Assembly: GCA_017650305.1 (NCBI GenBank)
Contig: JAGCFD010000063.1
Span: 1-50,961 of the forward strand
Reading direction: 5' to 3'
Origin: Bacteroidales bacterium
Lineage (GTDB): Bacteria; Bacteroidota; Bacteroidia; Bacteroidales; WCHB1-69
DNA: 50,961 nt
Position 1 is the first letter of the stretch. Each line of letters begins with the position of its first letter. The notes under the pieces are model-generated. The model made no database searches and had not been told where the DNA came from. It saw only the letters and a program-made list of their open reading frames with translations. Of the stretch, positions 1 to 50,961 are shown piece after piece. Position numbers and translations under genes: made by a program.

Positions 1-1406
1 TCCGTACGGTGCTTGTAGGTCTCCACAATGGTGTTGATGTGCTCGGGGGTGAGAACATTCTGCTTTTTGCCTTTCTCAAAAAGCTCGGCAGCGTTGATGA
101 AAAGGACATCGTCGTTTTGACGGCATTTTTTGAGCACGATGATGCAGACGGGAATACCGGTGGAGAAGAAGAGGTTGGAAGGCAGACCGATAATGCAATC
201 AACATTGCTGTCTTTGAGCAACTTGGTGCGGATGCGCTCTTCCGCCCCGCCTCTGAAAAGCACACCGTGAGGCAGGATGATGGCCATCGTGCCCGAGTCG
301 CTGAGATAGTGGAAGCCGTGGAGCAGGAATGCGAAATCGGCGGCGGACTTGGGCGCAACGCCATAGTTGGCAAAACGCGGGTCTTGCGAGGTTTCTTCCT
401 TGGGGTCCCATCTGAGGGAGAAGGGCGGATTGGCCACCACCGCGTCAAAGCGCAACTGCTTGGAGGGGTCTTCCTCCGTCAGGAGCGGCCAGTCGTTGGT
501 GAGGGTGTCGCCGTGGAAGATCTGGAACTCGGAATCCTTGACGCCGTGCAACAGCATGTTCATGCGGGCAAGGTTGTAGGTGGTGATGTTCTTCTCCTGG
601 CCGTAGATGCGACCGATTTTGCCGCCGGATTCCTCCATCTGCTTCTTCACATTCAGCAGCAGGGAACCGGAACCGCAGGCAAAGTCGAGCACGCTGTTGA
701 GACTCTTCTTGGGACCGGTGGCAGGATCCTGGCTGTCGAGGATGACGATGCGCGAGAGGATGCTGGAAATCTGTTGCGGCGTGTAGAATTCGCCCGCCTT
801 CTGACCGGCATTGGCAGCAAACTGCCCTATGAGGTACTCGTAGGCATCGCCCAAAATGTCGTAGTCTTTGCTGAAGGTGACGAGATTCTCTTCCAACGTG
901 GAGATGACCTTGCAGAGCATGGCATTCCGGGAGGTGTAATCCTTGCCAAGCTTCTCGGAGGCGAGGTTGATTTCAGAGAAAAGGCCTTGTAGCGAGCTCT
1001 CGAAAGATTCGTTCTCAATGTATTTGAACGCATCCTGAAGTGTGTCGAGGAGGTCCTGACTTTGCGTGCGGGCAAGTTCGTAGATGTTGTTCCACAGGTA
1101 TTTGGGGTCGATGATGTAGTGCAGACTGCGCTGCATCTCGGCCTGGAAATCAGCGACATCAGCAGCGTTCTCGTCACACCAGGTCTTGAGCGGATTCTTG
1201 GTGTCCGGAAAATCACTGCCGAGAATCTTCCGGGCCTCTTTCTCATAGTTTTCCGAAAGGTAGCGCATAAAGAGCAGCGAGAGCATATAGTCGCGGAAGT
1301 TGTCGGCGGTCATGGCGCCACGGAGGGTGTCGGCCACATTCCAGAGTGCGGCAAAAAGTTTCTGTTTTTCCTGTGCGTTGAGACGGTTGGTTTCGTTGTT
1401 TTCCAT
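1..1406 (-). CDS. hsdM: Type I restriction-modification methyltransferase subunit HsdM (C-terminus cut by window edge)
   Basis: This is the adenine N6-methyltransferase subunit of a type I restriction-modification enzyme; it modifies host DNA as part of an M2S complex and joins HsdR for restriction. About 468 codons are visible, starting at the ATG at 1406 (MENNETNRL), and the frame is open to the left edge. The N-terminal helical HsdM domain is followed by SAM-binding motif I (DFACGSGS, near residues 239-250) and the catalytic NPPF motif (VVANPPF, near 323-329), both intact. HsdM is usually about 500 residues or more, so only the tail is missing. No TAnnTTTG element is seen in the 112-base gap upstream, so it is probably read through from the genes before it. 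Separation of hsdM from hsdS by two other genes is unusual. Confidence 0.93.
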   Translation of the reverse strand, partial: MENNETNRLNAQEKQKLFAALWNVADTLRGAMTADNFRDYMLSLLFMRYLSENYEKEARKILGSDFPDTKNPLKTWCDENAADVADFQAEMQRSLHYIIDPKYLWNNIYELARTQSQDLLDTLQDAFKYIENESFESSLQGLFSEINLASEKLGKDYTSRNAMLCKVISTLEENLVTFSKDYDILGDAYEYLIGQFAANAGQKAGEFYTPQQISSILSRIVILDSQDPATGPKKSLNSVLDFACGSGSLLLNVKKQMEESGGKIGRIYGQEKNITTYNLARMNMLLHGVKDSEFQIFHGDTLTNDWPLLTEEDPSKQLRFDAVVANPPFSLRWDPKEETSQDPRFANYGVAPKSAADFAFLLHGFHYLSDSGTMAIILPHGVLFRGGAEERIRTKLLKDSNVDCIIGLPSNLFFSTGIPVCIIVLKKCRQNDDVLFINAAELFEKGKKQNVLTPEHINTIVETYKHRT

Positions 1407-1425
1407 ATTGTTTGTTTTTGTATCA

Positions 1426-1453
1426 GCAATGAGCAATTTTCAATTAGCAATTG
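1426..1453. repeat. Short degenerate heptamer array upstream of hsdM
   Basis: Four 7-base units run in tandem: GCAATGA, GCAATTT, TCAATTA, GCAATTG. The first 12 bases (GCAATGAGCAAT, 1426-1437) occur again in inverted orientation at 3180-3191, on the other side of the Xre-ImmA/PIN gene pair. No function is known to me. Confidence 0.6.
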
Positions 1454-1518
1454 ATTTTATTATTCCTTTGTTGCTCATCTATGACTGTTTATATTTATCT
1501 CTAATCCGTGAACGCCGT

Positions 1519-2031
1519 TCATTCTTGAACTCGTTTTATCCAATCCATGAAGATTGCTTTCGGCAACCGGGGATTGATATCCAGCAAGTGTTCAAGACGA
1601 GAAGCCATTTCCGAACCAGTCAAAAGCCCTTCCTTGACAAAATGGTCGGCGAGGTAGAGGATCCCTGATACCATCACGCCTTCATCCTCGGCGTGGTTGC
1701 GCAGCTTTCGGTCGCCGGTGAGCATTCGATAGTTGTTGTCTTTAGCGTACTTCAAGACTGCACAGTCCGTAATTGTCAAGTTGGACTTGCTCGCGAACTT
1801 ACCATAATAAGAGAAAAGGTCAGAGGCTTCTTTCCCTTCGAATGAGAATACCGCCAAATGCCCTTCCTCTACCATTCGGTCAACAATAGGTCGTTCGTAT
1901 GGAGACCTATGCAGCTCAGCAATAACATAGTCCACGGTGTGGAAATGAACTGACGAAACCGCCACCATTTCAAGCAGTCCTGCTGCATCCATATCAATGA
2001 GTATCTGAGTATCGCTTACTACTATTTCCAT
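1519..2031 (-). CDS. PIN-domain nuclease-like protein (putative toxin of an Xre-ImmA/PIN pair)
   Basis: This 170-residue protein looks like a PIN-domain RNase. Four acidic residues sit where a PIN active site needs them: D7 (VSDTQIL), E39 (VIAEL), D89 (TITDCAV) and D107 (LTGDRKL). PIN proteins of this size are commonly toxins of toxin-antitoxin systems or RNA-processing nucleases. Its ATG overlaps the stop codon of the upstream Xre-ImmA gene by one base (TGATG on the minus strand), so the two are almost certainly translationally coupled. The pair lies between hsdS and hsdM. Toxicity is inferred from family and gene arrangement. A role as an effector released when the neighbouring protease-repressor is triggered is possible but not shown. 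Confidence 0.8.
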   Translation of the reverse strand: MEIVVSDTQILIDMDAAGLLEMVAVSSVHFHTVDYVIAELHRSPYERPIVDRMVEEGHLAVFSFEGKEASDLFSYYGKFASKSNLTITDCAVLKYAKDNNYRMLTGDRKLRNHAEDEGVMVSGILYLADHFVKEGLLTGSEMASRLEHLLDINPRLPKAIFMDWIKRVQE

Positions 2032-3077
2032 CAGGCAAGGGCAGTTTGGGCGTTTACTTCATCAACGGATGTGCCAAGCAGACTGGCGGCTTTCGATATG
2101 GAAATCATGCTGTCGGCTAATGCTTTAAAGACCAGCCGTTCGAAACGCGATGACATTTCTTTGGGATAGACACTTTCCTGCACACGCTTTTTCAATTCTG
2201 TGTTGCGGTTCATGTCTATGCACAGCGATCTGTGAACACTTTCCGTGATAATCCCTATCTGTTTGGCTTTGACTAAAATGGCGTCAACTGAAATACCAAA
2301 GCCATTCTGGATAAGTTTCAGTTCCTTCCAAGACAGGTTCTTTCTGTGCTCGCCTAACAATGATTTCAAGACCGCTGAGGGCAACAGCACCTCATTGGCA
2401 AACACGTTACACAGACGTTCCACATCGGCATTCTCGTCAAAAGCCAGTATCAAGTGTGCCAACTCGTGGAAAAGGGTCAGTCTTCTACGCTCTGAAATCA
2501 AATTTCGGTTCAATACAATCACCGGCAAGCCAAGGTCTCGCACACAACTGCCGTCAAATTTCGGGTCAGTGTCAATCTCAATCACTTTCACCCCGTTGCT
2601 TTCCAGCACCTCGATGGGCGTGGAAATGCAGTCAATCCCCAAATTCAGATCCTGGCGGAAACGAGCCCCGAGGGATCTCGCATCGTTGTCGGTTTGCAGG
2701 AGAATATCGCCATACGACAAGCCGAACCGCACGCTTTCGCGGGTGATAGCCTCAATTTCCTGATATTTCTCAATGGAAAGGGCAATGCTCTCTTTGATGG
2801 AGGCCTCTTTCTTGGCCGGCAGGCTTGACCGTTTGCGGAACTCGAAACTGTTGGGGTCTATGTTTACCGTGAACGGTCGGAAGAAGTAGTCCACATCGAA
2901 ATCCAAGGCCTCAGCGATGGCAATCAAGTTCTGGCTTGACGGAAGCATCTTGCCTGTTTCGTATTTGGCGATGGCATTGCTTGAAATTCTTCCGTCCAAG
3001 CGCGAACAGAGCTCTCTCTGAGAGTATCCACGGATTTTACGTGCGTTTATAAGCCGTTGTGCAAAAGTCTTTTCCAT
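2031..3077 (-). CDS. Xre-type repressor fused to ImmA/IrrE metallopeptidase
   Basis: Residues 5-65 form an Xre-family helix-turn-helix (NARKIRGYSQRELCSRL followed by IAKYETGKMLPS). Residues about 150-260 form an ImmA/IrrE (COG2856) zinc metallopeptidase with HELAH at 204-208 and a likely third ligand at E229 (CNVFANEVLLPS). In this family such proteins combine DNA binding with regulated proteolysis, as in ImmA of ICEBs1 and IrrE of Deinococcus, which remove a repressor. Here repressor and protease are one chain, as in predicted Xre-COG2856 toxin-antitoxin modules. The gene has its own -7 element bracketed by an inverted repeat (3110-3148), consistent with autoregulation. It is coupled to the downstream PIN gene. 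Confidence 0.88.
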   Translation of the reverse strand: MEKTFAQRLINARKIRGYSQRELCSRLDGRISSNAIAKYETGKMLPSSQNLIAIAEALDFDVDYFFRPFTVNIDPNSFEFRKRSSLPAKKEASIKESIALSIEKYQEIEAITRESVRFGLSYGDILLQTDNDARSLGARFRQDLNLGIDCISTPIEVLESNGVKVIEIDTDPKFDGSCVRDLGLPVIVLNRNLISERRRLTLFHELAHLILAFDENADVERLCNVFANEVLLPSAVLKSLLGEHRKNLSWKELKLIQNGFGISVDAILVKAKQIGIITESVHRSLCIDMNRNTELKKRVQESVYPKEMSSRFERLVFKALADSMISISKAASLLGTSVDEVNAQTALA

Positions 3078-3109
3078 ACTTTTCTTGATGTTTTTTCATT
3101 GTTTGCTTT

Positions 3110-3148
3110 GGTGTGCAAAAATACAAAATTATTTTAAATATGCACACC
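3110..3148 (-). promoter_or_regulatory. Inverted-repeat operator bracketing the promoter of the Xre-ImmA gene
   Basis: Perfect 8-base arms GGTGTGCA (3110-3117) and TGCACACC (3141-3148) are separated by 23 bases. The Bacteroidota -7 element TATTTTTG (minus strand, 3123 to 3116) overlaps the downstream arm, so a dimer bound to both half-sites would cover the promoter. The start codon of the Xre-ImmA gene lies about 40 bases downstream. The repeat is seen directly; its use as the Xre operator is inference. Confidence 0.7.
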
Positions 3149-3179
3149 ATAATGCAATTAGAAATTTATTCTTCTCCTC

Positions 3180-3191
3180 ATTGCTCATTGC
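3180..3191. repeat. Inverted copy of the 12-mer found upstream of hsdM, overlapping the hsdS stop
   Basis: ATTGCTCATTGC is the exact reverse complement of GCAATGAGCAAT at 1426-1437. The TGA stop codon of hsdS is part of it, and one more GCAATGA-like unit follows. Together the two copies frame the Xre-ImmA/PIN module. Confidence 0.65.
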
Positions 3192-4351
3192 AAATTGGGA
3201 AACAGCTTCTGCATCAGCCCTTTCTTGTGCTCCTTGAGCGCCTCCACCTTCTCCTGCTGCGCGGCAATCCCCTCGTCCAATGAAGAAAGACACTCGGCGA
3301 TTTTCTGCTGCTCGGGGAGAGAAGGGATGGAGAAAAGATAATCCAACATCATTTTTTTATCTCCTCGTGGCATTTTTACTCCTTTGGCTCCTGACATAGA
3401 GTGAGCGATAAAACGGTCACTTTTAATAACTTGTGATACAAACAAACGGTCATAACCATCCAATGTCCGAAAAACAATCACATCATTTGATGCAGCTCCA
3501 TCAAAAACCGCTTGCCACACCTTCTTCAAATAAGGCCTAATATTTGAAAAAAGAATGTCTCCTTTATTAAATCGAGTAAAAGACCCAGAGTTCGGCAATT
3601 TTGAAGCAATTTTCACTCCTTCAAAATCTTGCAACATATTTTCAGTGCTAATATATGTTACCATTGTTAAACTACCAATATCACACTTATCGTCAACTAC
3701 ATTGCACACTTCTCCCAACTTCTTCTCTTCCCACTCCCCTTCAAACCCCGGGAACCGAAGTTTGGGCGTGGTCTCCCCTTCCTGCGGGAAGAGCTGCTGC
3801 ATCAGGCCTTTTTTGTGGTCCTTGAGCGCCTGCAGCTGGTCCGCCTCCGCCTGGATGAGGTCGTCCACACTGCTCAGGCACTCGGCGATTTTCTGCTGCT
3901 CGGGGAGAGAAGGAGGAAGGGAAATGAGCATATCCGATATCATTTCCAACCTAACTGAATCTACGGTTGCTTTTGCTGATAATCGCATAGCCCTCTCGTA
4001 AAAGTTTTCCGAAAAAAAATAATAAAAAAAACGGGGATTAACATCTTTAAAACTAGACATCATATAACATCTTTGATGTAAATCGAATTTTCCATTTACA
4101 TAATGAAAAACTTTTCCTATCTGGCCATCTCCTATTGTTATTACTGCCTCACAATCATACAAATAACGATTGCTTCTAACTGGAATTGCTGAACGTATAT
4201 AAAAAGGATATTGTCCATTATCAACTTGATCTTGAGAATTACTCTTTCCCGTATTTATATTACAAATATCCTTTACTTTTTTCACTTCCCATTCCCCATC
4301 AAATCCCGGGAATCTGAGTTCGGGTACCAATGATTGTTTTTTATCTTGCAT
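3185..4351 (-). CDS. hsdS: Type I restriction-modification specificity subunit HsdS
   Basis: HsdS reads the split DNA target for both the methyltransferase and the nuclease. The 388-residue protein shows the expected two-fold organisation: two target-recognition domains, each opened by the same LRFPGF-GEWE motif (residues 12-21 and 198-207) and each closed by an identical SLPEQQKIAECLSS segment (148-161 and 344-357) leading into a helical spacer (ALKDHKKGLMQ / ALKEHKKGLMQ). The two recognition domains differ, so the target is probably bipartite and asymmetric. The closing segments are also identical at the DNA level (35 bases at 3291-3325 and 3879-3913). The gene starts 18 bases after the prrC-like stop and is probably cotranscribed with it. 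Confidence 0.95.
   Translation of the reverse strand: MQDKKQSLVPELRFPGFDGEWEVKKVKDICNINTGKSNSQDQVDNGQYPFYIRSAIPVRSNRYLYDCEAVITIGDGQIGKVFHYVNGKFDLHQRCYMMSSFKDVNPRFFYYFFSENFYERAMRLSAKATVDSVRLEMISDMLISLPPSLPEQQKIAECLSSVDDLIQAEADQLQALKDHKKGLMQQLFPQEGETTPKLRFPGFEGEWEEKKLGEVCNVVDDKCDIGSLTMVTYISTENMLQDFEGVKIASKLPNSGSFTRFNKGDILFSNIRPYLKKVWQAVFDGAASNDVIVFRTLDGYDRLFVSQVIKSDRFIAHSMSGAKGVKMPRGDKKMMLDYLFSIPSLPEQQKIAECLSSLDEGIAAQQEKVEALKEHKKGLMQKLFPNLQ
3291..3325. repeat. 35-base direct repeat inside hsdS, copy 1 (copy 2 at 3879-3913)
   Basis: The 35 bases at 3291-3325 are identical to 3879-3913, 588 bases away. They encode the conserved region after each target-recognition domain. Such repeats can serve as recombination points for swapping HsdS recognition domains; that use is inferred. 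Confidence 0.75.
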
Positions 4352-4369
4352 AAGGTTGTTTTTTTTCTG

Positions 4370-5626
4370 TTATAGTTCAGGTACGTTGATATTGTATTTC
4401 TTGACGAGATGGTCAAAGATGTCGCGGAGCAACTGAATGTTATCCTCGTTGAGCGTAGTGGGTTCGAACATAGTGTTGCCGAAGTGCGAAAGCACATTGA
4501 GGGCATTATGGTGGAGGCGGTTAAAGCCGTCGGCATCGGGATCGTTTGCGGCAAATTCTTGCCCTTCAAAATGGAATATGATGCCGTCAAGTACTTGGCC
4601 CAAGGGACCGTCTTTCATATTCCCTTGCCCGAGCACCTGCGCAAATTGCTCGATGATACCCCGCATGACATTGAAATGATAGCGCTGAAGCAGAAACGGC
4701 TGCCGGCTGTCGTGCGCCTCCAGCTCTTTTTTGATCTGCGCCAACATGTGGAGATGATAAAAAGCCGGCGTGTGCTCGGAAAGAGGGGCACACAGAATCT
4801 CGTCCGTTCCGGAGCTGTCCCGGTAAAGATTGAGTCCGTAGCAACCTTTCAGTCCGTTCCGCATGGTGTTGTAGAACACCGTGTGGTGGGTGGAGATGAC
4901 AAAGAATGGATAGCCTAACGTGTCTTGAATGTTGGTGGCGGTGAATCTGCTGCAAACATCCTCGTGGCATTTGTTGATGAGCTCGAAAAGTTGGCTGGCA
5001 AAAAGGATGACGTTGTTGTCGTCGAGCGAAGACATGGGATCGTCTATGTAGATATAGCGGATGCCTTTGAATTTGTTGTCCCCCGTCAGAACCAGCTCCA
5101 TAATATAACGGAACACGCTCCACACGAAGAGGCGCTCTTCACCACGGGAAATTTTGATATGGTCGGCCGTGTTACCATTTTCCATCTTGCGGGAAAACCA
5201 GACTTCCCGGGGTATGTTGTCGCCCGTAACCACAAGTTTGCCCTCTTCGTCATGGTAATCGCTTTCAAAGTGCGCTTCGAATCCGGACAGTGTTCTCAGG
5301 TAGGAGTTGACACCCTCGTCATAATTGTAACCGGAGAGTCCTTGGACCAGTTCAGAATCGGTATTGATGACCATATATCGTTCAGTGTCGTTTTCAAGGT
5401 CATTATGCCATCTGAAAAGGTCTTCGGTAAAAGCGTTATAATAGAGTGTGTGATGTTTGCCGCCAATGCGGTCTTTGTGTGCAAACCGATAAGACAGTCG
5501 GGTTTTGCCAGTACCGTTAAAGGCAAAGAGCAGTGCGCAGTTAGTGAATTGAACCCCTTTCTTGGAATGAGTCCAGAAACCGAGCTTTTTTCGGATGGTG
5601 TCTATGATTTGATCTGATCCTTTCAT
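4370..5626 (-). CDS. prrC: PrrC-type anticodon nuclease (ABC-ATPase plus ACNase domain)
   Basis: PrrC proteins are tRNA anticodon nucleases held inactive by a partner type I restriction enzyme and released when a phage inhibits that enzyme. The 418-residue length fits (E. coli PrrC is about 396). Visible are Walker A (FNGTGKT, 36-42), the family block YYNAFTEDLF (62-71), an ABC signature (SRGEE, 160-164), Walker B (YIYIDDPMSSLDD, 191-203) and a switch histidine region (STHHTVFYN, 245-253). The C-terminal domain has RYHF followed by R322-x3-E326, matching the R-x3-E of the PrrC active site (R320/E324 in E. coli). The third residue would be H372, H373 or H381. The position between hsdR and hsdS is the classic prr arrangement. 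A generic AAA ATPase is the alternative, but the shared blocks make that less likely. Confidence 0.85.
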   Translation of the reverse strand: MKGSDQIIDTIRKKLGFWTHSKKGVQFTNCALLFAFNGTGKTRLSYRFAHKDRIGGKHHTLYYNAFTEDLFRWHNDLENDTERYMVINTDSELVQGLSGYNYDEGVNSYLRTLSGFEAHFESDYHDEEGKLVVTGDNIPREVWFSRKMENGNTADHIKISRGEERLFVWSVFRYIMELVLTGDNKFKGIRYIYIDDPMSSLDDNNVILFASQLFELINKCHEDVCSRFTATNIQDTLGYPFFVISTHHTVFYNTMRNGLKGCYGLNLYRDSSGTDEILCAPLSEHTPAFYHLHMLAQIKKELEAHDSRQPFLLQRYHFNVMRGIIEQFAQVLGQGNMKDGPLGQVLDGIIFHFEGQEFAANDPDADGFNRLHHNALNVLSHFGNTMFEPTTLNEDNIQLLRDIFDHLVKKYNINVPEL

Positions 5627-5661
5627 ACTTTCGTATTCCTATAAACGTTTTCAGTGTAGTT

Positions 5662-8622
5662 TTATTCCGTCACGTAAGCGCTAAGCCCTTCAATCTTGCG
5701 TCCTGAAGCGAGTCGGTTGAAATGCGGGGCAAGTTCATTCATAAGGCTCTCTTTCGCAGCCTTGCGCGCCTTCCAACCCATGGAGGCAAAGAGTTCGTTC
5801 AGTTTGTCTTCGTCAATGCGCGCAAAGCGGATGGTCTCGGTGATGAAGGCAAGAAGACTTTCCTTGTCAATGCTATAGCTCTCGGCCATGGCGGCAAATG
5901 TCTCGTTAATCATCTTCTCCTTAAAGGCCTGATAGCCGTCTTTCACCTCCTGGTCGGACATGGCAGTGCCGAGAGGCAACGAGTCGATATAGGCGGCTAT
6001 ATACTCTTTCTCGTCCGCCACTTCAGTACTGGAGGTGAGAATGGAGAGCAGTTGCTCCTTGGTCATCTTTTGCTTGTGTGTGGGACGCGTATAGAGCGAG
6101 ATCAGGTGCATGATGTAGTCGTAGTCAATCACCGTGGAGGCGAAGAGCACCAGTTCGAAGTCATAATCCTTATACTTGGAGTCTTCAGGGTCGGTATTTT
6201 GGGCAAGATTCTCCTTTATCTCTTTGGCGGTTTCCAAGTATGCGCCGCGGAAAGCACGGAGGGTGTCGTCGTCGAGGTCTTTCTGAATGGCCTGTTGCTG
6301 TTCTGGCGTGAGGTCGGTGTATTGGTCGAGCCGCGTCTTGAGCGCCTGAACCTTCTTGAAGGCTTCGATGAAGTCCATCTTGGCTTCGGTGCCGGCCAGA
6401 TTGCCCACCTCGGCAGGTGTGCAGTCGAGATTGTGCCCGTTCATCGTGGATATAAGCGCTTGAACGGCATTGTGATAATCCTGGATAACCTCGGATGCGG
6501 GTGCCACGAGCCAGATCTTTTTCTCGGCTTCAACATCCGTGCCGGAGAAAAGCGTGATGGCTTCATCCACACGATTGCGGAGGTCTTTGTAACAGATGAT
6601 GTTGCCGTAGGGCTTGGTAGCATTGAGGATACGGTTGGTTCTGGAAAAAGCCTGGATCAGCGAGTGGTGTTTGAGATCCTTATCCACATAGAGGGTGTTG
6701 AGGTATTTGGAATCGAAACCGGTGAGCAGCATATCCACCACAATAACAATGTCAACCTTCTTGTCTTGCGGCACCACGGAATTGGGGTACTTTTGATCCT
6801 TGATCCGCTTTTGCACGTCGCGGTAGTAGTCGTCAAAATTGTTCACAGAGTGATTCGTGCCAAACCGAATGTTGTATTGCGTAATGATACTGCTGAGCGC
6901 CGCTTTTTTGCCGGAAGGATCCGTTTGGAGATCCCACTTTTCCTGTTCAAGATCTTCTTGCAGTTGCTCTATGTCTTTGTTGCCTTCGGCCGGAGGCGTG
7001 AAAACACAAGCGATGTTGAGGGGTTTGTAATCCGGAACAGTGACTAACAGCACCTCCTGCTTGCGCTCAAACAGACGGTGATACTCGATGGCCTCGTCAA
7101 TGGAGCCGGTGGCAAATATCGCATTGAAGCGGCGATGGTTGGTGGCAGCGTCATGTTTCGACAAAATGTTCTCGACAATGGCTTCACGGGTAGGCGCGAC
7201 AACGTGGCCCTCATTTTCAGCGTGGTAGTAATCGATATGGAATTGGAGCACGTTTTTGTCATCAATGGCATTGGTGATGGTGTATTGGTGGAGCTGCTTC
7301 TGGAACACATCTTTCGTGGTAACGTAGGAAGCTGTAGTGCCATCGATTTTAGTGTAGCAGCTATTTGTCTCAAAGATGGGCGTTCCAGTGAAACCGAACA
7401 TTTGGGCGTGAGGGAAAAACTCTTCAATCACGCGACGGTTCTCACCAAACTGGCTCCGGTGGCATTCGTCGAAAATGAAGACAATTCGCTTGTTCTGAAG
7501 CATGCGAAGACGCTCAATGTAATTCTGACGGTTATTGGGATCCAACGCAAGGCCAAGTTTCTGAATGGTGGTGACTATCACCTTGTCGGCATAGTCTTCG
7601 GAACACAGTCGGTTGACCAATGCACCAGTATTGACATTCTGCTCCACACAGCCTTCCTGGAACTTGTTGAACTCTTCGCGTGTCTGGGTGTCCAGATCCT
7701 TGCGGTCCACCACGAAAATGCACTTTGCAATGTCGCCGTTCCCTTTCAACAGCGTGGAGGCCTTGAATGAAGTCAAGGTTTTTCCTGAACCTGTGGTATG
7801 CCAGATGTACCCATTGCCGGAGTCATTGTCCACACATTGGAGGATACTTTCAACGGCATAAATCTGATAGGGGCGCATCACCATCATCTGCCGGGTGCTT
7901 TGCACGAGGACCATGTATCGGCTGATGAGTCGGCCAAGCGTGCATTTGGGCAACATGAGAGAGGTGAAAGAATGGAGATCCAGAACCTTGTGTCCTTCGC
8001 GAGTGGCCGCCCGGCAAACCGGAAGATATTGCTCGTCCGCATCGAATTTGAAAAAGTCGTCGTTGTTGTTGGCAAAATATAGCGTGTTGGAAGCCCCGTT
8101 GCTCACCACAAACAGTTGCATGAAGCACATAATCGTGTTGGTGTAGCCGTTACCCCGGTCTTTCTTGTATTTGGCAATCTGTTCAATGGCTTTGATGGGG
8201 GAGATGACCACATCCTTGAGCTCGATTTGCACCAATGGAAGACCATTGATGAGGATGACCACATCGTAGCGGTGATTGCTGTCTTCAGTGTTGATCCGAA
8301 GCTGGTTACAAACTTCGTATGTGTTTTTACACCAGTCTTTAATATTGACGAGCGTATAGTTGAGCGGGGTGCCATCGTCGCGAATGAACGTCTGTTTTTC
8401 GCGGAGCAACTGTGACGCTTTGAAAACGTCCGGCGTTATGATTTCACCAAGAAGGCGCTCAAATTCATGGTCGGAGAGGTGTACAAAGTTAAGGCGCTCA
8501 AACTTCTCGCGAAAGTTTTTCCGAAGAGATTCTGAATTATGGATGTCGTTGCGATAAACGTAATTCAGTTCCTGTAATTGTTCGATGAACTGCTGCTCAA
8601 TTTGTGCTTCTTTTCGACTCAT
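5662..8622 (-). CDS. hsdR: Type I restriction enzyme endonuclease/translocase subunit HsdR
   Basis: HsdR translocates and cuts unmodified DNA. With the ATG at 8622 it is 986 residues. It has a PD-(D/E)xK nuclease (D120; E134-L-K136 in QIELKD), an SF2 motor with Walker A (TTGSGKT, 276-282), the DECH box (385-388), TATA-like motif III (GFTGTPI) and motif VI (QAFSRTNR), and a helical C-terminal assembly domain. The frame is open to 8658, but those codons overlap a TAnnTTTG promoter element at 8648-8655, so MSRKEAQ at 8622 is the better start. The prrC-like gene follows after 35 bases. All catalytic motifs are intact. Confidence 0.95.
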   Translation of the reverse strand: MSRKEAQIEQQFIEQLQELNYVYRNDIHNSESLRKNFREKFERLNFVHLSDHEFERLLGEIITPDVFKASQLLREKQTFIRDDGTPLNYTLVNIKDWCKNTYEVCNQLRINTEDSNHRYDVVILINGLPLVQIELKDVVISPIKAIEQIAKYKKDRGNGYTNTIMCFMQLFVVSNGASNTLYFANNNDDFFKFDADEQYLPVCRAATREGHKVLDLHSFTSLMLPKCTLGRLISRYMVLVQSTRQMMVMRPYQIYAVESILQCVDNDSGNGYIWHTTGSGKTLTSFKASTLLKGNGDIAKCIFVVDRKDLDTQTREEFNKFQEGCVEQNVNTGALVNRLCSEDYADKVIVTTIQKLGLALDPNNRQNYIERLRMLQNKRIVFIFDECHRSQFGENRRVIEEFFPHAQMFGFTGTPIFETNSCYTKIDGTTASYVTTKDVFQKQLHQYTITNAIDDKNVLQFHIDYYHAENEGHVVAPTREAIVENILSKHDAATNHRRFNAIFATGSIDEAIEYHRLFERKQEVLLVTVPDYKPLNIACVFTPPAEGNKDIEQLQEDLEQEKWDLQTDPSGKKAALSSIITQYNIRFGTNHSVNNFDDYYRDVQKRIKDQKYPNSVVPQDKKVDIVIVVDMLLTGFDSKYLNTLYVDKDLKHHSLIQAFSRTNRILNATKPYGNIICYKDLRNRVDEAITLFSGTDVEAEKKIWLVAPASEVIQDYHNAVQALISTMNGHNLDCTPAEVGNLAGTEAKMDFIEAFKKVQALKTRLDQYTDLTPEQQQAIQKDLDDDTLRAFRGAYLETAKEIKENLAQNTDPEDSKYKDYDFELVLFASTVIDYDYIMHLISLYTRPTHKQKMTKEQLLSILTSSTEVADEKEYIAAYIDSLPLGTAMSDQEVKDGYQAFKEKMINETFAAMAESYSIDKESLLAFITETIRFARIDEDKLNELFASMGWKARKAAKESLMNELAPHFNRLASGRKIEGLSAYVTE

Positions 8623-8647
8623 AGTCTTGTTCTTGTTTTTGACGGTG

Positions 8648-8655
8648 CAAAAATA
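8648..8655 (-). promoter_or_regulatory. -7 promoter element of hsdR
   Basis: TATTTTTG on the minus strand, matching TAnnTTTG, about 25 bases before the hsdR ATG at 8622. It implies that hsdR-prrC-hsdS can be transcribed separately from the WYL gene. Confidence 0.55.
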
Positions 8656-8682
8656 CAACTTTCACGTTCACTCATACTGAAC

Positions 8683-9693
8683 CTATCCCCCGTACCTCTC
8701 CAATCCCTTCCCAATCCTCATCTTTATCTTCTCCCGGAACCATTCCGGTTCAAGTACTTCCATGTTTTCGCCGAAGGACAGGATCAGCTGCTCCAACTCG
8801 TAATTCAGATACACCTCGATGGTGATGACGGCGCCGGTGGCATCCTCAGCGACTTTCTTTTGTGTGCCATGGAGCGGCTTGGTGCGGACGTATGGCCACG
8901 AAACCGGGGAGACCCACAGCTTGACGAGCGTGGGCTCCGCGTTTGAATCTTTGGACACCCCGATCATCTCGTCAAAATAGTCGGCAAAGTTGATGCCGGC
9001 GGGTTGGAACGGCACATCCGTCTCTTTGATGCTCACAATGCGGTCGAGGGCGTAGTTGGTCAAAGCCTCATAGCCCACATTTCTGGCAATCAGGAACCAT
9101 CGCTTGTTGTACTGTTTCAGATAATAGGGATAAACCACGTATTCCACCTCTTGGTCCTGTTTGAAACTTTTATAGGTGATGCACAATGTCCGCTTTTCGC
9201 TGATGGCGTTGAACAGCGGCGTGAAGAGGTCCAGTCCTTCCAAATCCATGTTCTCGTCAAAACCGACCACCTCATCTGTGGAAACCTCATCGATTTTCAA
9301 CGTAGCGCCCAAGCGGTCGGAAATCTCGGTAATCCAGTCGAACTGCGGCATCCCCTTGAACCGTTTCAGCAAACAGAGTGTCTGGATGAGTTGTGCCGTC
9401 TCTTCGGGTTTCAGCAGCGATCTGTAAATGGAGAAATCGGGATCGGCATAGTGATAGCGGATATTCCGCCCCTCCCGAAAACTTTCCACATCCGCATTCG
9501 GGGCGTATATCCGTTGAATTTGTTCTATATCGCCGCGAATGGTGTTCATGGCCGACACGGGTGGGAAATCGTGCAATTCCAACTCCTCATTGCATAATTC
9601 CATCATCTCCGCCATTGAATACTTGCGGTTTTTGTCACTCAGACAGCGGTCAATGACCTTGATGCGGAGATCTGCATTTTTGGAATTCGGCAT
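8683..9693 (-). CDS. WYL-domain transcriptional regulator
   Basis: The 336-residue protein has an N-terminal helix-turn-helix region (about 8-60) and a C-terminal WYL domain (about 150-250) with the signature as W199-F200-L201 in KRWFLIARN. WYL proteins are ligand-responsive regulators frequently found beside defence genes, where the WYL pocket is thought to bind nucleic acid or nucleotide ligands. It is the first gene of the leftward hsd locus and lies 60 bases from hsdR, so control of the restriction genes is likely. A perfect palindrome just after its own -7 element suggests autoregulation. The gene is full length. Confidence 0.88.
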   Translation of the reverse strand: MPNSKNADLRIKVIDRCLSDKNRKYSMAEMMELCNEELELHDFPPVSAMNTIRGDIEQIQRIYAPNADVESFREGRNIRYHYADPDFSIYRSLLKPEETAQLIQTLCLLKRFKGMPQFDWITEISDRLGATLKIDEVSTDEVVGFDENMDLEGLDLFTPLFNAISEKRTLCITYKSFKQDQEVEYVVYPYYLKQYNKRWFLIARNVGYEALTNYALDRIVSIKETDVPFQPAGINFADYFDEMIGVSKDSNAEPTLVKLWVSPVSWPYVRTKPLHGTQKKVAEDATGAVITIEVYLNYELEQLILSFGENMEVLEPEWFREKIKMRIGKGLERYGG

Positions 9694-9710
9694 AATACGA
9701 TACTTTTATG

Positions 9711-9724
9711 GCAAACAAGTTTGC
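9711..9724. promoter_or_regulatory. Palindrome at the likely transcription start of the WYL gene
   Basis: GCAAAC-AA-GTTTGC is a perfect inverted repeat with a 2-base centre. It directly follows the -7 element TACTTTTG (minus strand, 9731 to 9724) and ends 18 bases before the ATG. The position fits a repressor operator, plausibly for the WYL protein itself. Confidence 0.55.
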
Positions 9725-9731
9725 AAAAGTA
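9724..9731 (-). promoter_or_regulatory. -7 promoter element of the WYL gene
   Basis: TACTTTTG on the minus strand, a match to TAnnTTTG, about 31 bases upstream of the ATG at 9693. Confidence 0.55.
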
Positions 9732-10310
9732 GCATTTTTCGGAACATATTGACGGCTGGTGAAAAAGTAGTGGCATGATCAAGAACATAATTCATCGGAG
9801 CCACATCTTCACCAAGAGTCCGTATTGTTAATATTTTTAGGTGATTATATACCTGATGGCACAGCCTCTCCTTTCGCGGCGGGCAAGATACATGCATCTT
9901 GGCAGATGTCACCCGCGCCGCGACCTGTCTTACGCACGCGCCTTTTCCCAGGGGTGAGACGTTCGTACCTCTCGTCTTCACCCCGGGCTACCGATCTGTA
10001 TCCCCTACGGGGAATCGCGAGCCCGCACAGGTGCGTCCGAGCGCCATGGCGAGTGTCTTGCACACAGGCATTGTGGAATCAAGGAAATATTTCGCCATGG
10101 AGCACGTGGGTGGGAAGGCCGACATGGTGAGGCGGACGCGGCGTGAATGGCCGGCCTCCAACAGCGGCGTGCAAAGGCGCTTGCGTTTACAAAAATGCAA
10201 AGCCTTCGGAGTCAGATCCTTTTTGCTCCGGCCGGCATTTTTGTTCACGTTTGCCGCCGCTGTCAGAGGGCGGACAGAGCGGGCGGATTTCATGTCGGCT
10301 TGATCTTTTG

Positions 10311-10336
10311 TAACTTTTCTATCAAGAGAAAAGTTA
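10311..10336. repeat. Perfect 10-bp hairpin at the edge of the GC-rich island
   Basis: TAACTTTTCT pairs with AGAAAAGTTA around a 6-base loop (ATCAAG). There is no T-tract on either side, so a simple intrinsic terminator is not clear. It marks the junction between the GC-rich island and the AT-rich flank. Confidence 0.55.
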
Positions 10337-10706
10337 AAGACTATAATTGTTTAATGGACTGATACTTACGACAAAACACAATGTCGCTTTTTGCAGAGAA
10401 ATCTCGAACAAAGAGGTTTTGTTTTCACCATCACATTTGTGCCATCGTGTATATAGTTCCCTATTTTTATCAGTTGCAATAAGATAAACTCTCTTTGAGA
10501 GTATTATGACGGTGAATTTTCTTCCTAAAAAATGCACTGAAACAAGAAAAAGACATTGTTATGCTAACCAATGCACTTTGTGCTCATCTCATTAAATATG
10601 CGTATTTTGCTGGTATTCTTTTGTTTGCAACGAAACTGAAAGAATATAAACCTCTGTAAAAAATAGATGTGCTATTATATCTAATGCGTCTTGAAAATGT
10701 AAAAAC

Positions 10707-10759
10707 ACATCTTTTCGAGATTATTGCAATAGCAAAATTACATCTTTTCAAGATTATTG
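10707..10759. repeat. 20-base direct repeat, two copies 33 bases apart
   Basis: Copies at 10707-10726 and 10740-10759 differ at one base (ACATCTTTTCGAGATTATTG and ACATCTTTTCAAGATTATTG). Each holds a small dyad (ATCTT-TTC-AAGAT in copy 2, one mismatch in copy 1). Helical phasing of about three turns would suit a repeated protein-binding site. They lie just downstream of the ROK kinase stop. Confidence 0.55.
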
Positions 10760-10769
10760 GGTTCCCGCT

Positions 10770-11705
10770 TTATCTCAGCGCGGCGGAGCCGAGGAGCGCG
10801 GCGTCGTTGGAGGGGAGGTGCGAGAGTTCGAGCTTTACCTTGCCCTTGTAGAGGAAGAGCAGGTTTTCTTCGAAGTACTTTCTCAGCGGTTTCATGAGGA
10901 TCTCGCCCACCTGCGTCGGACCTCCGAAGAGGAAGATGCCCTCGGGCTCGGAGAAGGCGACGGCATTGGCCAGGGCGAAGCCGAGCCAGTAGGCGGTCTT
11001 GTCGTAGGCGGCCAGTGCGGCCTTGTCGCCTTGGGCGGCCAGCTCGCCGACCTGCTTGCAGGTGATGGCCTTCTGCTCCTCGGTGGGCTCGGTGCCGTGC
11101 ATCTCGGCGTAGGCCTCCAGGTAGTTGCGGCAGATGGCGCCCGCCGCGGCGTAGGTCTCCAGACAGCCCACGCGCCCGCAGCCGCATTGGCGGCCCCGCG
11201 GATCGACGATGACGTGGCCCAGCTCGCCGGCGAAGCCATGGACACCACGCAGCACTTGCCCGTCGATGACGATGCCGCTGCCCACGCCCGTGCCGAGGGT
11301 ATAGACGATGAAGTTGGTCATGCCCTTGGCGCCGCCATAGACCATCTCGCCCAAGGCGGCGGCGTTGGCGTCGTTGTCCAAGGCCGATGGTACGCCCAAG
11401 GCCTCCGTGATCATCTGGCAGATGGGTATCCGCTCCTTGAAGCGGAGGTTGACGGTGTTCTCCTCAATGCAGCCTGTCTCATAGCTGCTGTTGGGCGAGC
11501 CGATGCCGACCCGCTCGATGGCCTCCACGCCGCAGTCGGCCATGACCTTGCGGATGGCCTCCACGATGTCGGCGATATAGGGTTTGCTCTCGGTGTATTG
11601 CTGGGTGGGAAGGGTCTCCTTGCCCACGATGCGTGCGTCGTCGCGGACCAGCCCGATGACGGTGTTGGTGGCACCGATGTCGATGCCGATGGCGTAGGTA
11701 TGCAT
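10770..11705 (-). CDS. ROK-family sugar kinase (glucokinase-like)
   Basis: The 311-residue protein phosphorylates a hexose or amino sugar in the cytoplasm. It has the N-terminal phosphate-binding loop (DIGATN, 9-14), a catalytic-Asp segment (DNDANAAALGE, 110-120), and the ROK zinc site made of H164 (ELGH) with C174, C176 and C181 (CGCGRVGC). Glucose, N-acetylglucosamine and N-acetylmannosamine are all possible substrates, and the sequence alone does not separate them. There is no helix-turn-helix, so it is a kinase rather than a NagC-type repressor. It starts 4 bases after mltG ends and closes an envelope operon, which makes a peptidoglycan-sugar salvage role plausible. Confidence 0.9.
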   Translation of the reverse strand: MHTYAIGIDIGATNTVIGLVRDDARIVGKETLPTQQYTESKPYIADIVEAIRKVMADCGVEAIERVGIGSPNSSYETGCIEENTVNLRFKERIPICQMITEALGVPSALDNDANAAALGEMVYGGAKGMTNFIVYTLGTGVGSGIVIDGQVLRGVHGFAGELGHVIVDPRGRQCGCGRVGCLETYAAAGAICRNYLEAYAEMHGTEPTEEQKAITCKQVGELAAQGDKAALAAYDKTAYWLGFALANAVAFSEPEGIFLFGGPTQVGEILMKPLRKYFEENLLFLYKGKVKLELSHLPSNDAALLGSAALR

Positions 11706-11709
11706 AGTC

Positions 11710-12732
11710 TTAGCGTTTTATGTTTCGTTTGTTAAGGGCGGCCCTGTAGCGGGCGGCGTTCTGGGCATGCACTGCCGCGGAGGCGGTGAAGTTGTGGTAG
11801 CCGGAGAAGTCCTCCTTGGCGCACATGTAGAGGTAGTCGTGATGACGGTAGTGCAGCACGGAGTCCAGGGTGGAGGCCTCCGGGATGCGGATGGGTCCCG
11901 GCGGCAAGCCCCGGTATTTGTAGGTGTTGTAGGGGGAGTCCACCTGCAGGTCGGCATTCAGGATGCGCTGCCGCGTGAAGTCGCCCAACGCGAACTTGAC
12001 GGTCGGGTCCGACTGCAGCAGCATGTCCTTGTGCAAGCGGTTGATGTAGAGTCCGGCGATGATGCTCTTCTCGGCGGGCTTCCGGTTCTCCTCCTCCACG
12101 ATGGAGGCGAGGGTGGCCACTTCCGCGGGCGTCAACCCGATGGAGTCGGCCAACTGCTTCCGCTTCTCTGTCCAGAACTTCTGATACTCGGCATACATCT
12201 TCTCGAAGAACTCCTGGGCGGTGATGTCGTAGTAGATCTGGTAGCTGTTGGGGATGAAGGCGGAGGGCAGGGTGTAGGGCGTGAACCCATATTGCTGGAG
12301 GTAGGCGGTGTCTTGCAACAGGGCGGACAGCTCCTCTTTCTCGAAGAAGAACTTGCCGTCGGTCTTCTGCACCAGCTGGTCGACGGTGCGGAGGTTGTTG
12401 AAGGTGAAGTCCACGGGATAGTGCTGTCCGCGGCGCAGCAGCCGTACCAGCTGGATGTTGCTGCTGCCAGGCTCGATGGTGTATTTGCCCGTGCGCGGCG
12501 TCTTGAAGCGCATGAGACGGCAGGTCCACTGGAAGGTCTTCCCGTTTTTCAGGATCTGTTGCTCGTCCAGCTGGGCCTGCAGCTGTTCCATGGTGGTCTG
12601 CTGGGGCACCAGGAGTCGGGTGTTTTCCGTCACGGCGGTGTTGTTGGCCAAGAGCACGTAGGCGGCTGCTCCGATGGCGGCAATGCCCAGGAGAAGCAGA
12701 CAGAGTAGGGTGATGAGGAGTTTCTTTTTCAT
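11710..12732 (-). CDS. mltG: Endolytic murein transglycosylase MltG
   Basis: MltG cuts nascent glycan strands and so sets where peptidoglycan polymerisation ends. The 340-residue protein has a single N-terminal membrane anchor (about 5-28), a LysM-like middle and the YceG catalytic domain. The catalytic glutamate is E213 in TLASIVEEE, matching the SIVE motif of the family (E218 in E. coli), with the conserved LQSDPTVKFALG, SPYNTY and GLPPGPI blocks after it. It lies 4 bases from each neighbour, between the NlpC/P60 peptidase and the ROK kinase, consistent with a cell-wall operon. Confidence 0.95.
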   Translation of the reverse strand: MKKKLLITLLCLLLLGIAAIGAAAYVLLANNTAVTENTRLLVPQQTTMEQLQAQLDEQQILKNGKTFQWTCRLMRFKTPRTGKYTIEPGSSNIQLVRLLRRGQHYPVDFTFNNLRTVDQLVQKTDGKFFFEKEELSALLQDTAYLQQYGFTPYTLPSAFIPNSYQIYYDITAQEFFEKMYAEYQKFWTEKRKQLADSIGLTPAEVATLASIVEEENRKPAEKSIIAGLYINRLHKDMLLQSDPTVKFALGDFTRQRILNADLQVDSPYNTYKYRGLPPGPIRIPEASTLDSVLHYRHHDYLYMCAKEDFSGYHNFTASAAVHAQNAARYRAALNKRNIKR

Positions 12733-12736
12733 CGTG

Positions 12737-13534
12737 TTACTCTAAAATGCGTTTGATGGTGCGCAGCTGGTGTGTATATCGGCGCAGGCCATGATGGAAG
12801 ATGCCGGTCTCGTCGAGTGTGTCAATGTGGACATACCCGCTGGCGTGGATGATCTGCTGAGGGCCGCAGACGATGCCCGTGTGGACAATCCTGCCTTCTT
12901 CGTCGCCGAAAAAGGCGACATCCCCGACTTGCGCTTCCTGTATGAAATCGACGGTTTGACCGTACGTCACTTGCTGGGACGCGTCTCTCGGCAGTTGAAT
13001 GTCAAAGCAGCTGTACACGTTCTGCACGAATCCGGAGCAGTCGATGCCGGCAGGGGTTCTGCCACCCCACAGGTAGGAGGCGTGCAGATACTGGCTGGCG
13101 ATGGTTCTCAGGCGGTTTTGTGTTTCCGTCAACCCCTCCACAGGCGGCAGCGTTTCCTCAGGCATAAGCTCTACGCCATATTGCAGGCCTGCCATGGTGA
13201 AAACGCCATCTTGTGGCATGGGGAATTGCGATCCCAAGCATACGGGGAAGAAGAATCTTCCGGCAATTTCTTTGATCAGGAGGTACAGGTAGGGCACCTT
13301 GTAGTGCGGTTGATTCCAGTAGGAGGCAAACTCCTCTTCGTTGAGTTCGGAATGTTGTTTTGTGCTGATCCAGCCCTCATAGTTGCAGTCGGTGGTGACG
13401 ATGCGCAGCCATTCGGAAGTGCTCTCCAGCACGGAGTAGGTCTCGCCGAACAGCAGCTGGGATACCATTTCGGACTGATGTGAGTTGGTGGCTCGCATCG
13501 GGATGGACATAAGCAGGCATATACCGTATTCCAT
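12737..13534 (-). CDS. NlpC/P60 (C40) peptidase with SH3 domains
   Basis: This is a gamma-D-glutamyl dipeptide peptidase of the YkfC/dipeptidyl-peptidase VI type. N-terminal SH3-like domains (about 1-130) are followed by an NlpC/P60 domain with Cys166 (IDCSGFVQ), His218 (VHTGIV) and His230 (IIHASG). There is no signal peptide, so it should act in the cytoplasm on murein peptides taken up for recycling. The start MEYGIC fits the beginning of the first SH3 domain. It is tightly packed between the DUF3127 gene and mltG. Confidence 0.92.
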   Translation of the reverse strand: MEYGICLLMSIPMRATNSHQSEMVSQLLFGETYSVLESTSEWLRIVTTDCNYEGWISTKQHSELNEEEFASYWNQPHYKVPYLYLLIKEIAGRFFFPVCLGSQFPMPQDGVFTMAGLQYGVELMPEETLPPVEGLTETQNRLRTIASQYLHASYLWGGRTPAGIDCSGFVQNVYSCFDIQLPRDASQQVTYGQTVDFIQEAQVGDVAFFGDEEGRIVHTGIVCGPQQIIHASGYVHIDTLDETGIFHHGLRRYTHQLRTIKRILE

Positions 13535-13545
13535 GGCGACAGGTG

Positions 13546-13995
13546 CTAGAAGGGAAGATCGTCGGTCATGCCGCTATCGGTGAAGGTGTCCTCGTCGGGC
13601 ATGTCAGGCAAGGTGTTGGCAGGGGCGCTGGGAATGTAGGCGGGCTGGGCGGTTGTCGGCGCTGCCGGAGGGGGAGTGGTCTGCATGTAGCCGGCCGGCA
13701 TGGTCGGGATCTGTGGCTCCGTGACAGGCTCTAACTTCCAGGCCTTGACGTCGGTGTACCACTTGCCGTTGAACTCGCGCGACTCCAGGTCGAAGGATAC
13801 CTTCACCTGCTGACCCTCGCTGAACTGGTTCAGCATGTCGGTCTTGTCGCCCCAGAGGTTGGCGCATATCTTGCGGGGATATTGTTCTTGCGTTTCGATG
13901 ACGAACTCTTGTTTCATCCAGGGGTTGCCGGTCTTGCTGGTCCCTTGTTGAATGGGGAGCTTTAATTTTAAGATACCTGTGATTTCTAATGACAT
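13546..13995 (-). CDS. DUF3127 domain protein
   Basis: Residues 1-95 match DUF3127, a small Bacteroidota family: MSLEITGILK at the start, then KQEFVIETQEQYPRKIC and an OB-like region (VKVSFDLESREFNGKWYTDVKAWKLE). The remaining 50 residues are a low-complexity Pro/Ala tail ending in an acidic stretch plus DLPF. That layout, an OB-like domain with a flexible acidic tip ending DDLPF, is the layout of single-strand DNA-binding proteins, so an SSB-like role is possible. The biochemical function is unknown. Confidence 0.85.
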   Translation of the reverse strand: MSLEITGILKLKLPIQQGTSKTGNPWMKQEFVIETQEQYPRKICANLWGDKTDMLNQFSEGQQVKVSFDLESREFNGKWYTDVKAWKLEPVTEPQIPTMPAGYMQTTPPPAAPTTAQPAYIPSAPANTLPDMPDEDTFTDSGMTDDLPF

Positions 13996-14022
13996 AGTAT
14001 TATGCTTGTGTTAAAGTTTATG

Positions 14023-14997
14023 TTATTTGTCTTTTTTTCTTCCGAAGAGGCTGATGTAGCGACTCGGATGTGCTTGGAAGTCTTTGAGGAGGGTGTTGAG
14101 TTGCTCTACCGTGCTGTTGATGTTGCGGTAGAGGGAGTCGTTATTCATCAGTTGGCCCACAGTGCCGTTGCCCTTCTCTATCTTGTCGGTGATGTCGTTG
14201 AGGTGGGTGATGGTCTGCTGGGCGTCGTTGATGAGCGTGTTGACGTTGCTCTTGGCGATGGAGTCGGAGATGTTGTCGAAGTTCTGGATGATGGTGTTGA
14301 TCTTGGGGCCGGCATCGTTGAGGGTGGTGACCAGCTCGTTGAGTTTGCCGACAGCATTGGAGACCTTGGCCTCGTTGTTGGCCAGCAGGCTGTTGAGGTG
14401 CTGGGTGGAGGCCTCCAGGTTGACGAGGGTGCTCTTGAGCATGAGGGCACCGTTCTGGTCATCGCTGGGACGGAAGGTCTCGCGCAGGGAGAGGCCGATG
14501 GTGTCCACGGAGGCGAGGACGCTCTGGAGTTGTCCTTTGAGGTCATCCAGGCCGTCTGTCAGGCCACCGCCTTGGAGTCCGCAGGCGAGGGTGTCGCCAT
14601 GCTTGGCCATCTGGGGAGAGGAGCCTAATACCACGTTGACGGCCACGCCGCCCAACACGTCGGTCTGGGCTACCAGAAACTTGGAGTCGGAGGGGATGTC
14701 CAGCTTCTCGGTGACGAGGAACTCGGCGCAGATGCGGATGGGGTTGCTGCTCAACAGCGAGATGTTGGTCACCTTGCCGATGGGGTAGCCGTTCAGCAGC
14801 AGGTTGGTGCTCTCGTGGAGCCCGCCGATGTCCTCAAAGACTCCGTAGTAATACTGCTTGTGTCCAAAGATCTTGATCCCTTTCAGGAACTTGATGCCCA
14901 CGTAGAGGATGGCCAAGGCGATGATGGCGAAGATGGCCACCTTGATATTGCGGGCTGTGTTGTTGGCGTATTGCTGTTTTTTCTCTTTGTTGCTCAT
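14023..14997 (-). CDS. MCE/MlaD-family lipid-transport substrate-binding protein
   Basis: One transmembrane helix near the N-terminus (KVAIFAIIALAILYVGIKFL) anchors a periplasmic MCE domain (about 40-125: GGLHESTNLLLNGYPIGKV) followed by long helical segments rich in Ser, Thr and Asn. MlaD-type proteins form rings that carry phospholipid between the membranes, usually with an ATPase and permease encoded nearby, but neither is in this window. The start is set at MSNKEKK (14997), because the longer frame would begin inside the TATCTTTG promoter element at 15034-15041. Confidence 0.9.
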   Translation of the reverse strand: MSNKEKKQQYANNTARNIKVAIFAIIALAILYVGIKFLKGIKIFGHKQYYYGVFEDIGGLHESTNLLLNGYPIGKVTNISLLSSNPIRICAEFLVTEKLDIPSDSKFLVAQTDVLGGVAVNVVLGSSPQMAKHGDTLACGLQGGGLTDGLDDLKGQLQSVLASVDTIGLSLRETFRPSDDQNGALMLKSTLVNLEASTQHLNSLLANNEAKVSNAVGKLNELVTTLNDAGPKINTIIQNFDNISDSIAKSNVNTLINDAQQTITHLNDITDKIEKGNGTVGQLMNNDSLYRNINSTVEQLNTLLKDFQAHPSRYISLFGRKKDK

Positions 14998-15033
14998 AAT
15001 CAGAGATTCTTCGTTTTTACTACTTTTATGCTG

Positions 15034-15041
15034 CAAAGATA
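15034..15041 (-). promoter_or_regulatory. -7 promoter element of the MCE gene
   Basis: TATCTTTG on the minus strand, immediately after the amidase stop codon, 37 bases before the MSNKEKK start. It allows the distal envelope genes to be expressed independently of the amidase. Confidence 0.5.
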
Positions 15042-16214
15042 CTATTTTTTCAGCAGCGCATTCGCTTCGGCAACGGTGATTTTCTTGTCGCCCTGGAAAG
15101 CGACGAGGAAGGCGTCTTGATAGACTTTCTTCACCTCCTTGAGAATGTTTGCGGCCTCCGCCTGTGTGGGCTCGTCACCAGCCGTGTACTTCCACAACGA
15201 GTTCTCGTAAAAGCATCCCACCTCCGGGATGTTCTTGAATCGCTTGTCGGTGAGGGCGATCTTTTTGGGGGAGCTCAAGAACTGGACCTTGAAATGCACA
15301 TCGTTGGTGAAGGTCTTCTCGGGGAGCAGGGGTGAAGGTCTCTGCGTTTCAGTAGTCTGTTGAGGCTGAGGAGATTCCTGCTCGGTCGCGGCAGGGGTTT
15401 CGGAAACCGGCAGCGGGGATGCCGGCGTGCTCTCCAGATGATGGTTGGTGACGGTGTTGTAGTATTCCACAAAGCCCTTGTAGATGGCGGTGGCCATCTG
15501 GTTCTGATTGGCGTCTTGGGTCAGGTATTTCTCATTCTCTAAGTTGCTCAGGAATCCCAACTCGATGAGGATGCTGGGCATAGCTACCTTGTAGAGCACC
15601 CAGAAACCGGCCTGCTTGATGCCTCGGTTGGTGAAGTGGTTGGTGTTGACCATGTTTTTCTGCACTTTGTTGGCCAACAGGATGGAGTTGGTGAGATAAG
15701 CGTTGGAGTAAAGCGAGAAAATGATGCTGGCTTCCGGCGAGTTGGGGTTGTAGCCTTCGTAGTTGTTTTCGTAGTTTTTCTCCTTCAGCATGGCGGCATT
15801 CTCGGTGCGCGCCACCGCAAGGTTGGCCTCGCTCTTGTGCAGACCCATCACCCACGTCTCGGTGCCACTCGCGGAGTGGTTCTCGGCAGCATTGCAGTGG
15901 ATGGAGATGAACAGGTCCGCCTTGTTGGTGTTGGCAATCTGCGCCCGACGGTACAACTCCACGAAGACGTCCGTCTTGCGCGTGTAGATGACCTTCACAT
16001 TCGGGCAGTTGTCGGTGATCAGCTTGCCTAACTTCAGCGCTGTGGACAGGCAGACATCCTTCTCCTTGGAGCGTGAGCCCAGACAGCCGGAGTCGTGTCC
16101 TCCATGACCTGCGTCGATGACTACTTTGAAAGGTTTTTGATCAGATTGGGCGTTGGTGGGGGTGCATGCAAAAAAAAATGCCAAACACAATAATAACCCT
16201 AATTTTTTGTTCAT
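15042..16214 (-). CDS. Secreted N-acetylmuramoyl-L-alanine amidase (Amidase_3, AmiC-like)
   Basis: A zinc amidase that strips stem peptides from peptidoglycan, typically during cell separation. A signal peptide ends near residue 22 (TNAQ). The Amidase_3 domain carries H37 (DAGHGGHDSG) and E51 (KEKDV) as zinc ligands, the third His in FISIHCNAAE and the catalytic Glu in ILIELGFLSN. After a Pro/Gln/Thr-rich linker (about 262-300) comes a C-terminal SPOR-like domain (VHFKVQFLSS), suggesting septal peptidoglycan binding. It is divergent from lptD. Confidence 0.93.
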   Translation of the reverse strand: MNKKLGLLLCLAFFFACTPTNAQSDQKPFKVVIDAGHGGHDSGCLGSRSKEKDVCLSTALKLGKLITDNCPNVKVIYTRKTDVFVELYRRAQIANTNKADLFISIHCNAAENHSASGTETWVMGLHKSEANLAVARTENAAMLKEKNYENNYEGYNPNSPEASIIFSLYSNAYLTNSILLANKVQKNMVNTNHFTNRGIKQAGFWVLYKVAMPSILIELGFLSNLENEKYLTQDANQNQMATAIYKGFVEYYNTVTNHHLESTPASPLPVSETPAATEQESPQPQQTTETQRPSPLLPEKTFTNDVHFKVQFLSSPKKIALTDKRFKNIPEVGCFYENSLWKYTAGDEPTQAEAANILKEVKKVYQDAFLVAFQGDKKITVAEANALLKK

Positions 16215-16232
16215 AGTTCTGAAAACTTTAAG

Positions 16233-16240
16233 TATTTTTG
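16233..16240 (+). promoter_or_regulatory. -7 promoter element of lptD
   Basis: TATTTTTG on the plus strand in the amidase-lptD intergenic region, 54 bases before the TTG at 16294. It lies inside the amidase leader, so the divergent promoters overlap. Confidence 0.45.
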
Positions 16241-16258
16241 CCGTTTTAAATATTTTAG

Positions 16259-16266
16259 CAAAAGTA
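16259..16266 (-). promoter_or_regulatory. -7 promoter element of the amidase gene
   Basis: TACTTTTG on the minus strand, 45 bases before the amidase ATG at 16214. It is interleaved with the divergent lptD promoter. Confidence 0.5.
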
Positions 16267-16293
16267 TATTAATTACTCTTATATAACTCGTTC

Positions 16294-18912
16294 TTGAAGA
16301 AAAAATTATACACAAGCGATTTTTTATATTTCAGAGGGATGATTCTTTGTCTTCTCTTGCTCTTTGTGAGCACGTTTGTGTATGCCCAGCGGCCACATGC
16401 CCGCAAGCCCCAGCAACAGCACGATTCATCGTTTGTGGCGCCGCAGCTCGACAGCCTGCAGCTGGATTCAATGCTCCGTGCGGCGCGCACCCCCAAAAAG
16501 ATTTCGCCCAATGCCATCGACAAAATCGTTTATTACAGTGCCGCAGACTCTACCGTCAACGATCTGCAGCGCCGCTACACCTATCTTTTCGGCGATGCTG
16601 TGGTGAAGTATGAGGATATGGAACTCCGTGCTGACTATATCGAAATCGACTTTCGAAACAATGAACTGTATGCTTCTGGCGTGTTGGACTCCTCCGGTGT
16701 GCTGCGGGGTAATCCGGTCTTCAAGCAGGGAGAGATGGAGTATAAAGCCCGCGAGATCAAGTACAATTTCACCACCCAAAAAGGTAAGATATCATACGTC
16801 ATCACCACAGAGGACGAAGGCTTTATCCATGGCGAACAGGTGAAGAAGATGGGTGACAAGGAGGCTTTCATCAAGAATGGCAAGTACACGACCTGCGACC
16901 TGGAGCACCCGCACTACGAGATTGCCTTTACCAAGGCCAAGATCATCCAGCACGACAAAATCGTCATCGGTCCTGCCTACCTGAGTTTTACCGGTGTGCC
17001 GACCCCATTAGCCCTTCCGTTCGGTTTCTTCCCCTTGGAGAAGGCCCGCCGCTCCGGCCTGGTGATGCCCAGCATCGGCGAGTCCTCGTCCCTGGGCTTC
17101 TATCTCCAAGACTTAGGCTTCTACTTTGGCATCAACGACAACATCGACCTGCTCCTGTCTGCCGATATCTACACCCGTGGCAGCTGGGCTGTCAAGGCGC
17201 AGTCTAATTATGTCTATCGCTACAAGTGCCAGGGCAAGGTCCAGGCAGCCTTCTCCCAGACCTATCTCGGAGAACGGCTCATAGATTCCACCTGGCGCCA
17301 TTCCAACGACTTCAAGATCTTCTGGGATCACCAACAGGATATCAAATCCCATCCCACCACCCGCTTCAACGCTCATGTCGACATTGTGAGCTCCAACTAC
17401 TCCAAATACAATATGACCTCTACCCAGGATTATCTCTCCAACCAATATACCTCCTCCATCAACGTTTCCACCTCTGCCCGCGATATCTTTTTCCTGGATG
17501 CCACGCTCTCCTATTCCCAGAACACCAATACCAAAGCCATCAATATGAAACTGCCTGACATCAGCATGTCTGTCATACAGTTTTATCCTTTCCGGAAGAA
17601 GGACAAGGTCGGTTCGCTGAAGTGGTACGATAACATTTCGTTGAAATGGACCTCCATGTTAACCGGCCAGATCGACACTTACGACTCGCTGTTCTTCAAG
17701 CCTGAGACATGGACGAACATGAATGTCGGTATGATGCATACGGTGCCGCTGACCATCCCCATCAAGATTGCCAAGCTCATCAACTGGAACACAACGGTGA
17801 CGTTGACGGAACGCTGGTATCTGCAAAACTATACCCGCGACATGTCGATTGACACGTTGGATGATGTTGCTTACGCTACGGTCAACCGCTATTTCCACCG
17901 AGGGTTTGCAGCGTTGCACGACTTGAACATTTCCTCCAATTTGACCACGAAGATATATTTGATGTATACCTTTAAGAAGGGAGGGCTTTATGCCATCCGG
18001 CATGTGGTGTCGCCTGTGCTCAACCTGACCTACCAGCCAGCTTTCAACAAGAGTACCCGGAAGCAGTACTTTGACCCTATCCGGGGCGAATATGTGGAGT
18101 ATTCCCTTTACGACGGTGCCATCTTCGGCCCTGGCATACATAAAACCCAGGCCTTGGTGCAACTCTCTTTCGGCAATAATATTGAGATTAAAGTGCGTTC
18201 CAAACGCGATACTATAACGGGCTTCAAGAAGATATCGCTGTTCGACAATCTCAACATCTCCATGAACTATAATATTGCCGCCGACTCTCTCAACTGGTCC
18301 ACCCTGAATGTGTCTGGCCGTAGCACGCTCTTCAAGCAACTGTACCTGACGTTCAACTTCGTCTTTGATCCCTACATCATCAACGAGAATGGCGTGCGCT
18401 GCAATATTACGGAGTGGAAGGCTAACCATAGGCTCTTCCGTCTGTCGTCCACCAACTTCAGCGTCTCATTGAACTGGCGCATCGACCAGAATACCTTTAA
18501 GAAGAAAACCGCGGATAACGCGCAGAACAAAAAGAATGACCGATTGCCATGGTCTTTTACTTTTAATTACACCTTCAGTTACGGCTTGACCGACAATATT
18601 CTTTTCTACCGCTTGCAGGACACCATGCTTTATAACCACAATATGGTTCACACCCTCAATGTGTTGGGCGAATTCTATGTGACCAAGAAGTGGAAGATAG
18701 GCTTTACTTCTGGCTACGACTTTGTGCATAAAAGTCTCTCCTATACTTCCGTGGATGTGTATCGCGACATGCACTGTTGGGAAATGGCGTTTAGCTGGAT
18801 ACCCTTTGGCTATCGCAAGGGATGGCGTTTCCAAGTCAACGTGAAGGCCAATGTTTTGAAGAATGTGATGAAGATACCGTTGCATCATGATTTCCGTGAC
18901 AATCTGATGTGA
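16294..18912 (+). CDS. lptD: LPS assembly outer-membrane protein LptD
   Basis: LptD is the beta-barrel that inserts lipopolysaccharide into the outer leaflet. The 872-residue protein has a signal peptide (ending VYAQ), an OstA/LptA-like N-terminal beta-jellyroll (about 45-190: VNDLQRRYTYLFGDAVVKYEDMEL) and a long C-terminal barrel rich in aromatic-alternating strands. Start choice is uncertain. TTG at 16294 gives a Lys-rich signal peptide (MKKKLYTSD...), while the ATG at 16339 follows an AGAGGG stretch but leaves almost no charged n-region. It leads a rightward cluster with two DUF3857 proteins and glgB. Confidence 0.88.
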   Translation: MKKKLYTSDFLYFRGMILCLLLLFVSTFVYAQRPHARKPQQQHDSSFVAPQLDSLQLDSMLRAARTPKKISPNAIDKIVYYSAADSTVNDLQRRYTYLFGDAVVKYEDMELRADYIEIDFRNNELYASGVLDSSGVLRGNPVFKQGEMEYKAREIKYNFTTQKGKISYVITTEDEGFIHGEQVKKMGDKEAFIKNGKYTTCDLEHPHYEIAFTKAKIIQHDKIVIGPAYLSFTGVPTPLALPFGFFPLEKARRSGLVMPSIGESSSLGFYLQDLGFYFGINDNIDLLLSADIYTRGSWAVKAQSNYVYRYKCQGKVQAAFSQTYLGERLIDSTWRHSNDFKIFWDHQQDIKSHPTTRFNAHVDIVSSNYSKYNMTSTQDYLSNQYTSSINVSTSARDIFFLDATLSYSQNTNTKAINMKLPDISMSVIQFYPFRKKDKVGSLKWYDNISLKWTSMLTGQIDTYDSLFFKPETWTNMNVGMMHTVPLTIPIKIAKLINWNTTVTLTERWYLQNYTRDMSIDTLDDVAYATVNRYFHRGFAALHDLNISSNLTTKIYLMYTFKKGGLYAIRHVVSPVLNLTYQPAFNKSTRKQYFDPIRGEYVEYSLYDGAIFGPGIHKTQALVQLSFGNNIEIKVRSKRDTITGFKKISLFDNLNISMNYNIAADSLNWSTLNVSGRSTLFKQLYLTFNFVFDPYIINENGVRCNITEWKANHRLFRLSSTNFSVSLNWRIDQNTFKKKTADNAQNKKNDRLPWSFTFNYTFSYGLTDNILFYRLQDTMLYNHNMVHTLNVLGEFYVTKKWKIGFTSGYDFVHKSLSYTSVDVYRDMHCWEMAFSWIPFGYRKGWRFQVNVKANVLKNVMKIPLHHDFRDNLM

Positions 18913-18952
18913 TGGCAACGTTAACCCATAACATAACTAATTGAATAGTGAT

Positions 18953-20908
18953 ATGAAGCATTTCTGTTTACTGATGATCATGATGGCCATTGCGCTGTGC
19001 GGGTTTGCACAGCCGGCTGCAGACCGGTTGGCGCAGGTCAAGGACAAAGACTTCCAGGCGTACGATGTGGTGACGGTTTTCGACAGCACCACTGTGATGA
19101 TGGAGGAGAGTGGATTGAGCCATGTGTACTGCCACAAACTGTGGAAGATACTCACTGACGATGGAGCCCGCGACTTCAACACGGTGAAGATGGACTACGA
19201 CCCGCAGTCGGCATACGTCGAGATTCGGGAGGTGGTCATCTTTCATAAGGATGGCACGCGCGAGGTGGTTGACAGGCCGGTCTTTGACTATCCGGCGCCT
19301 GCCCACATGATTTACTGGGGCGCTCGCCAGAAGATGGTGGACTTGGGCCGTCTGGAGGTTGGCGATGCCGTGGAGGTGCATACCTACAAGAAGGGATTCA
19401 CCTACGCCCTGTTGCAGGGTGGGGAGGACCCTGATGCCAAATATATCCCGCCCATGCGGGGCCATTTCTACGATATTGTGCCCTTCTGGAGCGACCAGCC
19501 CGTGATGGAGAAGGTCTATCGGGTCAATGTGTTGGCTTCCAAGAAGCTGCGCTATGCTGTCTATAATGGACAGCTGGAACAGAATCAGGAGGTGGCAGAT
19601 GGCGGACGTGTTCTGTATACTTTTGTGAAGAAGAATATCGTTCCGATCAAGACGCCGCGTTATACGCTGGCCAACAACGATATCCAGACCAAGCTGCTGC
19701 TCTCCACCGCCCAGGACTGGGAGTCCAAGTCGCGTTGGTTTTACGGCGTCAACGAGGACTATGGCAGCTTCGTGCCCACCGAAGAGGTGAAGGCCAAGGT
19801 TGCCAGTCTGCTCAAGAAGGCCAAGACCGAGAATGACAGCATCTCCATTCTGACGCACTGGGTGGCTGACAATATGCGCTATTCCGGCATCTCCATGGGC
19901 GAGGGCGAGGGCTTCACGCTCCACAAGTGCGAGATGAACTACACCGACCGTTGTGGAGTCTGCAAGGACAAGGCAGGCATGCTTATCAGCATGTTGCGGG
20001 CGGCGGGCTTCGAGGCTTTCGCGGCCATGACGATGGCTGGGGAGCGCATTGACGACATCCCCGCCGACCAGTTCAACCACTGCGTCACCGTGGTCAAGCG
20101 GCGCAACGGCAACTATCAGCTGCTGGATCCCACGTGGGTGCCCGGCGTGCGCGAGCTGTGGTCCAGCGCCGAGCAGCAGCAGAACTACTTGATGGGCCTG
20201 CCGCAGGGCGCCACCCTCGGCAAGACCCCGACCTCCCGCCCCGAGAACCACTACCTCAAGATGGTGGCCAACACCAAGGTCAAGAAGGACGGTACCCTCT
20301 CCGGCACCGTGACCATCACCGCGGAGGGACAGTCGGACCGCACCGTCCGCTCGGTCTTCAGTGGCCGCAAGTCGGAGTGGCACGACAATGTGGTGGCGCA
20401 GATGCGCAGCCTTTATCCCAACGTGCGCCTCCGCTCGGTGAAGTACTCCGACGAGGAGACCTACCTCGAGCATCCGGTGAAGATCACCTACAAGTTCGAC
20501 ATTCCGCATTACGCCACGGTCAGCGACCGCGAGGTAGTCGTGACCCCGCTGCTGGCGCGCGGCCTCTACAAATTCGCCATGCGCGAGCTCTATTACGACA
20601 CCAGCCTGGAACAACGCGACTATCCCTTCAGCGACCGCTGCTCCCGCCAGGTCATCCTCTACGAGACGATGAGCCTGCCCTCCGGCTATACCTCTGCCAA
20701 GATGCCCAAGCACCGCCAGCTGGCCGGCAAGGACATCTCCTTCGATGGCGGCTATAAGTTCGAGAACAACAAGTTCGTCTTCCAGGAGAACATCCGCCTC
20801 GGCAAGCGGATCTATGAGGCTTCCGACTGGCCCGCCTATCGCACGGTGGTCGAGAATCAGAAGTTCTTCCAGAACACCCCGCTGATTGTGGTCAAACCCA
20901 TCCTGTAG
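18953..20908 (+). CDS. DUF3857/transglutaminase-like exported protein (triad intact)
   Basis: The 651-residue protein has a signal peptide (ending CGFAQ), an N-terminal DUF3857 domain (about 35-230) and a transglutaminase-like core (about 280-400). A complete papain-fold triad is visible: Cys337 in RCGVCKDKAGML, His376 in DQFNHCV and Asp392 in LLDPTW. The substrate of this Bacteroidota family is unknown; protein crosslinking or peptidase activity in the periplasm are both possible. The frame opens at a TTG (18941), but the ATG at 18953 (MKHFCLL) gives a normal signal peptide. A paralogue follows 35 bases later. Confidence 0.87.
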   Translation: MKHFCLLMIMMAIALCGFAQPAADRLAQVKDKDFQAYDVVTVFDSTTVMMEESGLSHVYCHKLWKILTDDGARDFNTVKMDYDPQSAYVEIREVVIFHKDGTREVVDRPVFDYPAPAHMIYWGARQKMVDLGRLEVGDAVEVHTYKKGFTYALLQGGEDPDAKYIPPMRGHFYDIVPFWSDQPVMEKVYRVNVLASKKLRYAVYNGQLEQNQEVADGGRVLYTFVKKNIVPIKTPRYTLANNDIQTKLLLSTAQDWESKSRWFYGVNEDYGSFVPTEEVKAKVASLLKKAKTENDSISILTHWVADNMRYSGISMGEGEGFTLHKCEMNYTDRCGVCKDKAGMLISMLRAAGFEAFAAMTMAGERIDDIPADQFNHCVTVVKRRNGNYQLLDPTWVPGVRELWSSAEQQQNYLMGLPQGATLGKTPTSRPENHYLKMVANTKVKKDGTLSGTVTITAEGQSDRTVRSVFSGRKSEWHDNVVAQMRSLYPNVRLRSVKYSDEETYLEHPVKITYKFDIPHYATVSDREVVVTPLLARGLYKFAMRELYYDTSLEQRDYPFSDRCSRQVILYETMSLPSGYTSAKMPKHRQLAGKDISFDGGYKFENNKFVFQENIRLGKRIYEASDWPAYRTVVENQKFFQNTPLIVVKPIL

Positions 20909-20943
20909 TATCTATCGTCGAACCATAAACTAGATTAACAGCA

Positions 20944-22602
20944 ATGAAAAAGATATTTTCCTTTATTGTAATCATCCTTGTAGCAGTTGCCAGTGCTTTG
21001 GCAGGAGAACGCCCCGATGCCGTCTATCACAAGATTATGCGCAGCTATAAGCTTCATGAGAACGGAACCGTGGATGTGCGTTTCCGCAAAGAGCTTCAAC
21101 TCTTCTCGCTGGATGCCTTCTTCCACACATACGGGGAGACGCTGATTCCCTATAATACGGATTTTCAGACGTTGACCATCAATGAATCCTATACGATTTG
21201 CAAAGACGGCAGTATCGTGCAAACGCCCCCGAACGCTTTCAATCCTTCTCTGCCTGCAAGCTGCGCTGATTGCGACAGGCTGAATTCCATGCGGGAAATG
21301 GTGGTCACCCACACGGCCCTCGAATATGACGCCACCATCGTGCTGGATTATACCATCCACACCCAGACTATCTTCTTCCCTCAGCTGATGGAACAAATCA
21401 ATCTGTATGAGGATGCCCCCATCGAGCTGTATGAGATCTTTGTGGAGGTGCCAATGGAGTTGGATTTGTCGTACATCAAGAATTATGATGAATCCATAGA
21501 ACAGTTCTCTAAGGTCGTCACGGATTCCAATACCACAGCATTGCACTGGACCTTCACCAATTTGGCACAGAAACCTGCCGAATCTTATATCGCTCCCGGT
21601 TTTTTGCCCAATCTTCTCTTTACAACCATCCCTAATCCTTTGTACTTCTGCGAGATGTTGCAGAATCAAACAGCATTCCTACATCATGATCATACAATTT
21701 TCAAAGATGTGCTGAAAGAGATTGTCAAGGAAGATGAAACGAAAGTGCAGCAGATGTTGGCCATCCGGGATTATGTGGCTAACCGTATCCATACCAACCC
21801 GCTGCCCATACGTCATGTCAACTACCTCTTGGCGGCGCCCTATACCGTTTGGATGAGCAACTGTGGCACCCCGTTTGAAAAAGATATGCTGCTGACCGAT
21901 ATGTTGCAGGCCGCTGGTTTCACCTGCGAGATGGGCTTCTTCTTTGAAGGCATGATGCAGGATATACAAAGTGCCGTGGTGGTGAGTTTTGATGATGCAA
22001 AGTACTATATCTCAGCTGCCTATACCGACAATGTGCCGATGGATGTGCGCTGCGCCCCTGGTGACTTTTTCACGATGAGAGGGGAGTCCACGACTTTTAA
22101 CAGAGTGCCCGTGAATATAGAACTCTCTGCCAATGTGGCTGTGGATTTGAAGCCGGCAATCTCAATACGCAAGGCGGAAGCTGTCCAGCATACCTTGTCC
22201 CCTGCCAAGGCTTTGACCTTGAATGCTTCAGTGTCCCCGATTCATAACGGCTATTATCAACTCAACCTTCGTCCTACGGTTTCAGGCACTCCCATAAAAG
22301 CTGCCAGACTGCAGGATCAGCGGATCTCACCGTTAGCCACGCCATTGGTGGAAGAACATTACGAATATGATCTGCATTTGCCTGCGGGCGCTCGCTGGGT
22401 CACCCAACCTTATGAGGTAACAAAGGAGTATCCGTTTGGCAAGATCCATATTCAGTACGCTGTCGATAATGGCGTTATGCATGTGAAGAGAGATCTCTCC
22501 GTAACCCAGTTCTTTATAGTCGGGAAGGAGTATAAGGATTTCAAGAAGATGATGTCTTTGTGGGATGAACAACACGATTTGATTTACACAACCAACAGAT
22601 AG
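20944..22602 (+). CDS. DUF3857-type exported protein with a degenerate transglutaminase core
   Basis: This 552-residue protein has a signal peptide (ending ALAG) and is a shorter paralogue of the preceding gene. The transglutaminase core aligns without gaps around the active site (NCGTPFEKDMLLTDMLQAAGF region against RCGVCKDKAGMLISMLRAAGF), but the catalytic Cys is Pro310. The His and Asp positions read Ser343 and about Ala359. It should therefore be non-catalytic, perhaps a binding or scaffold partner of its neighbour. The frame is intact with no sign of decay, so it is not a pseudogene. Its stop is 2 bases from the glgB start. Confidence 0.82.
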   Translation: MKKIFSFIVIILVAVASALAGERPDAVYHKIMRSYKLHENGTVDVRFRKELQLFSLDAFFHTYGETLIPYNTDFQTLTINESYTICKDGSIVQTPPNAFNPSLPASCADCDRLNSMREMVVTHTALEYDATIVLDYTIHTQTIFFPQLMEQINLYEDAPIELYEIFVEVPMELDLSYIKNYDESIEQFSKVVTDSNTTALHWTFTNLAQKPAESYIAPGFLPNLLFTTIPNPLYFCEMLQNQTAFLHHDHTIFKDVLKEIVKEDETKVQQMLAIRDYVANRIHTNPLPIRHVNYLLAAPYTVWMSNCGTPFEKDMLLTDMLQAAGFTCEMGFFFEGMMQDIQSAVVVSFDDAKYYISAAYTDNVPMDVRCAPGDFFTMRGESTTFNRVPVNIELSANVAVDLKPAISIRKAEAVQHTLSPAKALTLNASVSPIHNGYYQLNLRPTVSGTPIKAARLQDQRISPLATPLVEEHYEYDLHLPAGARWVTQPYEVTKEYPFGKIHIQYAVDNGVMHVKRDLSVTQFFIVGKEYKDFKKMMSLWDEQHDLIYTTNR

Positions 22603-22604
22603 CG

Positions 22605-24605
22605 ATGAATACGGTGAACAGATTTTCGGTGGAGCTGGTCAAGAAGGATCCCTATTTGAAGCCCTTCACCCGCCAGTTGCAGAAGCGGCGCGAGCGTGCC
22701 ACATTGCGCGAGTTGTCGCTGACTGACGGCGCCTGCCCGCTTTCAGACATCGCCAATGGCCATCTCTACTATGGTCTTCACAAGACCGATAAGGGATGGG
22801 TCTTTCGCGAAAAGGCCCCCAATGCGAAGGCCATCTATCTATACGGTGACTTCTCCCGTTGGGAGATACAGCCTTCCTTCTCGCTCACCCCGCTGGGCAA
22901 TGGGGACTGGGAGATCCAGCTGCCTGATTTCGCGCTGAAACACGGTATGCTCTATAAACTATGGATGGTCTGGTCCTCCGGTGCCGATGAGCGCCTGCCT
23001 TCCTACGCCACCCGAGTGGTGCAGGACGAGCAGACCAAGGTGTTCTGTGCCCAGGTGTGGGATCCGGAACCCTATCAATGGAAGCATCCGAACCCGGCCA
23101 AGCCTGCCCATCCGCTTATCTATGAGGCCCATGTGGGCATGTCTTCTTCGGAAGCCAAGATATCTTCCTACTGGGAGTTCAAGGAGACGGTCATCCCCCG
23201 CATCCAAGCATTAGGCTATAATACGATACAGCTGATGGCTATCCAGGAGCATCCCTATTACGGCTCCTTCGGCTATCAGGTCTCCAACTTCTTTGCCCCC
23301 TCCTCGCGCTTCGGCACTCCCGAAGAGCTGAAGGAGCTGATTGACACGGCCCACGCCGCTGGCATCTCCGTCATCCTGGATGTGATTCACTCCCATTCTG
23401 TCCGCAACGAAAAGGAGGGTCTTTCCCTCTTCGACGGCAGCGATCATCTCTACTTCCATAGCGGTGAAAAGGGACAACACCCCGTCTGGGACTCCCGCTG
23501 CTTTGATTACGGCAAGACGGAGACCATCCAGTTCCTGCTCTCCAACCTCAAATACTGGCTCGAAGAGTTCCATTTCGACGGGTTCCGCTTCGATGGCGTG
23601 ACGAGCATGTGCTACTGGGATCACGGTCTCGGGGTGGATTTTGTAGACTATGACCAATATTTCGATGATAATGTGGATGAAGATGCCCTCGTCTATCTGA
23701 CGTTGGCCAACAACCTGGTCCGCTCGGTGCGCAAGGATGCCATGACGATTGCAGAAGATGTGAGCGGCATGCCTGGCATGGCTTTCCCCACCCGGCAAGG
23801 AGGCATAGGCTTTGATTATCGCATGTCGATGGGCATTGCCGACTACTGGGTCAAGACGGTCAAGAAGCTGCCCGACGAGGCGTGGGGTGTGGGTGACATC
23901 TATTTCCACCTTACCGACAAGCGCAACGAAGAGGAGACCATCAGCTATGTGGAGTGCCACGATCAGGCGATGGTGGGCGACAAGACCTTGATTTTCAGAT
24001 TGATTGACAAGGAAATGTACGACAAGATGTCGGTGTTGGAACATAGCCTGTTGGTGGATAGAGGCGTGGCGTTGCATAAGATGATCCGACTGATCACGCT
24101 CACCTTGGCGTCCGGAGGCTATCTCAACTTCATGGGCAATGAGTTCGGTCATCCCGAGTGGATAGACTTTCCCCGTGAGGGCAATGGCTGGTCGTACCAG
24201 TATGCCCGCCGTCAGTGGAACTTGGCCGATGACAACCTGCTGAAGTATTCCGGCCTGAACCGTTTCGACCGCGACATGGTGCATCTGGTGAACCGGTACC
24301 ATCTGTTGGATGCGCTGCCGCAGAAGACCTTTGAAAACGGTCAGGATCAGGTGCTCGTCTATGAGCGTCATGGATTGTTGTTCGTCTTCAACTTCAATCC
24401 AACCCAATCGTTTGCCGATTATGAGATCCCCTGTCGCGAAAATGAGTATCGGTTGCTGCTCAGTAGCGATGACAAGCAATATCATGGTTTTGGCAACGTG
24501 GAGGAGGGGACTGCCTATCCGTCGCGCAAACGCGGAGGTCAGCGCAGCCTGAAACTGTATATCCCATCCAGAACGGCATTGGTGCTGGGATCTGCCAACC
24601 GGTAA
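22605..24605 (+). CDS. glgB: 1,4-alpha-glucan branching enzyme (GH13, eukaryote-like type)
   Basis: The enzyme makes alpha-1,6 branches in glycogen. The 666-residue protein has a CBM48 domain (about 55-150: FREKAPNAKAIYLYGDFSRW) and a GH13 barrel. The nucleophile is D330 (DGFRFDGVTSM), the acid/base E384 (TIAEDVSG) and the transition-state Asp D453 (ECHDQ). A C-terminal all-beta domain closes it. The length and the YYGSFGYQVSNFFAPSSRFGTP block resemble the eukaryote-like branching enzymes found in Bacteroidota. It follows the degenerate DUF3857 gene directly and ends 6 bases from the convergent ccsBA stop. Confidence 0.95.
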   Translation: MNTVNRFSVELVKKDPYLKPFTRQLQKRRERATLRELSLTDGACPLSDIANGHLYYGLHKTDKGWVFREKAPNAKAIYLYGDFSRWEIQPSFSLTPLGNGDWEIQLPDFALKHGMLYKLWMVWSSGADERLPSYATRVVQDEQTKVFCAQVWDPEPYQWKHPNPAKPAHPLIYEAHVGMSSSEAKISSYWEFKETVIPRIQALGYNTIQLMAIQEHPYYGSFGYQVSNFFAPSSRFGTPEELKELIDTAHAAGISVILDVIHSHSVRNEKEGLSLFDGSDHLYFHSGEKGQHPVWDSRCFDYGKTETIQFLLSNLKYWLEEFHFDGFRFDGVTSMCYWDHGLGVDFVDYDQYFDDNVDEDALVYLTLANNLVRSVRKDAMTIAEDVSGMPGMAFPTRQGGIGFDYRMSMGIADYWVKTVKKLPDEAWGVGDIYFHLTDKRNEEETISYVECHDQAMVGDKTLIFRLIDKEMYDKMSVLEHSLLVDRGVALHKMIRLITLTLASGGYLNFMGNEFGHPEWIDFPREGNGWSYQYARRQWNLADDNLLKYSGLNRFDRDMVHLVNRYHLLDALPQKTFENGQDQVLVYERHGLLFVFNFNPTQSFADYEIPCRENEYRLLLSSDDKQYHGFGNVEEGTAYPSRKRGGQRSLKLYIPSRTALVLGSANR

Positions 24606-24611
24606 CTTTTT

Positions 24612-26840
24612 CTACATATAGCTGTGCATGCCGCCTAAGAGCATGTTGACTCCGAAGTAGGTGATGATCACGCTCAGGAAGGCCAGGATGCTGTAGATGT
24701 GGAAGAACATCGGCTTTTGGAAGGATTTCCAGATGGAGTTGTGCAAGGGAGCGGCATAGATCAGGAGGGTGATGAGTGCCCACACCTCCTTGGGATCCCA
24801 CGACCAGTAGTTGCCCCATGAGATGTTGGCCCAGACGGCGCCGATGAAGATGCCGGCCGCCAGCAGTGCCACGGCGGGGTAGAGCATGATCATGCTGATA
24901 TGTTTCAAGCGTTCCAGATAGTCTGGATTGTCGGGTTGTGACAGGCGCACAATCACGGCACTGATGCCGTTCAGCATGATGAAAAACAGCAGGGCATAGG
25001 CGATCATGATCACGGTGACATGCAGGCTCAAGAGTGGGGAGGTGAGCACGGGCATCAGGTGGGTGACGGGAGGATTGGAGCCGCCCATCATCTGCACTAA
25101 CAGCACGAAGCCGGTGATCAGCAGGCCCGCGGGCAAGGCCATCTCGTATTTTCGCATCAGGATGAGGGCAAGGATGCTGACGCTCAGGGCCAGCAGGTTC
25201 ATAGAGTCGAAGCTGCCGGCCATGGGCACGTGGCCACCGGCGATCCAGCGTAGGATAAAGACCAAGGCCAGGTAGATGCATAGCAAGGCCATCCAGATGC
25301 CGGCAGCCCAACGGACAGGCTTGTAGAGCTTCCGTCCCTTGCCGATGCAGATCAGGGCGGCGGCAAAACAGATCAGGCCCAAGGTGATGTTGACCATCGC
25401 CAACCAACGACCGGTGGTCAGGCGGTTGTAGAGCCGCTCCGCCCGGTATGATGTTTGGGACTGTACCTTGCCTAACGAATATTTCCGTTGGTAGAGAAGG
25501 GTCTTCCCCAACACCTCGTCCAACGACTTGTAGTCGCCAGTCACCGCATACTCCTGGCAGAGGCTCAGTTGCTTGCGGATGAACAAATACTCGTCGTCGG
25601 GAATCTCTATGGGGAGTTGGTCGTTTTGTGAATACCAGGTGATTTCTTGGAGGCTGTCGGCATGGGGGAACATCTTCAACAGTTGTCCGTTGTGCAGCAT
25701 GGAGATGAGCTGGTATTTCTCATCGGCCGCCCGGTAGTTCTTTCGTCTGGGGTCGCCCATGGGCAGGCCTTGGGGGATCTTTTCGAGTTTGTATTCGCCG
25801 TATTGGTCGCTGAAGTCCAGCAGCCGGGCGTATTTGCCCTCGATGCCGAGGCTTTTCCGTACTTCATCCCCTTTGATCTTGAACATAGGTTCCTCTTGCC
25901 ATTGGGTAGGGTAGAAGAGCCAACCGCTGAGCACTTGCTCTGGGGTGTAGCCGCGAAAATGGGCGCTGCCGTACAGTTTGGTGGTGAAGTCCTTGGCCAG
26001 GGTCTGGAGCGGGCATACGCGCCCTTTGTACATGACGTACAGCTGTCCCATCTTGTCGGCGCTGGCCTTTGGCAGAACGTCGGGTTTGCCGTTGGCTGCT
26101 GCTGCCGGGAGCATCGCGGCTATCATCAGGAAAGACAACAGGATTGCCGTTTTCCCGGCGGTCTTCCGTAGCAGTTGCCGGAAGGGACTGTTGCGCTCGA
26201 TGAAGAGTCCAGCCATCGCGAGAAACAGAAGGATGTAGCCTGCATAGGTGACGCCGACACCCCAGGGGTCGTGCGCCACGGCCAGCACCGAGTTGCCCTC
26301 ATCGTCGTAGTCACTCTGGTAGAAGCGGTAGTGACGATGTTTCAGGATGTGGTTCATGGAGATTTTGGCCTCCTCCACCTCGCCCTTGTCGGTGATCTGG
26401 AGATAGCTTACGAAGTCCATTGGCGTGTGGGTGCCCGGGTAGGTCTCCACATCGAAATGGTCCAGTGTCAGCTGGAAGGGCAGTGTCGCCTCGCGGGTGG
26501 CGCCATGCTTCTCAATCGTGAAACGGTTGGTGCTTTTCCCGGGTTGCAGCGTCATCTCGCCGTGCTGTCCGGTGGTCATCGTCAGCAGGGCGCCGAGCAG
26601 GATCAGCAAGACAGAAGTGTGGAGGGCGCAGATGACCGGCCGTTGCCAGCTTTTGCGTGTGATCATCGCGACCAGCATACCGATGGCCAGCAATGCCCAC
26701 AGTGCCACGAACCACCAGCTGCTATAGATGTGGCTCAGCGCGTATTCGTTACCGTGGAATCTTTCAACAAAGGTGCCTGCTGCCATGACGACAACCAAGG
26801 CAATCATCAGGATTGAGAGGATATGGCGAAGGATTTTCAT
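24612..26840 (-). CDS. Fused cytochrome c biogenesis protein CcsBA (ResB-CcsA)
   Basis: System II cytochrome c synthase: it exports haem and attaches it to CxxCH motifs outside the cytoplasmic membrane. The 742-residue polytopic protein has a ResB/CcsB N-terminal half (four membrane helices and a periplasmic domain, to about residue 440) and a CcsA C-terminal half with the haem-binding WWD motif (WGNYWSWDPKEVW, about 675-687). The ATG at 26840 (MKILRHIL) is preferred over the TTG just before it. A -7 element lies at 26874-26881. The gene directly follows a di-heme cytochrome lipoprotein, a likely client. Confidence 0.93.
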   Translation of the reverse strand: MKILRHILSILMIALVVVMAAGTFVERFHGNEYALSHIYSSWWFVALWALLAIGMLVAMITRKSWQRPVICALHTSVLLILLGALLTMTTGQHGEMTLQPGKSTNRFTIEKHGATREATLPFQLTLDHFDVETYPGTHTPMDFVSYLQITDKGEVEEAKISMNHILKHRHYRFYQSDYDDEGNSVLAVAHDPWGVGVTYAGYILLFLAMAGLFIERNSPFRQLLRKTAGKTAILLSFLMIAAMLPAAAANGKPDVLPKASADKMGQLYVMYKGRVCPLQTLAKDFTTKLYGSAHFRGYTPEQVLSGWLFYPTQWQEEPMFKIKGDEVRKSLGIEGKYARLLDFSDQYGEYKLEKIPQGLPMGDPRRKNYRAADEKYQLISMLHNGQLLKMFPHADSLQEITWYSQNDQLPIEIPDDEYLFIRKQLSLCQEYAVTGDYKSLDEVLGKTLLYQRKYSLGKVQSQTSYRAERLYNRLTTGRWLAMVNITLGLICFAAALICIGKGRKLYKPVRWAAGIWMALLCIYLALVFILRWIAGGHVPMAGSFDSMNLLALSVSILALILMRKYEMALPAGLLITGFVLLVQMMGGSNPPVTHLMPVLTSPLLSLHVTVIMIAYALLFFIMLNGISAVIVRLSQPDNPDYLERLKHISMIMLYPAVALLAAGIFIGAVWANISWGNYWSWDPKEVWALITLLIYAAPLHNSIWKSFQKPMFFHIYSILAFLSVIITYFGVNMLLGGMHSYM

Positions 26841-26844
26841 CAAA

Positions 26845-26865
26845 TTAAGGATTAAAAATTAAAAA
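26845..26865. repeat. Three heptamer units in the ccsBA leader
   Basis: TTAAGGA, TTAAAAA and TTAAAAA lie between the -7 element and the ccsBA start codon. They share the 7-base period of the arrays at 1426-1453 and 42954-43058. Confidence 0.5.
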
Positions 26866-26873
26866 AGAGGTTG

Positions 26874-26881
26874 CAAAAATA
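26874..26881 (-). promoter_or_regulatory. -7 promoter element of ccsBA
   Basis: TATTTTTG on the minus strand, 34 bases before the ATG at 26840. Confidence 0.5.
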
Positions 26882-26912
26882 GGAAAAATGTGGAGATGTG
26901 ATATGGTGAAAT

Positions 26913-26940
26913 GTAGAGACGTTCCATGGAACGTCTCTAC
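26913..26940. repeat. Perfect 28-base palindrome
   Basis: GTAGAGACGTTCCA is followed directly by its reverse complement. It sits between the stop codon of the di-heme lipoprotein gene (26957) and the ccsBA promoter. It has no T-tract. Palindromes with GTAGAGACG arms are, to my recollection, dispersed intergenic repeats in several bacteria, so this is more likely a mobile palindromic repeat than an operator for one gene, though it could end or protect the upstream transcript. Confidence 0.8.
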
Positions 26941-26956
26941 GGGATGGTAATGCCGA

Positions 26957-28525
26957 TCAGATGGCATCGATGAATTTCACGATGGCGTCACGATCGGATT
27001 TGCTGAGGTTGCGGAATTTCTCCACCGACTTGCGGGCGTCGCTTTGGGAGCTGCCGTGCCACATGATGGCCTCGATGACGGTCCGGGCGCGGCAGTCGTG
27101 CAGACGGTCGCTGGCCCCGGTGCAGATGGCGGACAGACCGCGGCCCCACAAGGGAGTGGTGCGGCACCAGCCGGTACGGATGTCGTTCTTCATGAAGAGA
27201 CGGTGTTGCACCATGTCGGAGTAGGGCCATATCTTCTGGTTGGGATAACGCGGCAGTCGCTGGTCACCCGTGGTGAAGAAGCCGTTGGGATCGGTGAAAC
27301 GGTCGGGGCCGGTGGTCCAGCTGGGGCGGTGACAAGAGGCGCAGCCTATCTCGCGGAACAGCTTGCGGCCTCGCTGGATGGTGGTGTCGCTCAGGTTGCG
27401 GGCGGCGGGCACGGCCAAGCCACGATGCCAAATCATCAGGTTTACATAGTCGTCATTGCTCATCTCCACTGGCAAGTTGGTGCTCATCAGGTAGTTGTAG
27501 ATGTCGGTCTCAGGGTTGCCCGTCTGGTTGAACTCGGGATAGTACTGGTAGAACTGGGCCTGCACGTCAGGATCCAGAGAGGCTATGCGGGCGTAGGTCT
27601 CCGTCATATAGTGCTTGCGGCGGTCGCTGCGCGTCACATTGGTGATGTTCCAGATGGCATTGGCGCCGGGACCGTCTTGCAGCGGCCCGCGAGAACAGGC
27701 GTAGGTGAAGCGTTTCGGATGACCGGTGTTGCCATACAGTCCCGTGGGAGCCCAATCGGTGCCAGCCCACATGGCCGGGTTGAGGTTCGCCCCCGCCATG
27801 TGCTCTCTCAGGTATTGCGCCTTCAAAGAGTCGTCAGGGATGGCATCCAACAGGCCGGTACCGTAAATGCCGATGGTGGACTCCAAACGGACGACCTCGC
27901 TACCGTACGGGATCTCTACGCCATTGACCTCCAGGGGCACGTAATAGGCTGATGCAGGGATATATACTTCAGGATAGATCAGACTGTAGGTCTCGCCGTC
28001 GGGGAAGGTGTTGCCCCACTCGTCGGTGTAGTTCAGCCAGCTGATCTGGATCTGAGACTCGTCGATGGGTGCCTTGAACGGTGGGGTGGCCTTGGTCTGC
28101 GGCATGCCCGTCAGGGAGGAGACATAGTTGCCATTCTGGTCAGTAACTACCAGCAGATAGCCGTTGCCCCAGTCGTTGGCTGCATAGCGGTCCATGCGTT
28201 TGCCATGTCCGTATCCGGGATGGCAGGCGATGCAGGAGCTGCGGATGTAGAGCGGTCCCAAGCCGTTGAAGGGCGGGGTGTTCTGGGTGAAGTTGCGCTC
28301 GAAGAGGTATTCACCATATTTGAAGGCGGCGATGTCGTTGACCGCTGGAGCGGGATCTTCGTAGGCGGAGGAGGAACTGTTGAAGGTGGTTCCCAACTTG
28401 CCTCCGGCGTAGGTCTCTTCTTCTAACCAGGAAAGAGCTTCTTCAGGTTCTGGCTTACAAGCACAAAAGAGTACTGTTGAGGCTGCCAGTGCCATCCATA
28501 GGGTTAAAGATGCTATTTTCTTCAT
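26957..28525 (-). CDS. Di-heme oxidoreductase lipoprotein (DUF1111/DHOR family)
   Basis: The 522-residue protein has a lipoprotein signal with Cys21/Cys23 (LFCACKP) and two c-type haem sites, C98-x2-C101-H102 (SSCIACHPG) and C395-x2-C398-H399 (GCASCHRPS). The C-terminal LHDCRARTVIEAIMWHG block is diagnostic of DUF1111, relatives of MauG and bacterial cytochrome c peroxidases. It probably faces the periplasm and catalyses electron transfer or peroxide-dependent oxidation. It follows the imelysin gene by 12 bases. Imelysin and DUF1111 proteins co-occur in iron-related operons, so a role in oxidising or reducing bound metal is a reasonable guess. Confidence 0.9.
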   Translation of the reverse strand: MKKIASLTLWMALAASTVLFCACKPEPEEALSWLEEETYAGGKLGTTFNSSSSAYEDPAPAVNDIAAFKYGEYLFERNFTQNTPPFNGLGPLYIRSSCIACHPGYGHGKRMDRYAANDWGNGYLLVVTDQNGNYVSSLTGMPQTKATPPFKAPIDESQIQISWLNYTDEWGNTFPDGETYSLIYPEVYIPASAYYVPLEVNGVEIPYGSEVVRLESTIGIYGTGLLDAIPDDSLKAQYLREHMAGANLNPAMWAGTDWAPTGLYGNTGHPKRFTYACSRGPLQDGPGANAIWNITNVTRSDRRKHYMTETYARIASLDPDVQAQFYQYYPEFNQTGNPETDIYNYLMSTNLPVEMSNDDYVNLMIWHRGLAVPAARNLSDTTIQRGRKLFREIGCASCHRPSWTTGPDRFTDPNGFFTTGDQRLPRYPNQKIWPYSDMVQHRLFMKNDIRTGWCRTTPLWGRGLSAICTGASDRLHDCRARTVIEAIMWHGSSQSDARKSVEKFRNLSKSDRDAIVKFIDAI

Positions 28526-28537
28526 GATGAACAGATA

Positions 28538-29689
28538 TTATTGGTTGTTTCTAATCGTGGTGTTGACTTCTGAAAGGATGTCGTCCAAGGCTTGGCATGC
28601 CTCGATGGCTGCAGCGTTGGCAGGGTCGGTGTAGTTGTTGACAAACGGCATCGGCATGGCTTGGATCTTGGCTTTGGCAAGGTTGATGGCATCCACCACG
28701 CGATTGTCCAGGTCGGAGTCGATGGCTTTCATATAGCCGTGCAGGGAGTTGCTCTCGTCTTGAGAACCCTCCACACCACCATGGTAGGCATACTCAATGC
28801 TGATGATGTTGTTGAGGAAGTCTTCAATGGAACGCTGGCTGTAGGGAGACTCGATATAGTGGATGTCTTCTCCGTTGTAGGGCTTGCCGATCTTGGAGGT
28901 GCCTACCTCGTCGGCGATGGTCTTGCAGCCGTCCACGATGGCCATGAGACCACTGGCTGTGCTGATGTAGGTGCTTCCGGGGGTGCCGGCCTTCATCAGG
29001 TTCTCTCCATAGCTATAGCTGCCGCCGTTGACGGTGCTGTTCAATTCCAGCTCCTCAACCTTTGCTCTGTGAGAGGCTGGTGCGTTGTCGCCTATCCAGC
29101 TGACCTCCAGTTGATAACAGCGGTTGCGCAGGTCGCCGGCCACTGCGATGGCGTAGATCATCTGCAGGTCGGTGATCTCGCTGGCGCTCTTGACGTTGCC
29201 GTCGCGGAAAAGGATGTACTCAATACCATGGAAACCGAGCAGGGAGTTGCCCAGCTTCTCGCCGGCGTACACATCCCCGTCTTCTGCATCCATAGCCTGG
29301 ATCTGGGCGGTATTGCTCATCATGGTGTTGAAGGCATCCACATCTAACGGCCAGGAGTCGATGTGCGGGTCGATGCCGAAATCAGAAGCAGCGCCGAAGA
29401 GGAAAGCCTCGCTCTTCTCCCACCACGCACGGGCAGTCAAGAAGGTGTTGCATGCTTTGTTCAGGTCGGTCTGTGAATGACTGGCTCTGAAAGCCCGAAG
29501 GTCGTTCACCAGCTGCTCTGTCTGGTTGGCCAAATTGTTGTAGGTAGGCGCGATGGTGTGGTCCACATACTGTTTCAAGATGGCAGCCTGCTTCTCATCT
29601 GTGAGATAGCTGCCCCCATGATTGCAGGAGGTCATGATCCCTGCAAAAGCCATAATGGCTACGATGGTTAGTTGGAAATAGTTTTTCAT
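28538..29689 (-). CDS. Imelysin-family (M75-like) lipoprotein
   Basis: The 383-residue protein has a lipobox with Cys22 (GIMTSCNHG) and the imelysin GxHxxE motif (G152-F-H154-G-I-E157 in LLGFHGIEYIL). Although first described as peptidases, most imelysin-like proteins, including EfeO and IrpA types, act in iron uptake, and the GxHxxE motif is their proposed metal site. It is tethered to a membrane facing the periplasm. Its neighbours are an outer-membrane barrel upstream (18-base gap) and a di-heme oxidoreductase downstream (12-base gap), forming one operon. Confidence 0.92.
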   Translation of the reverse strand: MKNYFQLTIVAIMAFAGIMTSCNHGGSYLTDEKQAAILKQYVDHTIAPTYNNLANQTEQLVNDLRAFRASHSQTDLNKACNTFLTARAWWEKSEAFLFGAASDFGIDPHIDSWPLDVDAFNTMMSNTAQIQAMDAEDGDVYAGEKLGNSLLGFHGIEYILFRDGNVKSASEITDLQMIYAIAVAGDLRNRCYQLEVSWIGDNAPASHRAKVEELELNSTVNGGSYSYGENLMKAGTPGSTYISTASGLMAIVDGCKTIADEVGTSKIGKPYNGEDIHYIESPYSQRSIEDFLNNIISIEYAYHGGVEGSQDESNSLHGYMKAIDSDLDNRVVDAINLAKAKIQAMPMPFVNNYTDPANAAAIEACQALDDILSEVNTTIRNNQ

Positions 29690-29707
29690 AGAAATGTTAT
29701 GTTAAGA

Positions 29708-31054
29708 TTATTTTTTTGTGTCGTGTTTGAAATATGCGGCCCAGGTGATGCCCAAGGCGACCCAAGGCTCGTTGTTGTACTGCGCTTTCAGCAGACGGAT
29801 GCCCGCTTCAGCCTTGATGGTGATCTCGGGGATGGGTCGGAAGTTGACGCCCCCGCTGATGCAGTGCCGGTCGGTCCATTGATAGTCCGTGAGCATAGGG
29901 GCGGGGATGTAGGAGTCGTAATACTCATAGCGGGCGAAAAGGTAGAGCTGGCGGTTGGCGATGTGGCTTCTCTCTTTGATGGGACTCAAGATGTCGTAGC
30001 CGATCTCGCCGCCGGCTGACCATGCCGATGCGCCAATCAGCGTGCAGGGGTATTCGTAGTTGCGGCTGCCCAAGGAGGTGACATTGTAGGAGGATATGAG
30101 GGCGGCATCTGCCAGGTAGCCGTAGAGACCGCTTCCCCGCACAATGAGTCCTCCGTTCATATAGCTGAAGTCCAGTCCGCCGATGACCACCGTGCCCTTG
30201 ATCTCATCGTAGCGTGAGGAGTGCTCGTTGGTGACCACATCGTTGCGGAAACTGTTGCCCACATAGCCGCTGATGCCGATGTGCAGGCCCCGGATGCTGT
30301 AGTTGTCCACACGTGCCGCCAAGGCCAGCTTGTTGGCTACCTTGAACTCGTATGGTGAGGCGGAACCGTTATGCACCCATCCCGACACGTCAAACATGCT
30401 GGAGTTGAGGGCAGGAATCACCAGGAGGTCGTAACGCCAACCTTTGACGCGCCCCCATAACTCGATGCCCGTCTCGTGCCATGTGCAAGGGATGATGGTG
30501 TTCTCCCCCTCGGGCCGATAGACCCCGAAATATTCGTTGGGAAGGTGTGCGTTGTTGGTGCCACCCACCGGCACGACGATATGGCCAACCCGTATGTTGA
30601 TTTTGGAATTTAAAAAAGATTTCTGCAGCCAGAACTGCTCCAAGGCCACCTCGCCACCGCGCTCGATCTCCTTCTCGTGCTCGCCAGTCTCCTCCGTCTC
30701 AATCTCTACTGCCGACTCGGTGCCGCCATGCTCAAACTCCACCTCTGTGTTGAAGGTCCAGCCACGGCCGAAGTCGTAACCGAACATGAAGACCGCATGC
30801 GGCAAGTCCACCCGCCCATGTCCTTTCGAATCGGTGTAGTTGTCGGCATGGGAGTATCGGTTCATGTTGTCGCTGTAGAAGTTGTACTTGTACACGCCTT
30901 CTCCGTAGCCGCCAATGGTGAAACGGCTCCGACTTCTGGTGGAGTCTTTTGCTGTTGCGGTGGTGTCTTGGGTGCTGAGAGATGTCTGTGCTGTAATCTC
31001 TTGTGTGATAGTGAATAATGATAGAATTATGAGCGTGGATAGAAGTCCTTTCAT
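29708..31054 (-). CDS. Outer-membrane beta-barrel (porin-like) of the imelysin operon
   Basis: The 448-residue protein has a signal peptide (ending ITAQ) and strands that alternate hydrophobic and polar residues through to a C-terminal aromatic strand (GITWAAYF). An internal Glu/His-rich loop (EIETEETGEHEKEIERGGE, about 120-140) could bind cations. No plug domain or TonB box is seen, so it resembles a passive porin rather than a TonB receptor. As first gene of the imelysin/di-heme operon it is probably the outer-membrane entry route or partner. The substrate is unknown. Confidence 0.85.
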   Translation of the reverse strand: MKGLLSTLIILSLFTITQEITAQTSLSTQDTTATAKDSTRSRSRFTIGGYGEGVYKYNFYSDNMNRYSHADNYTDSKGHGRVDLPHAVFMFGYDFGRGWTFNTEVEFEHGGTESAVEIETEETGEHEKEIERGGEVALEQFWLQKSFLNSKINIRVGHIVVPVGGTNNAHLPNEYFGVYRPEGENTIIPCTWHETGIELWGRVKGWRYDLLVIPALNSSMFDVSGWVHNGSASPYEFKVANKLALAARVDNYSIRGLHIGISGYVGNSFRNDVVTNEHSSRYDEIKGTVVIGGLDFSYMNGGLIVRGSGLYGYLADAALISSYNVTSLGSRNYEYPCTLIGASAWSAGGEIGYDILSPIKERSHIANRQLYLFARYEYYDSYIPAPMLTDYQWTDRHCISGGVNFRPIPEITIKAEAGIRLLKAQYNNEPWVALGITWAAYFKHDTKK

Positions 31055-31063
31055 AGAATGAAT

Positions 31064-31081
31064 GTTTTGTTCGCAAAACTA
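31064..31081 (-). promoter_or_regulatory. Promoter and overlapping inverted repeat of the imelysin operon
   Basis: The -7 element TAGTTTTG (minus strand, 31081 to 31074) overlaps a 16-base inverted repeat GTTTTG-TTCG-CAAAAC (31064-31079). The repeat would cover the transcription start, so it could be an operator, perhaps metal-responsive; it could also form a leader hairpin. Confidence 0.45.
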
Positions 31082-31195
31082 ACACCCATCGGATGAAATG
31101 AGAATACCATAAAATAGTGAATTGAGCAGAGATTAATAATAAAAAATGATGATGTTTTTTGAGGGGCAATTTTTCCGTTGTTTCTTTTTTTACTG

Positions 31196-31203
31196 TATCT
31201 TTG
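31196..31203 (+). promoter_or_regulatory. -7 promoter element of the helicase gene
   Basis: TATCTTTG on the plus strand, 25 bases before the ATG at 31228. It supports that start over the frame opening at 31159. Confidence 0.55.
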
Positions 31204-31227
31204 CAACCTGAAAATTTAATATTAAAA

Positions 31228-33708
31228 ATGATGAAAACTCCCCAAACTACAAACACTCAAACCGACTTTGTCAATCAAAAACTGCGCTTTGTGGAGGAGC
31301 TGGTCTTGTACACGCAGGCCCACATTTTCTTGACAGGGCGTGCCGGCACGGGAAAGACCACCTTTCTGAAAAGTCTGCCGACTAAGACTCCCAAGCGGAT
31401 GGTCGTAGTGGCGCCCACGGGCGTGGCTGCCATCAATGCGGGCGGACAGACCATCCACTCCTTCTTTCAGCTGCCTTTTGGACCGCAGATACCAGAGAAT
31501 GCCGCCATGGCCCACTCCTCTGCCACTTTCGCTTCTGCACAAGTCCAAAAGTTTGGCCGTGAAAAACTTAAGATCATGCGCGCGCTTGACTTGCTCATCA
31601 TTGACGAAGTCAGCATGGTGCGTGCCGATGTGCTCGATGCTATCGATGCCGTGCTGCGCCGGGTTCGTCGGAATACCAAACCCTTCGGTGGCGTGCAAGT
31701 ACTCATGATTGGCGATGTGCACCAGCTCGCACCCGTGGCCAAACCCGAAGAGTGGGAGGTGCTCGCCCCCTACTACAAGACCGTCTATTTCTTCGGCAGC
31801 CATGTGCTCCAAAAGACCGACTACCTCTGCGTGGAACTGGAACATATCTATCGCCAGCATGACGAGGACTTCATCTCTATCCTTAACAAAGTGCGCGACA
31901 ACAAGATGGATGCTGCGTGCGTGCATTTGCTGAACAGCCGGTATGAGCCTGATTTTAAGCAAACAGATGGCTATATCACCCTCACCACCCATAACGCACA
32001 AGCCGATGAAATCAATGAAGGTCGCTTGGCCGCTATTAAAAAGAGACCCTTCTGCTTCAAGGCGGAGGTGTCGGGCATCTTCCCTCCATCAACGTATCCG
32101 GTTAAGGAAGAGCTCGTTCTCAAGATAGGCGCACAGGTGATGTTTGTCAAAAACGACCCTAATCCTGAAAAGGCCTATTATAATGGCAAGATCGGCAAGG
32201 TGACGGATTACGATGAAGAGGAGAAGAGTGTGGAGGTGACCTGCGGCAGTGACCGTATCCGGGTGCCGATGGTCACATGGCAGAATTTTGAGTACTCCCT
32301 GAATGAGGAAAACCAAGAGATTAAAGAAAAGGAGATCGGGCGCTTTACACAGATCCCGTTGCGTCTGGCTTGGGCCGTCACGATCCATAAGAGCCAGGGC
32401 CTTACCTTCGACAAACTTATCGTGGATGCACACCAAGCGTTTGCTCACGGCCAGGTCTATGTGGCCCTTAGCCGTTGCACTTCCCTGCAAGGACTGGTCC
32501 TGAAGACCCGCCTCTCGCCTGATGCCTTGGTCAACGACTATATGGTGGACTCTTTTATACAACAGATGCCCGAAAAGGAGCCAACCCAGGAGAAAGTCCA
32601 AGCGCTGCGCTGCGCATTCGAGCTGGAGACCGTGATAGATCTGATCGACTTTAAAAGCTTTTACAAGATCGTGAACCGACTTCTTCAAATAATGAATTCC
32701 AATATCCTGTTGTTTGATAGTGAAATAGCTGCGTCGCTCCTTGAACAGCAAGAGTCTATCAGACGGAATCTTCTGGAAGTCGCTGTCAAGTTTGAACACC
32801 AAATACGTCAACTACATGCCCAGGCTGCCTATGCGGAAAATCCACTGTTGCAAGAGAGAATTCAAAAGGCCGCGGCCTATTTTAAGGAGCAGCTCACCCT
32901 CATCGACCATCATATCGGCCGCTTGAATCTTAAAACCGATCTCAAAGAGGTGAATACACAAATGGTGGAGCAGATGAACCTGCTGGCCGAGTTTGTTTTC
33001 GTCAAGACAGGCTGTTTGGATGGATTTACCCATCATATCTCCTTGGAAGATTATTATAAGGTTAAGACAAACAAGCTGTTAGAATATGAGAAGGAGTCCA
33101 AACCCTCTCGCTTGAAAGATGATTACAGAGGGAAGCAGAACTTATATGGGATTTTGCGGGCTTGGCGAGACGAGAAAGCCGAAGAGGCAGATGTGGAGCT
33201 TTACGCAGTTATTCCCAACAAGACCTTAAAGGCTATAGCAAATGAGAAGCCCCGTAATAAATCAGCCCTGAGGAAGATTGAAGGCATGGGCCCGAAGCGA
33301 ATGAGCGCATTCGGAGAGGAGATATTGTCGATAGTCAACAAGTTTGTGGGTGCTGGCGAGATAACTGAGGAGCCAGAACCGGAACCTGAGGTCAGAAAGC
33401 CTAAAAAGAGCACCTTTCAAATTACATTGGAAATGTTGGAGAAGGGGATGACGGTGGAGGAAATCGCGGCTGAGCGCCAGCTGGTGGTCTCCACTATCTA
33501 CGGCCATCTTGCGCGGTTCGTGCGGGAGGGCAGATACAAGGCTCGCAAGTTCGTCCCCAACAGGAAATGCAGACGCATCAAGGAATTTTTCAGCAAGACA
33601 GGGAACCTTTCCTTGGCGGAGGCCCGCAATGCGTTGGGCGATGATTTTGAGTACTGGGAGCTCCGCATTGTCTTGGCAGAATGGGAGCGCGAAAACAGTA
33701 AAGATTAA
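31228..33708 (+). CDS. Pif1/RecD-like SF1 helicase with HRDC and C-terminal HTH domains
   Basis: An ATP-dependent DNA helicase of 826 residues. The SF1 core has Walker A (GRAGTGKT, 37-44), Walker B with motif II (LLIIDEVSMVRADVLD) and a C-terminal UvrD_C_2-type segment (WAVTIHKSQGLTFDKL). After a helical region comes an HRDC-like domain (YAVIPNKTLKAIANEKP, KIEGMGPKRMSAFGE) and a terminal helix-turn-helix (EKGMTVEEIAAERQLVVSTIYGHL) like the HTH found in RecQ-like proteins. This suggests a genome-maintenance helicase for structured DNA. ATG at 31228 or 31231 is preferred over the earlier TTG because of the promoter at 31196. Confidence 0.9.
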   Translation: MMKTPQTTNTQTDFVNQKLRFVEELVLYTQAHIFLTGRAGTGKTTFLKSLPTKTPKRMVVVAPTGVAAINAGGQTIHSFFQLPFGPQIPENAAMAHSSATFASAQVQKFGREKLKIMRALDLLIIDEVSMVRADVLDAIDAVLRRVRRNTKPFGGVQVLMIGDVHQLAPVAKPEEWEVLAPYYKTVYFFGSHVLQKTDYLCVELEHIYRQHDEDFISILNKVRDNKMDAACVHLLNSRYEPDFKQTDGYITLTTHNAQADEINEGRLAAIKKRPFCFKAEVSGIFPPSTYPVKEELVLKIGAQVMFVKNDPNPEKAYYNGKIGKVTDYDEEEKSVEVTCGSDRIRVPMVTWQNFEYSLNEENQEIKEKEIGRFTQIPLRLAWAVTIHKSQGLTFDKLIVDAHQAFAHGQVYVALSRCTSLQGLVLKTRLSPDALVNDYMVDSFIQQMPEKEPTQEKVQALRCAFELETVIDLIDFKSFYKIVNRLLQIMNSNILLFDSEIAASLLEQQESIRRNLLEVAVKFEHQIRQLHAQAAYAENPLLQERIQKAAAYFKEQLTLIDHHIGRLNLKTDLKEVNTQMVEQMNLLAEFVFVKTGCLDGFTHHISLEDYYKVKTNKLLEYEKESKPSRLKDDYRGKQNLYGILRAWRDEKAEEADVELYAVIPNKTLKAIANEKPRNKSALRKIEGMGPKRMSAFGEEILSIVNKFVGAGEITEEPEPEPEVRKPKKSTFQITLEMLEKGMTVEEIAAERQLVVSTIYGHLARFVREGRYKARKFVPNRKCRRIKEFFSKTGNLSLAEARNALGDDFEYWELRIVLAEWERENSKD

Positions 33709-33740
33709 CGAAGGCCAACAAATCTTAGCACCCTTTGCGC

Positions 33741-34553
33741 TTACACTTCGTCCAGGTAGCGCTCAATGGGGATTCCATTTTCAGGGTAGGGGTGATCCTT
33801 GTTGACCTCAATCATGCGCGATACAAGGTTCATGGCGTTTTGCACACTTTCTTCCAATGATTTTCCTTGCAGATAATGACCTATGAGAATCGAGGAGAAC
33901 ATGTCGCCCGTGCCAGAGAACTGGATGGGTATCAGTTTGTATGGTAAGATGCTCGTTTTCTGGGTCTGCGCGTCGTAGAGCATGGTGCAGTTGGCATTGT
34001 CTATGACCATGCTGGAGATGACGACAGAGTTCTCGCCCATGTAGTGTAGAAGCAAGACAAGGTCGTTGGCCTCTTCGAGCGTCAGGGAAGTCTTGCCTTC
34101 GTATCGGCCGGCCAGGAAGGTGGCTTCCGTCATGTTGGGCACGATGACGTCGGCTACTTTGCACATGCTGCGCATATATTCAACCGTCTTGGTAGTGATA
34201 CCGTTGTAAAGTTTGCCATCGTCAGCCATGATGGGATCCACGAAAATCTTGGCGCCTCTTCGTTTCAATTTTCTGCAATAATCGGCCACGATGCCGGTCT
34301 GTTCCTCTGATACGAGGAATCCAGTGCTGACAGCATCAATGTGGAAAGCTTCCTTCTCCCAGATCTCTATGCACTGACGCATGTATTGCGTTGTGTCCAA
34401 AACGGCAAAGTTGTTGTAGCAGAAATTGTTGGACACGAGAGAGGAGGGTAGTCTGAGCACCTCATATTTCATCTTCGACAAAATGGGAATCATCGCAGAC
34501 ATTCCCAAGTTGCCGTATCCTACCATATCACCTATTAATAAAATATTACTCAT
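33741..34553 (-). CDS. Pyridoxal/pyridoxamine kinase (PdxY/PdxK-like)
   Basis: A ribokinase-fold B6 vitamer kinase of 270 residues that makes pyridoxal or pyridoxamine 5'-phosphate. Typical blocks are GDMVGYGNLGMSAMIPIL near the N-terminus, FVDPIMADDGKLYNG in the middle, VIVPNMTEA, and the catalytic GTGDMFSS near residues 215-222. It starts 7 bases after the COG0523 GTPase gene and is probably cotranscribed with it. The pairing of a PLP-forming kinase with a metal GTPase has no obvious biochemical logic. Confidence 0.88.
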   Translation of the reverse strand: MSNILLIGDMVGYGNLGMSAMIPILSKMKYEVLRLPSSLVSNNFCYNNFAVLDTTQYMRQCIEIWEKEAFHIDAVSTGFLVSEEQTGIVADYCRKLKRRGAKIFVDPIMADDGKLYNGITTKTVEYMRSMCKVADVIVPNMTEATFLAGRYEGKTSLTLEEANDLVLLLHYMGENSVVISSMVIDNANCTMLYDAQTQKTSILPYKLIPIQFSGTGDMFSSILIGHYLQGKSLEESVQNAMNLVSRMIEVNKDHPYPENGIPIERYLDEV

Positions 34554-34560
34554 ACTCAGA

Positions 34561-35838
34561 TTATTCCAGGCAGCTATCTAATTCTTTGATTATCTGTTCT
34601 TTGTCCATATTCTGACCGATAAAGACGATCTTGATCATGCGGTCGCCATATTCCGGATCCCAATCGTGCATGAAGTTGGGATCCTCTACCATCAACTGCA
34701 TCAGCTCCTCTTCGGGGGCGGTGGCGTACCAAAGGCCCGCCTCGGTCAGCTTTTGCTGCACGCCCGCCTGCTCGTAGAGGTACGACATGTCGCGGTACTC
34801 TTTGAAGTAGAGCACTCCCTTGGAGCGGATGATATTTTTAGGACGGTCTTTGGCGAGGTATTTGTTGAATTCCACAACCTTGAATGCTTTTCTACGATAA
34901 TAGACGAAAGTGGAGATGCCATACTCTTCCACCTCACCACCTTCGTGGTCATGATGGTGGTGATGATGATGGTGGCCATGTTCTTCTTCATCGTGGTCGT
35001 CATCGTCATCATCTTCATCGTGGTGATGATGTTCATGTTCGTCATCATCGTCATGATCATGGTGATGATGGTCGGCGCGGGCCTCGCGCTCCTCTTCTTC
35101 CGTGGTGGCACGTTCCAGCTCGCGTACCCAGCCCGTGGAGATGGAGACCTTCTCGTAGTCGAAAGCGTCCGTATGGATGATCTTGGCCAAGTCTACATCC
35201 GCGTAGTCGGTCTCGATGATCTCGGCTCCAGGATTCAAGTGCTTGATGATCTGCTTGATGCGGTTGACTTCTTCGGGTTGTACTTCCGATACCTTGTTCA
35301 GCAGCACGATGTTGCAGAACTCGATCTGCTGTACGAGGAGGTTCTCGATGTCTTCTTCATCCAGATTCTTTCGCTCCAGGTCATCACCGCAGGCGAATTC
35401 GCTTTGCATGCGGAGGGCATCCACCACGGTGACAATGCAGTCGAGATAGGGTGTTCCGAATTCCGTGTATTTGGCATTCATCCGAGGGATGGAGGCGATG
35501 GTGCGGGCGATGGGCTCCGGCTCGCAGATGCCACTGGCCTCGATGACGATGTAGTCGAAGCATTGCATCTTGACGAGGTCGCTCAGCTGGTCCACCAAGT
35601 CCATCTTGAGGGTGCAGCAGATGCAGCCGTTCTGCAAGGCCACTAAACTGTCGTCTTTTTCTGCCACCACACCGCCTTTTTGAATTAAGGATGCATCGAT
35701 GTTCACTTCGCCAATGTCGTTGACGATGACAGCAAAACGGATGCCTTGACGGTTGGAGAGAATATGGTTCACGAGGGTGGTCTTGCCACTGCCTAAGTAG
35801 CCTGTGAGCAGTAATACGGGTATGTCAGTCTTGATCAT
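34561..35838 (-). CDS. COG0523 (CobW-family) metallochaperone GTPase with long His/Asp linker
   Basis: A G3E GTPase of 425 residues thought to deliver metal ions, in many relatives zinc under starvation. Visible are the P-loop (GYLGSGKT, 13-20), the family CxCC metal motif (C72-I-C74-C75), ASGICEP, and the guanine-specificity NKV segment (181-183). Residues 257-298 are almost entirely His, Asp and Glu, with about 20 histidines, before the CobW C-terminal domain. Linkers like this store or hand over Zn, Ni or Co. The linker DNA (34945-35070) is a near-pure run of GAT/CAT-type codons and could be prone to slippage. Confidence 0.92.
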   Translation of the reverse strand: MIKTDIPVLLLTGYLGSGKTTLVNHILSNRQGIRFAVIVNDIGEVNIDASLIQKGGVVAEKDDSLVALQNGCICCTLKMDLVDQLSDLVKMQCFDYIVIEASGICEPEPIARTIASIPRMNAKYTEFGTPYLDCIVTVVDALRMQSEFACGDDLERKNLDEEDIENLLVQQIEFCNIVLLNKVSEVQPEEVNRIKQIIKHLNPGAEIIETDYADVDLAKIIHTDAFDYEKVSISTGWVRELERATTEEEEREARADHHHHDHDDDDEHEHHHHDEDDDDDDHDEEEHGHHHHHHHHDHEGGEVEEYGISTFVYYRRKAFKVVEFNKYLAKDRPKNIIRSKGVLYFKEYRDMSYLYEQAGVQQKLTEAGLWYATAPEEELMQLMVEDPNFMHDWDPEYGDRMIKIVFIGQNMDKEQIIKELDSCLE

Positions 35839-35861
35839 AGTATCTACAATTTTTAAGGGTG

Positions 35862-35869
35862 CAAAAGTA
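35862..35869 (-). promoter_or_regulatory. -7 promoter element of the COG0523 gene
   Basis: TACTTTTG on the minus strand, 24 bases before the ATG at 35838. I see no clear Zur-box palindrome around it. Confidence 0.55.
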
Positions 35870-35933
35870 CACTTTATAACAGAATGGTTTTGGACTTGTT
35901 GAATAATTTTTGGGTGGATTGTTTGATAGGGTG

Positions 35934-37019
35934 CTATCTGACATATCTGAAAGAGGTGCCTTTATCAATTAGCGGCCATGTGGTGGAGGTGAAAGTCACA
36001 ACGGCAGTGTCGCCTTTTAAGGTGATCAACCCACCGATAGGATTCCCTGCAGCGTCAGTGGCGGTGAATTCCAGACCGTCATCGCCCATCCTTGCAATGC
36101 CGTCATCCAGGTTGGTAAGTCGCGGAATCCCGATATGGACATTGTATTTCCCATCATTCCTGCGATAGGAGATGTCCAGGTTCGGTTCTCCATAATCCTC
36201 ATCCTTGAAGCTGCCTTCAAAGGGCCAGATAACGGAGTTCTCGTCAGACAAGGTGAATTTGCCATCCTTGTCTATCGTAACTCTGGCCATGAAAGTGGGC
36301 ATATTCTCATAGGAAAGCACCAGGCCTGTCACAAATTTCAAACCAGGTATAAAATAGACATATAGGTCATCCCCGCTGATATCGTAAAACAGTTGTTCGC
36401 CAATCCATATCGCATCCTCGTCCATGCCGCCCATGTTCTGCTCTTTATTTTCACGACTACAGAGTTGTCTGTCCCCGGCATAAAAGGTGATTATGTCATC
36501 TTTGATGGAATAGCCAAACTTCTGGCAAAGCGCTTCTTGCATCAAATACGGGTCTATGCCGCCCGCGAGGTATGCTTTGCCATCATTGTGAAATTTTATA
36601 TGATATAATTTTTCCACCAGAACGCCAGTGCCTTCCATAACGCCTCCTGTCAGCCAGAGCGAGTTGCTCTTCGCATCATATCTGGCCAAGGGGTTTTTGC
36701 CATGACAGATCTCCGGGAATGCGGACCAGACGCCATCTTTATGAATCACTATCCCATATCCTTCCGAGGAGGTGCCATCCGCAAAGCCTGAAATGCTGTA
36801 AACCCCTACTAAATCATTCTTTTCGTCCAAGAGTTTCTCAGATTGTTCATCAAATCCGAATTCACTCTTAATCCTATTGACGTTTTCAGGTGCTTCAGAC
36901 TTGAAAACGGATTCCAACACTCCGTTGAAAGGTTTGATTTGAGTATGATTGCATGAGGATAATGATAATCCTAAGAATGACAAAATGGCGATGACGCCAG
37001 CAAAAAACTTCTTGTTCAT
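35934..37019 (-). CDS. Lipoprotein of unknown function
   Basis: I do not recognise the family. The 361-residue protein has a type II signal with Cys23 (LSLSSCNHT) and no membrane helix afterwards. The mature part is predominantly beta, with short repeated motifs of the type GxGVVxHKDGVWSAFP and KDGKFTLSDEN, suggesting a beta-sandwich or propeller-like fold. A cluster of glycines and aromatics near 300 (EPNLDISYRRNDGKYNVHIGIP) is typical of secreted Bacteroidota proteins. It has its own promoter directly after the terminator of the PorE-like gene. Confidence 0.8.
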   Translation of the reverse strand: MNKKFFAGVIAILSFLGLSLSSCNHTQIKPFNGVLESVFKSEAPENVNRIKSEFGFDEQSEKLLDEKNDLVGVYSISGFADGTSSEGYGIVIHKDGVWSAFPEICHGKNPLARYDAKSNSLWLTGGVMEGTGVLVEKLYHIKFHNDGKAYLAGGIDPYLMQEALCQKFGYSIKDDIITFYAGDRQLCSRENKEQNMGGMDEDAIWIGEQLFYDISGDDLYVYFIPGLKFVTGLVLSYENMPTFMARVTIDKDGKFTLSDENSVIWPFEGSFKDEDYGEPNLDISYRRNDGKYNVHIGIPRLTNLDDGIARMGDDGLEFTATDAAGNPIGGLITLKGDTAVVTFTSTTWPLIDKGTSFRYVR

Positions 37020-37041
37020 AGTGTATGTTAAAAGAGGGCTG

Positions 37042-37049
37042 CAAAAGTA
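37042..37049 (-). promoter_or_regulatory. -7 promoter element of the unknown lipoprotein gene
   Basis: TACTTTTG on the minus strand, 23 bases before the ATG at 37019 and just two bases beyond the T-tract of the preceding terminator. Confidence 0.55.
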
Positions 37050-37051
37050 CG

Positions 37052-37085
37052 AAAAAAAAAAGAGCCGTCGGTATGACAGCTCTTA
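37052..37085 (-). terminator. Rho-independent terminator of the PorE-like gene
   Basis: On the minus strand AGAGCTGTC pairs with GACGGCTCT (9 pairs including one G-U) around a 5-base loop (ATACC), followed by a run of about ten T. It lies 22 bases after the stop codon at 37107. Confidence 0.85.
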
Positions 37086-37106
37086 CTATATTATATATGG
37101 TATATC

Positions 37107-39629
37107 TTATTTGAAGATGATCATGTTGCGGCTGGTGTCCACGGTGTAGGAACCCCAGGAATCCTGGATGAAGTTCTCGCCGATCACGAAGGCGGCGGGC
37201 AGGCCTTTCTTCACGATCACTTTCACATTCTCTTCATAGTCGTCACCCACACGCAACTCTTCGAGGTAGAGTACAGCGCCCTCGATGATGCTACCATCCT
37301 CTTGCTTGATGGCACCGGACTTCTCTTCAAAGTCGTTGAGGTTGATGATAGACTCTTTCAGGAAGCGGGTGGCGTCGGTGTAGTTCATGAAGATCTCGTC
37401 GGAGTTGTTGCCAATTTGGAACTCCATGGACTTGTTGTTGGCAAAGCAGGTACCTTTCACCACATCGCCGGCGATGGTCACAGGCACGGTGCGCTCTGTG
37501 ACGATGGCGATGGCAGCTTGGGCAGCGGCCAAAGACTCAGCGCTCGGCACATAGTCGTCACGCAAGATGATGAACTCGGTACGACGGTTCAGCTGGTGGG
37601 CAGCTTCTTGTTCCGGTTTGGATGACAAACTGTTGATGTAGTCCTCGGTCAGATAGGTGCCCTTGGCGAAGAAGTATTTCTTGCCATTGCAGGTGGGGCA
37701 GGTGGAGTACATGTCTTTTTCCAGACGGCGCGGGACACGCTCACCATATCCCTTGGCCACGATACGATCGGCGGCGATACCTTTCTCATTGACGAGGAAG
37801 TCCACGCAGGATTGGGCACGTTTTTGAGACAGAACAAGGTTCTTGTCATCATCGTCACGGGCATCGGTGTGGGAACGCAACTCGATGACGATGGTCGGGT
37901 TCTTGATCATGATGTTATAGAGGTACATCAAAGAGTCCTTATATTGCGGTTTCAGATCCCACTTGGCCAAGTCGTAGAGAATTTCAGGCAGAGGGATAGG
38001 CTCGACCGGGATAGGTTCAAGGGAGAAGTCTTGCTTGAGGTCGGTGTTCTCGGTCAGGCCGATGGTGGTCTGCTTTGCGGTATTGCCCTGCTCCCAGTAG
38101 CCCTTCTTCACAACCTTGATGTCGTAAGAGGTGTTGCCTAAGATTTTGGTCTTGTCGAAGTGATAGTAACCCTTCACGTCCGTGGTGGTCTTGTAGATGG
38201 TACCGTCGGTGCCTTGGATCTCCACTTCTACACCGTCCATGTACTGACCGTTGTTCTTGTCGCGGATATAACCGGAGAGGGTATAGACGAGCGGACGGAG
38301 GAGGAAGTAGTAGATATCGTCACCGCCACGGCCGCCGTCACGGTTGGAAGAGAAGTAACCCTTAGCGAGGTAAGGGGATTTGGATTGCGGGTCAATAGCC
38401 TCGTTCTCGTCAAAGATGATGCCGATTTCGTCACCATTGGAGTTGATGGGGACCATCAGGTTCTCTGCTGGTTGGAATTGACCGTCTTTGATGCGGGAAA
38501 CGAAGAGGTCGAGACCACCCATGCCGGGCCATCCGTCAGAGGAGAAGTAGAATTCCTCGTCATTGCGCAGGCAGGGGAATACCTCTTGGCCAGCGGTGTT
38601 GACGTTGGGGCCCAGGTTGGTGATGTCGGAGAACTTAGCGGACTTCTTGGCGCGGGTGGCCTTGTAGAGGTCGTATCCGCCGTATCCACCGGGCTTGTTG
38701 GATGCGAAGTAGATGGTGAGCTCATCGCCACTGATGAAGGGGTGTACATAGTTGTAAGAGGAGTCGCCCAATTCAACCAATTCGGCCTCGCCCCATGCTT
38801 TACCTTTCTTCATGGACTTGTAGATATAGCAGCCTTGTACTTTCTTCTTGTCTTGCGGGCATTTGGTGAAATAATAGACCGTACCCTTGCGGTTGGAGCT
38901 GGCTTCGCCCTCGTTGACACCGGTGTTGAGCGTACCTCCTTCATCGAGAGTGGTCACAGGAGACCACTCGCCGGGCCAGTCGGTGTTTTTGCTCTTCGGC
39001 TTGTTGGAGATGTAGATGTCGGAGAATGAGATGCCAGTCCACTGGTCGGTACCTTTGCCAACGGAGCCTTCGCGGTTGGAGGAGAAGATTATGCTGTTGC
39101 GCTTCTCATCGTTGCCCCAACGGGGAGCCCATTCGTCGTCGCGGGTGTTGAACTTTTTCAGGTTCTCCACTTCGTAGCGGGTCGGGTTTTCGGTCCACAT
39201 CTTGGCATTCTGGCAGCCTTGGATACGCTCTTCCACGCGAGAGTCTTCCGGTGCACGCTTCTTGTAGTTGTTGTAGTATTTAAGGGCAAGGTCATAGTCG
39301 CCACGCGTGTTGTAGATGCTGGCCAGATGGAAAAGAATCATGGGGTTGTCTTTCTGATAGTTTTTCTTCTCCAAGCGGATGTACTGTTGCTCCGCCTTTT
39401 TCAGATCGCCCATGATGCGGTAGCACTCGGCAATCTGGAAAGTGGCACGCTGAATTTCCACACGGTTGGAGGAAAGTTTCTTGATTCCTTTCTTGTATGC
39501 TTCCAAAGACTTCTCATACTGACAATCGCGAAACAGGTTGTCAGCTTCACGGAGAATTTGGGCATTCAGACTATAAGTTCCTGTAAATAAAACAGATACA
39601 AAAAGCAGAATGAATTTATATAACTTCAT
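37107..39629 (-). CDS. PorE-like OmpA-family protein with TPR, beta-propeller and an extra retropepsin-like domain
   Basis: The 840-residue exported protein has a signal peptide (ending SLNAQ), TPR repeats (25-125), PD40-type beta-propeller repeats (155-445), a carboxypeptidase-regulatory-like domain (449-540) and an OmpA-type peptidoglycan-binding domain (550-690; ELRSHTDARDDDDKN). This order matches PorE, an OmpA-like component of the type IX secretion system, and related Bacteroidota proteins. Two oddities stand out: a Cys-containing insertion in the OmpA domain (STCPTCNGKK, 642-650), and a C-terminal domain (715-840) that resembles a clan AA aspartic protease without its DTG (see findings). 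It is probably periplasmic, bound to peptidoglycan. Confidence 0.85.
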   Translation of the reverse strand: MKLYKFILLFVSVLFTGTYSLNAQILREADNLFRDCQYEKSLEAYKKGIKKLSSNRVEIQRATFQIAECYRIMGDLKKAEQQYIRLEKKNYQKDNPMILFHLASIYNTRGDYDLALKYYNNYKKRAPEDSRVEERIQGCQNAKMWTENPTRYEVENLKKFNTRDDEWAPRWGNDEKRNSIIFSSNREGSVGKGTDQWTGISFSDIYISNKPKSKNTDWPGEWSPVTTLDEGGTLNTGVNEGEASSNRKGTVYYFTKCPQDKKKVQGCYIYKSMKKGKAWGEAELVELGDSSYNYVHPFISGDELTIYFASNKPGGYGGYDLYKATRAKKSAKFSDITNLGPNVNTAGQEVFPCLRNDEEFYFSSDGWPGMGGLDLFVSRIKDGQFQPAENLMVPINSNGDEIGIIFDENEAIDPQSKSPYLAKGYFSSNRDGGRGGDDIYYFLLRPLVYTLSGYIRDKNNGQYMDGVEVEIQGTDGTIYKTTTDVKGYYHFDKTKILGNTSYDIKVVKKGYWEQGNTAKQTTIGLTENTDLKQDFSLEPIPVEPIPLPEILYDLAKWDLKPQYKDSLMYLYNIMIKNPTIVIELRSHTDARDDDDKNLVLSQKRAQSCVDFLVNEKGIAADRIVAKGYGERVPRRLEKDMYSTCPTCNGKKYFFAKGTYLTEDYINSLSSKPEQEAAHQLNRRTEFIILRDDYVPSAESLAAAQAAIAIVTERTVPVTIAGDVVKGTCFANNKSMEFQIGNNSDEIFMNYTDATRFLKESIINLNDFEEKSGAIKQEDGSIIEGAVLYLEELRVGDDYEENVKVIVKKGLPAAFVIGENFIQDSWGSYTVDTSRNMIIFK

Positions 39630-39672
39630 ACAGATTTAGATTTTTCCATATAATAAAAAGCCCGCTAAAATA

Positions 39673-39715
39673 AAAAAAATATTCGGATTGAGAAACCCAA
39701 TCCGAATATTTTTTT
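39673..39715. terminator. Strong intrinsic terminator after secDF
   Basis: A perfect 18-bp stem (ATTCGGATTG pairing with CAATCCGAAT, extended by A- and T-tracts) closes a 7-base loop (AGAAACC). Because it is flanked by A7 and T7 it works in either direction. It lies 27 bases after the secDF stop and insulates the PorE-like gene from secDF transcription. Confidence 0.9.
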
Positions 39716-39741
39716 AAAATGTTGATTTACGTTCTGATTAC

Positions 39742-42700
39742 TTACTTTTTATCCACCTTCACAGTGCGCACTTTGCCACCGCCGAGACGGATGAGGTCGT
39801 ATGCGAACGGGCTGGAGATGAGGATACCGGAGTAAGTACCGAAGAGGATACCTACGAACATAGCGAAGATGAAGCCGCGGATAACCTCGCCACCGAAGAT
39901 GAAGATCACCAACAGGGTCACCAAGGTGGTGCCGGCGGTGTTGACGTTACGGCCGAGGGTCTGGTTGATGGCGGCGTTGAAGTTGTCGTAGTTCTCACGT
40001 TTCGGATAGAGAGCCAGGTTCTCACGAACACGGTCGAAGATCACCACGTTGTTGTTGATGGAGTAACCGATCACCGTCAAGATAGCGGCGATGAAGTTCT
40101 GGTCGATTTCCATGGAGAACGGCATGATCTTATAGAACAGGGAGAACATACCGATGGTGAGGAATGTATCGTGGAACAGGGCGAAGATACCTGCGAGACC
40201 GAATTGCCAATTTCTGAATCGGATGGCAATGTAGATGAAGATCAACACCAGGGAGGCGAGTACGGCCCAGACAGACTTGGCCAGCAATTCGCGAGCGATG
40301 GTGGGTTGGATCTTCTGGGAAGACTGGATACCACGTTGGTCGAGGGTCAGGTTGCAGAAATCGCTTTCGGAGAGGTCTTGTTTCTCATAGAAGCCTTTCA
40401 AAGCGTTATACAACTTGTGTTCGCACTCTTTATCATCCTTTGTGTCATTGCTCTCAATCTTATAGTTGGTGACGATACGGATTTGGTCGTTACTACCGAA
40501 GGTCTTAACCTCAGGGTTGCCGCCGAACTCGTTGGCAACTGCGGCACGGACGTCTTTCGTGGTAACATCTTTATCGAAACGGACTACATAGCAACGGCCA
40601 CCGGTGAAGTCGATGCCCGGTTGCAATCTGAGGGTGCAGAGGGAGATGATGGAGATGATAGCGAGGATGCCGGAGAGCATATAGAAATATTTTCTCTTGG
40701 CAAGGAAATCGATGTTGGTGTTGGTGAAGGCGTTGAGAGTGACCTTGTTGCCAACCTCGATGGTTTTGCCTTTCTTCAGACGTGCCTCGATGATCATACG
40801 GGACATCAAGATAGCGGTGAAGAGGGAGGAGATGATACCGATGATCAACGTGGTGGCGAAACCTTGGATAGGACCGCTACCGAAGATGTACAGCACGATG
40901 GCGGTGATGAGGGTGGTCACGTTACCGTCGATGATAGCGGAGTAGGAGTTCTTGAAACCTTCGTCGATGGCGGCGCGGATCGTCTTGCCGGCGCGGACCT
41001 CTTCACGAACACGCTCGTAGATAATCACGTTGGCGTCGACGGCCATACCGAGGGTCAAGACGATACCGGCGATACCGGGCAGGGTCAGGACGGCGCCCAT
41101 GGAGGCGAGCACGCCAAAGATGAAGAATACGTTTGCGAACAGCGCGATGTCGGCGACAAGACCGGCGCGGCTGTAGTACAAGAACATATAGATGATGACC
41201 AGGATGAAGGCACCCAAGAAGGAGAACATACCGGAACGGATGGATTCCTTACCGAGGGTAGGACCAACGATCTCGGATTGAACGATGTTGACGCGGGCCT
41301 CCAAGTTACCGGAGTTCAACACGGTGGCAAGGTCCTTGGCCTCTTCGATGGTGAAGTTACCGGAGATCTCGGAGTTACCGTTCGGGATCTCGCTTCTTAC
41401 AGAAGGAGCGGAATAGACGAACTCATCAAGCACGATGGCGATGCAGGTCACACCCTTGGTTGCGGCGCTCTCGGCGGCCTCTTTGGTGATCTTGCGCCAC
41501 TCGTCAGAAGCTTGGTCTTCCATAGACATGTTCACCACGATGCGGTTGTTCTGGTCCACATCCTGACGGGCATTACGCACCACGCGGGCTCCGCCGATGG
41601 TCTCGGAACTCAACAGCGGTCCAATGCGGTCGTTCTTCTTTTTCAAAGGATACAAAGGATAGGCGTTGTCACGATTCTTCTCAGGAGAACCCCAGTAGAA
41701 TACGACGTTGTTGTCGCCTAAGATTTTCTGCAACTCTGGGAGCAGTTGGTTGATGGCGGGCATGTCAGACTCTTTGAAGTAGCCGATCACGAAACCGTCA
41801 AGGGCCACAGCCTTGCTGAGGATAGCGCCTTGGCTCTCGTCAACAATGTCATCTTCTTCGTCTTCTTCCTCGTCGTTGGCAGCGATGGCGTCGAGGGCGG
41901 CAGCGGTGCTGTCCACAGCGGTGGTGTCAGCAATGGCCTCTGTCTTCTCGTCTTTCTTGTTCAGAAGCTGCTGTGCCAGTTGGGCATCGGCGATGGCGAA
42001 ACGTTGTTGGATGGTGCGGCCACCTACTATTTCATTATAGACCTGCCAGAACTCCAGCTTGGCGGTGGTCTTCAAAAGATCGGTAACACGCTCGGGCTCT
42101 TTCACGCCGGGAAGCTCAACGAGGATACGACCACCCTGCAGTCTCTGCAAGTTGGGCTGAGCCACACCGAAACGGTCGATACGAGTGCGCAAAATCTTGA
42201 AGGTACGGTCCACAATCTCGCTGGACTCGGTCTTCAACCAGTTGATGATCTGCTGGTCGTTGGCATTCTTGATGTTGGAACGCTCGCCAAAATAGGTGCG
42301 CAAGTTTGCATTGTTCATGTTCAACGCTTTCTTCTGTGCGTTGAAGTTGTTGACAAAGAGGTCTATGAAGTCTGCATCACTGTTCTTCTCGAAATCCTTG
42401 ACAGACTTCTCAAAAGTGGTGGAGAATAATTGGTCTTCTTTGTTGGTGGCCAAGCTTTGAACCACGTCGGGGAGAGAGATCTCCAATGTGACGTTCATAC
42501 CACCCTTCAAGTCCAAACCCAGGTTCAACTCTTTGTACTTACACTCTTTGTAAGTGTTGCCCAAGTAAACTTTCTTGTCGTTTTGCTCGGTCAGATACTG
42601 ACGGGTTCTCGCATCAATGATGGAGTCAGTCAGATGCTTTTCAAGCATTAAGTCACCGTTTGCCAGTGTCTTTACTTGCTCGAGAGCTTGGGGATCATTT

Positions 42701-42819
42701 GCAAATTGTTCGGCCTTTTTCTCAACACGCCAAGTGGCGAATGAGAAGGACAGACAATACAAACAAACCAGCGCGAGCAGGATAGTAAAGAATAAAATCA
42801 GTCCTTTGTTGTTTTTCAT
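39742..42819 (-). CDS. secDF: Protein translocase subunit SecDF (fused SecD-SecF)
   Basis: The proton-driven accessory of the Sec translocon, here a single 1025-residue chain as usual in Bacteroidota. The SecD half has one N-terminal helix, a large periplasmic domain (LGLDLKGGMNVTLEISLPDVV near 98) and five helices with GMAVDANVIIYER. The SecF half (from about 720) has CYVVRFDKDVT and the matching GYSINNNVVIFDRVREN. A strongly acidic Asp/Glu stretch (NDEEEDEEDDIVDE, about 310-325) is inserted in the periplasmic domain. A -7 element lies at 42885-42892. Confidence 0.97.
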   Translation of the reverse strand: MKNNKGLILFFTILLALVCLYCLSFSFATWRVEKKAEQFANDPQALEQVKTLANGDLMLEKHLTDSIIDARTRQYLTEQNDKKVYLGNTYKECKYKELNLGLDLKGGMNVTLEISLPDVVQSLATNKEDQLFSTTFEKSVKDFEKNSDADFIDLFVNNFNAQKKALNMNNANLRTYFGERSNIKNANDQQIINWLKTESSEIVDRTFKILRTRIDRFGVAQPNLQRLQGGRILVELPGVKEPERVTDLLKTTAKLEFWQVYNEIVGGRTIQQRFAIADAQLAQQLLNKKDEKTEAIADTTAVDSTAAALDAIAANDEEEDEEDDIVDESQGAILSKAVALDGFVIGYFKESDMPAINQLLPELQKILGDNNVVFYWGSPEKNRDNAYPLYPLKKKNDRIGPLLSSETIGGARVVRNARQDVDQNNRIVVNMSMEDQASDEWRKITKEAAESAATKGVTCIAIVLDEFVYSAPSVRSEIPNGNSEISGNFTIEEAKDLATVLNSGNLEARVNIVQSEIVGPTLGKESIRSGMFSFLGAFILVIIYMFLYYSRAGLVADIALFANVFFIFGVLASMGAVLTLPGIAGIVLTLGMAVDANVIIYERVREEVRAGKTIRAAIDEGFKNSYSAIIDGNVTTLITAIVLYIFGSGPIQGFATTLIIGIISSLFTAILMSRMIIEARLKKGKTIEVGNKVTLNAFTNTNIDFLAKRKYFYMLSGILAIISIISLCTLRLQPGIDFTGGRCYVVRFDKDVTTKDVRAAVANEFGGNPEVKTFGSNDQIRIVTNYKIESNDTKDDKECEHKLYNALKGFYEKQDLSESDFCNLTLDQRGIQSSQKIQPTIARELLAKSVWAVLASLVLIFIYIAIRFRNWQFGLAGIFALFHDTFLTIGMFSLFYKIMPFSMEIDQNFIAAILTVIGYSINNNVVIFDRVRENLALYPKRENYDNFNAAINQTLGRNVNTAGTTLVTLLVIFIFGGEVIRGFIFAMFVGILFGTYSGILISSPFAYDLIRLGGGKVRTVKVDKK

Positions 42820-42884
42820 CTTTCTACTTACTTATTTGATTTCTAAATATTTATATAAATTCAGACCTAAAAATTTTAAGGTTG

Positions 42885-42892
42885 CAAATATA
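42885..42892 (-). promoter_or_regulatory. -7 promoter element of secDF
   Basis: TATATTTG on the minus strand, about 66 bases before the ATG at 42819. Confidence 0.5.
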
Positions 42893-42953
42893 TAATTTTT
42901 ATGATATCAAACAACACTAAATTTTCAGGCCCTGTAAATATGTGGCCAAGATG

Positions 42954-43058
42954 CTTGAACTTTGACTATGACTTTGAACTTTGACAATGAACTATGAACC
43001 TTGAACTTCGCAAGGAACTTCTAACTCTTAACTCTTAACTTTTAACTCTCAACTCTCA
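42954..43058. repeat. Degenerate tandem heptamer array (15 units)
   Basis: Fifteen consecutive 7-base units without a gap, drifting from CTTGAAC/TTTGACT types at the left to ACTCTTA and ACTCTCA types at the right; several neighbouring units are identical. The stop codon of the LuxR-type gene is the last part of the array. The even period without purity suggests an old or slowly replaced array, unlike a simple microsatellite. Confidence 0.8.
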
Positions 43059-43655
43059 AAGTATGTCTTTCTCGTCGATGAGGTTGTTGAGGATGGCATA
43101 GACGGTGAGGGCGGCGACGGATTTGATGCCGGTCTTCTTGATGATGTTCTTCCGATGGGTGATGACCGTGTGGACGCTGATGTTCAGCGTATCGGCGATC
43201 TCATTGTTCTTCTTGCCTTGGGAAAGACAAACCAACACCTCTTTTTCGCGGTCAGACAGCATGGGCGATTCATTGTCCTCGTTGATTTTCTTTGAGGTAC
43301 GGATGACCTGTTGCAGTGTGGACTTGATGCGTTGCAGACTGTCGTTGATTTCAATGATGCCGTCGTATTGCTTCAGTAGCTGGCTTTCAAAATAGACGGA
43401 TGTCAGGGCGATGACTTTCATCTTGGGAAGGTCGCGGAAGACGTCGTGCAGCATCATCCTCTTGCTGTAGTCTATCATAAGCGGATTGATGATGAGGATG
43501 TCGGGGTTGGTCAGGTGAATGCGCGTCATCACCGTGTGCATGTCGGTTGATTTCAACACCACCTCAAAATCCTGTAGCTCATTGATCATGTAGGAGAGGC
43601 CGATCAGAGTGATGGGGGAGGGGTCGGCTACAACTATTTTGTAATTACGAGACAT
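43056..43655 (-). CDS. LuxR/NarL-type regulator with degenerate receiver domain
   Basis: The 199-residue protein has an N-terminal receiver-like domain and a C-terminal LuxR helix-turn-helix (LSDREKEVLVCLSQGKKNNEIADTL, about 133-190). The phospho-acceptor position is Asn57 (PDILIINPLMID) and only one acidic-pocket Asp is visible (D11), so normal Asp phosphorylation should not occur. Its start overlaps the end of the hemerythrin gene by 11 bases, indicating translational coupling and suggesting the two work together in redox or nitric oxide sensing. Confidence 0.9.
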   Translation of the reverse strand: MSRNYKIVVADPSPITLIGLSYMINELQDFEVVLKSTDMHTVMTRIHLTNPDILIINPLMIDYSKRMMLHDVFRDLPKMKVIALTSVYFESQLLKQYDGIIEINDSLQRIKSTLQQVIRTSKKINEDNESPMLSDREKEVLVCLSQGKKNNEIADTLNISVHTVITHRKNIIKKTGIKSVAALTVYAILNNLIDEKDIL

Positions 43656-44349
43656 GGCTTTCCAGATGTTTTATGTAGGGGATTAAGATCTTGTCTTCCA
43701 TAATGGTATGATTTTCAATATCTTCTGCGAGCATGAAAATGTCTACCAGCATATTGATCAGGTCTCGTTGGCGATTGTCGTCAGGAATGTATTTCATCAG
43801 CAGGTTGGTGAAATCCTGCAGCTTGTCTTCAATGTCACTGTGCTGTTTGTCGAAGTTGGTGCCACGGGAGCGGTTTTTGCTCCCATTCTCGCTCAGTTGA
43901 CGGATGTAGGGGAACACAACATCCTCTTCGTGTTTGAAGTGTTGCATCACCTCTTGTTTGTACTGAGAGTAGAAGTTGGTGATAAGCGTCTTGTATTTTG
44001 GAGCCCAGTCTTGCATGATTCTGCTCAGATGGGCCTCAATATGCGGGAAGTTGTAGTCCAGATAGTCTTGGTGAGATGCTTTCAGATAGTTGACGATATC
44101 GATGATGGGACAGGAGGTGAGTGTCTCAATGTCTGGGGTGTACTCTTTTTTGGCGTAAACATTGCAAACCAAGAGGAAGAGTGGCGTGGAGATGCCGTTT
44201 TCTTCACAAACCTGTCTGATTGTCTTCTCTCCGAAGCCGAGGGAAATTCCCAGTCGGGGGAAGAGGGTGATGAGATTGTTGTGATGTGCTACGGCATCGG
44301 CCAGTTTCATGTTGGCATTCACGAAGTTGTAGGTGTCGTCTTTCTTCAT
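43645..44349 (-). CDS. Hemerythrin-domain protein, RIC/ScdA/YtfE-like
   Basis: The 234-residue protein has an N-terminal ScdA-like domain (HHNNLITLFPRLGISLGFGEKTI, 20-60; the usual CGG-type Cys motif is not obvious) and a hemerythrin four-helix bundle with the iron ligands visible in HIEAHL, HFKHEEDVVFPY, DKQHSDIED and ENHTIMEDK. YtfE-type proteins are di-iron proteins linked to nitrosative stress and iron-sulfur repair. The start is set at MKKDDTYN (44349), because the longer frame would begin upstream of the -7 element at 44375-44382. Confidence 0.9.
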   Translation of the reverse strand: MKKDDTYNFVNANMKLADAVAHHNNLITLFPRLGISLGFGEKTIRQVCEENGISTPLFLLVCNVYAKKEYTPDIETLTSCPIIDIVNYLKASHQDYLDYNFPHIEAHLSRIMQDWAPKYKTLITNFYSQYKQEVMQHFKHEEDVVFPYIRQLSENGSKNRSRGTNFDKQHSDIEDKLQDFTNLLMKYIPDDNRQRDLINMLVDIFMLAEDIENHTIMEDKILIPYIKHLESHVS

Positions 44350-44374
44350 TTTTATGTGATAAATAATTCGGTGG

Positions 44375-44382
44375 CAAAAGTA
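44375..44382 (-). promoter_or_regulatory. -7 promoter element of the hemerythrin-LuxR pair
   Basis: TACTTTTG on the minus strand, 26 bases before the ATG at 44349. Confidence 0.55.
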
Positions 44383-44404
44383 CACTAAAATTCCTTATTT
44401 TTTT

Positions 44405-44412
44405 TATTTTTG
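44405..44412 (+). promoter_or_regulatory. -7 promoter element of dsbD
   Basis: TATTTTTG on the plus strand, 17 bases before the first dsbD ATG. It is back to back with the hemerythrin promoter, 22 bases apart. Confidence 0.5.
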
Positions 44413-44428
44413 CGCTCTTTATTTAATA

Positions 44429-46465
44429 ATGTATATGAAGATGATGAAAAGATTGATTGTCGCTTTCGTAGCGATTTGTGTGAGCTTCTTGACTCTGAGT
44501 GCGCAGGAGTCCCCTGTGAAATGGACTTATACTACCACCAAGATCAATGATTCGGTGGCTGAGTTACAATTTAAGGCCACTATACAGCCCAACTGGCACC
44601 TTTACGCCCAGAAACCCGGGCAGGGTCAGATCGAGAATCCGTTGGTGTTCAACTTCACGGCATCGCCCAAATACGAGCGCATGGGCAAAGTGGCCGAGCC
44701 GACCCCGCAGAGCGACTATGACGACCTTCTGGACGCCCACTCCAACTTTTACTCTAAGCAAGTAACATTCAAACAGCGCGTAAAGGTCAAAGACGACCAA
44801 CCGTTCCAGATCAAGGGAACCCTGTCGGGTCAGGCCTGCATCGATGGTCGCTGCACGCCCGTGGAGGAGAAGTTTTCCTTTGAGCTGAAGGACTTCCATC
44901 CTGCCGTGGCGACTACCGCCGAAGTGGAAGAGCCCGTGGAGGATACGGCCACTGCCACCATCGCCCCCGCTCCAGAAAATCCGCAACCGGCCCAGGCCGA
45001 GCCCGAAAAGGAGGAGACTCTGTGGGGCTATTTCTTGGCTGCCGTGCTGGGTGGTCTGGTTGGCCTGCTGATGCCCTGCGTCTTCCCGATGATTCCGATG
45101 ACGGTCTCGTTCTTCTCAAAGGAGGGACACAAAGGCAAACGCGACGCCCTGCTGTACGGTCTGTTTATCGTTCTCATATTCATTATCTTCGGATTGATAT
45201 TGTCTGCTATCTTTGGTGCAGACCTGGGCAACATCATGAGTACGCACTGGATTCCCAACCTGCTCTTTGCCGTCATCTTCCTGATTTTTGCGTTCTCCCT
45301 GCTCGGCTATTTTGAGATCACGCTGCCGAGCTCGTGGGTCAACGGCTCCGCCAAGCGCCAACGCCAGGGCGGTATCGCCGGCATCTTCTTCATGGCATTG
45401 ACCTTGGTGCTGGTCTCCTTCTCCTGCACGCTGCCCATCGCGGGAGCTGTGGCGCTGAATGCTGCCGGCGGCTCGTTCCTGAAGCCGATCATCGGCATGT
45501 TGGGCTTCTCGTTAGGTATCGCTGTGCCGTTCACCATCTTTGCTCTCTTCCCGGGCCTGCTCAAGAAACTGCCCAAGTCGGGTGGCTGGATGAACACCCT
45601 CAAGGTGATTCTCGCCTTCGTGGAGCTCGCATTCGCCCTGAAGTTCATCAACGTGCCCGACCAGACCTACCACTGGGGCATCCTCGACCGCGAGGTCTAT
45701 CTGGCCTTTTGGATCGTGATCTTCTCCCTGTTAGGTCTCTACCTGATGGGCAAAATCCGCTTCCCGCTCGATGACGAATATCCCGTCCAAAAGAGCTGGT
45801 TCCGTTTCACGCTCACCATCTTCGTCTTCACTTTTGTCGTCTATATGATCCCCGGCATGTTCGGCGCTCCGCTGAAGGCCATCTCCGGCTGGCTGCCGCC
45901 GATGACGACCCAGGACTTTGACATCTCCAACATCGTGCGCTCCGAAATGGCGGCGAATGGCGGCGGTCAGGGCAGCACCTACCAAATGGATGAGGATCCG
46001 CTATACGCCGACAAACTCCATATCCCCTTCGGCATCAAGGGCTACTTCGACTACGACCAGGCCCTGCGCGTGGCCAAGAAAGAGGGCAAGCCCGTGTTCC
46101 TCGACTTCACCGGCCACGGCTGCACCAACTGCCGTAACGTGGAGAATGCCGTCTGGATCGATCCCGAGGTGCGCCGCATCTTCGCCGAGGAGGTGATCGT
46201 GTGCACGCTCTACGCCGATGACAAGATTATTAAACTGCCTGATAATGAAAAAGGCAAGCTGAAAGATGCCGATGGCGACCCCATCACCATGCTGGGCGCC
46301 AAGAATCGCTATATTGAGCAGACTTTCTATCACGAGAACTCCCAACCCTGCTATTTTGTGGTAGATCCGGACGGCAAGGTCCTCTCAGGGCCTACCTATT
46401 ATGAGCGCGACAAGGATAAATATATTGAGTTCCTTCGCGCCGGCATCGACAAGTTCCTGAAATAA
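44429..46465 (+). CDS. dsbD: Thiol:disulfide interchange protein DsbD
   Basis: DsbD passes electrons from cytoplasmic thioredoxin across the inner membrane to periplasmic disulfide isomerases and cytochrome c maturation. The 678-residue protein has a signal peptide (ending LSAQ), an N-terminal alpha-like domain with C137/C142 (CIDGRC), a linker rich in Glu and Pro, a membrane core of about eight helices with C217 (MPCVFPMIP) and C333 (FSCTLPIAG), and a C-terminal thioredoxin domain with C565-x2-C568 (GHGCTNCRNV). Three ATGs lie within 15 bases (44429, 44435, 44441), so the start is uncertain by a few codons. Confidence 0.95.
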   Translation: MYMKMMKRLIVAFVAICVSFLTLSAQESPVKWTYTTTKINDSVAELQFKATIQPNWHLYAQKPGQGQIENPLVFNFTASPKYERMGKVAEPTPQSDYDDLLDAHSNFYSKQVTFKQRVKVKDDQPFQIKGTLSGQACIDGRCTPVEEKFSFELKDFHPAVATTAEVEEPVEDTATATIAPAPENPQPAQAEPEKEETLWGYFLAAVLGGLVGLLMPCVFPMIPMTVSFFSKEGHKGKRDALLYGLFIVLIFIIFGLILSAIFGADLGNIMSTHWIPNLLFAVIFLIFAFSLLGYFEITLPSSWVNGSAKRQRQGGIAGIFFMALTLVLVSFSCTLPIAGAVALNAAGGSFLKPIIGMLGFSLGIAVPFTIFALFPGLLKKLPKSGGWMNTLKVILAFVELAFALKFINVPDQTYHWGILDREVYLAFWIVIFSLLGLYLMGKIRFPLDDEYPVQKSWFRFTLTIFVFTFVVYMIPGMFGAPLKAISGWLPPMTTQDFDISNIVRSEMAANGGGQGSTYQMDEDPLYADKLHIPFGIKGYFDYDQALRVAKKEGKPVFLDFTGHGCTNCRNVENAVWIDPEVRRIFAEEVIVCTLYADDKIIKLPDNEKGKLKDADGDPITMLGAKNRYIEQTFYHENSQPCYFVVDPDGKVLSGPTYYERDKDKYIEFLRAGIDKFLK

Positions 46466-46489
46466 TCACCCTAAATCTGCCAATACTTG

Positions 46490-48136
46490 ATGAAGTGGTA
46501 TAAGATTTTGCTATACAGTATCTTGGGCGGTCTGCTGTTGGGAACGGCGTGGTATCCCCATGGTTTCCCGTTTCTGATATTCTTTGGATTCATCCCCTTT
46601 GTCTTCGTCAGCGATAAACTGTTGGAGAAGGGCAGCAAGGTGGCCTTTTGGAAGGGATTCATCTTTTCTTATCTCGGCTTTGTGGCTTGGAATGCCCTCA
46701 CCACCTATTGGGTCTCCTACGTTAGTGTGCCTGCCGGACTTTTCGCGGTCTTTGTGAATGCACTGCTGATGTCGCTGGTTTTTGCTCTGTGGCATGCCTG
46801 TCGCAAGAGGGTTCGTCAACAGTGGGTGCATCCCATCATGTTTGCCGCCTTCTGGATCTCCTTTGAATATCTGCATCTGAACTGGGAGCTGACATGGCCT
46901 TGGCTCAATGTAGGCAATGTGTTTGCCGTGTGCCCACAGATGGTGCAATGGTATTCGGTGACCGGTGCGCTGGGCGGCACTCTTTGGGTGATTGTTGTCA
47001 ATTTTTTGCTCTACTACCTGATCAAAGCTGTAGTTGCAAAGAATAGAAAAAAAATATGGTCTTTTGCCGTCTCCTCATTCCTCTTGTTGTTTCTCCCAAT
47101 GCTGATTTCCGGAATCCAGTATAAAAGTTGCCTGAAGCATATCGACACCAGCACGCCTGTCTCTGTGGTGGTGGTGCAGCCCAACACCGACAATTTTGAG
47201 GAGGAGTTTGTGATGACTAATCTGCAGCATGCGCAAAGAGTAGATTCTCTTATTGCCCCATTGCTCTCTGACGGCACAAATCTGGTGCTCTGTCCGGAGG
47301 ATGTGTTCCCGCATACGGTCTCTCTGCAGTCGATGGTGACCAATCAGCTGCCGCCATCGCCCTCTGCATACGGCTGTTTCTTATGGATGGACAGCCTGAT
47401 GAAGGTCTATCCGCGGTTGAACTTCTTATTAGGGGTTTCCACTTTTGAGATTTTGGATCATCCTACCAAAACTTCAACAAAAATAGGAATGAATGCCTAC
47501 GGACAGCACTATAATACGGCCATGTGCTTCAATAAAGAGGGATATAATGGTCATTACCATAAATGTCGTTTGGTTCCAGGTTCTGAGGCGTTTCCGTATA
47601 AGCAGATTTTTGGCTTTTTGGCTGACTTGATGGTGGAACTGGGAGGTTATAACGGCACATTGGGCAAAGATACGGCTCAGAAAGTCTTCACCATCGAGGT
47701 GGAAGGCAAGCCGCTGAAGGTGGGTACTGCCATCTGCTATGAGTCTGTCTATGGCGATTTGGTTCGCAAATTTGTCAAGAACGGTGCCCAATTGCTGACA
47801 GTCATCACTAACGACTCTTGGTGGGGCGATAGTCCAGGCCATTTCCAGCACTATGAGATGTCGCGATTGCGCGCAGTGGAAAACCGCCGCTATGTGGTGC
47901 GCTCCGCCAACGGAGGCAACTCAGCTGTGATATCTCCGACCGGTGATGCGCTCATCATTACGGATTACAATACCAGAACTGCCTTGAAGACGGTGGTCGG
48001 TGCGCAGAATCACATTACTTTCTATACCAAGCATGGAGATTATATCGCTGTGATTGCCGTTTTTGCCATGGCCCTTTGTCTTCTCTGGACTTTGATAAGT
48101 GTTGTGACGAATATTATCACCAAAAGAAGTTCCTAA
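46490..48136 (+). CDS. lnt: Apolipoprotein N-acyltransferase Lnt
   Basis: Lnt adds the third acyl chain to the N-terminal Cys of lipoproteins. The 548-residue protein has about six N-terminal membrane helices (5-210), a nitrilase-fold domain and a final C-terminal helix. The triad is visible as E270 (LCPEDVFP), K358 (HYHKCRLVPGSE) and C416 (GTAICYES), matching E267, K335 and C387 of E. coli Lnt. ATG at 46490 follows the dsbD stop by 24 bases, so the two are probably cotranscribed. The preceding TTG is in frame but less likely. Confidence 0.95.
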   Translation: MKWYKILLYSILGGLLLGTAWYPHGFPFLIFFGFIPFVFVSDKLLEKGSKVAFWKGFIFSYLGFVAWNALTTYWVSYVSVPAGLFAVFVNALLMSLVFALWHACRKRVRQQWVHPIMFAAFWISFEYLHLNWELTWPWLNVGNVFAVCPQMVQWYSVTGALGGTLWVIVVNFLLYYLIKAVVAKNRKKIWSFAVSSFLLLFLPMLISGIQYKSCLKHIDTSTPVSVVVVQPNTDNFEEEFVMTNLQHAQRVDSLIAPLLSDGTNLVLCPEDVFPHTVSLQSMVTNQLPPSPSAYGCFLWMDSLMKVYPRLNFLLGVSTFEILDHPTKTSTKIGMNAYGQHYNTAMCFNKEGYNGHYHKCRLVPGSEAFPYKQIFGFLADLMVELGGYNGTLGKDTAQKVFTIEVEGKPLKVGTAICYESVYGDLVRKFVKNGAQLLTVITNDSWWGDSPGHFQHYEMSRLRAVENRRYVVRSANGGNSAVISPTGDALIITDYNTRTALKTVVGAQNHITFYTKHGDYIAVIAVFAMALCLLWTLISVVTNIITKRSS

Positions 48137-48148
48137 TCAATTATTCTC

Positions 48149-50961
48149 ATGAAAAGATTTCTGCTACCCATAGCGATTGTAGTGCTCCTTATCGTATCTC
48201 TGCCTTCATGGTTGGAGGCTGCACCAGTAGACACTGCTGTCGCGAAACAGGTGGCTATTAATTTTTTTCATAGCAAGTCCTCGGCTCAACCTTCTGTAAC
48301 CCCGACATTGGTATATGTGGCTCGAGAGCAGGTGGGCACCACCAAAGGTTATAACCCGAGCATATATATATATAATGTAGGCAATGGCTTTGTGATTCTG
48401 TCGGCCGATGACCGCGTGAAACCGGTGTTGGCATACTCTACTGAGTCCAATTTTGACACTGCCAATATGCCAGATGCTTTGCGGGAGTGGATGGAAGATA
48501 CGCGTCAGCAGATAAAGAGCGTCTTTCTTCATGGTACGAATCAAGGAACTCGCAATCAGGCTCTTTGGCAGGATCTTTATGAAAATACCTCGCAACAAGA
48601 CCGTGGAATAGTAAGGGGGCCATTGTTGTCTACCCAATGGGATCAGAATGCCTATTATAATAATTTATGTCCTGTTGACGCAACAGGCCCTAACGGACAC
48701 ACCTATGCGGGATGTGTGGCTACCATGATGGCCCAAGTGCTTCGATATTGGCAGTATCCGACTGCAGGCTTCGGGAGCAAGTTCTACAACATTATGACCT
48801 ACGGGACTCAGTATGTCAATTTTGCAAATGCCCATTACAATTATTCCTTAATGCCAAACTCGTTGACAGCTTATTCTCCGTCAAACCAAATCAATGAGGT
48901 GGCAAAGCTGATCTATCACTGCGCTGTGAGTGTATCCATGCAATTTGGTACCAGCGGAAGTTCTGCTTATATAGAACATGTCAATGCTGCTTTGCAGAAC
49001 TATTTCGGGTATCTAGGTGGAACGTATCATAATCGGGATAATTATAATGATGCTTCCTGGATTGCTCTGTTGAAGTCGGAGTTAAACCTCTTGCGCCCTA
49101 TCATGTACAGCGGTAGAGGATCCTATGGAGGTCATGCATTCTTGTGCGATGGGTATGATAGCGATGACCTGTTTCACATGAATTGGGGATGGGGCGGATT
49201 TGACAACGGTTTTTACAATCTCAACAATCTGAATACAACCATTTATGACTTTAACTCTGACCATACTGTTTTGATTGGGATCCATGCTGATACCCCCATG
49301 TTGATGAAAGACGTGGATTCATTCCAGTTTTTCACTCGTTCGGGAACGCAAAGCTATGCTAAAGAGGTAAATGTTCATACCCACATGGTTACGGATTCAA
49401 TTCAGATATATGCCGAAGGAAACTTTCTTGTAGGTAGAGACTCGGTCAATATGTCTCATTCAGTGAAGCTCAATCCTGAAGGTCAGATATTTTATGTGCG
49501 GTATGCCCCAGCGTTGTCAGATAACCCTGTGACCGAAAATGGTCGGATCCTCTTGTCTGCTAATGCCAACACGCTATTGGATAGCATCCAGTTGAGTGGA
49601 TCCTCCTACGTGGTTCACTGTCCTCCCCCTCAGGCTTTACATCTTTCTCAAGAGGGTGATGTGGTGAATATACAATGGGACGAACCTGATGCCCCTGTGT
49701 CTTCATACCACATTTCCAAAGACTCCATCCCTTCAATGTCAACAATTTCATTTGGAAATACCGGTGGTCTGTCGATGGAATGTGTTCAACGATTTATGAC
49801 CTCCGATATAGCTGCTTATCATCAAAAACTGTTGACGAAGATCTCTTTCAAGCCAATGGAAGGAGCTGATGGCTATACCTTGCGAGTATATCAGGGTGGT
49901 AGTTGCACTATAGGAAGTTCTACCTCTGCAACGTTAGATCCCGGGACGCTGGTGTATAGTCAGGAGGTCGGCACGGCTGGCTTGAATATGAATGGACTGA
50001 GCACGGTTGCTTTGGACACGGCGGTGATTGTGGATGCTAGTCAAGAACTTTGGGTCGGTGTGATCTACAAGTATCTCAATGGTCAGAATGCTTTCACTCC
50101 TGTGGCATATCCTGGGATGCAAATACCTGGAGAAAATGATATTATAGGTTATCATTATGCTAATTCCACCACGACTAATTGGCGCTTGATTAGCTCTTTT
50201 GGCTTGAGTTTGAACAATGTGATGATCGTTGCTTTAGAGGATGCTCCTACAACAGTGGGGGGATATACTGTAAAGAGAGATGATATTCAGATTGCGCAGA
50301 CGAGCACCCCAGGCTATCAAGATATTGTAACGTCGCCCGGCCAGTATACTTATCAGGTGATTACAAGTTGGGATAATGGCTGTGACGTAGTGTCCACCGG
50401 TGAAATCAATGTCGAAGTGCCAGTTACATACATGGATACTATGGTCTGCCCTGAATCAATGCCTTTGTCGTGGCATGGGGTCACTTTTAATGCGGCCGAT
50501 ACTCAAATAGTGACATTGAGTACGGTACATGGGGCTGATAGTATCTTAGTTTTGCGTGTGGAGGTATTAAATACAGAAGTATCACATGTTGTTGCTACCG
50601 CTTGCGGCTCATACATCTGGCACGCTCACACATACACCTCGTCAGGCGATTACACCGACACATTGGTGAGCGCCCACGGCTGTGACAGCATCGTCACGCT
50701 GCACCTCACCGTCAACCACGCCACCCACGGCGACACCACTGCCGTGGCCTGCGAGTCGTTCATGTGGCACGGCCAGACCTACACCGAAACACCTCAAGTT
50801 GCCCCGACCCACACCATCGCCGGCGGCAATCACAACGGCTGCGACAGCATTGTGACCCTTCACCTCACGATCAACCACGCCACCCATGGCGACACCACCG
50901 CGGTGGCCTGCGAGTCGTTCACGTGGCACGGCCAGACCTACACCGAGACGCCCCAGACAAA
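48149..50961 (+). CDS. C10-family (streptopain-type) cysteine protease with C-terminal repeats, cut by window edge
   Basis: At least 937 codons of a secreted protease. A signal peptide (ending WLEAA) is followed by a Spi/inhibitor-type propeptide (about 25-155) and a C10 catalytic domain with Cys189 (YAGCVATMMAQ), His329 (YGGHAFLCDG) and WGWGG (346-350). A beta-sandwich region resembling cleaved-adhesin domains comes next (about 545-715). From about residue 810 the chain becomes a tandem repeat with the signature GCDSIVTLHLTVNHAT and CESFxWHGQTYTETP, 53 residues per unit, still open at the right edge. Such proteins are commonly type IX cargo, but the C-terminal signal would lie outside the window. 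It follows lnt by 12 bases. Confidence 0.9.
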   Translation, partial: MKRFLLPIAIVVLLIVSLPSWLEAAPVDTAVAKQVAINFFHSKSSAQPSVTPTLVYVAREQVGTTKGYNPSIYIYNVGNGFVILSADDRVKPVLAYSTESNFDTANMPDALREWMEDTRQQIKSVFLHGTNQGTRNQALWQDLYENTSQQDRGIVRGPLLSTQWDQNAYYNNLCPVDATGPNGHTYAGCVATMMAQVLRYWQYPTAGFGSKFYNIMTYGTQYVNFANAHYNYSLMPNSLTAYSPSNQINEVAKLIYHCAVSVSMQFGTSGSSAYIEHVNAALQNYFGYLGGTYHNRDNYNDASWIALLKSELNLLRPIMYSGRGSYGGHAFLCDGYDSDDLFHMNWGWGGFDNGFYNLNNLNTTIYDFNSDHTVLIGIHADTPMLMKDVDSFQFFTRSGTQSYAKEVNVHTHMVTDSIQIYAEGNFLVGRDSVNMSHSVKLNPEGQIFYVRYAPALSDNPVTENGRILLSANANTLLDSIQLSGSSYVVHCPPPQALHLSQEGDVVNIQWDEPDAPVSSYHISKDSIPSMSTISFGNTGGLSMECVQRFMTSDIAAYHQKLLTKISFKPMEGADGYTLRVYQGGSCTIGSSTSATLDPGTLVYSQEVGTAGLNMNGLSTVALDTAVIVDASQELWVGVIYKYLNGQNAFTPVAYPGMQIPGENDIIGYHYANSTTTNWRLISSFGLSLNNVMIVALEDAPTTVGGYTVKRDDIQIAQTSTPGYQDIVTSPGQYTYQVITSWDNGCDVVSTGEINVEVPVTYMDTMVCPESMPLSWHGVTFNAADTQIVTLSTVHGADSILVLRVEVLNTEVSHVVATACGSYIWHAHTYTSSGDYTDTLVSAHGCDSIVTLHLTVNHATHGDTTAVACESFMWHGQTYTETPQVAPTHTIAGGNHNGCDSIVTLHLTINHATHGDTTAVACESFTWHGQTYTETPQT
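50714..50961. repeat. 159-base tandem repeat in the C10 protease gene
   Basis: Two successive units begin at 50714 and 50873 and are nearly identical for the visible overlap, mostly differing by third-base changes. The period of 159 bases keeps the frame (53 residues). A more diverged unit lies just before (from about 50590). The repeats are noticeably richer in G and C than the preceding protease and adhesin-like region. Confidence 0.8.

Follow-up and report, generated by a model that had tools for sequence, protein, structure and literature searches.

Gene content of the restriction locus

The window, by which we mean the whole stretch of DNA analysed here (50,961 nucleotides), is one whole contig (G000:C23) of a Bacteroidales genome of 2.09 Mb in 66 contigs that is 84.65% complete. 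Towards one end, its minus strand carries a type I restriction-modification (RM) operon in which the genes follow one another in the order WYL regulator, hsdR, PrrC-like gene, hsdS, Xre-ImmA, PIN and hsdM. The features considered in this work are listed below; L146 and L147 are the corresponding loci of two relatives.

1..1436, minus strand: hsdM; open reading frame from 1436, likely start ATG at 1406, gene cut by the contig end
1411..3194, minus strand: insert, approximate extent relative to the empty site of L147; its ends are local-alignment ends
1413..1437, minus strand: cassette border with ATTGCTCATTGC, common to L146 despite different cargo there
1519..2031, minus strand: PIN-domain RNase, predicted toxin; 170 aa with D7, E39, D89 and D107
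2031..3077, minus strand: Xre helix-turn-helix (HTH), ImmA/IrrE metallopeptidase and UPF0175-like tail in one protein of 348 aa; predicted antitoxin and autorepressor
3109..3149, minus strand: predicted operator, inverted repeat TGGTGTGCA-N23-TGCACACCA over the putative promoter of the pair
3154..3204, minus strand: opposite cassette border with GCAATGAGCAAT, common to L146
3185..4351, minus strand: hsdS, by profile matches
4370..5626, minus strand: PrrC-like gene (anticodon nuclease family) in the interval between hsdR and hsdS; PADLOC PrrC match at 7e-85
5662..8658, minus strand: hsdR, by profile matches
8683..9693, minus strand: WYL-domain regulator at the operon head, by profile matches

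Gene calls and profile matches agree on an hsd locus with a PrrC-like gene and with the pair inserted between hsdS and hsdM, as a first-pass annotation of this DNA had described it. The Xre-ImmA and PIN open reading frames overlap by one base (TGATG), which suggests translational coupling. The G+C content is 47% in PIN, 48.5% in Xre-ImmA, 41% in hsdS, 54% in hsdM and 52% in the remaining window; base composition is not decisive. At the head of the operon, the WYL protein (8683-9693, minus strand) is 94-95% identical in L146 and L147, suggesting that it travels with hsdR, possibly as the regulator of the operon.

Domains of the PIN and Xre-ImmA proteins

The PIN protein of the window had no match at 1e-3 in Pfam or NCBIfam, and a phmmer search of the PDB with this single sequence returned nothing informative. 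The Pfam PIN model matched 16 of 26 aligned relatives (0.01 or better), and a 42-row profile of the family matched PDB 2lcq, 'VapC6', at 5.8e-6. All four acidic residues previously reported for this protein (D7, E39, D89 and D107) are intact and are invariant across the 42 aligned PIN proteins, window included. By its domain and these active-site residues, the protein is predicted to be a VapBC-type RNase. Its sole PADLOC match is a weak one to PDC-S70 (9e-4), a model that matches 21 of the 26 aligned members at 0.01 or better (best 1.7e-9); no model named RmrT matched it. Broken-looking PIN copies were observed at L054 (8001-8501), L124 (9995-10515) and L044 (8001-8360), with an in-frame stop, a shift of frame and, where ImmA is lacking, a partial PIN.

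The partner protein matches HTH_3 (1.9e-11), Peptidase_M78 (8.2e-11) and, in PADLOC, RmrA (5.3e-46). No variation was seen at its HELAH zinc site (H204, E205, H208) or at E220 among 33 aligned proteins (window included), and the HEXXH motif was found in all Xre-ImmA proteins examined (84/84), bearing out the earlier description of an HTH protein fused to a HELAH metallopeptidase. As far as alignment can demonstrate it, the catalytic residues of both proteins are thus conserved.

A conserved motif, RF..LVYRALA.E.IS.SKAA.LL, closes the C-terminal stretch of Xre-ImmA (residues 280-348). Compared by hhalign with a profile of UPF0175 proteins from the same phylum (30 loci fetched, 29 entered since L199 has a stop, 24 used, and five skipped where the locus was short or its frame unreadable), this tail scored a probability of 93% with a pairwise E of 3.3e-7 over 25 columns that contain an HTH-like motif. 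Four other Xre-ImmA segments scored at most 6.5% against UPF0175; the maximum over 60 UPF0175 profiles with shuffled columns was 18.7%, and the reversed profile gave 2.2%. The Pfam UPF0175 model itself matches just 2 of the 33 Xre-ImmA members (best E 0.077), and HTH_Tnp_ISL3 weakly matches the same stretch of the window protein (0.0043). Because the similarity spans 25 HTH-like columns and HTH_Tnp_ISL3 also matches there, the tail may be a generic HTH; at the level of profiles it resembles UPF0175, a family of PIN antitoxins.

The pair across genomes

PIN loci were gathered from genome searches, which gave matches in 22 of 395 genomes of the phylum, 8 of 100 relatives and 9 of 104 genomes (the genome of the window counted each time), and from a scan of genome contigs (65 loci). 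Merging identical C-termini reduced the 99 PIN loci besides the window to 95 distinct ones. In 91 of the 95 (92 by eye), an automatic rule found Xre-ImmA as the gene next upstream of PIN, in the same orientation, with a gap of -5 to 27 bases in 81 of the 91 paired loci. The four loci missed by the rule comprise L079, where the start was miscalled and ImmA lies 8 bp upstream by eye, L071 and L056, which are at contig ends, and L044, a partial PIN for which no ImmA was found.

The distance matrices of PIN and ImmA correlate with r 0.90 (84 distinct pairs including the window, leaving out PIN below 140 aa or ImmA below 300 aa), and 0 of 2000 permutations reached this value. Such co-divergence is expected of cognate partners, and shared vertical descent can also give it. 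Adjacency and correlation together support the coupled pair of repressor-type protease and PIN RNase that had been proposed from the window, and comparison across the loci demonstrates the pairing. PIN relatives were also found on 20 plasmid records (E 1e-3), several of them annotated as PIN plus XRE regulator, and none were found in phage records at the same threshold.

An inverted repeat upstream of the pair

The inverted repeat at 3109-3149 encloses TAATTTTG and TATTTTTG, both resembling the Bacteroidetes -7 element, whose consensus we take to be TAnnTTTG. The 93 upstream regions collected comprised 89 distinct ones, counting that of the window. Arms of 9 nt that pair perfectly and contain three or more G/C occurred in 32 of the 89, where shuffles gave a mean of 0.4 and at most 2. 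Pairing at 8 or more of the 9 positions was seen in 67 of the 89 (shuffle mean 10.2, maximum 18, so that chance would account for about 10 of the 67); the other 22 had no repeat with 8/9 paired. The perfect repeats begin 46-73 nt ahead of the first aligned residue in 29 of 32 cases, and those of L070, L076 and L085 lie elsewhere. Operator-like repeats accompany most copies of the pair, with or without hsd genes nearby.

The commonest arms are GTTGACA/TGTCAAC, and both arms vary together between groups. Arms of the type GTGTGCA/TGCACAC are present in the window, in L053 (from the genome that also holds L062) and in L061, and L159 is mixed. The DNA-reading helix is S-x-N-A-I-A-K in the window, L053, L061 and L159, with K-Q or R-Q in 25 of 33 aligned proteins. 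Because L095 and L096 combine a helix N with GTTGAC arms, the link between arm and helix is suggestive only.

Within the window, no second full copy of the operator was found with up to three mismatches, and half-sites with one mismatch, some of them in prrC and hsdR, numbered 20 against a shuffle mean of 13.9, which is not above chance. Since the full palindrome is unique to the promoter of the pair and half-sites do not exceed chance, an autoregulated module with its own promoter is indicated. Comparison of the upstream regions demonstrates a palindrome at the putative promoter, and as both its position and its variation are those expected of an operator, we designate it a predicted operator.

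The same restriction operon without the pair

In G411 and G395, which belong to the genus of the window, the hsdM protein is 99% identical, and genome searches gave no PIN match in either genome. At L147 (G395), the hsdS stop codon is 27 bases from the hsdM ATG, and window positions 1-1410 and 3195-3914 align to this locus at about 97%, which delimits an insert of approximately 1411-3194. L148 (G397, hsdM 88%) is likewise without the insert. The corresponding gap of L146 (G411) is occupied by a DUF4062/HATPase gene of 554 aa, flanked by the borders also present in the window: GCAATGAGCAATGAGGAG... on the hsdS side and ...TTGCTAATTGAAAATTGCTCATTGCT on the hsdM side. The hsdM and hsdS sides of the window match L146 and L147 at about 96.5-97.5%. 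Different cargo between the same borders indicates that cargo was probably exchanged there.

The border 12-mer GCAATGAGCAAT, allowing one mismatch, is found within the window at the two borders only, and 9 of 100 shuffles reach two matches. A related border 12-mer, AATTGCTCATTG, occurs once in each of G000, G395, G397 and G444 and twice in G411. Its copies lie in the RM locus of G000, G411 and G395, and elsewhere in G397 and G444; in G395, and once in G411, it stands before hsdS and not in the hsdS-hsdM gap. We rejected a genome-wide mobile repeat as the source of the border repeat, since AATTGCTCATTG has just 1-2 copies in each of these genomes.

A survey of the gap in other genomes started from 28 places with hsdM (E 1e-100, E 1e-180), of which 27 were taken and G428 (partial, contig end) was left out. 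Eight of the 27 were set aside: L155-L158 (other class or order), L165 and L181 (contig ends), and L185 and L186 (hsdM before hsdS). In the remaining 19 relatives, which are mutually related so that the counts are of non-independent events, the hsdS-hsdM gap is shorter than 200 bases in 5 and holds a PrrC-like gene in 10, a DUF4062/HATPase gene in 1, a KilA-N gene (Pfam) in 1 and an open reading frame without Pfam match in 2. The PADLOC PrrC model matched all six of the ten slot PrrC-like proteins that were submitted, at about 1e-90 or better. The hsdS-hsdM gap is a cargo slot, and the premise that hsdS and hsdM are normally adjacent fails for this class of operon, in which 5 of 19 relatives have them adjacent and 14 of 19 have the gap filled. 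In the window the pair occupies a slot that PrrC often holds, and the window's own PrrC-like gene is between hsdR and hsdS.

Cargo is likewise present between hsdR and hsdS: PDC-S01 in L146, L148 and, by near-identity, L147; ThsB-TIR and PDC-M50A in L148; PDC-M24A/B in L150; and AbiD in L151. Among nine cargo proteins compared with PADLOC, the DUF4062 gene of L146 matched just parts of argonaute-associated models, and no PADLOC model matched the HATPase cargo gene of L153.

Several further observations concern these gaps. At L148, positions 5683-9833 between hsdR and hsdS hold PDC-S01, PrrC-like, PDC-M50A and ThsB-like TIR genes. The slot occupants in other Bacteroidales at L178 (4454-5080), L182 (4259-4978) and L183 (6892-7701) comprise two open reading frames that match nothing in Pfam and look transposase-like by eye, along with a KilA-N gene. 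L185 and L186 have the order hsdR, PrrC-like, hsdM, hsdS with several partial hsdS-like open reading frames alongside on both strands, suggesting an hsdS shuffling locus. Direct repeats of CAATAATCTTGAAAAG(C/T)TG, in 2-3 copies about 27-30 bases apart, precede the AAA_14/DUF4143 (PDC-S01) genes on their 5' side in three relatives (L146 about 8939-9050, L147 about 10440-10539, L148 about 9700-9850). The window has two similar copies at 10708-10759 (minus strand) with no AAA_14/DUF4143 gene alongside. These repeats are possibly an operator or a remnant of lost cargo.

Relation to described systems

Operons of the Xre-COG2856/PIN kind, ImmA antitoxins, PDC-S70 and genes embedded among hsd genes are already in print; statements on the papers cited here refer to extracts of each. 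Makarova et al. (2009) reported fused Xre-COG2856 genes in predicted operons with PIN, with 42 or 60 such adjacencies in their Table 2 depending on the query, and suggested a three-component system in which the protease cuts the Xre repressor (PMC2701414). The pair of the window agrees with this description in having a fused Xre and HEXXH protease in one operon with PIN, and differs in its UPF0175-like tail and operator, neither of which appears in the extracts of that description. The same source gives UPF0175/COG2886 as an HTH-containing antitoxin family of PIN toxins (PMC2701414). The Xre-ImmA tail is similar to it by profile over the 25 columns; here it is borne by a protease-repressor, whereas UPF0175 is a free small protein.

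In RosmerTA (2023), the antitoxin RmrA is an ImmA-domain protein, often with an N-terminal HTH; RmrT toxins are diverse, that of phage Kita depolarises membranes, PIN-like domains are associated with ImmA among the predicted systems, and the RosmerTA of a Gordonia phage protects E. coli narrowly (PMC10440598). The window protein has the ImmA and HTH domains and the RmrA match of such an antitoxin, but its partner is a PIN protein that matches no model named RmrT, whereas the tested RmrT of phage Kita, in the extracts available, is a membrane depolariser. As PIN matches just PDC-S70 in PADLOC while RmrTs are described there as diverse, we use the label 'RosmerTA-like'. The term RosmerTA was not found in PMC9122126.

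PDC-S70, from the Payne et al. 2024 preprint, is described in PMC12988326 as an untested PIN candidate for defence, identified through embedding. The family shares with it the PIN nuclease and the model matches given above; PDC-S70 is described in the extracts as a single-gene system, whereas here PIN nearly always follows Xre-ImmA. For genes embedded among hsd genes, the DarTG2 toxin-antitoxin system (2025) is between hsdS and hsdR of a type I RM operon (PMC12255303), thus resembling the present case as a toxin-antitoxin system between hsd genes and differing from it in position and toxin. In C. jejuni, rlo genes between hsdR and hsdS and mlo genes between hsdS and hsdM (PMC5183652, citing 2005 work) are likewise extra genes in these two gaps. 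Among the matches listed, no title or opening abstract described the exact arrangement of the window, a UPF0175-like tail on Xre-ImmA, or this operator. The conserved inverted-repeat operator over the promoter of the pair and the UPF0175-like tail are details that we have not seen described.

Passenger or guard

We consider it reasonably probable that the pair is a self-contained, autoregulated toxin-antitoxin cassette of the RosmerTA-like or Xre-COG2856-PIN kind, residing in the hsdS-hsdM cargo slot. An antiphage role is suggested by its relatives, since RosmerTA protects and PDC-S70 is a defence candidate found by embedding, and the pair is probably an anti-phage passenger; that PIN is toxic, that Xre-ImmA neutralises it and that the two act against phage is what we infer.

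A lesser but real possibility is a plain addiction or hitch-hiking cassette: the toxin-antitoxin module would secure its own maintenance, with that of its slot as a chance effect, and would play no antiphage part. Its scattered distribution (22/395 phylum genomes and 8/100 relatives, with the window's genome in both), its tandem anatomy, the 20 plasmid records with PIN relatives (E 1e-3) and the absence of the pair from same-genus genomes that have the same RM operon are all in keeping with this. Yet the related operons carry defence-type genes, with PrrC-like genes in the very same slot and ThsB-TIR, AbiD and PDC families between hsdR and hsdS, although this is not universal (the L153 HATPase is unmatched in PADLOC), and RosmerTA relatives protect against phage in the extracts of PMC10440598.

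The first-pass annotation had raised the possibility of a guard: Xre-ImmA would detect that HsdM or HsdS is lost or inhibited, and PIN would be released in response. Linkage to hsd genes bears directly on this reading. Counting profile scores above 60 bits (which excludes hsdR matches of 38 bits at L122 and 41 bits at L034), any hsd gene was present at 6 of the 95 distinct PIN loci within flanks of up to 8 or 10 kb a side, a raw count that may exceed chance. These are L034, L051, L059, L121 and L124, together with L089, which has hsdR only; of the 44 PIN loci flanked by 5 kb or more in both directions, 5 were hsd-positive. The order hsdS-Xre/ImmA-PIN-hsdM, proposed earlier as something to look for in other Bacteroidales, recurred at none of the 95. 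The pair is found mostly elsewhere, which the first-pass annotation had named as a refuting outcome, and the nearest relatives (L061 and L062) have no hsd gene in the flanks examined.

Such a guard would behave like PrrC with EcoprrI, and the position of the pair in a gap that is PrrC-filled in 10 of 19 relatives speaks for it. Against it stand the linkage counts, the operator-like repeat that most copies carry with or without hsd genes nearby, and the lack of a second full operator (up to three mismatches) or of an excess of half-sites (20 against a shuffle mean of 13.9) in the window. We therefore rejected an hsd-specific guard, given that the pair is mostly without hsd genes in the flanks examined and that the same operon is present without the pair, and regard a guard of HsdM or HsdS as improbable. 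Position in the hsd operon alone is no demonstration of a functional link to either protein, and since the pair is usually elsewhere, it would be a self-contained passenger and not a dedicated guard of the restriction enzyme.

It is very unlikely that Xre-ImmA mainly regulates the hsd operon in the manner of a C protein, with PIN processing hsd mRNA. An HTH protein does lie within the RM operon, and the Xre-ImmA profile finds RM controllers such as Csp231I C among many HTH structures, but the pair is conserved without hsd genes, its own promoter is the single place in the window with a full operator, and the operon is also found in relatives that lack the pair. Least credible of all is that unrelated contigs of a metagenome bin were wrongly joined during assembly, for although the exact arrangement is in no other genome searched and the contig, from an incomplete genome (84.65%), ends inside hsdM, both insert borders recur in L146 around different cargo and the hsdM and hsdS sides match L146 and L147 at about 96.5-97.5%.

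A model for the pair

In the passenger reading that we prefer, the pair would be repressed by Xre-ImmA dimers bound at the palindrome, and the UPF0175-like C-terminal tail would keep the PIN RNase inactive. Upon a cue, most likely phage infection or lost synthesis of Xre-ImmA, the ImmA domain would cut Xre-ImmA, or Xre-ImmA would decay. VapC toxins cleave tRNA or rRNA, and by analogy the freed PIN would cleave one of these RNAs and growth would stop. Cargo exchange at a defence hotspot would account for the place of the pair in the hsd operon.

More speculatively, and as an idea that we hold only tentatively, Xre-ImmA may be a three-part self-destructing antitoxin in which an Xre domain reads the palindrome, ImmA serves as the protease and a UPF0175-like tail clamps PIN. 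Signal-activated ImmA would then cut off its own tail, ending repression and neutralisation in one step, and in a slot often held by PrrC this would place a second RNase layer in one type I RM operon.

A single genus contains natural versions of one nearly identical RM operon in which the slot is empty, occupied or re-filled, and with these variants it can be tested directly whether genes that are embedded in restriction operons act as guards or are passengers. How protease-type antitoxins such as RmrA may hold and release PIN toxins can be approached through the conserved operator and the antitoxin-like tail.
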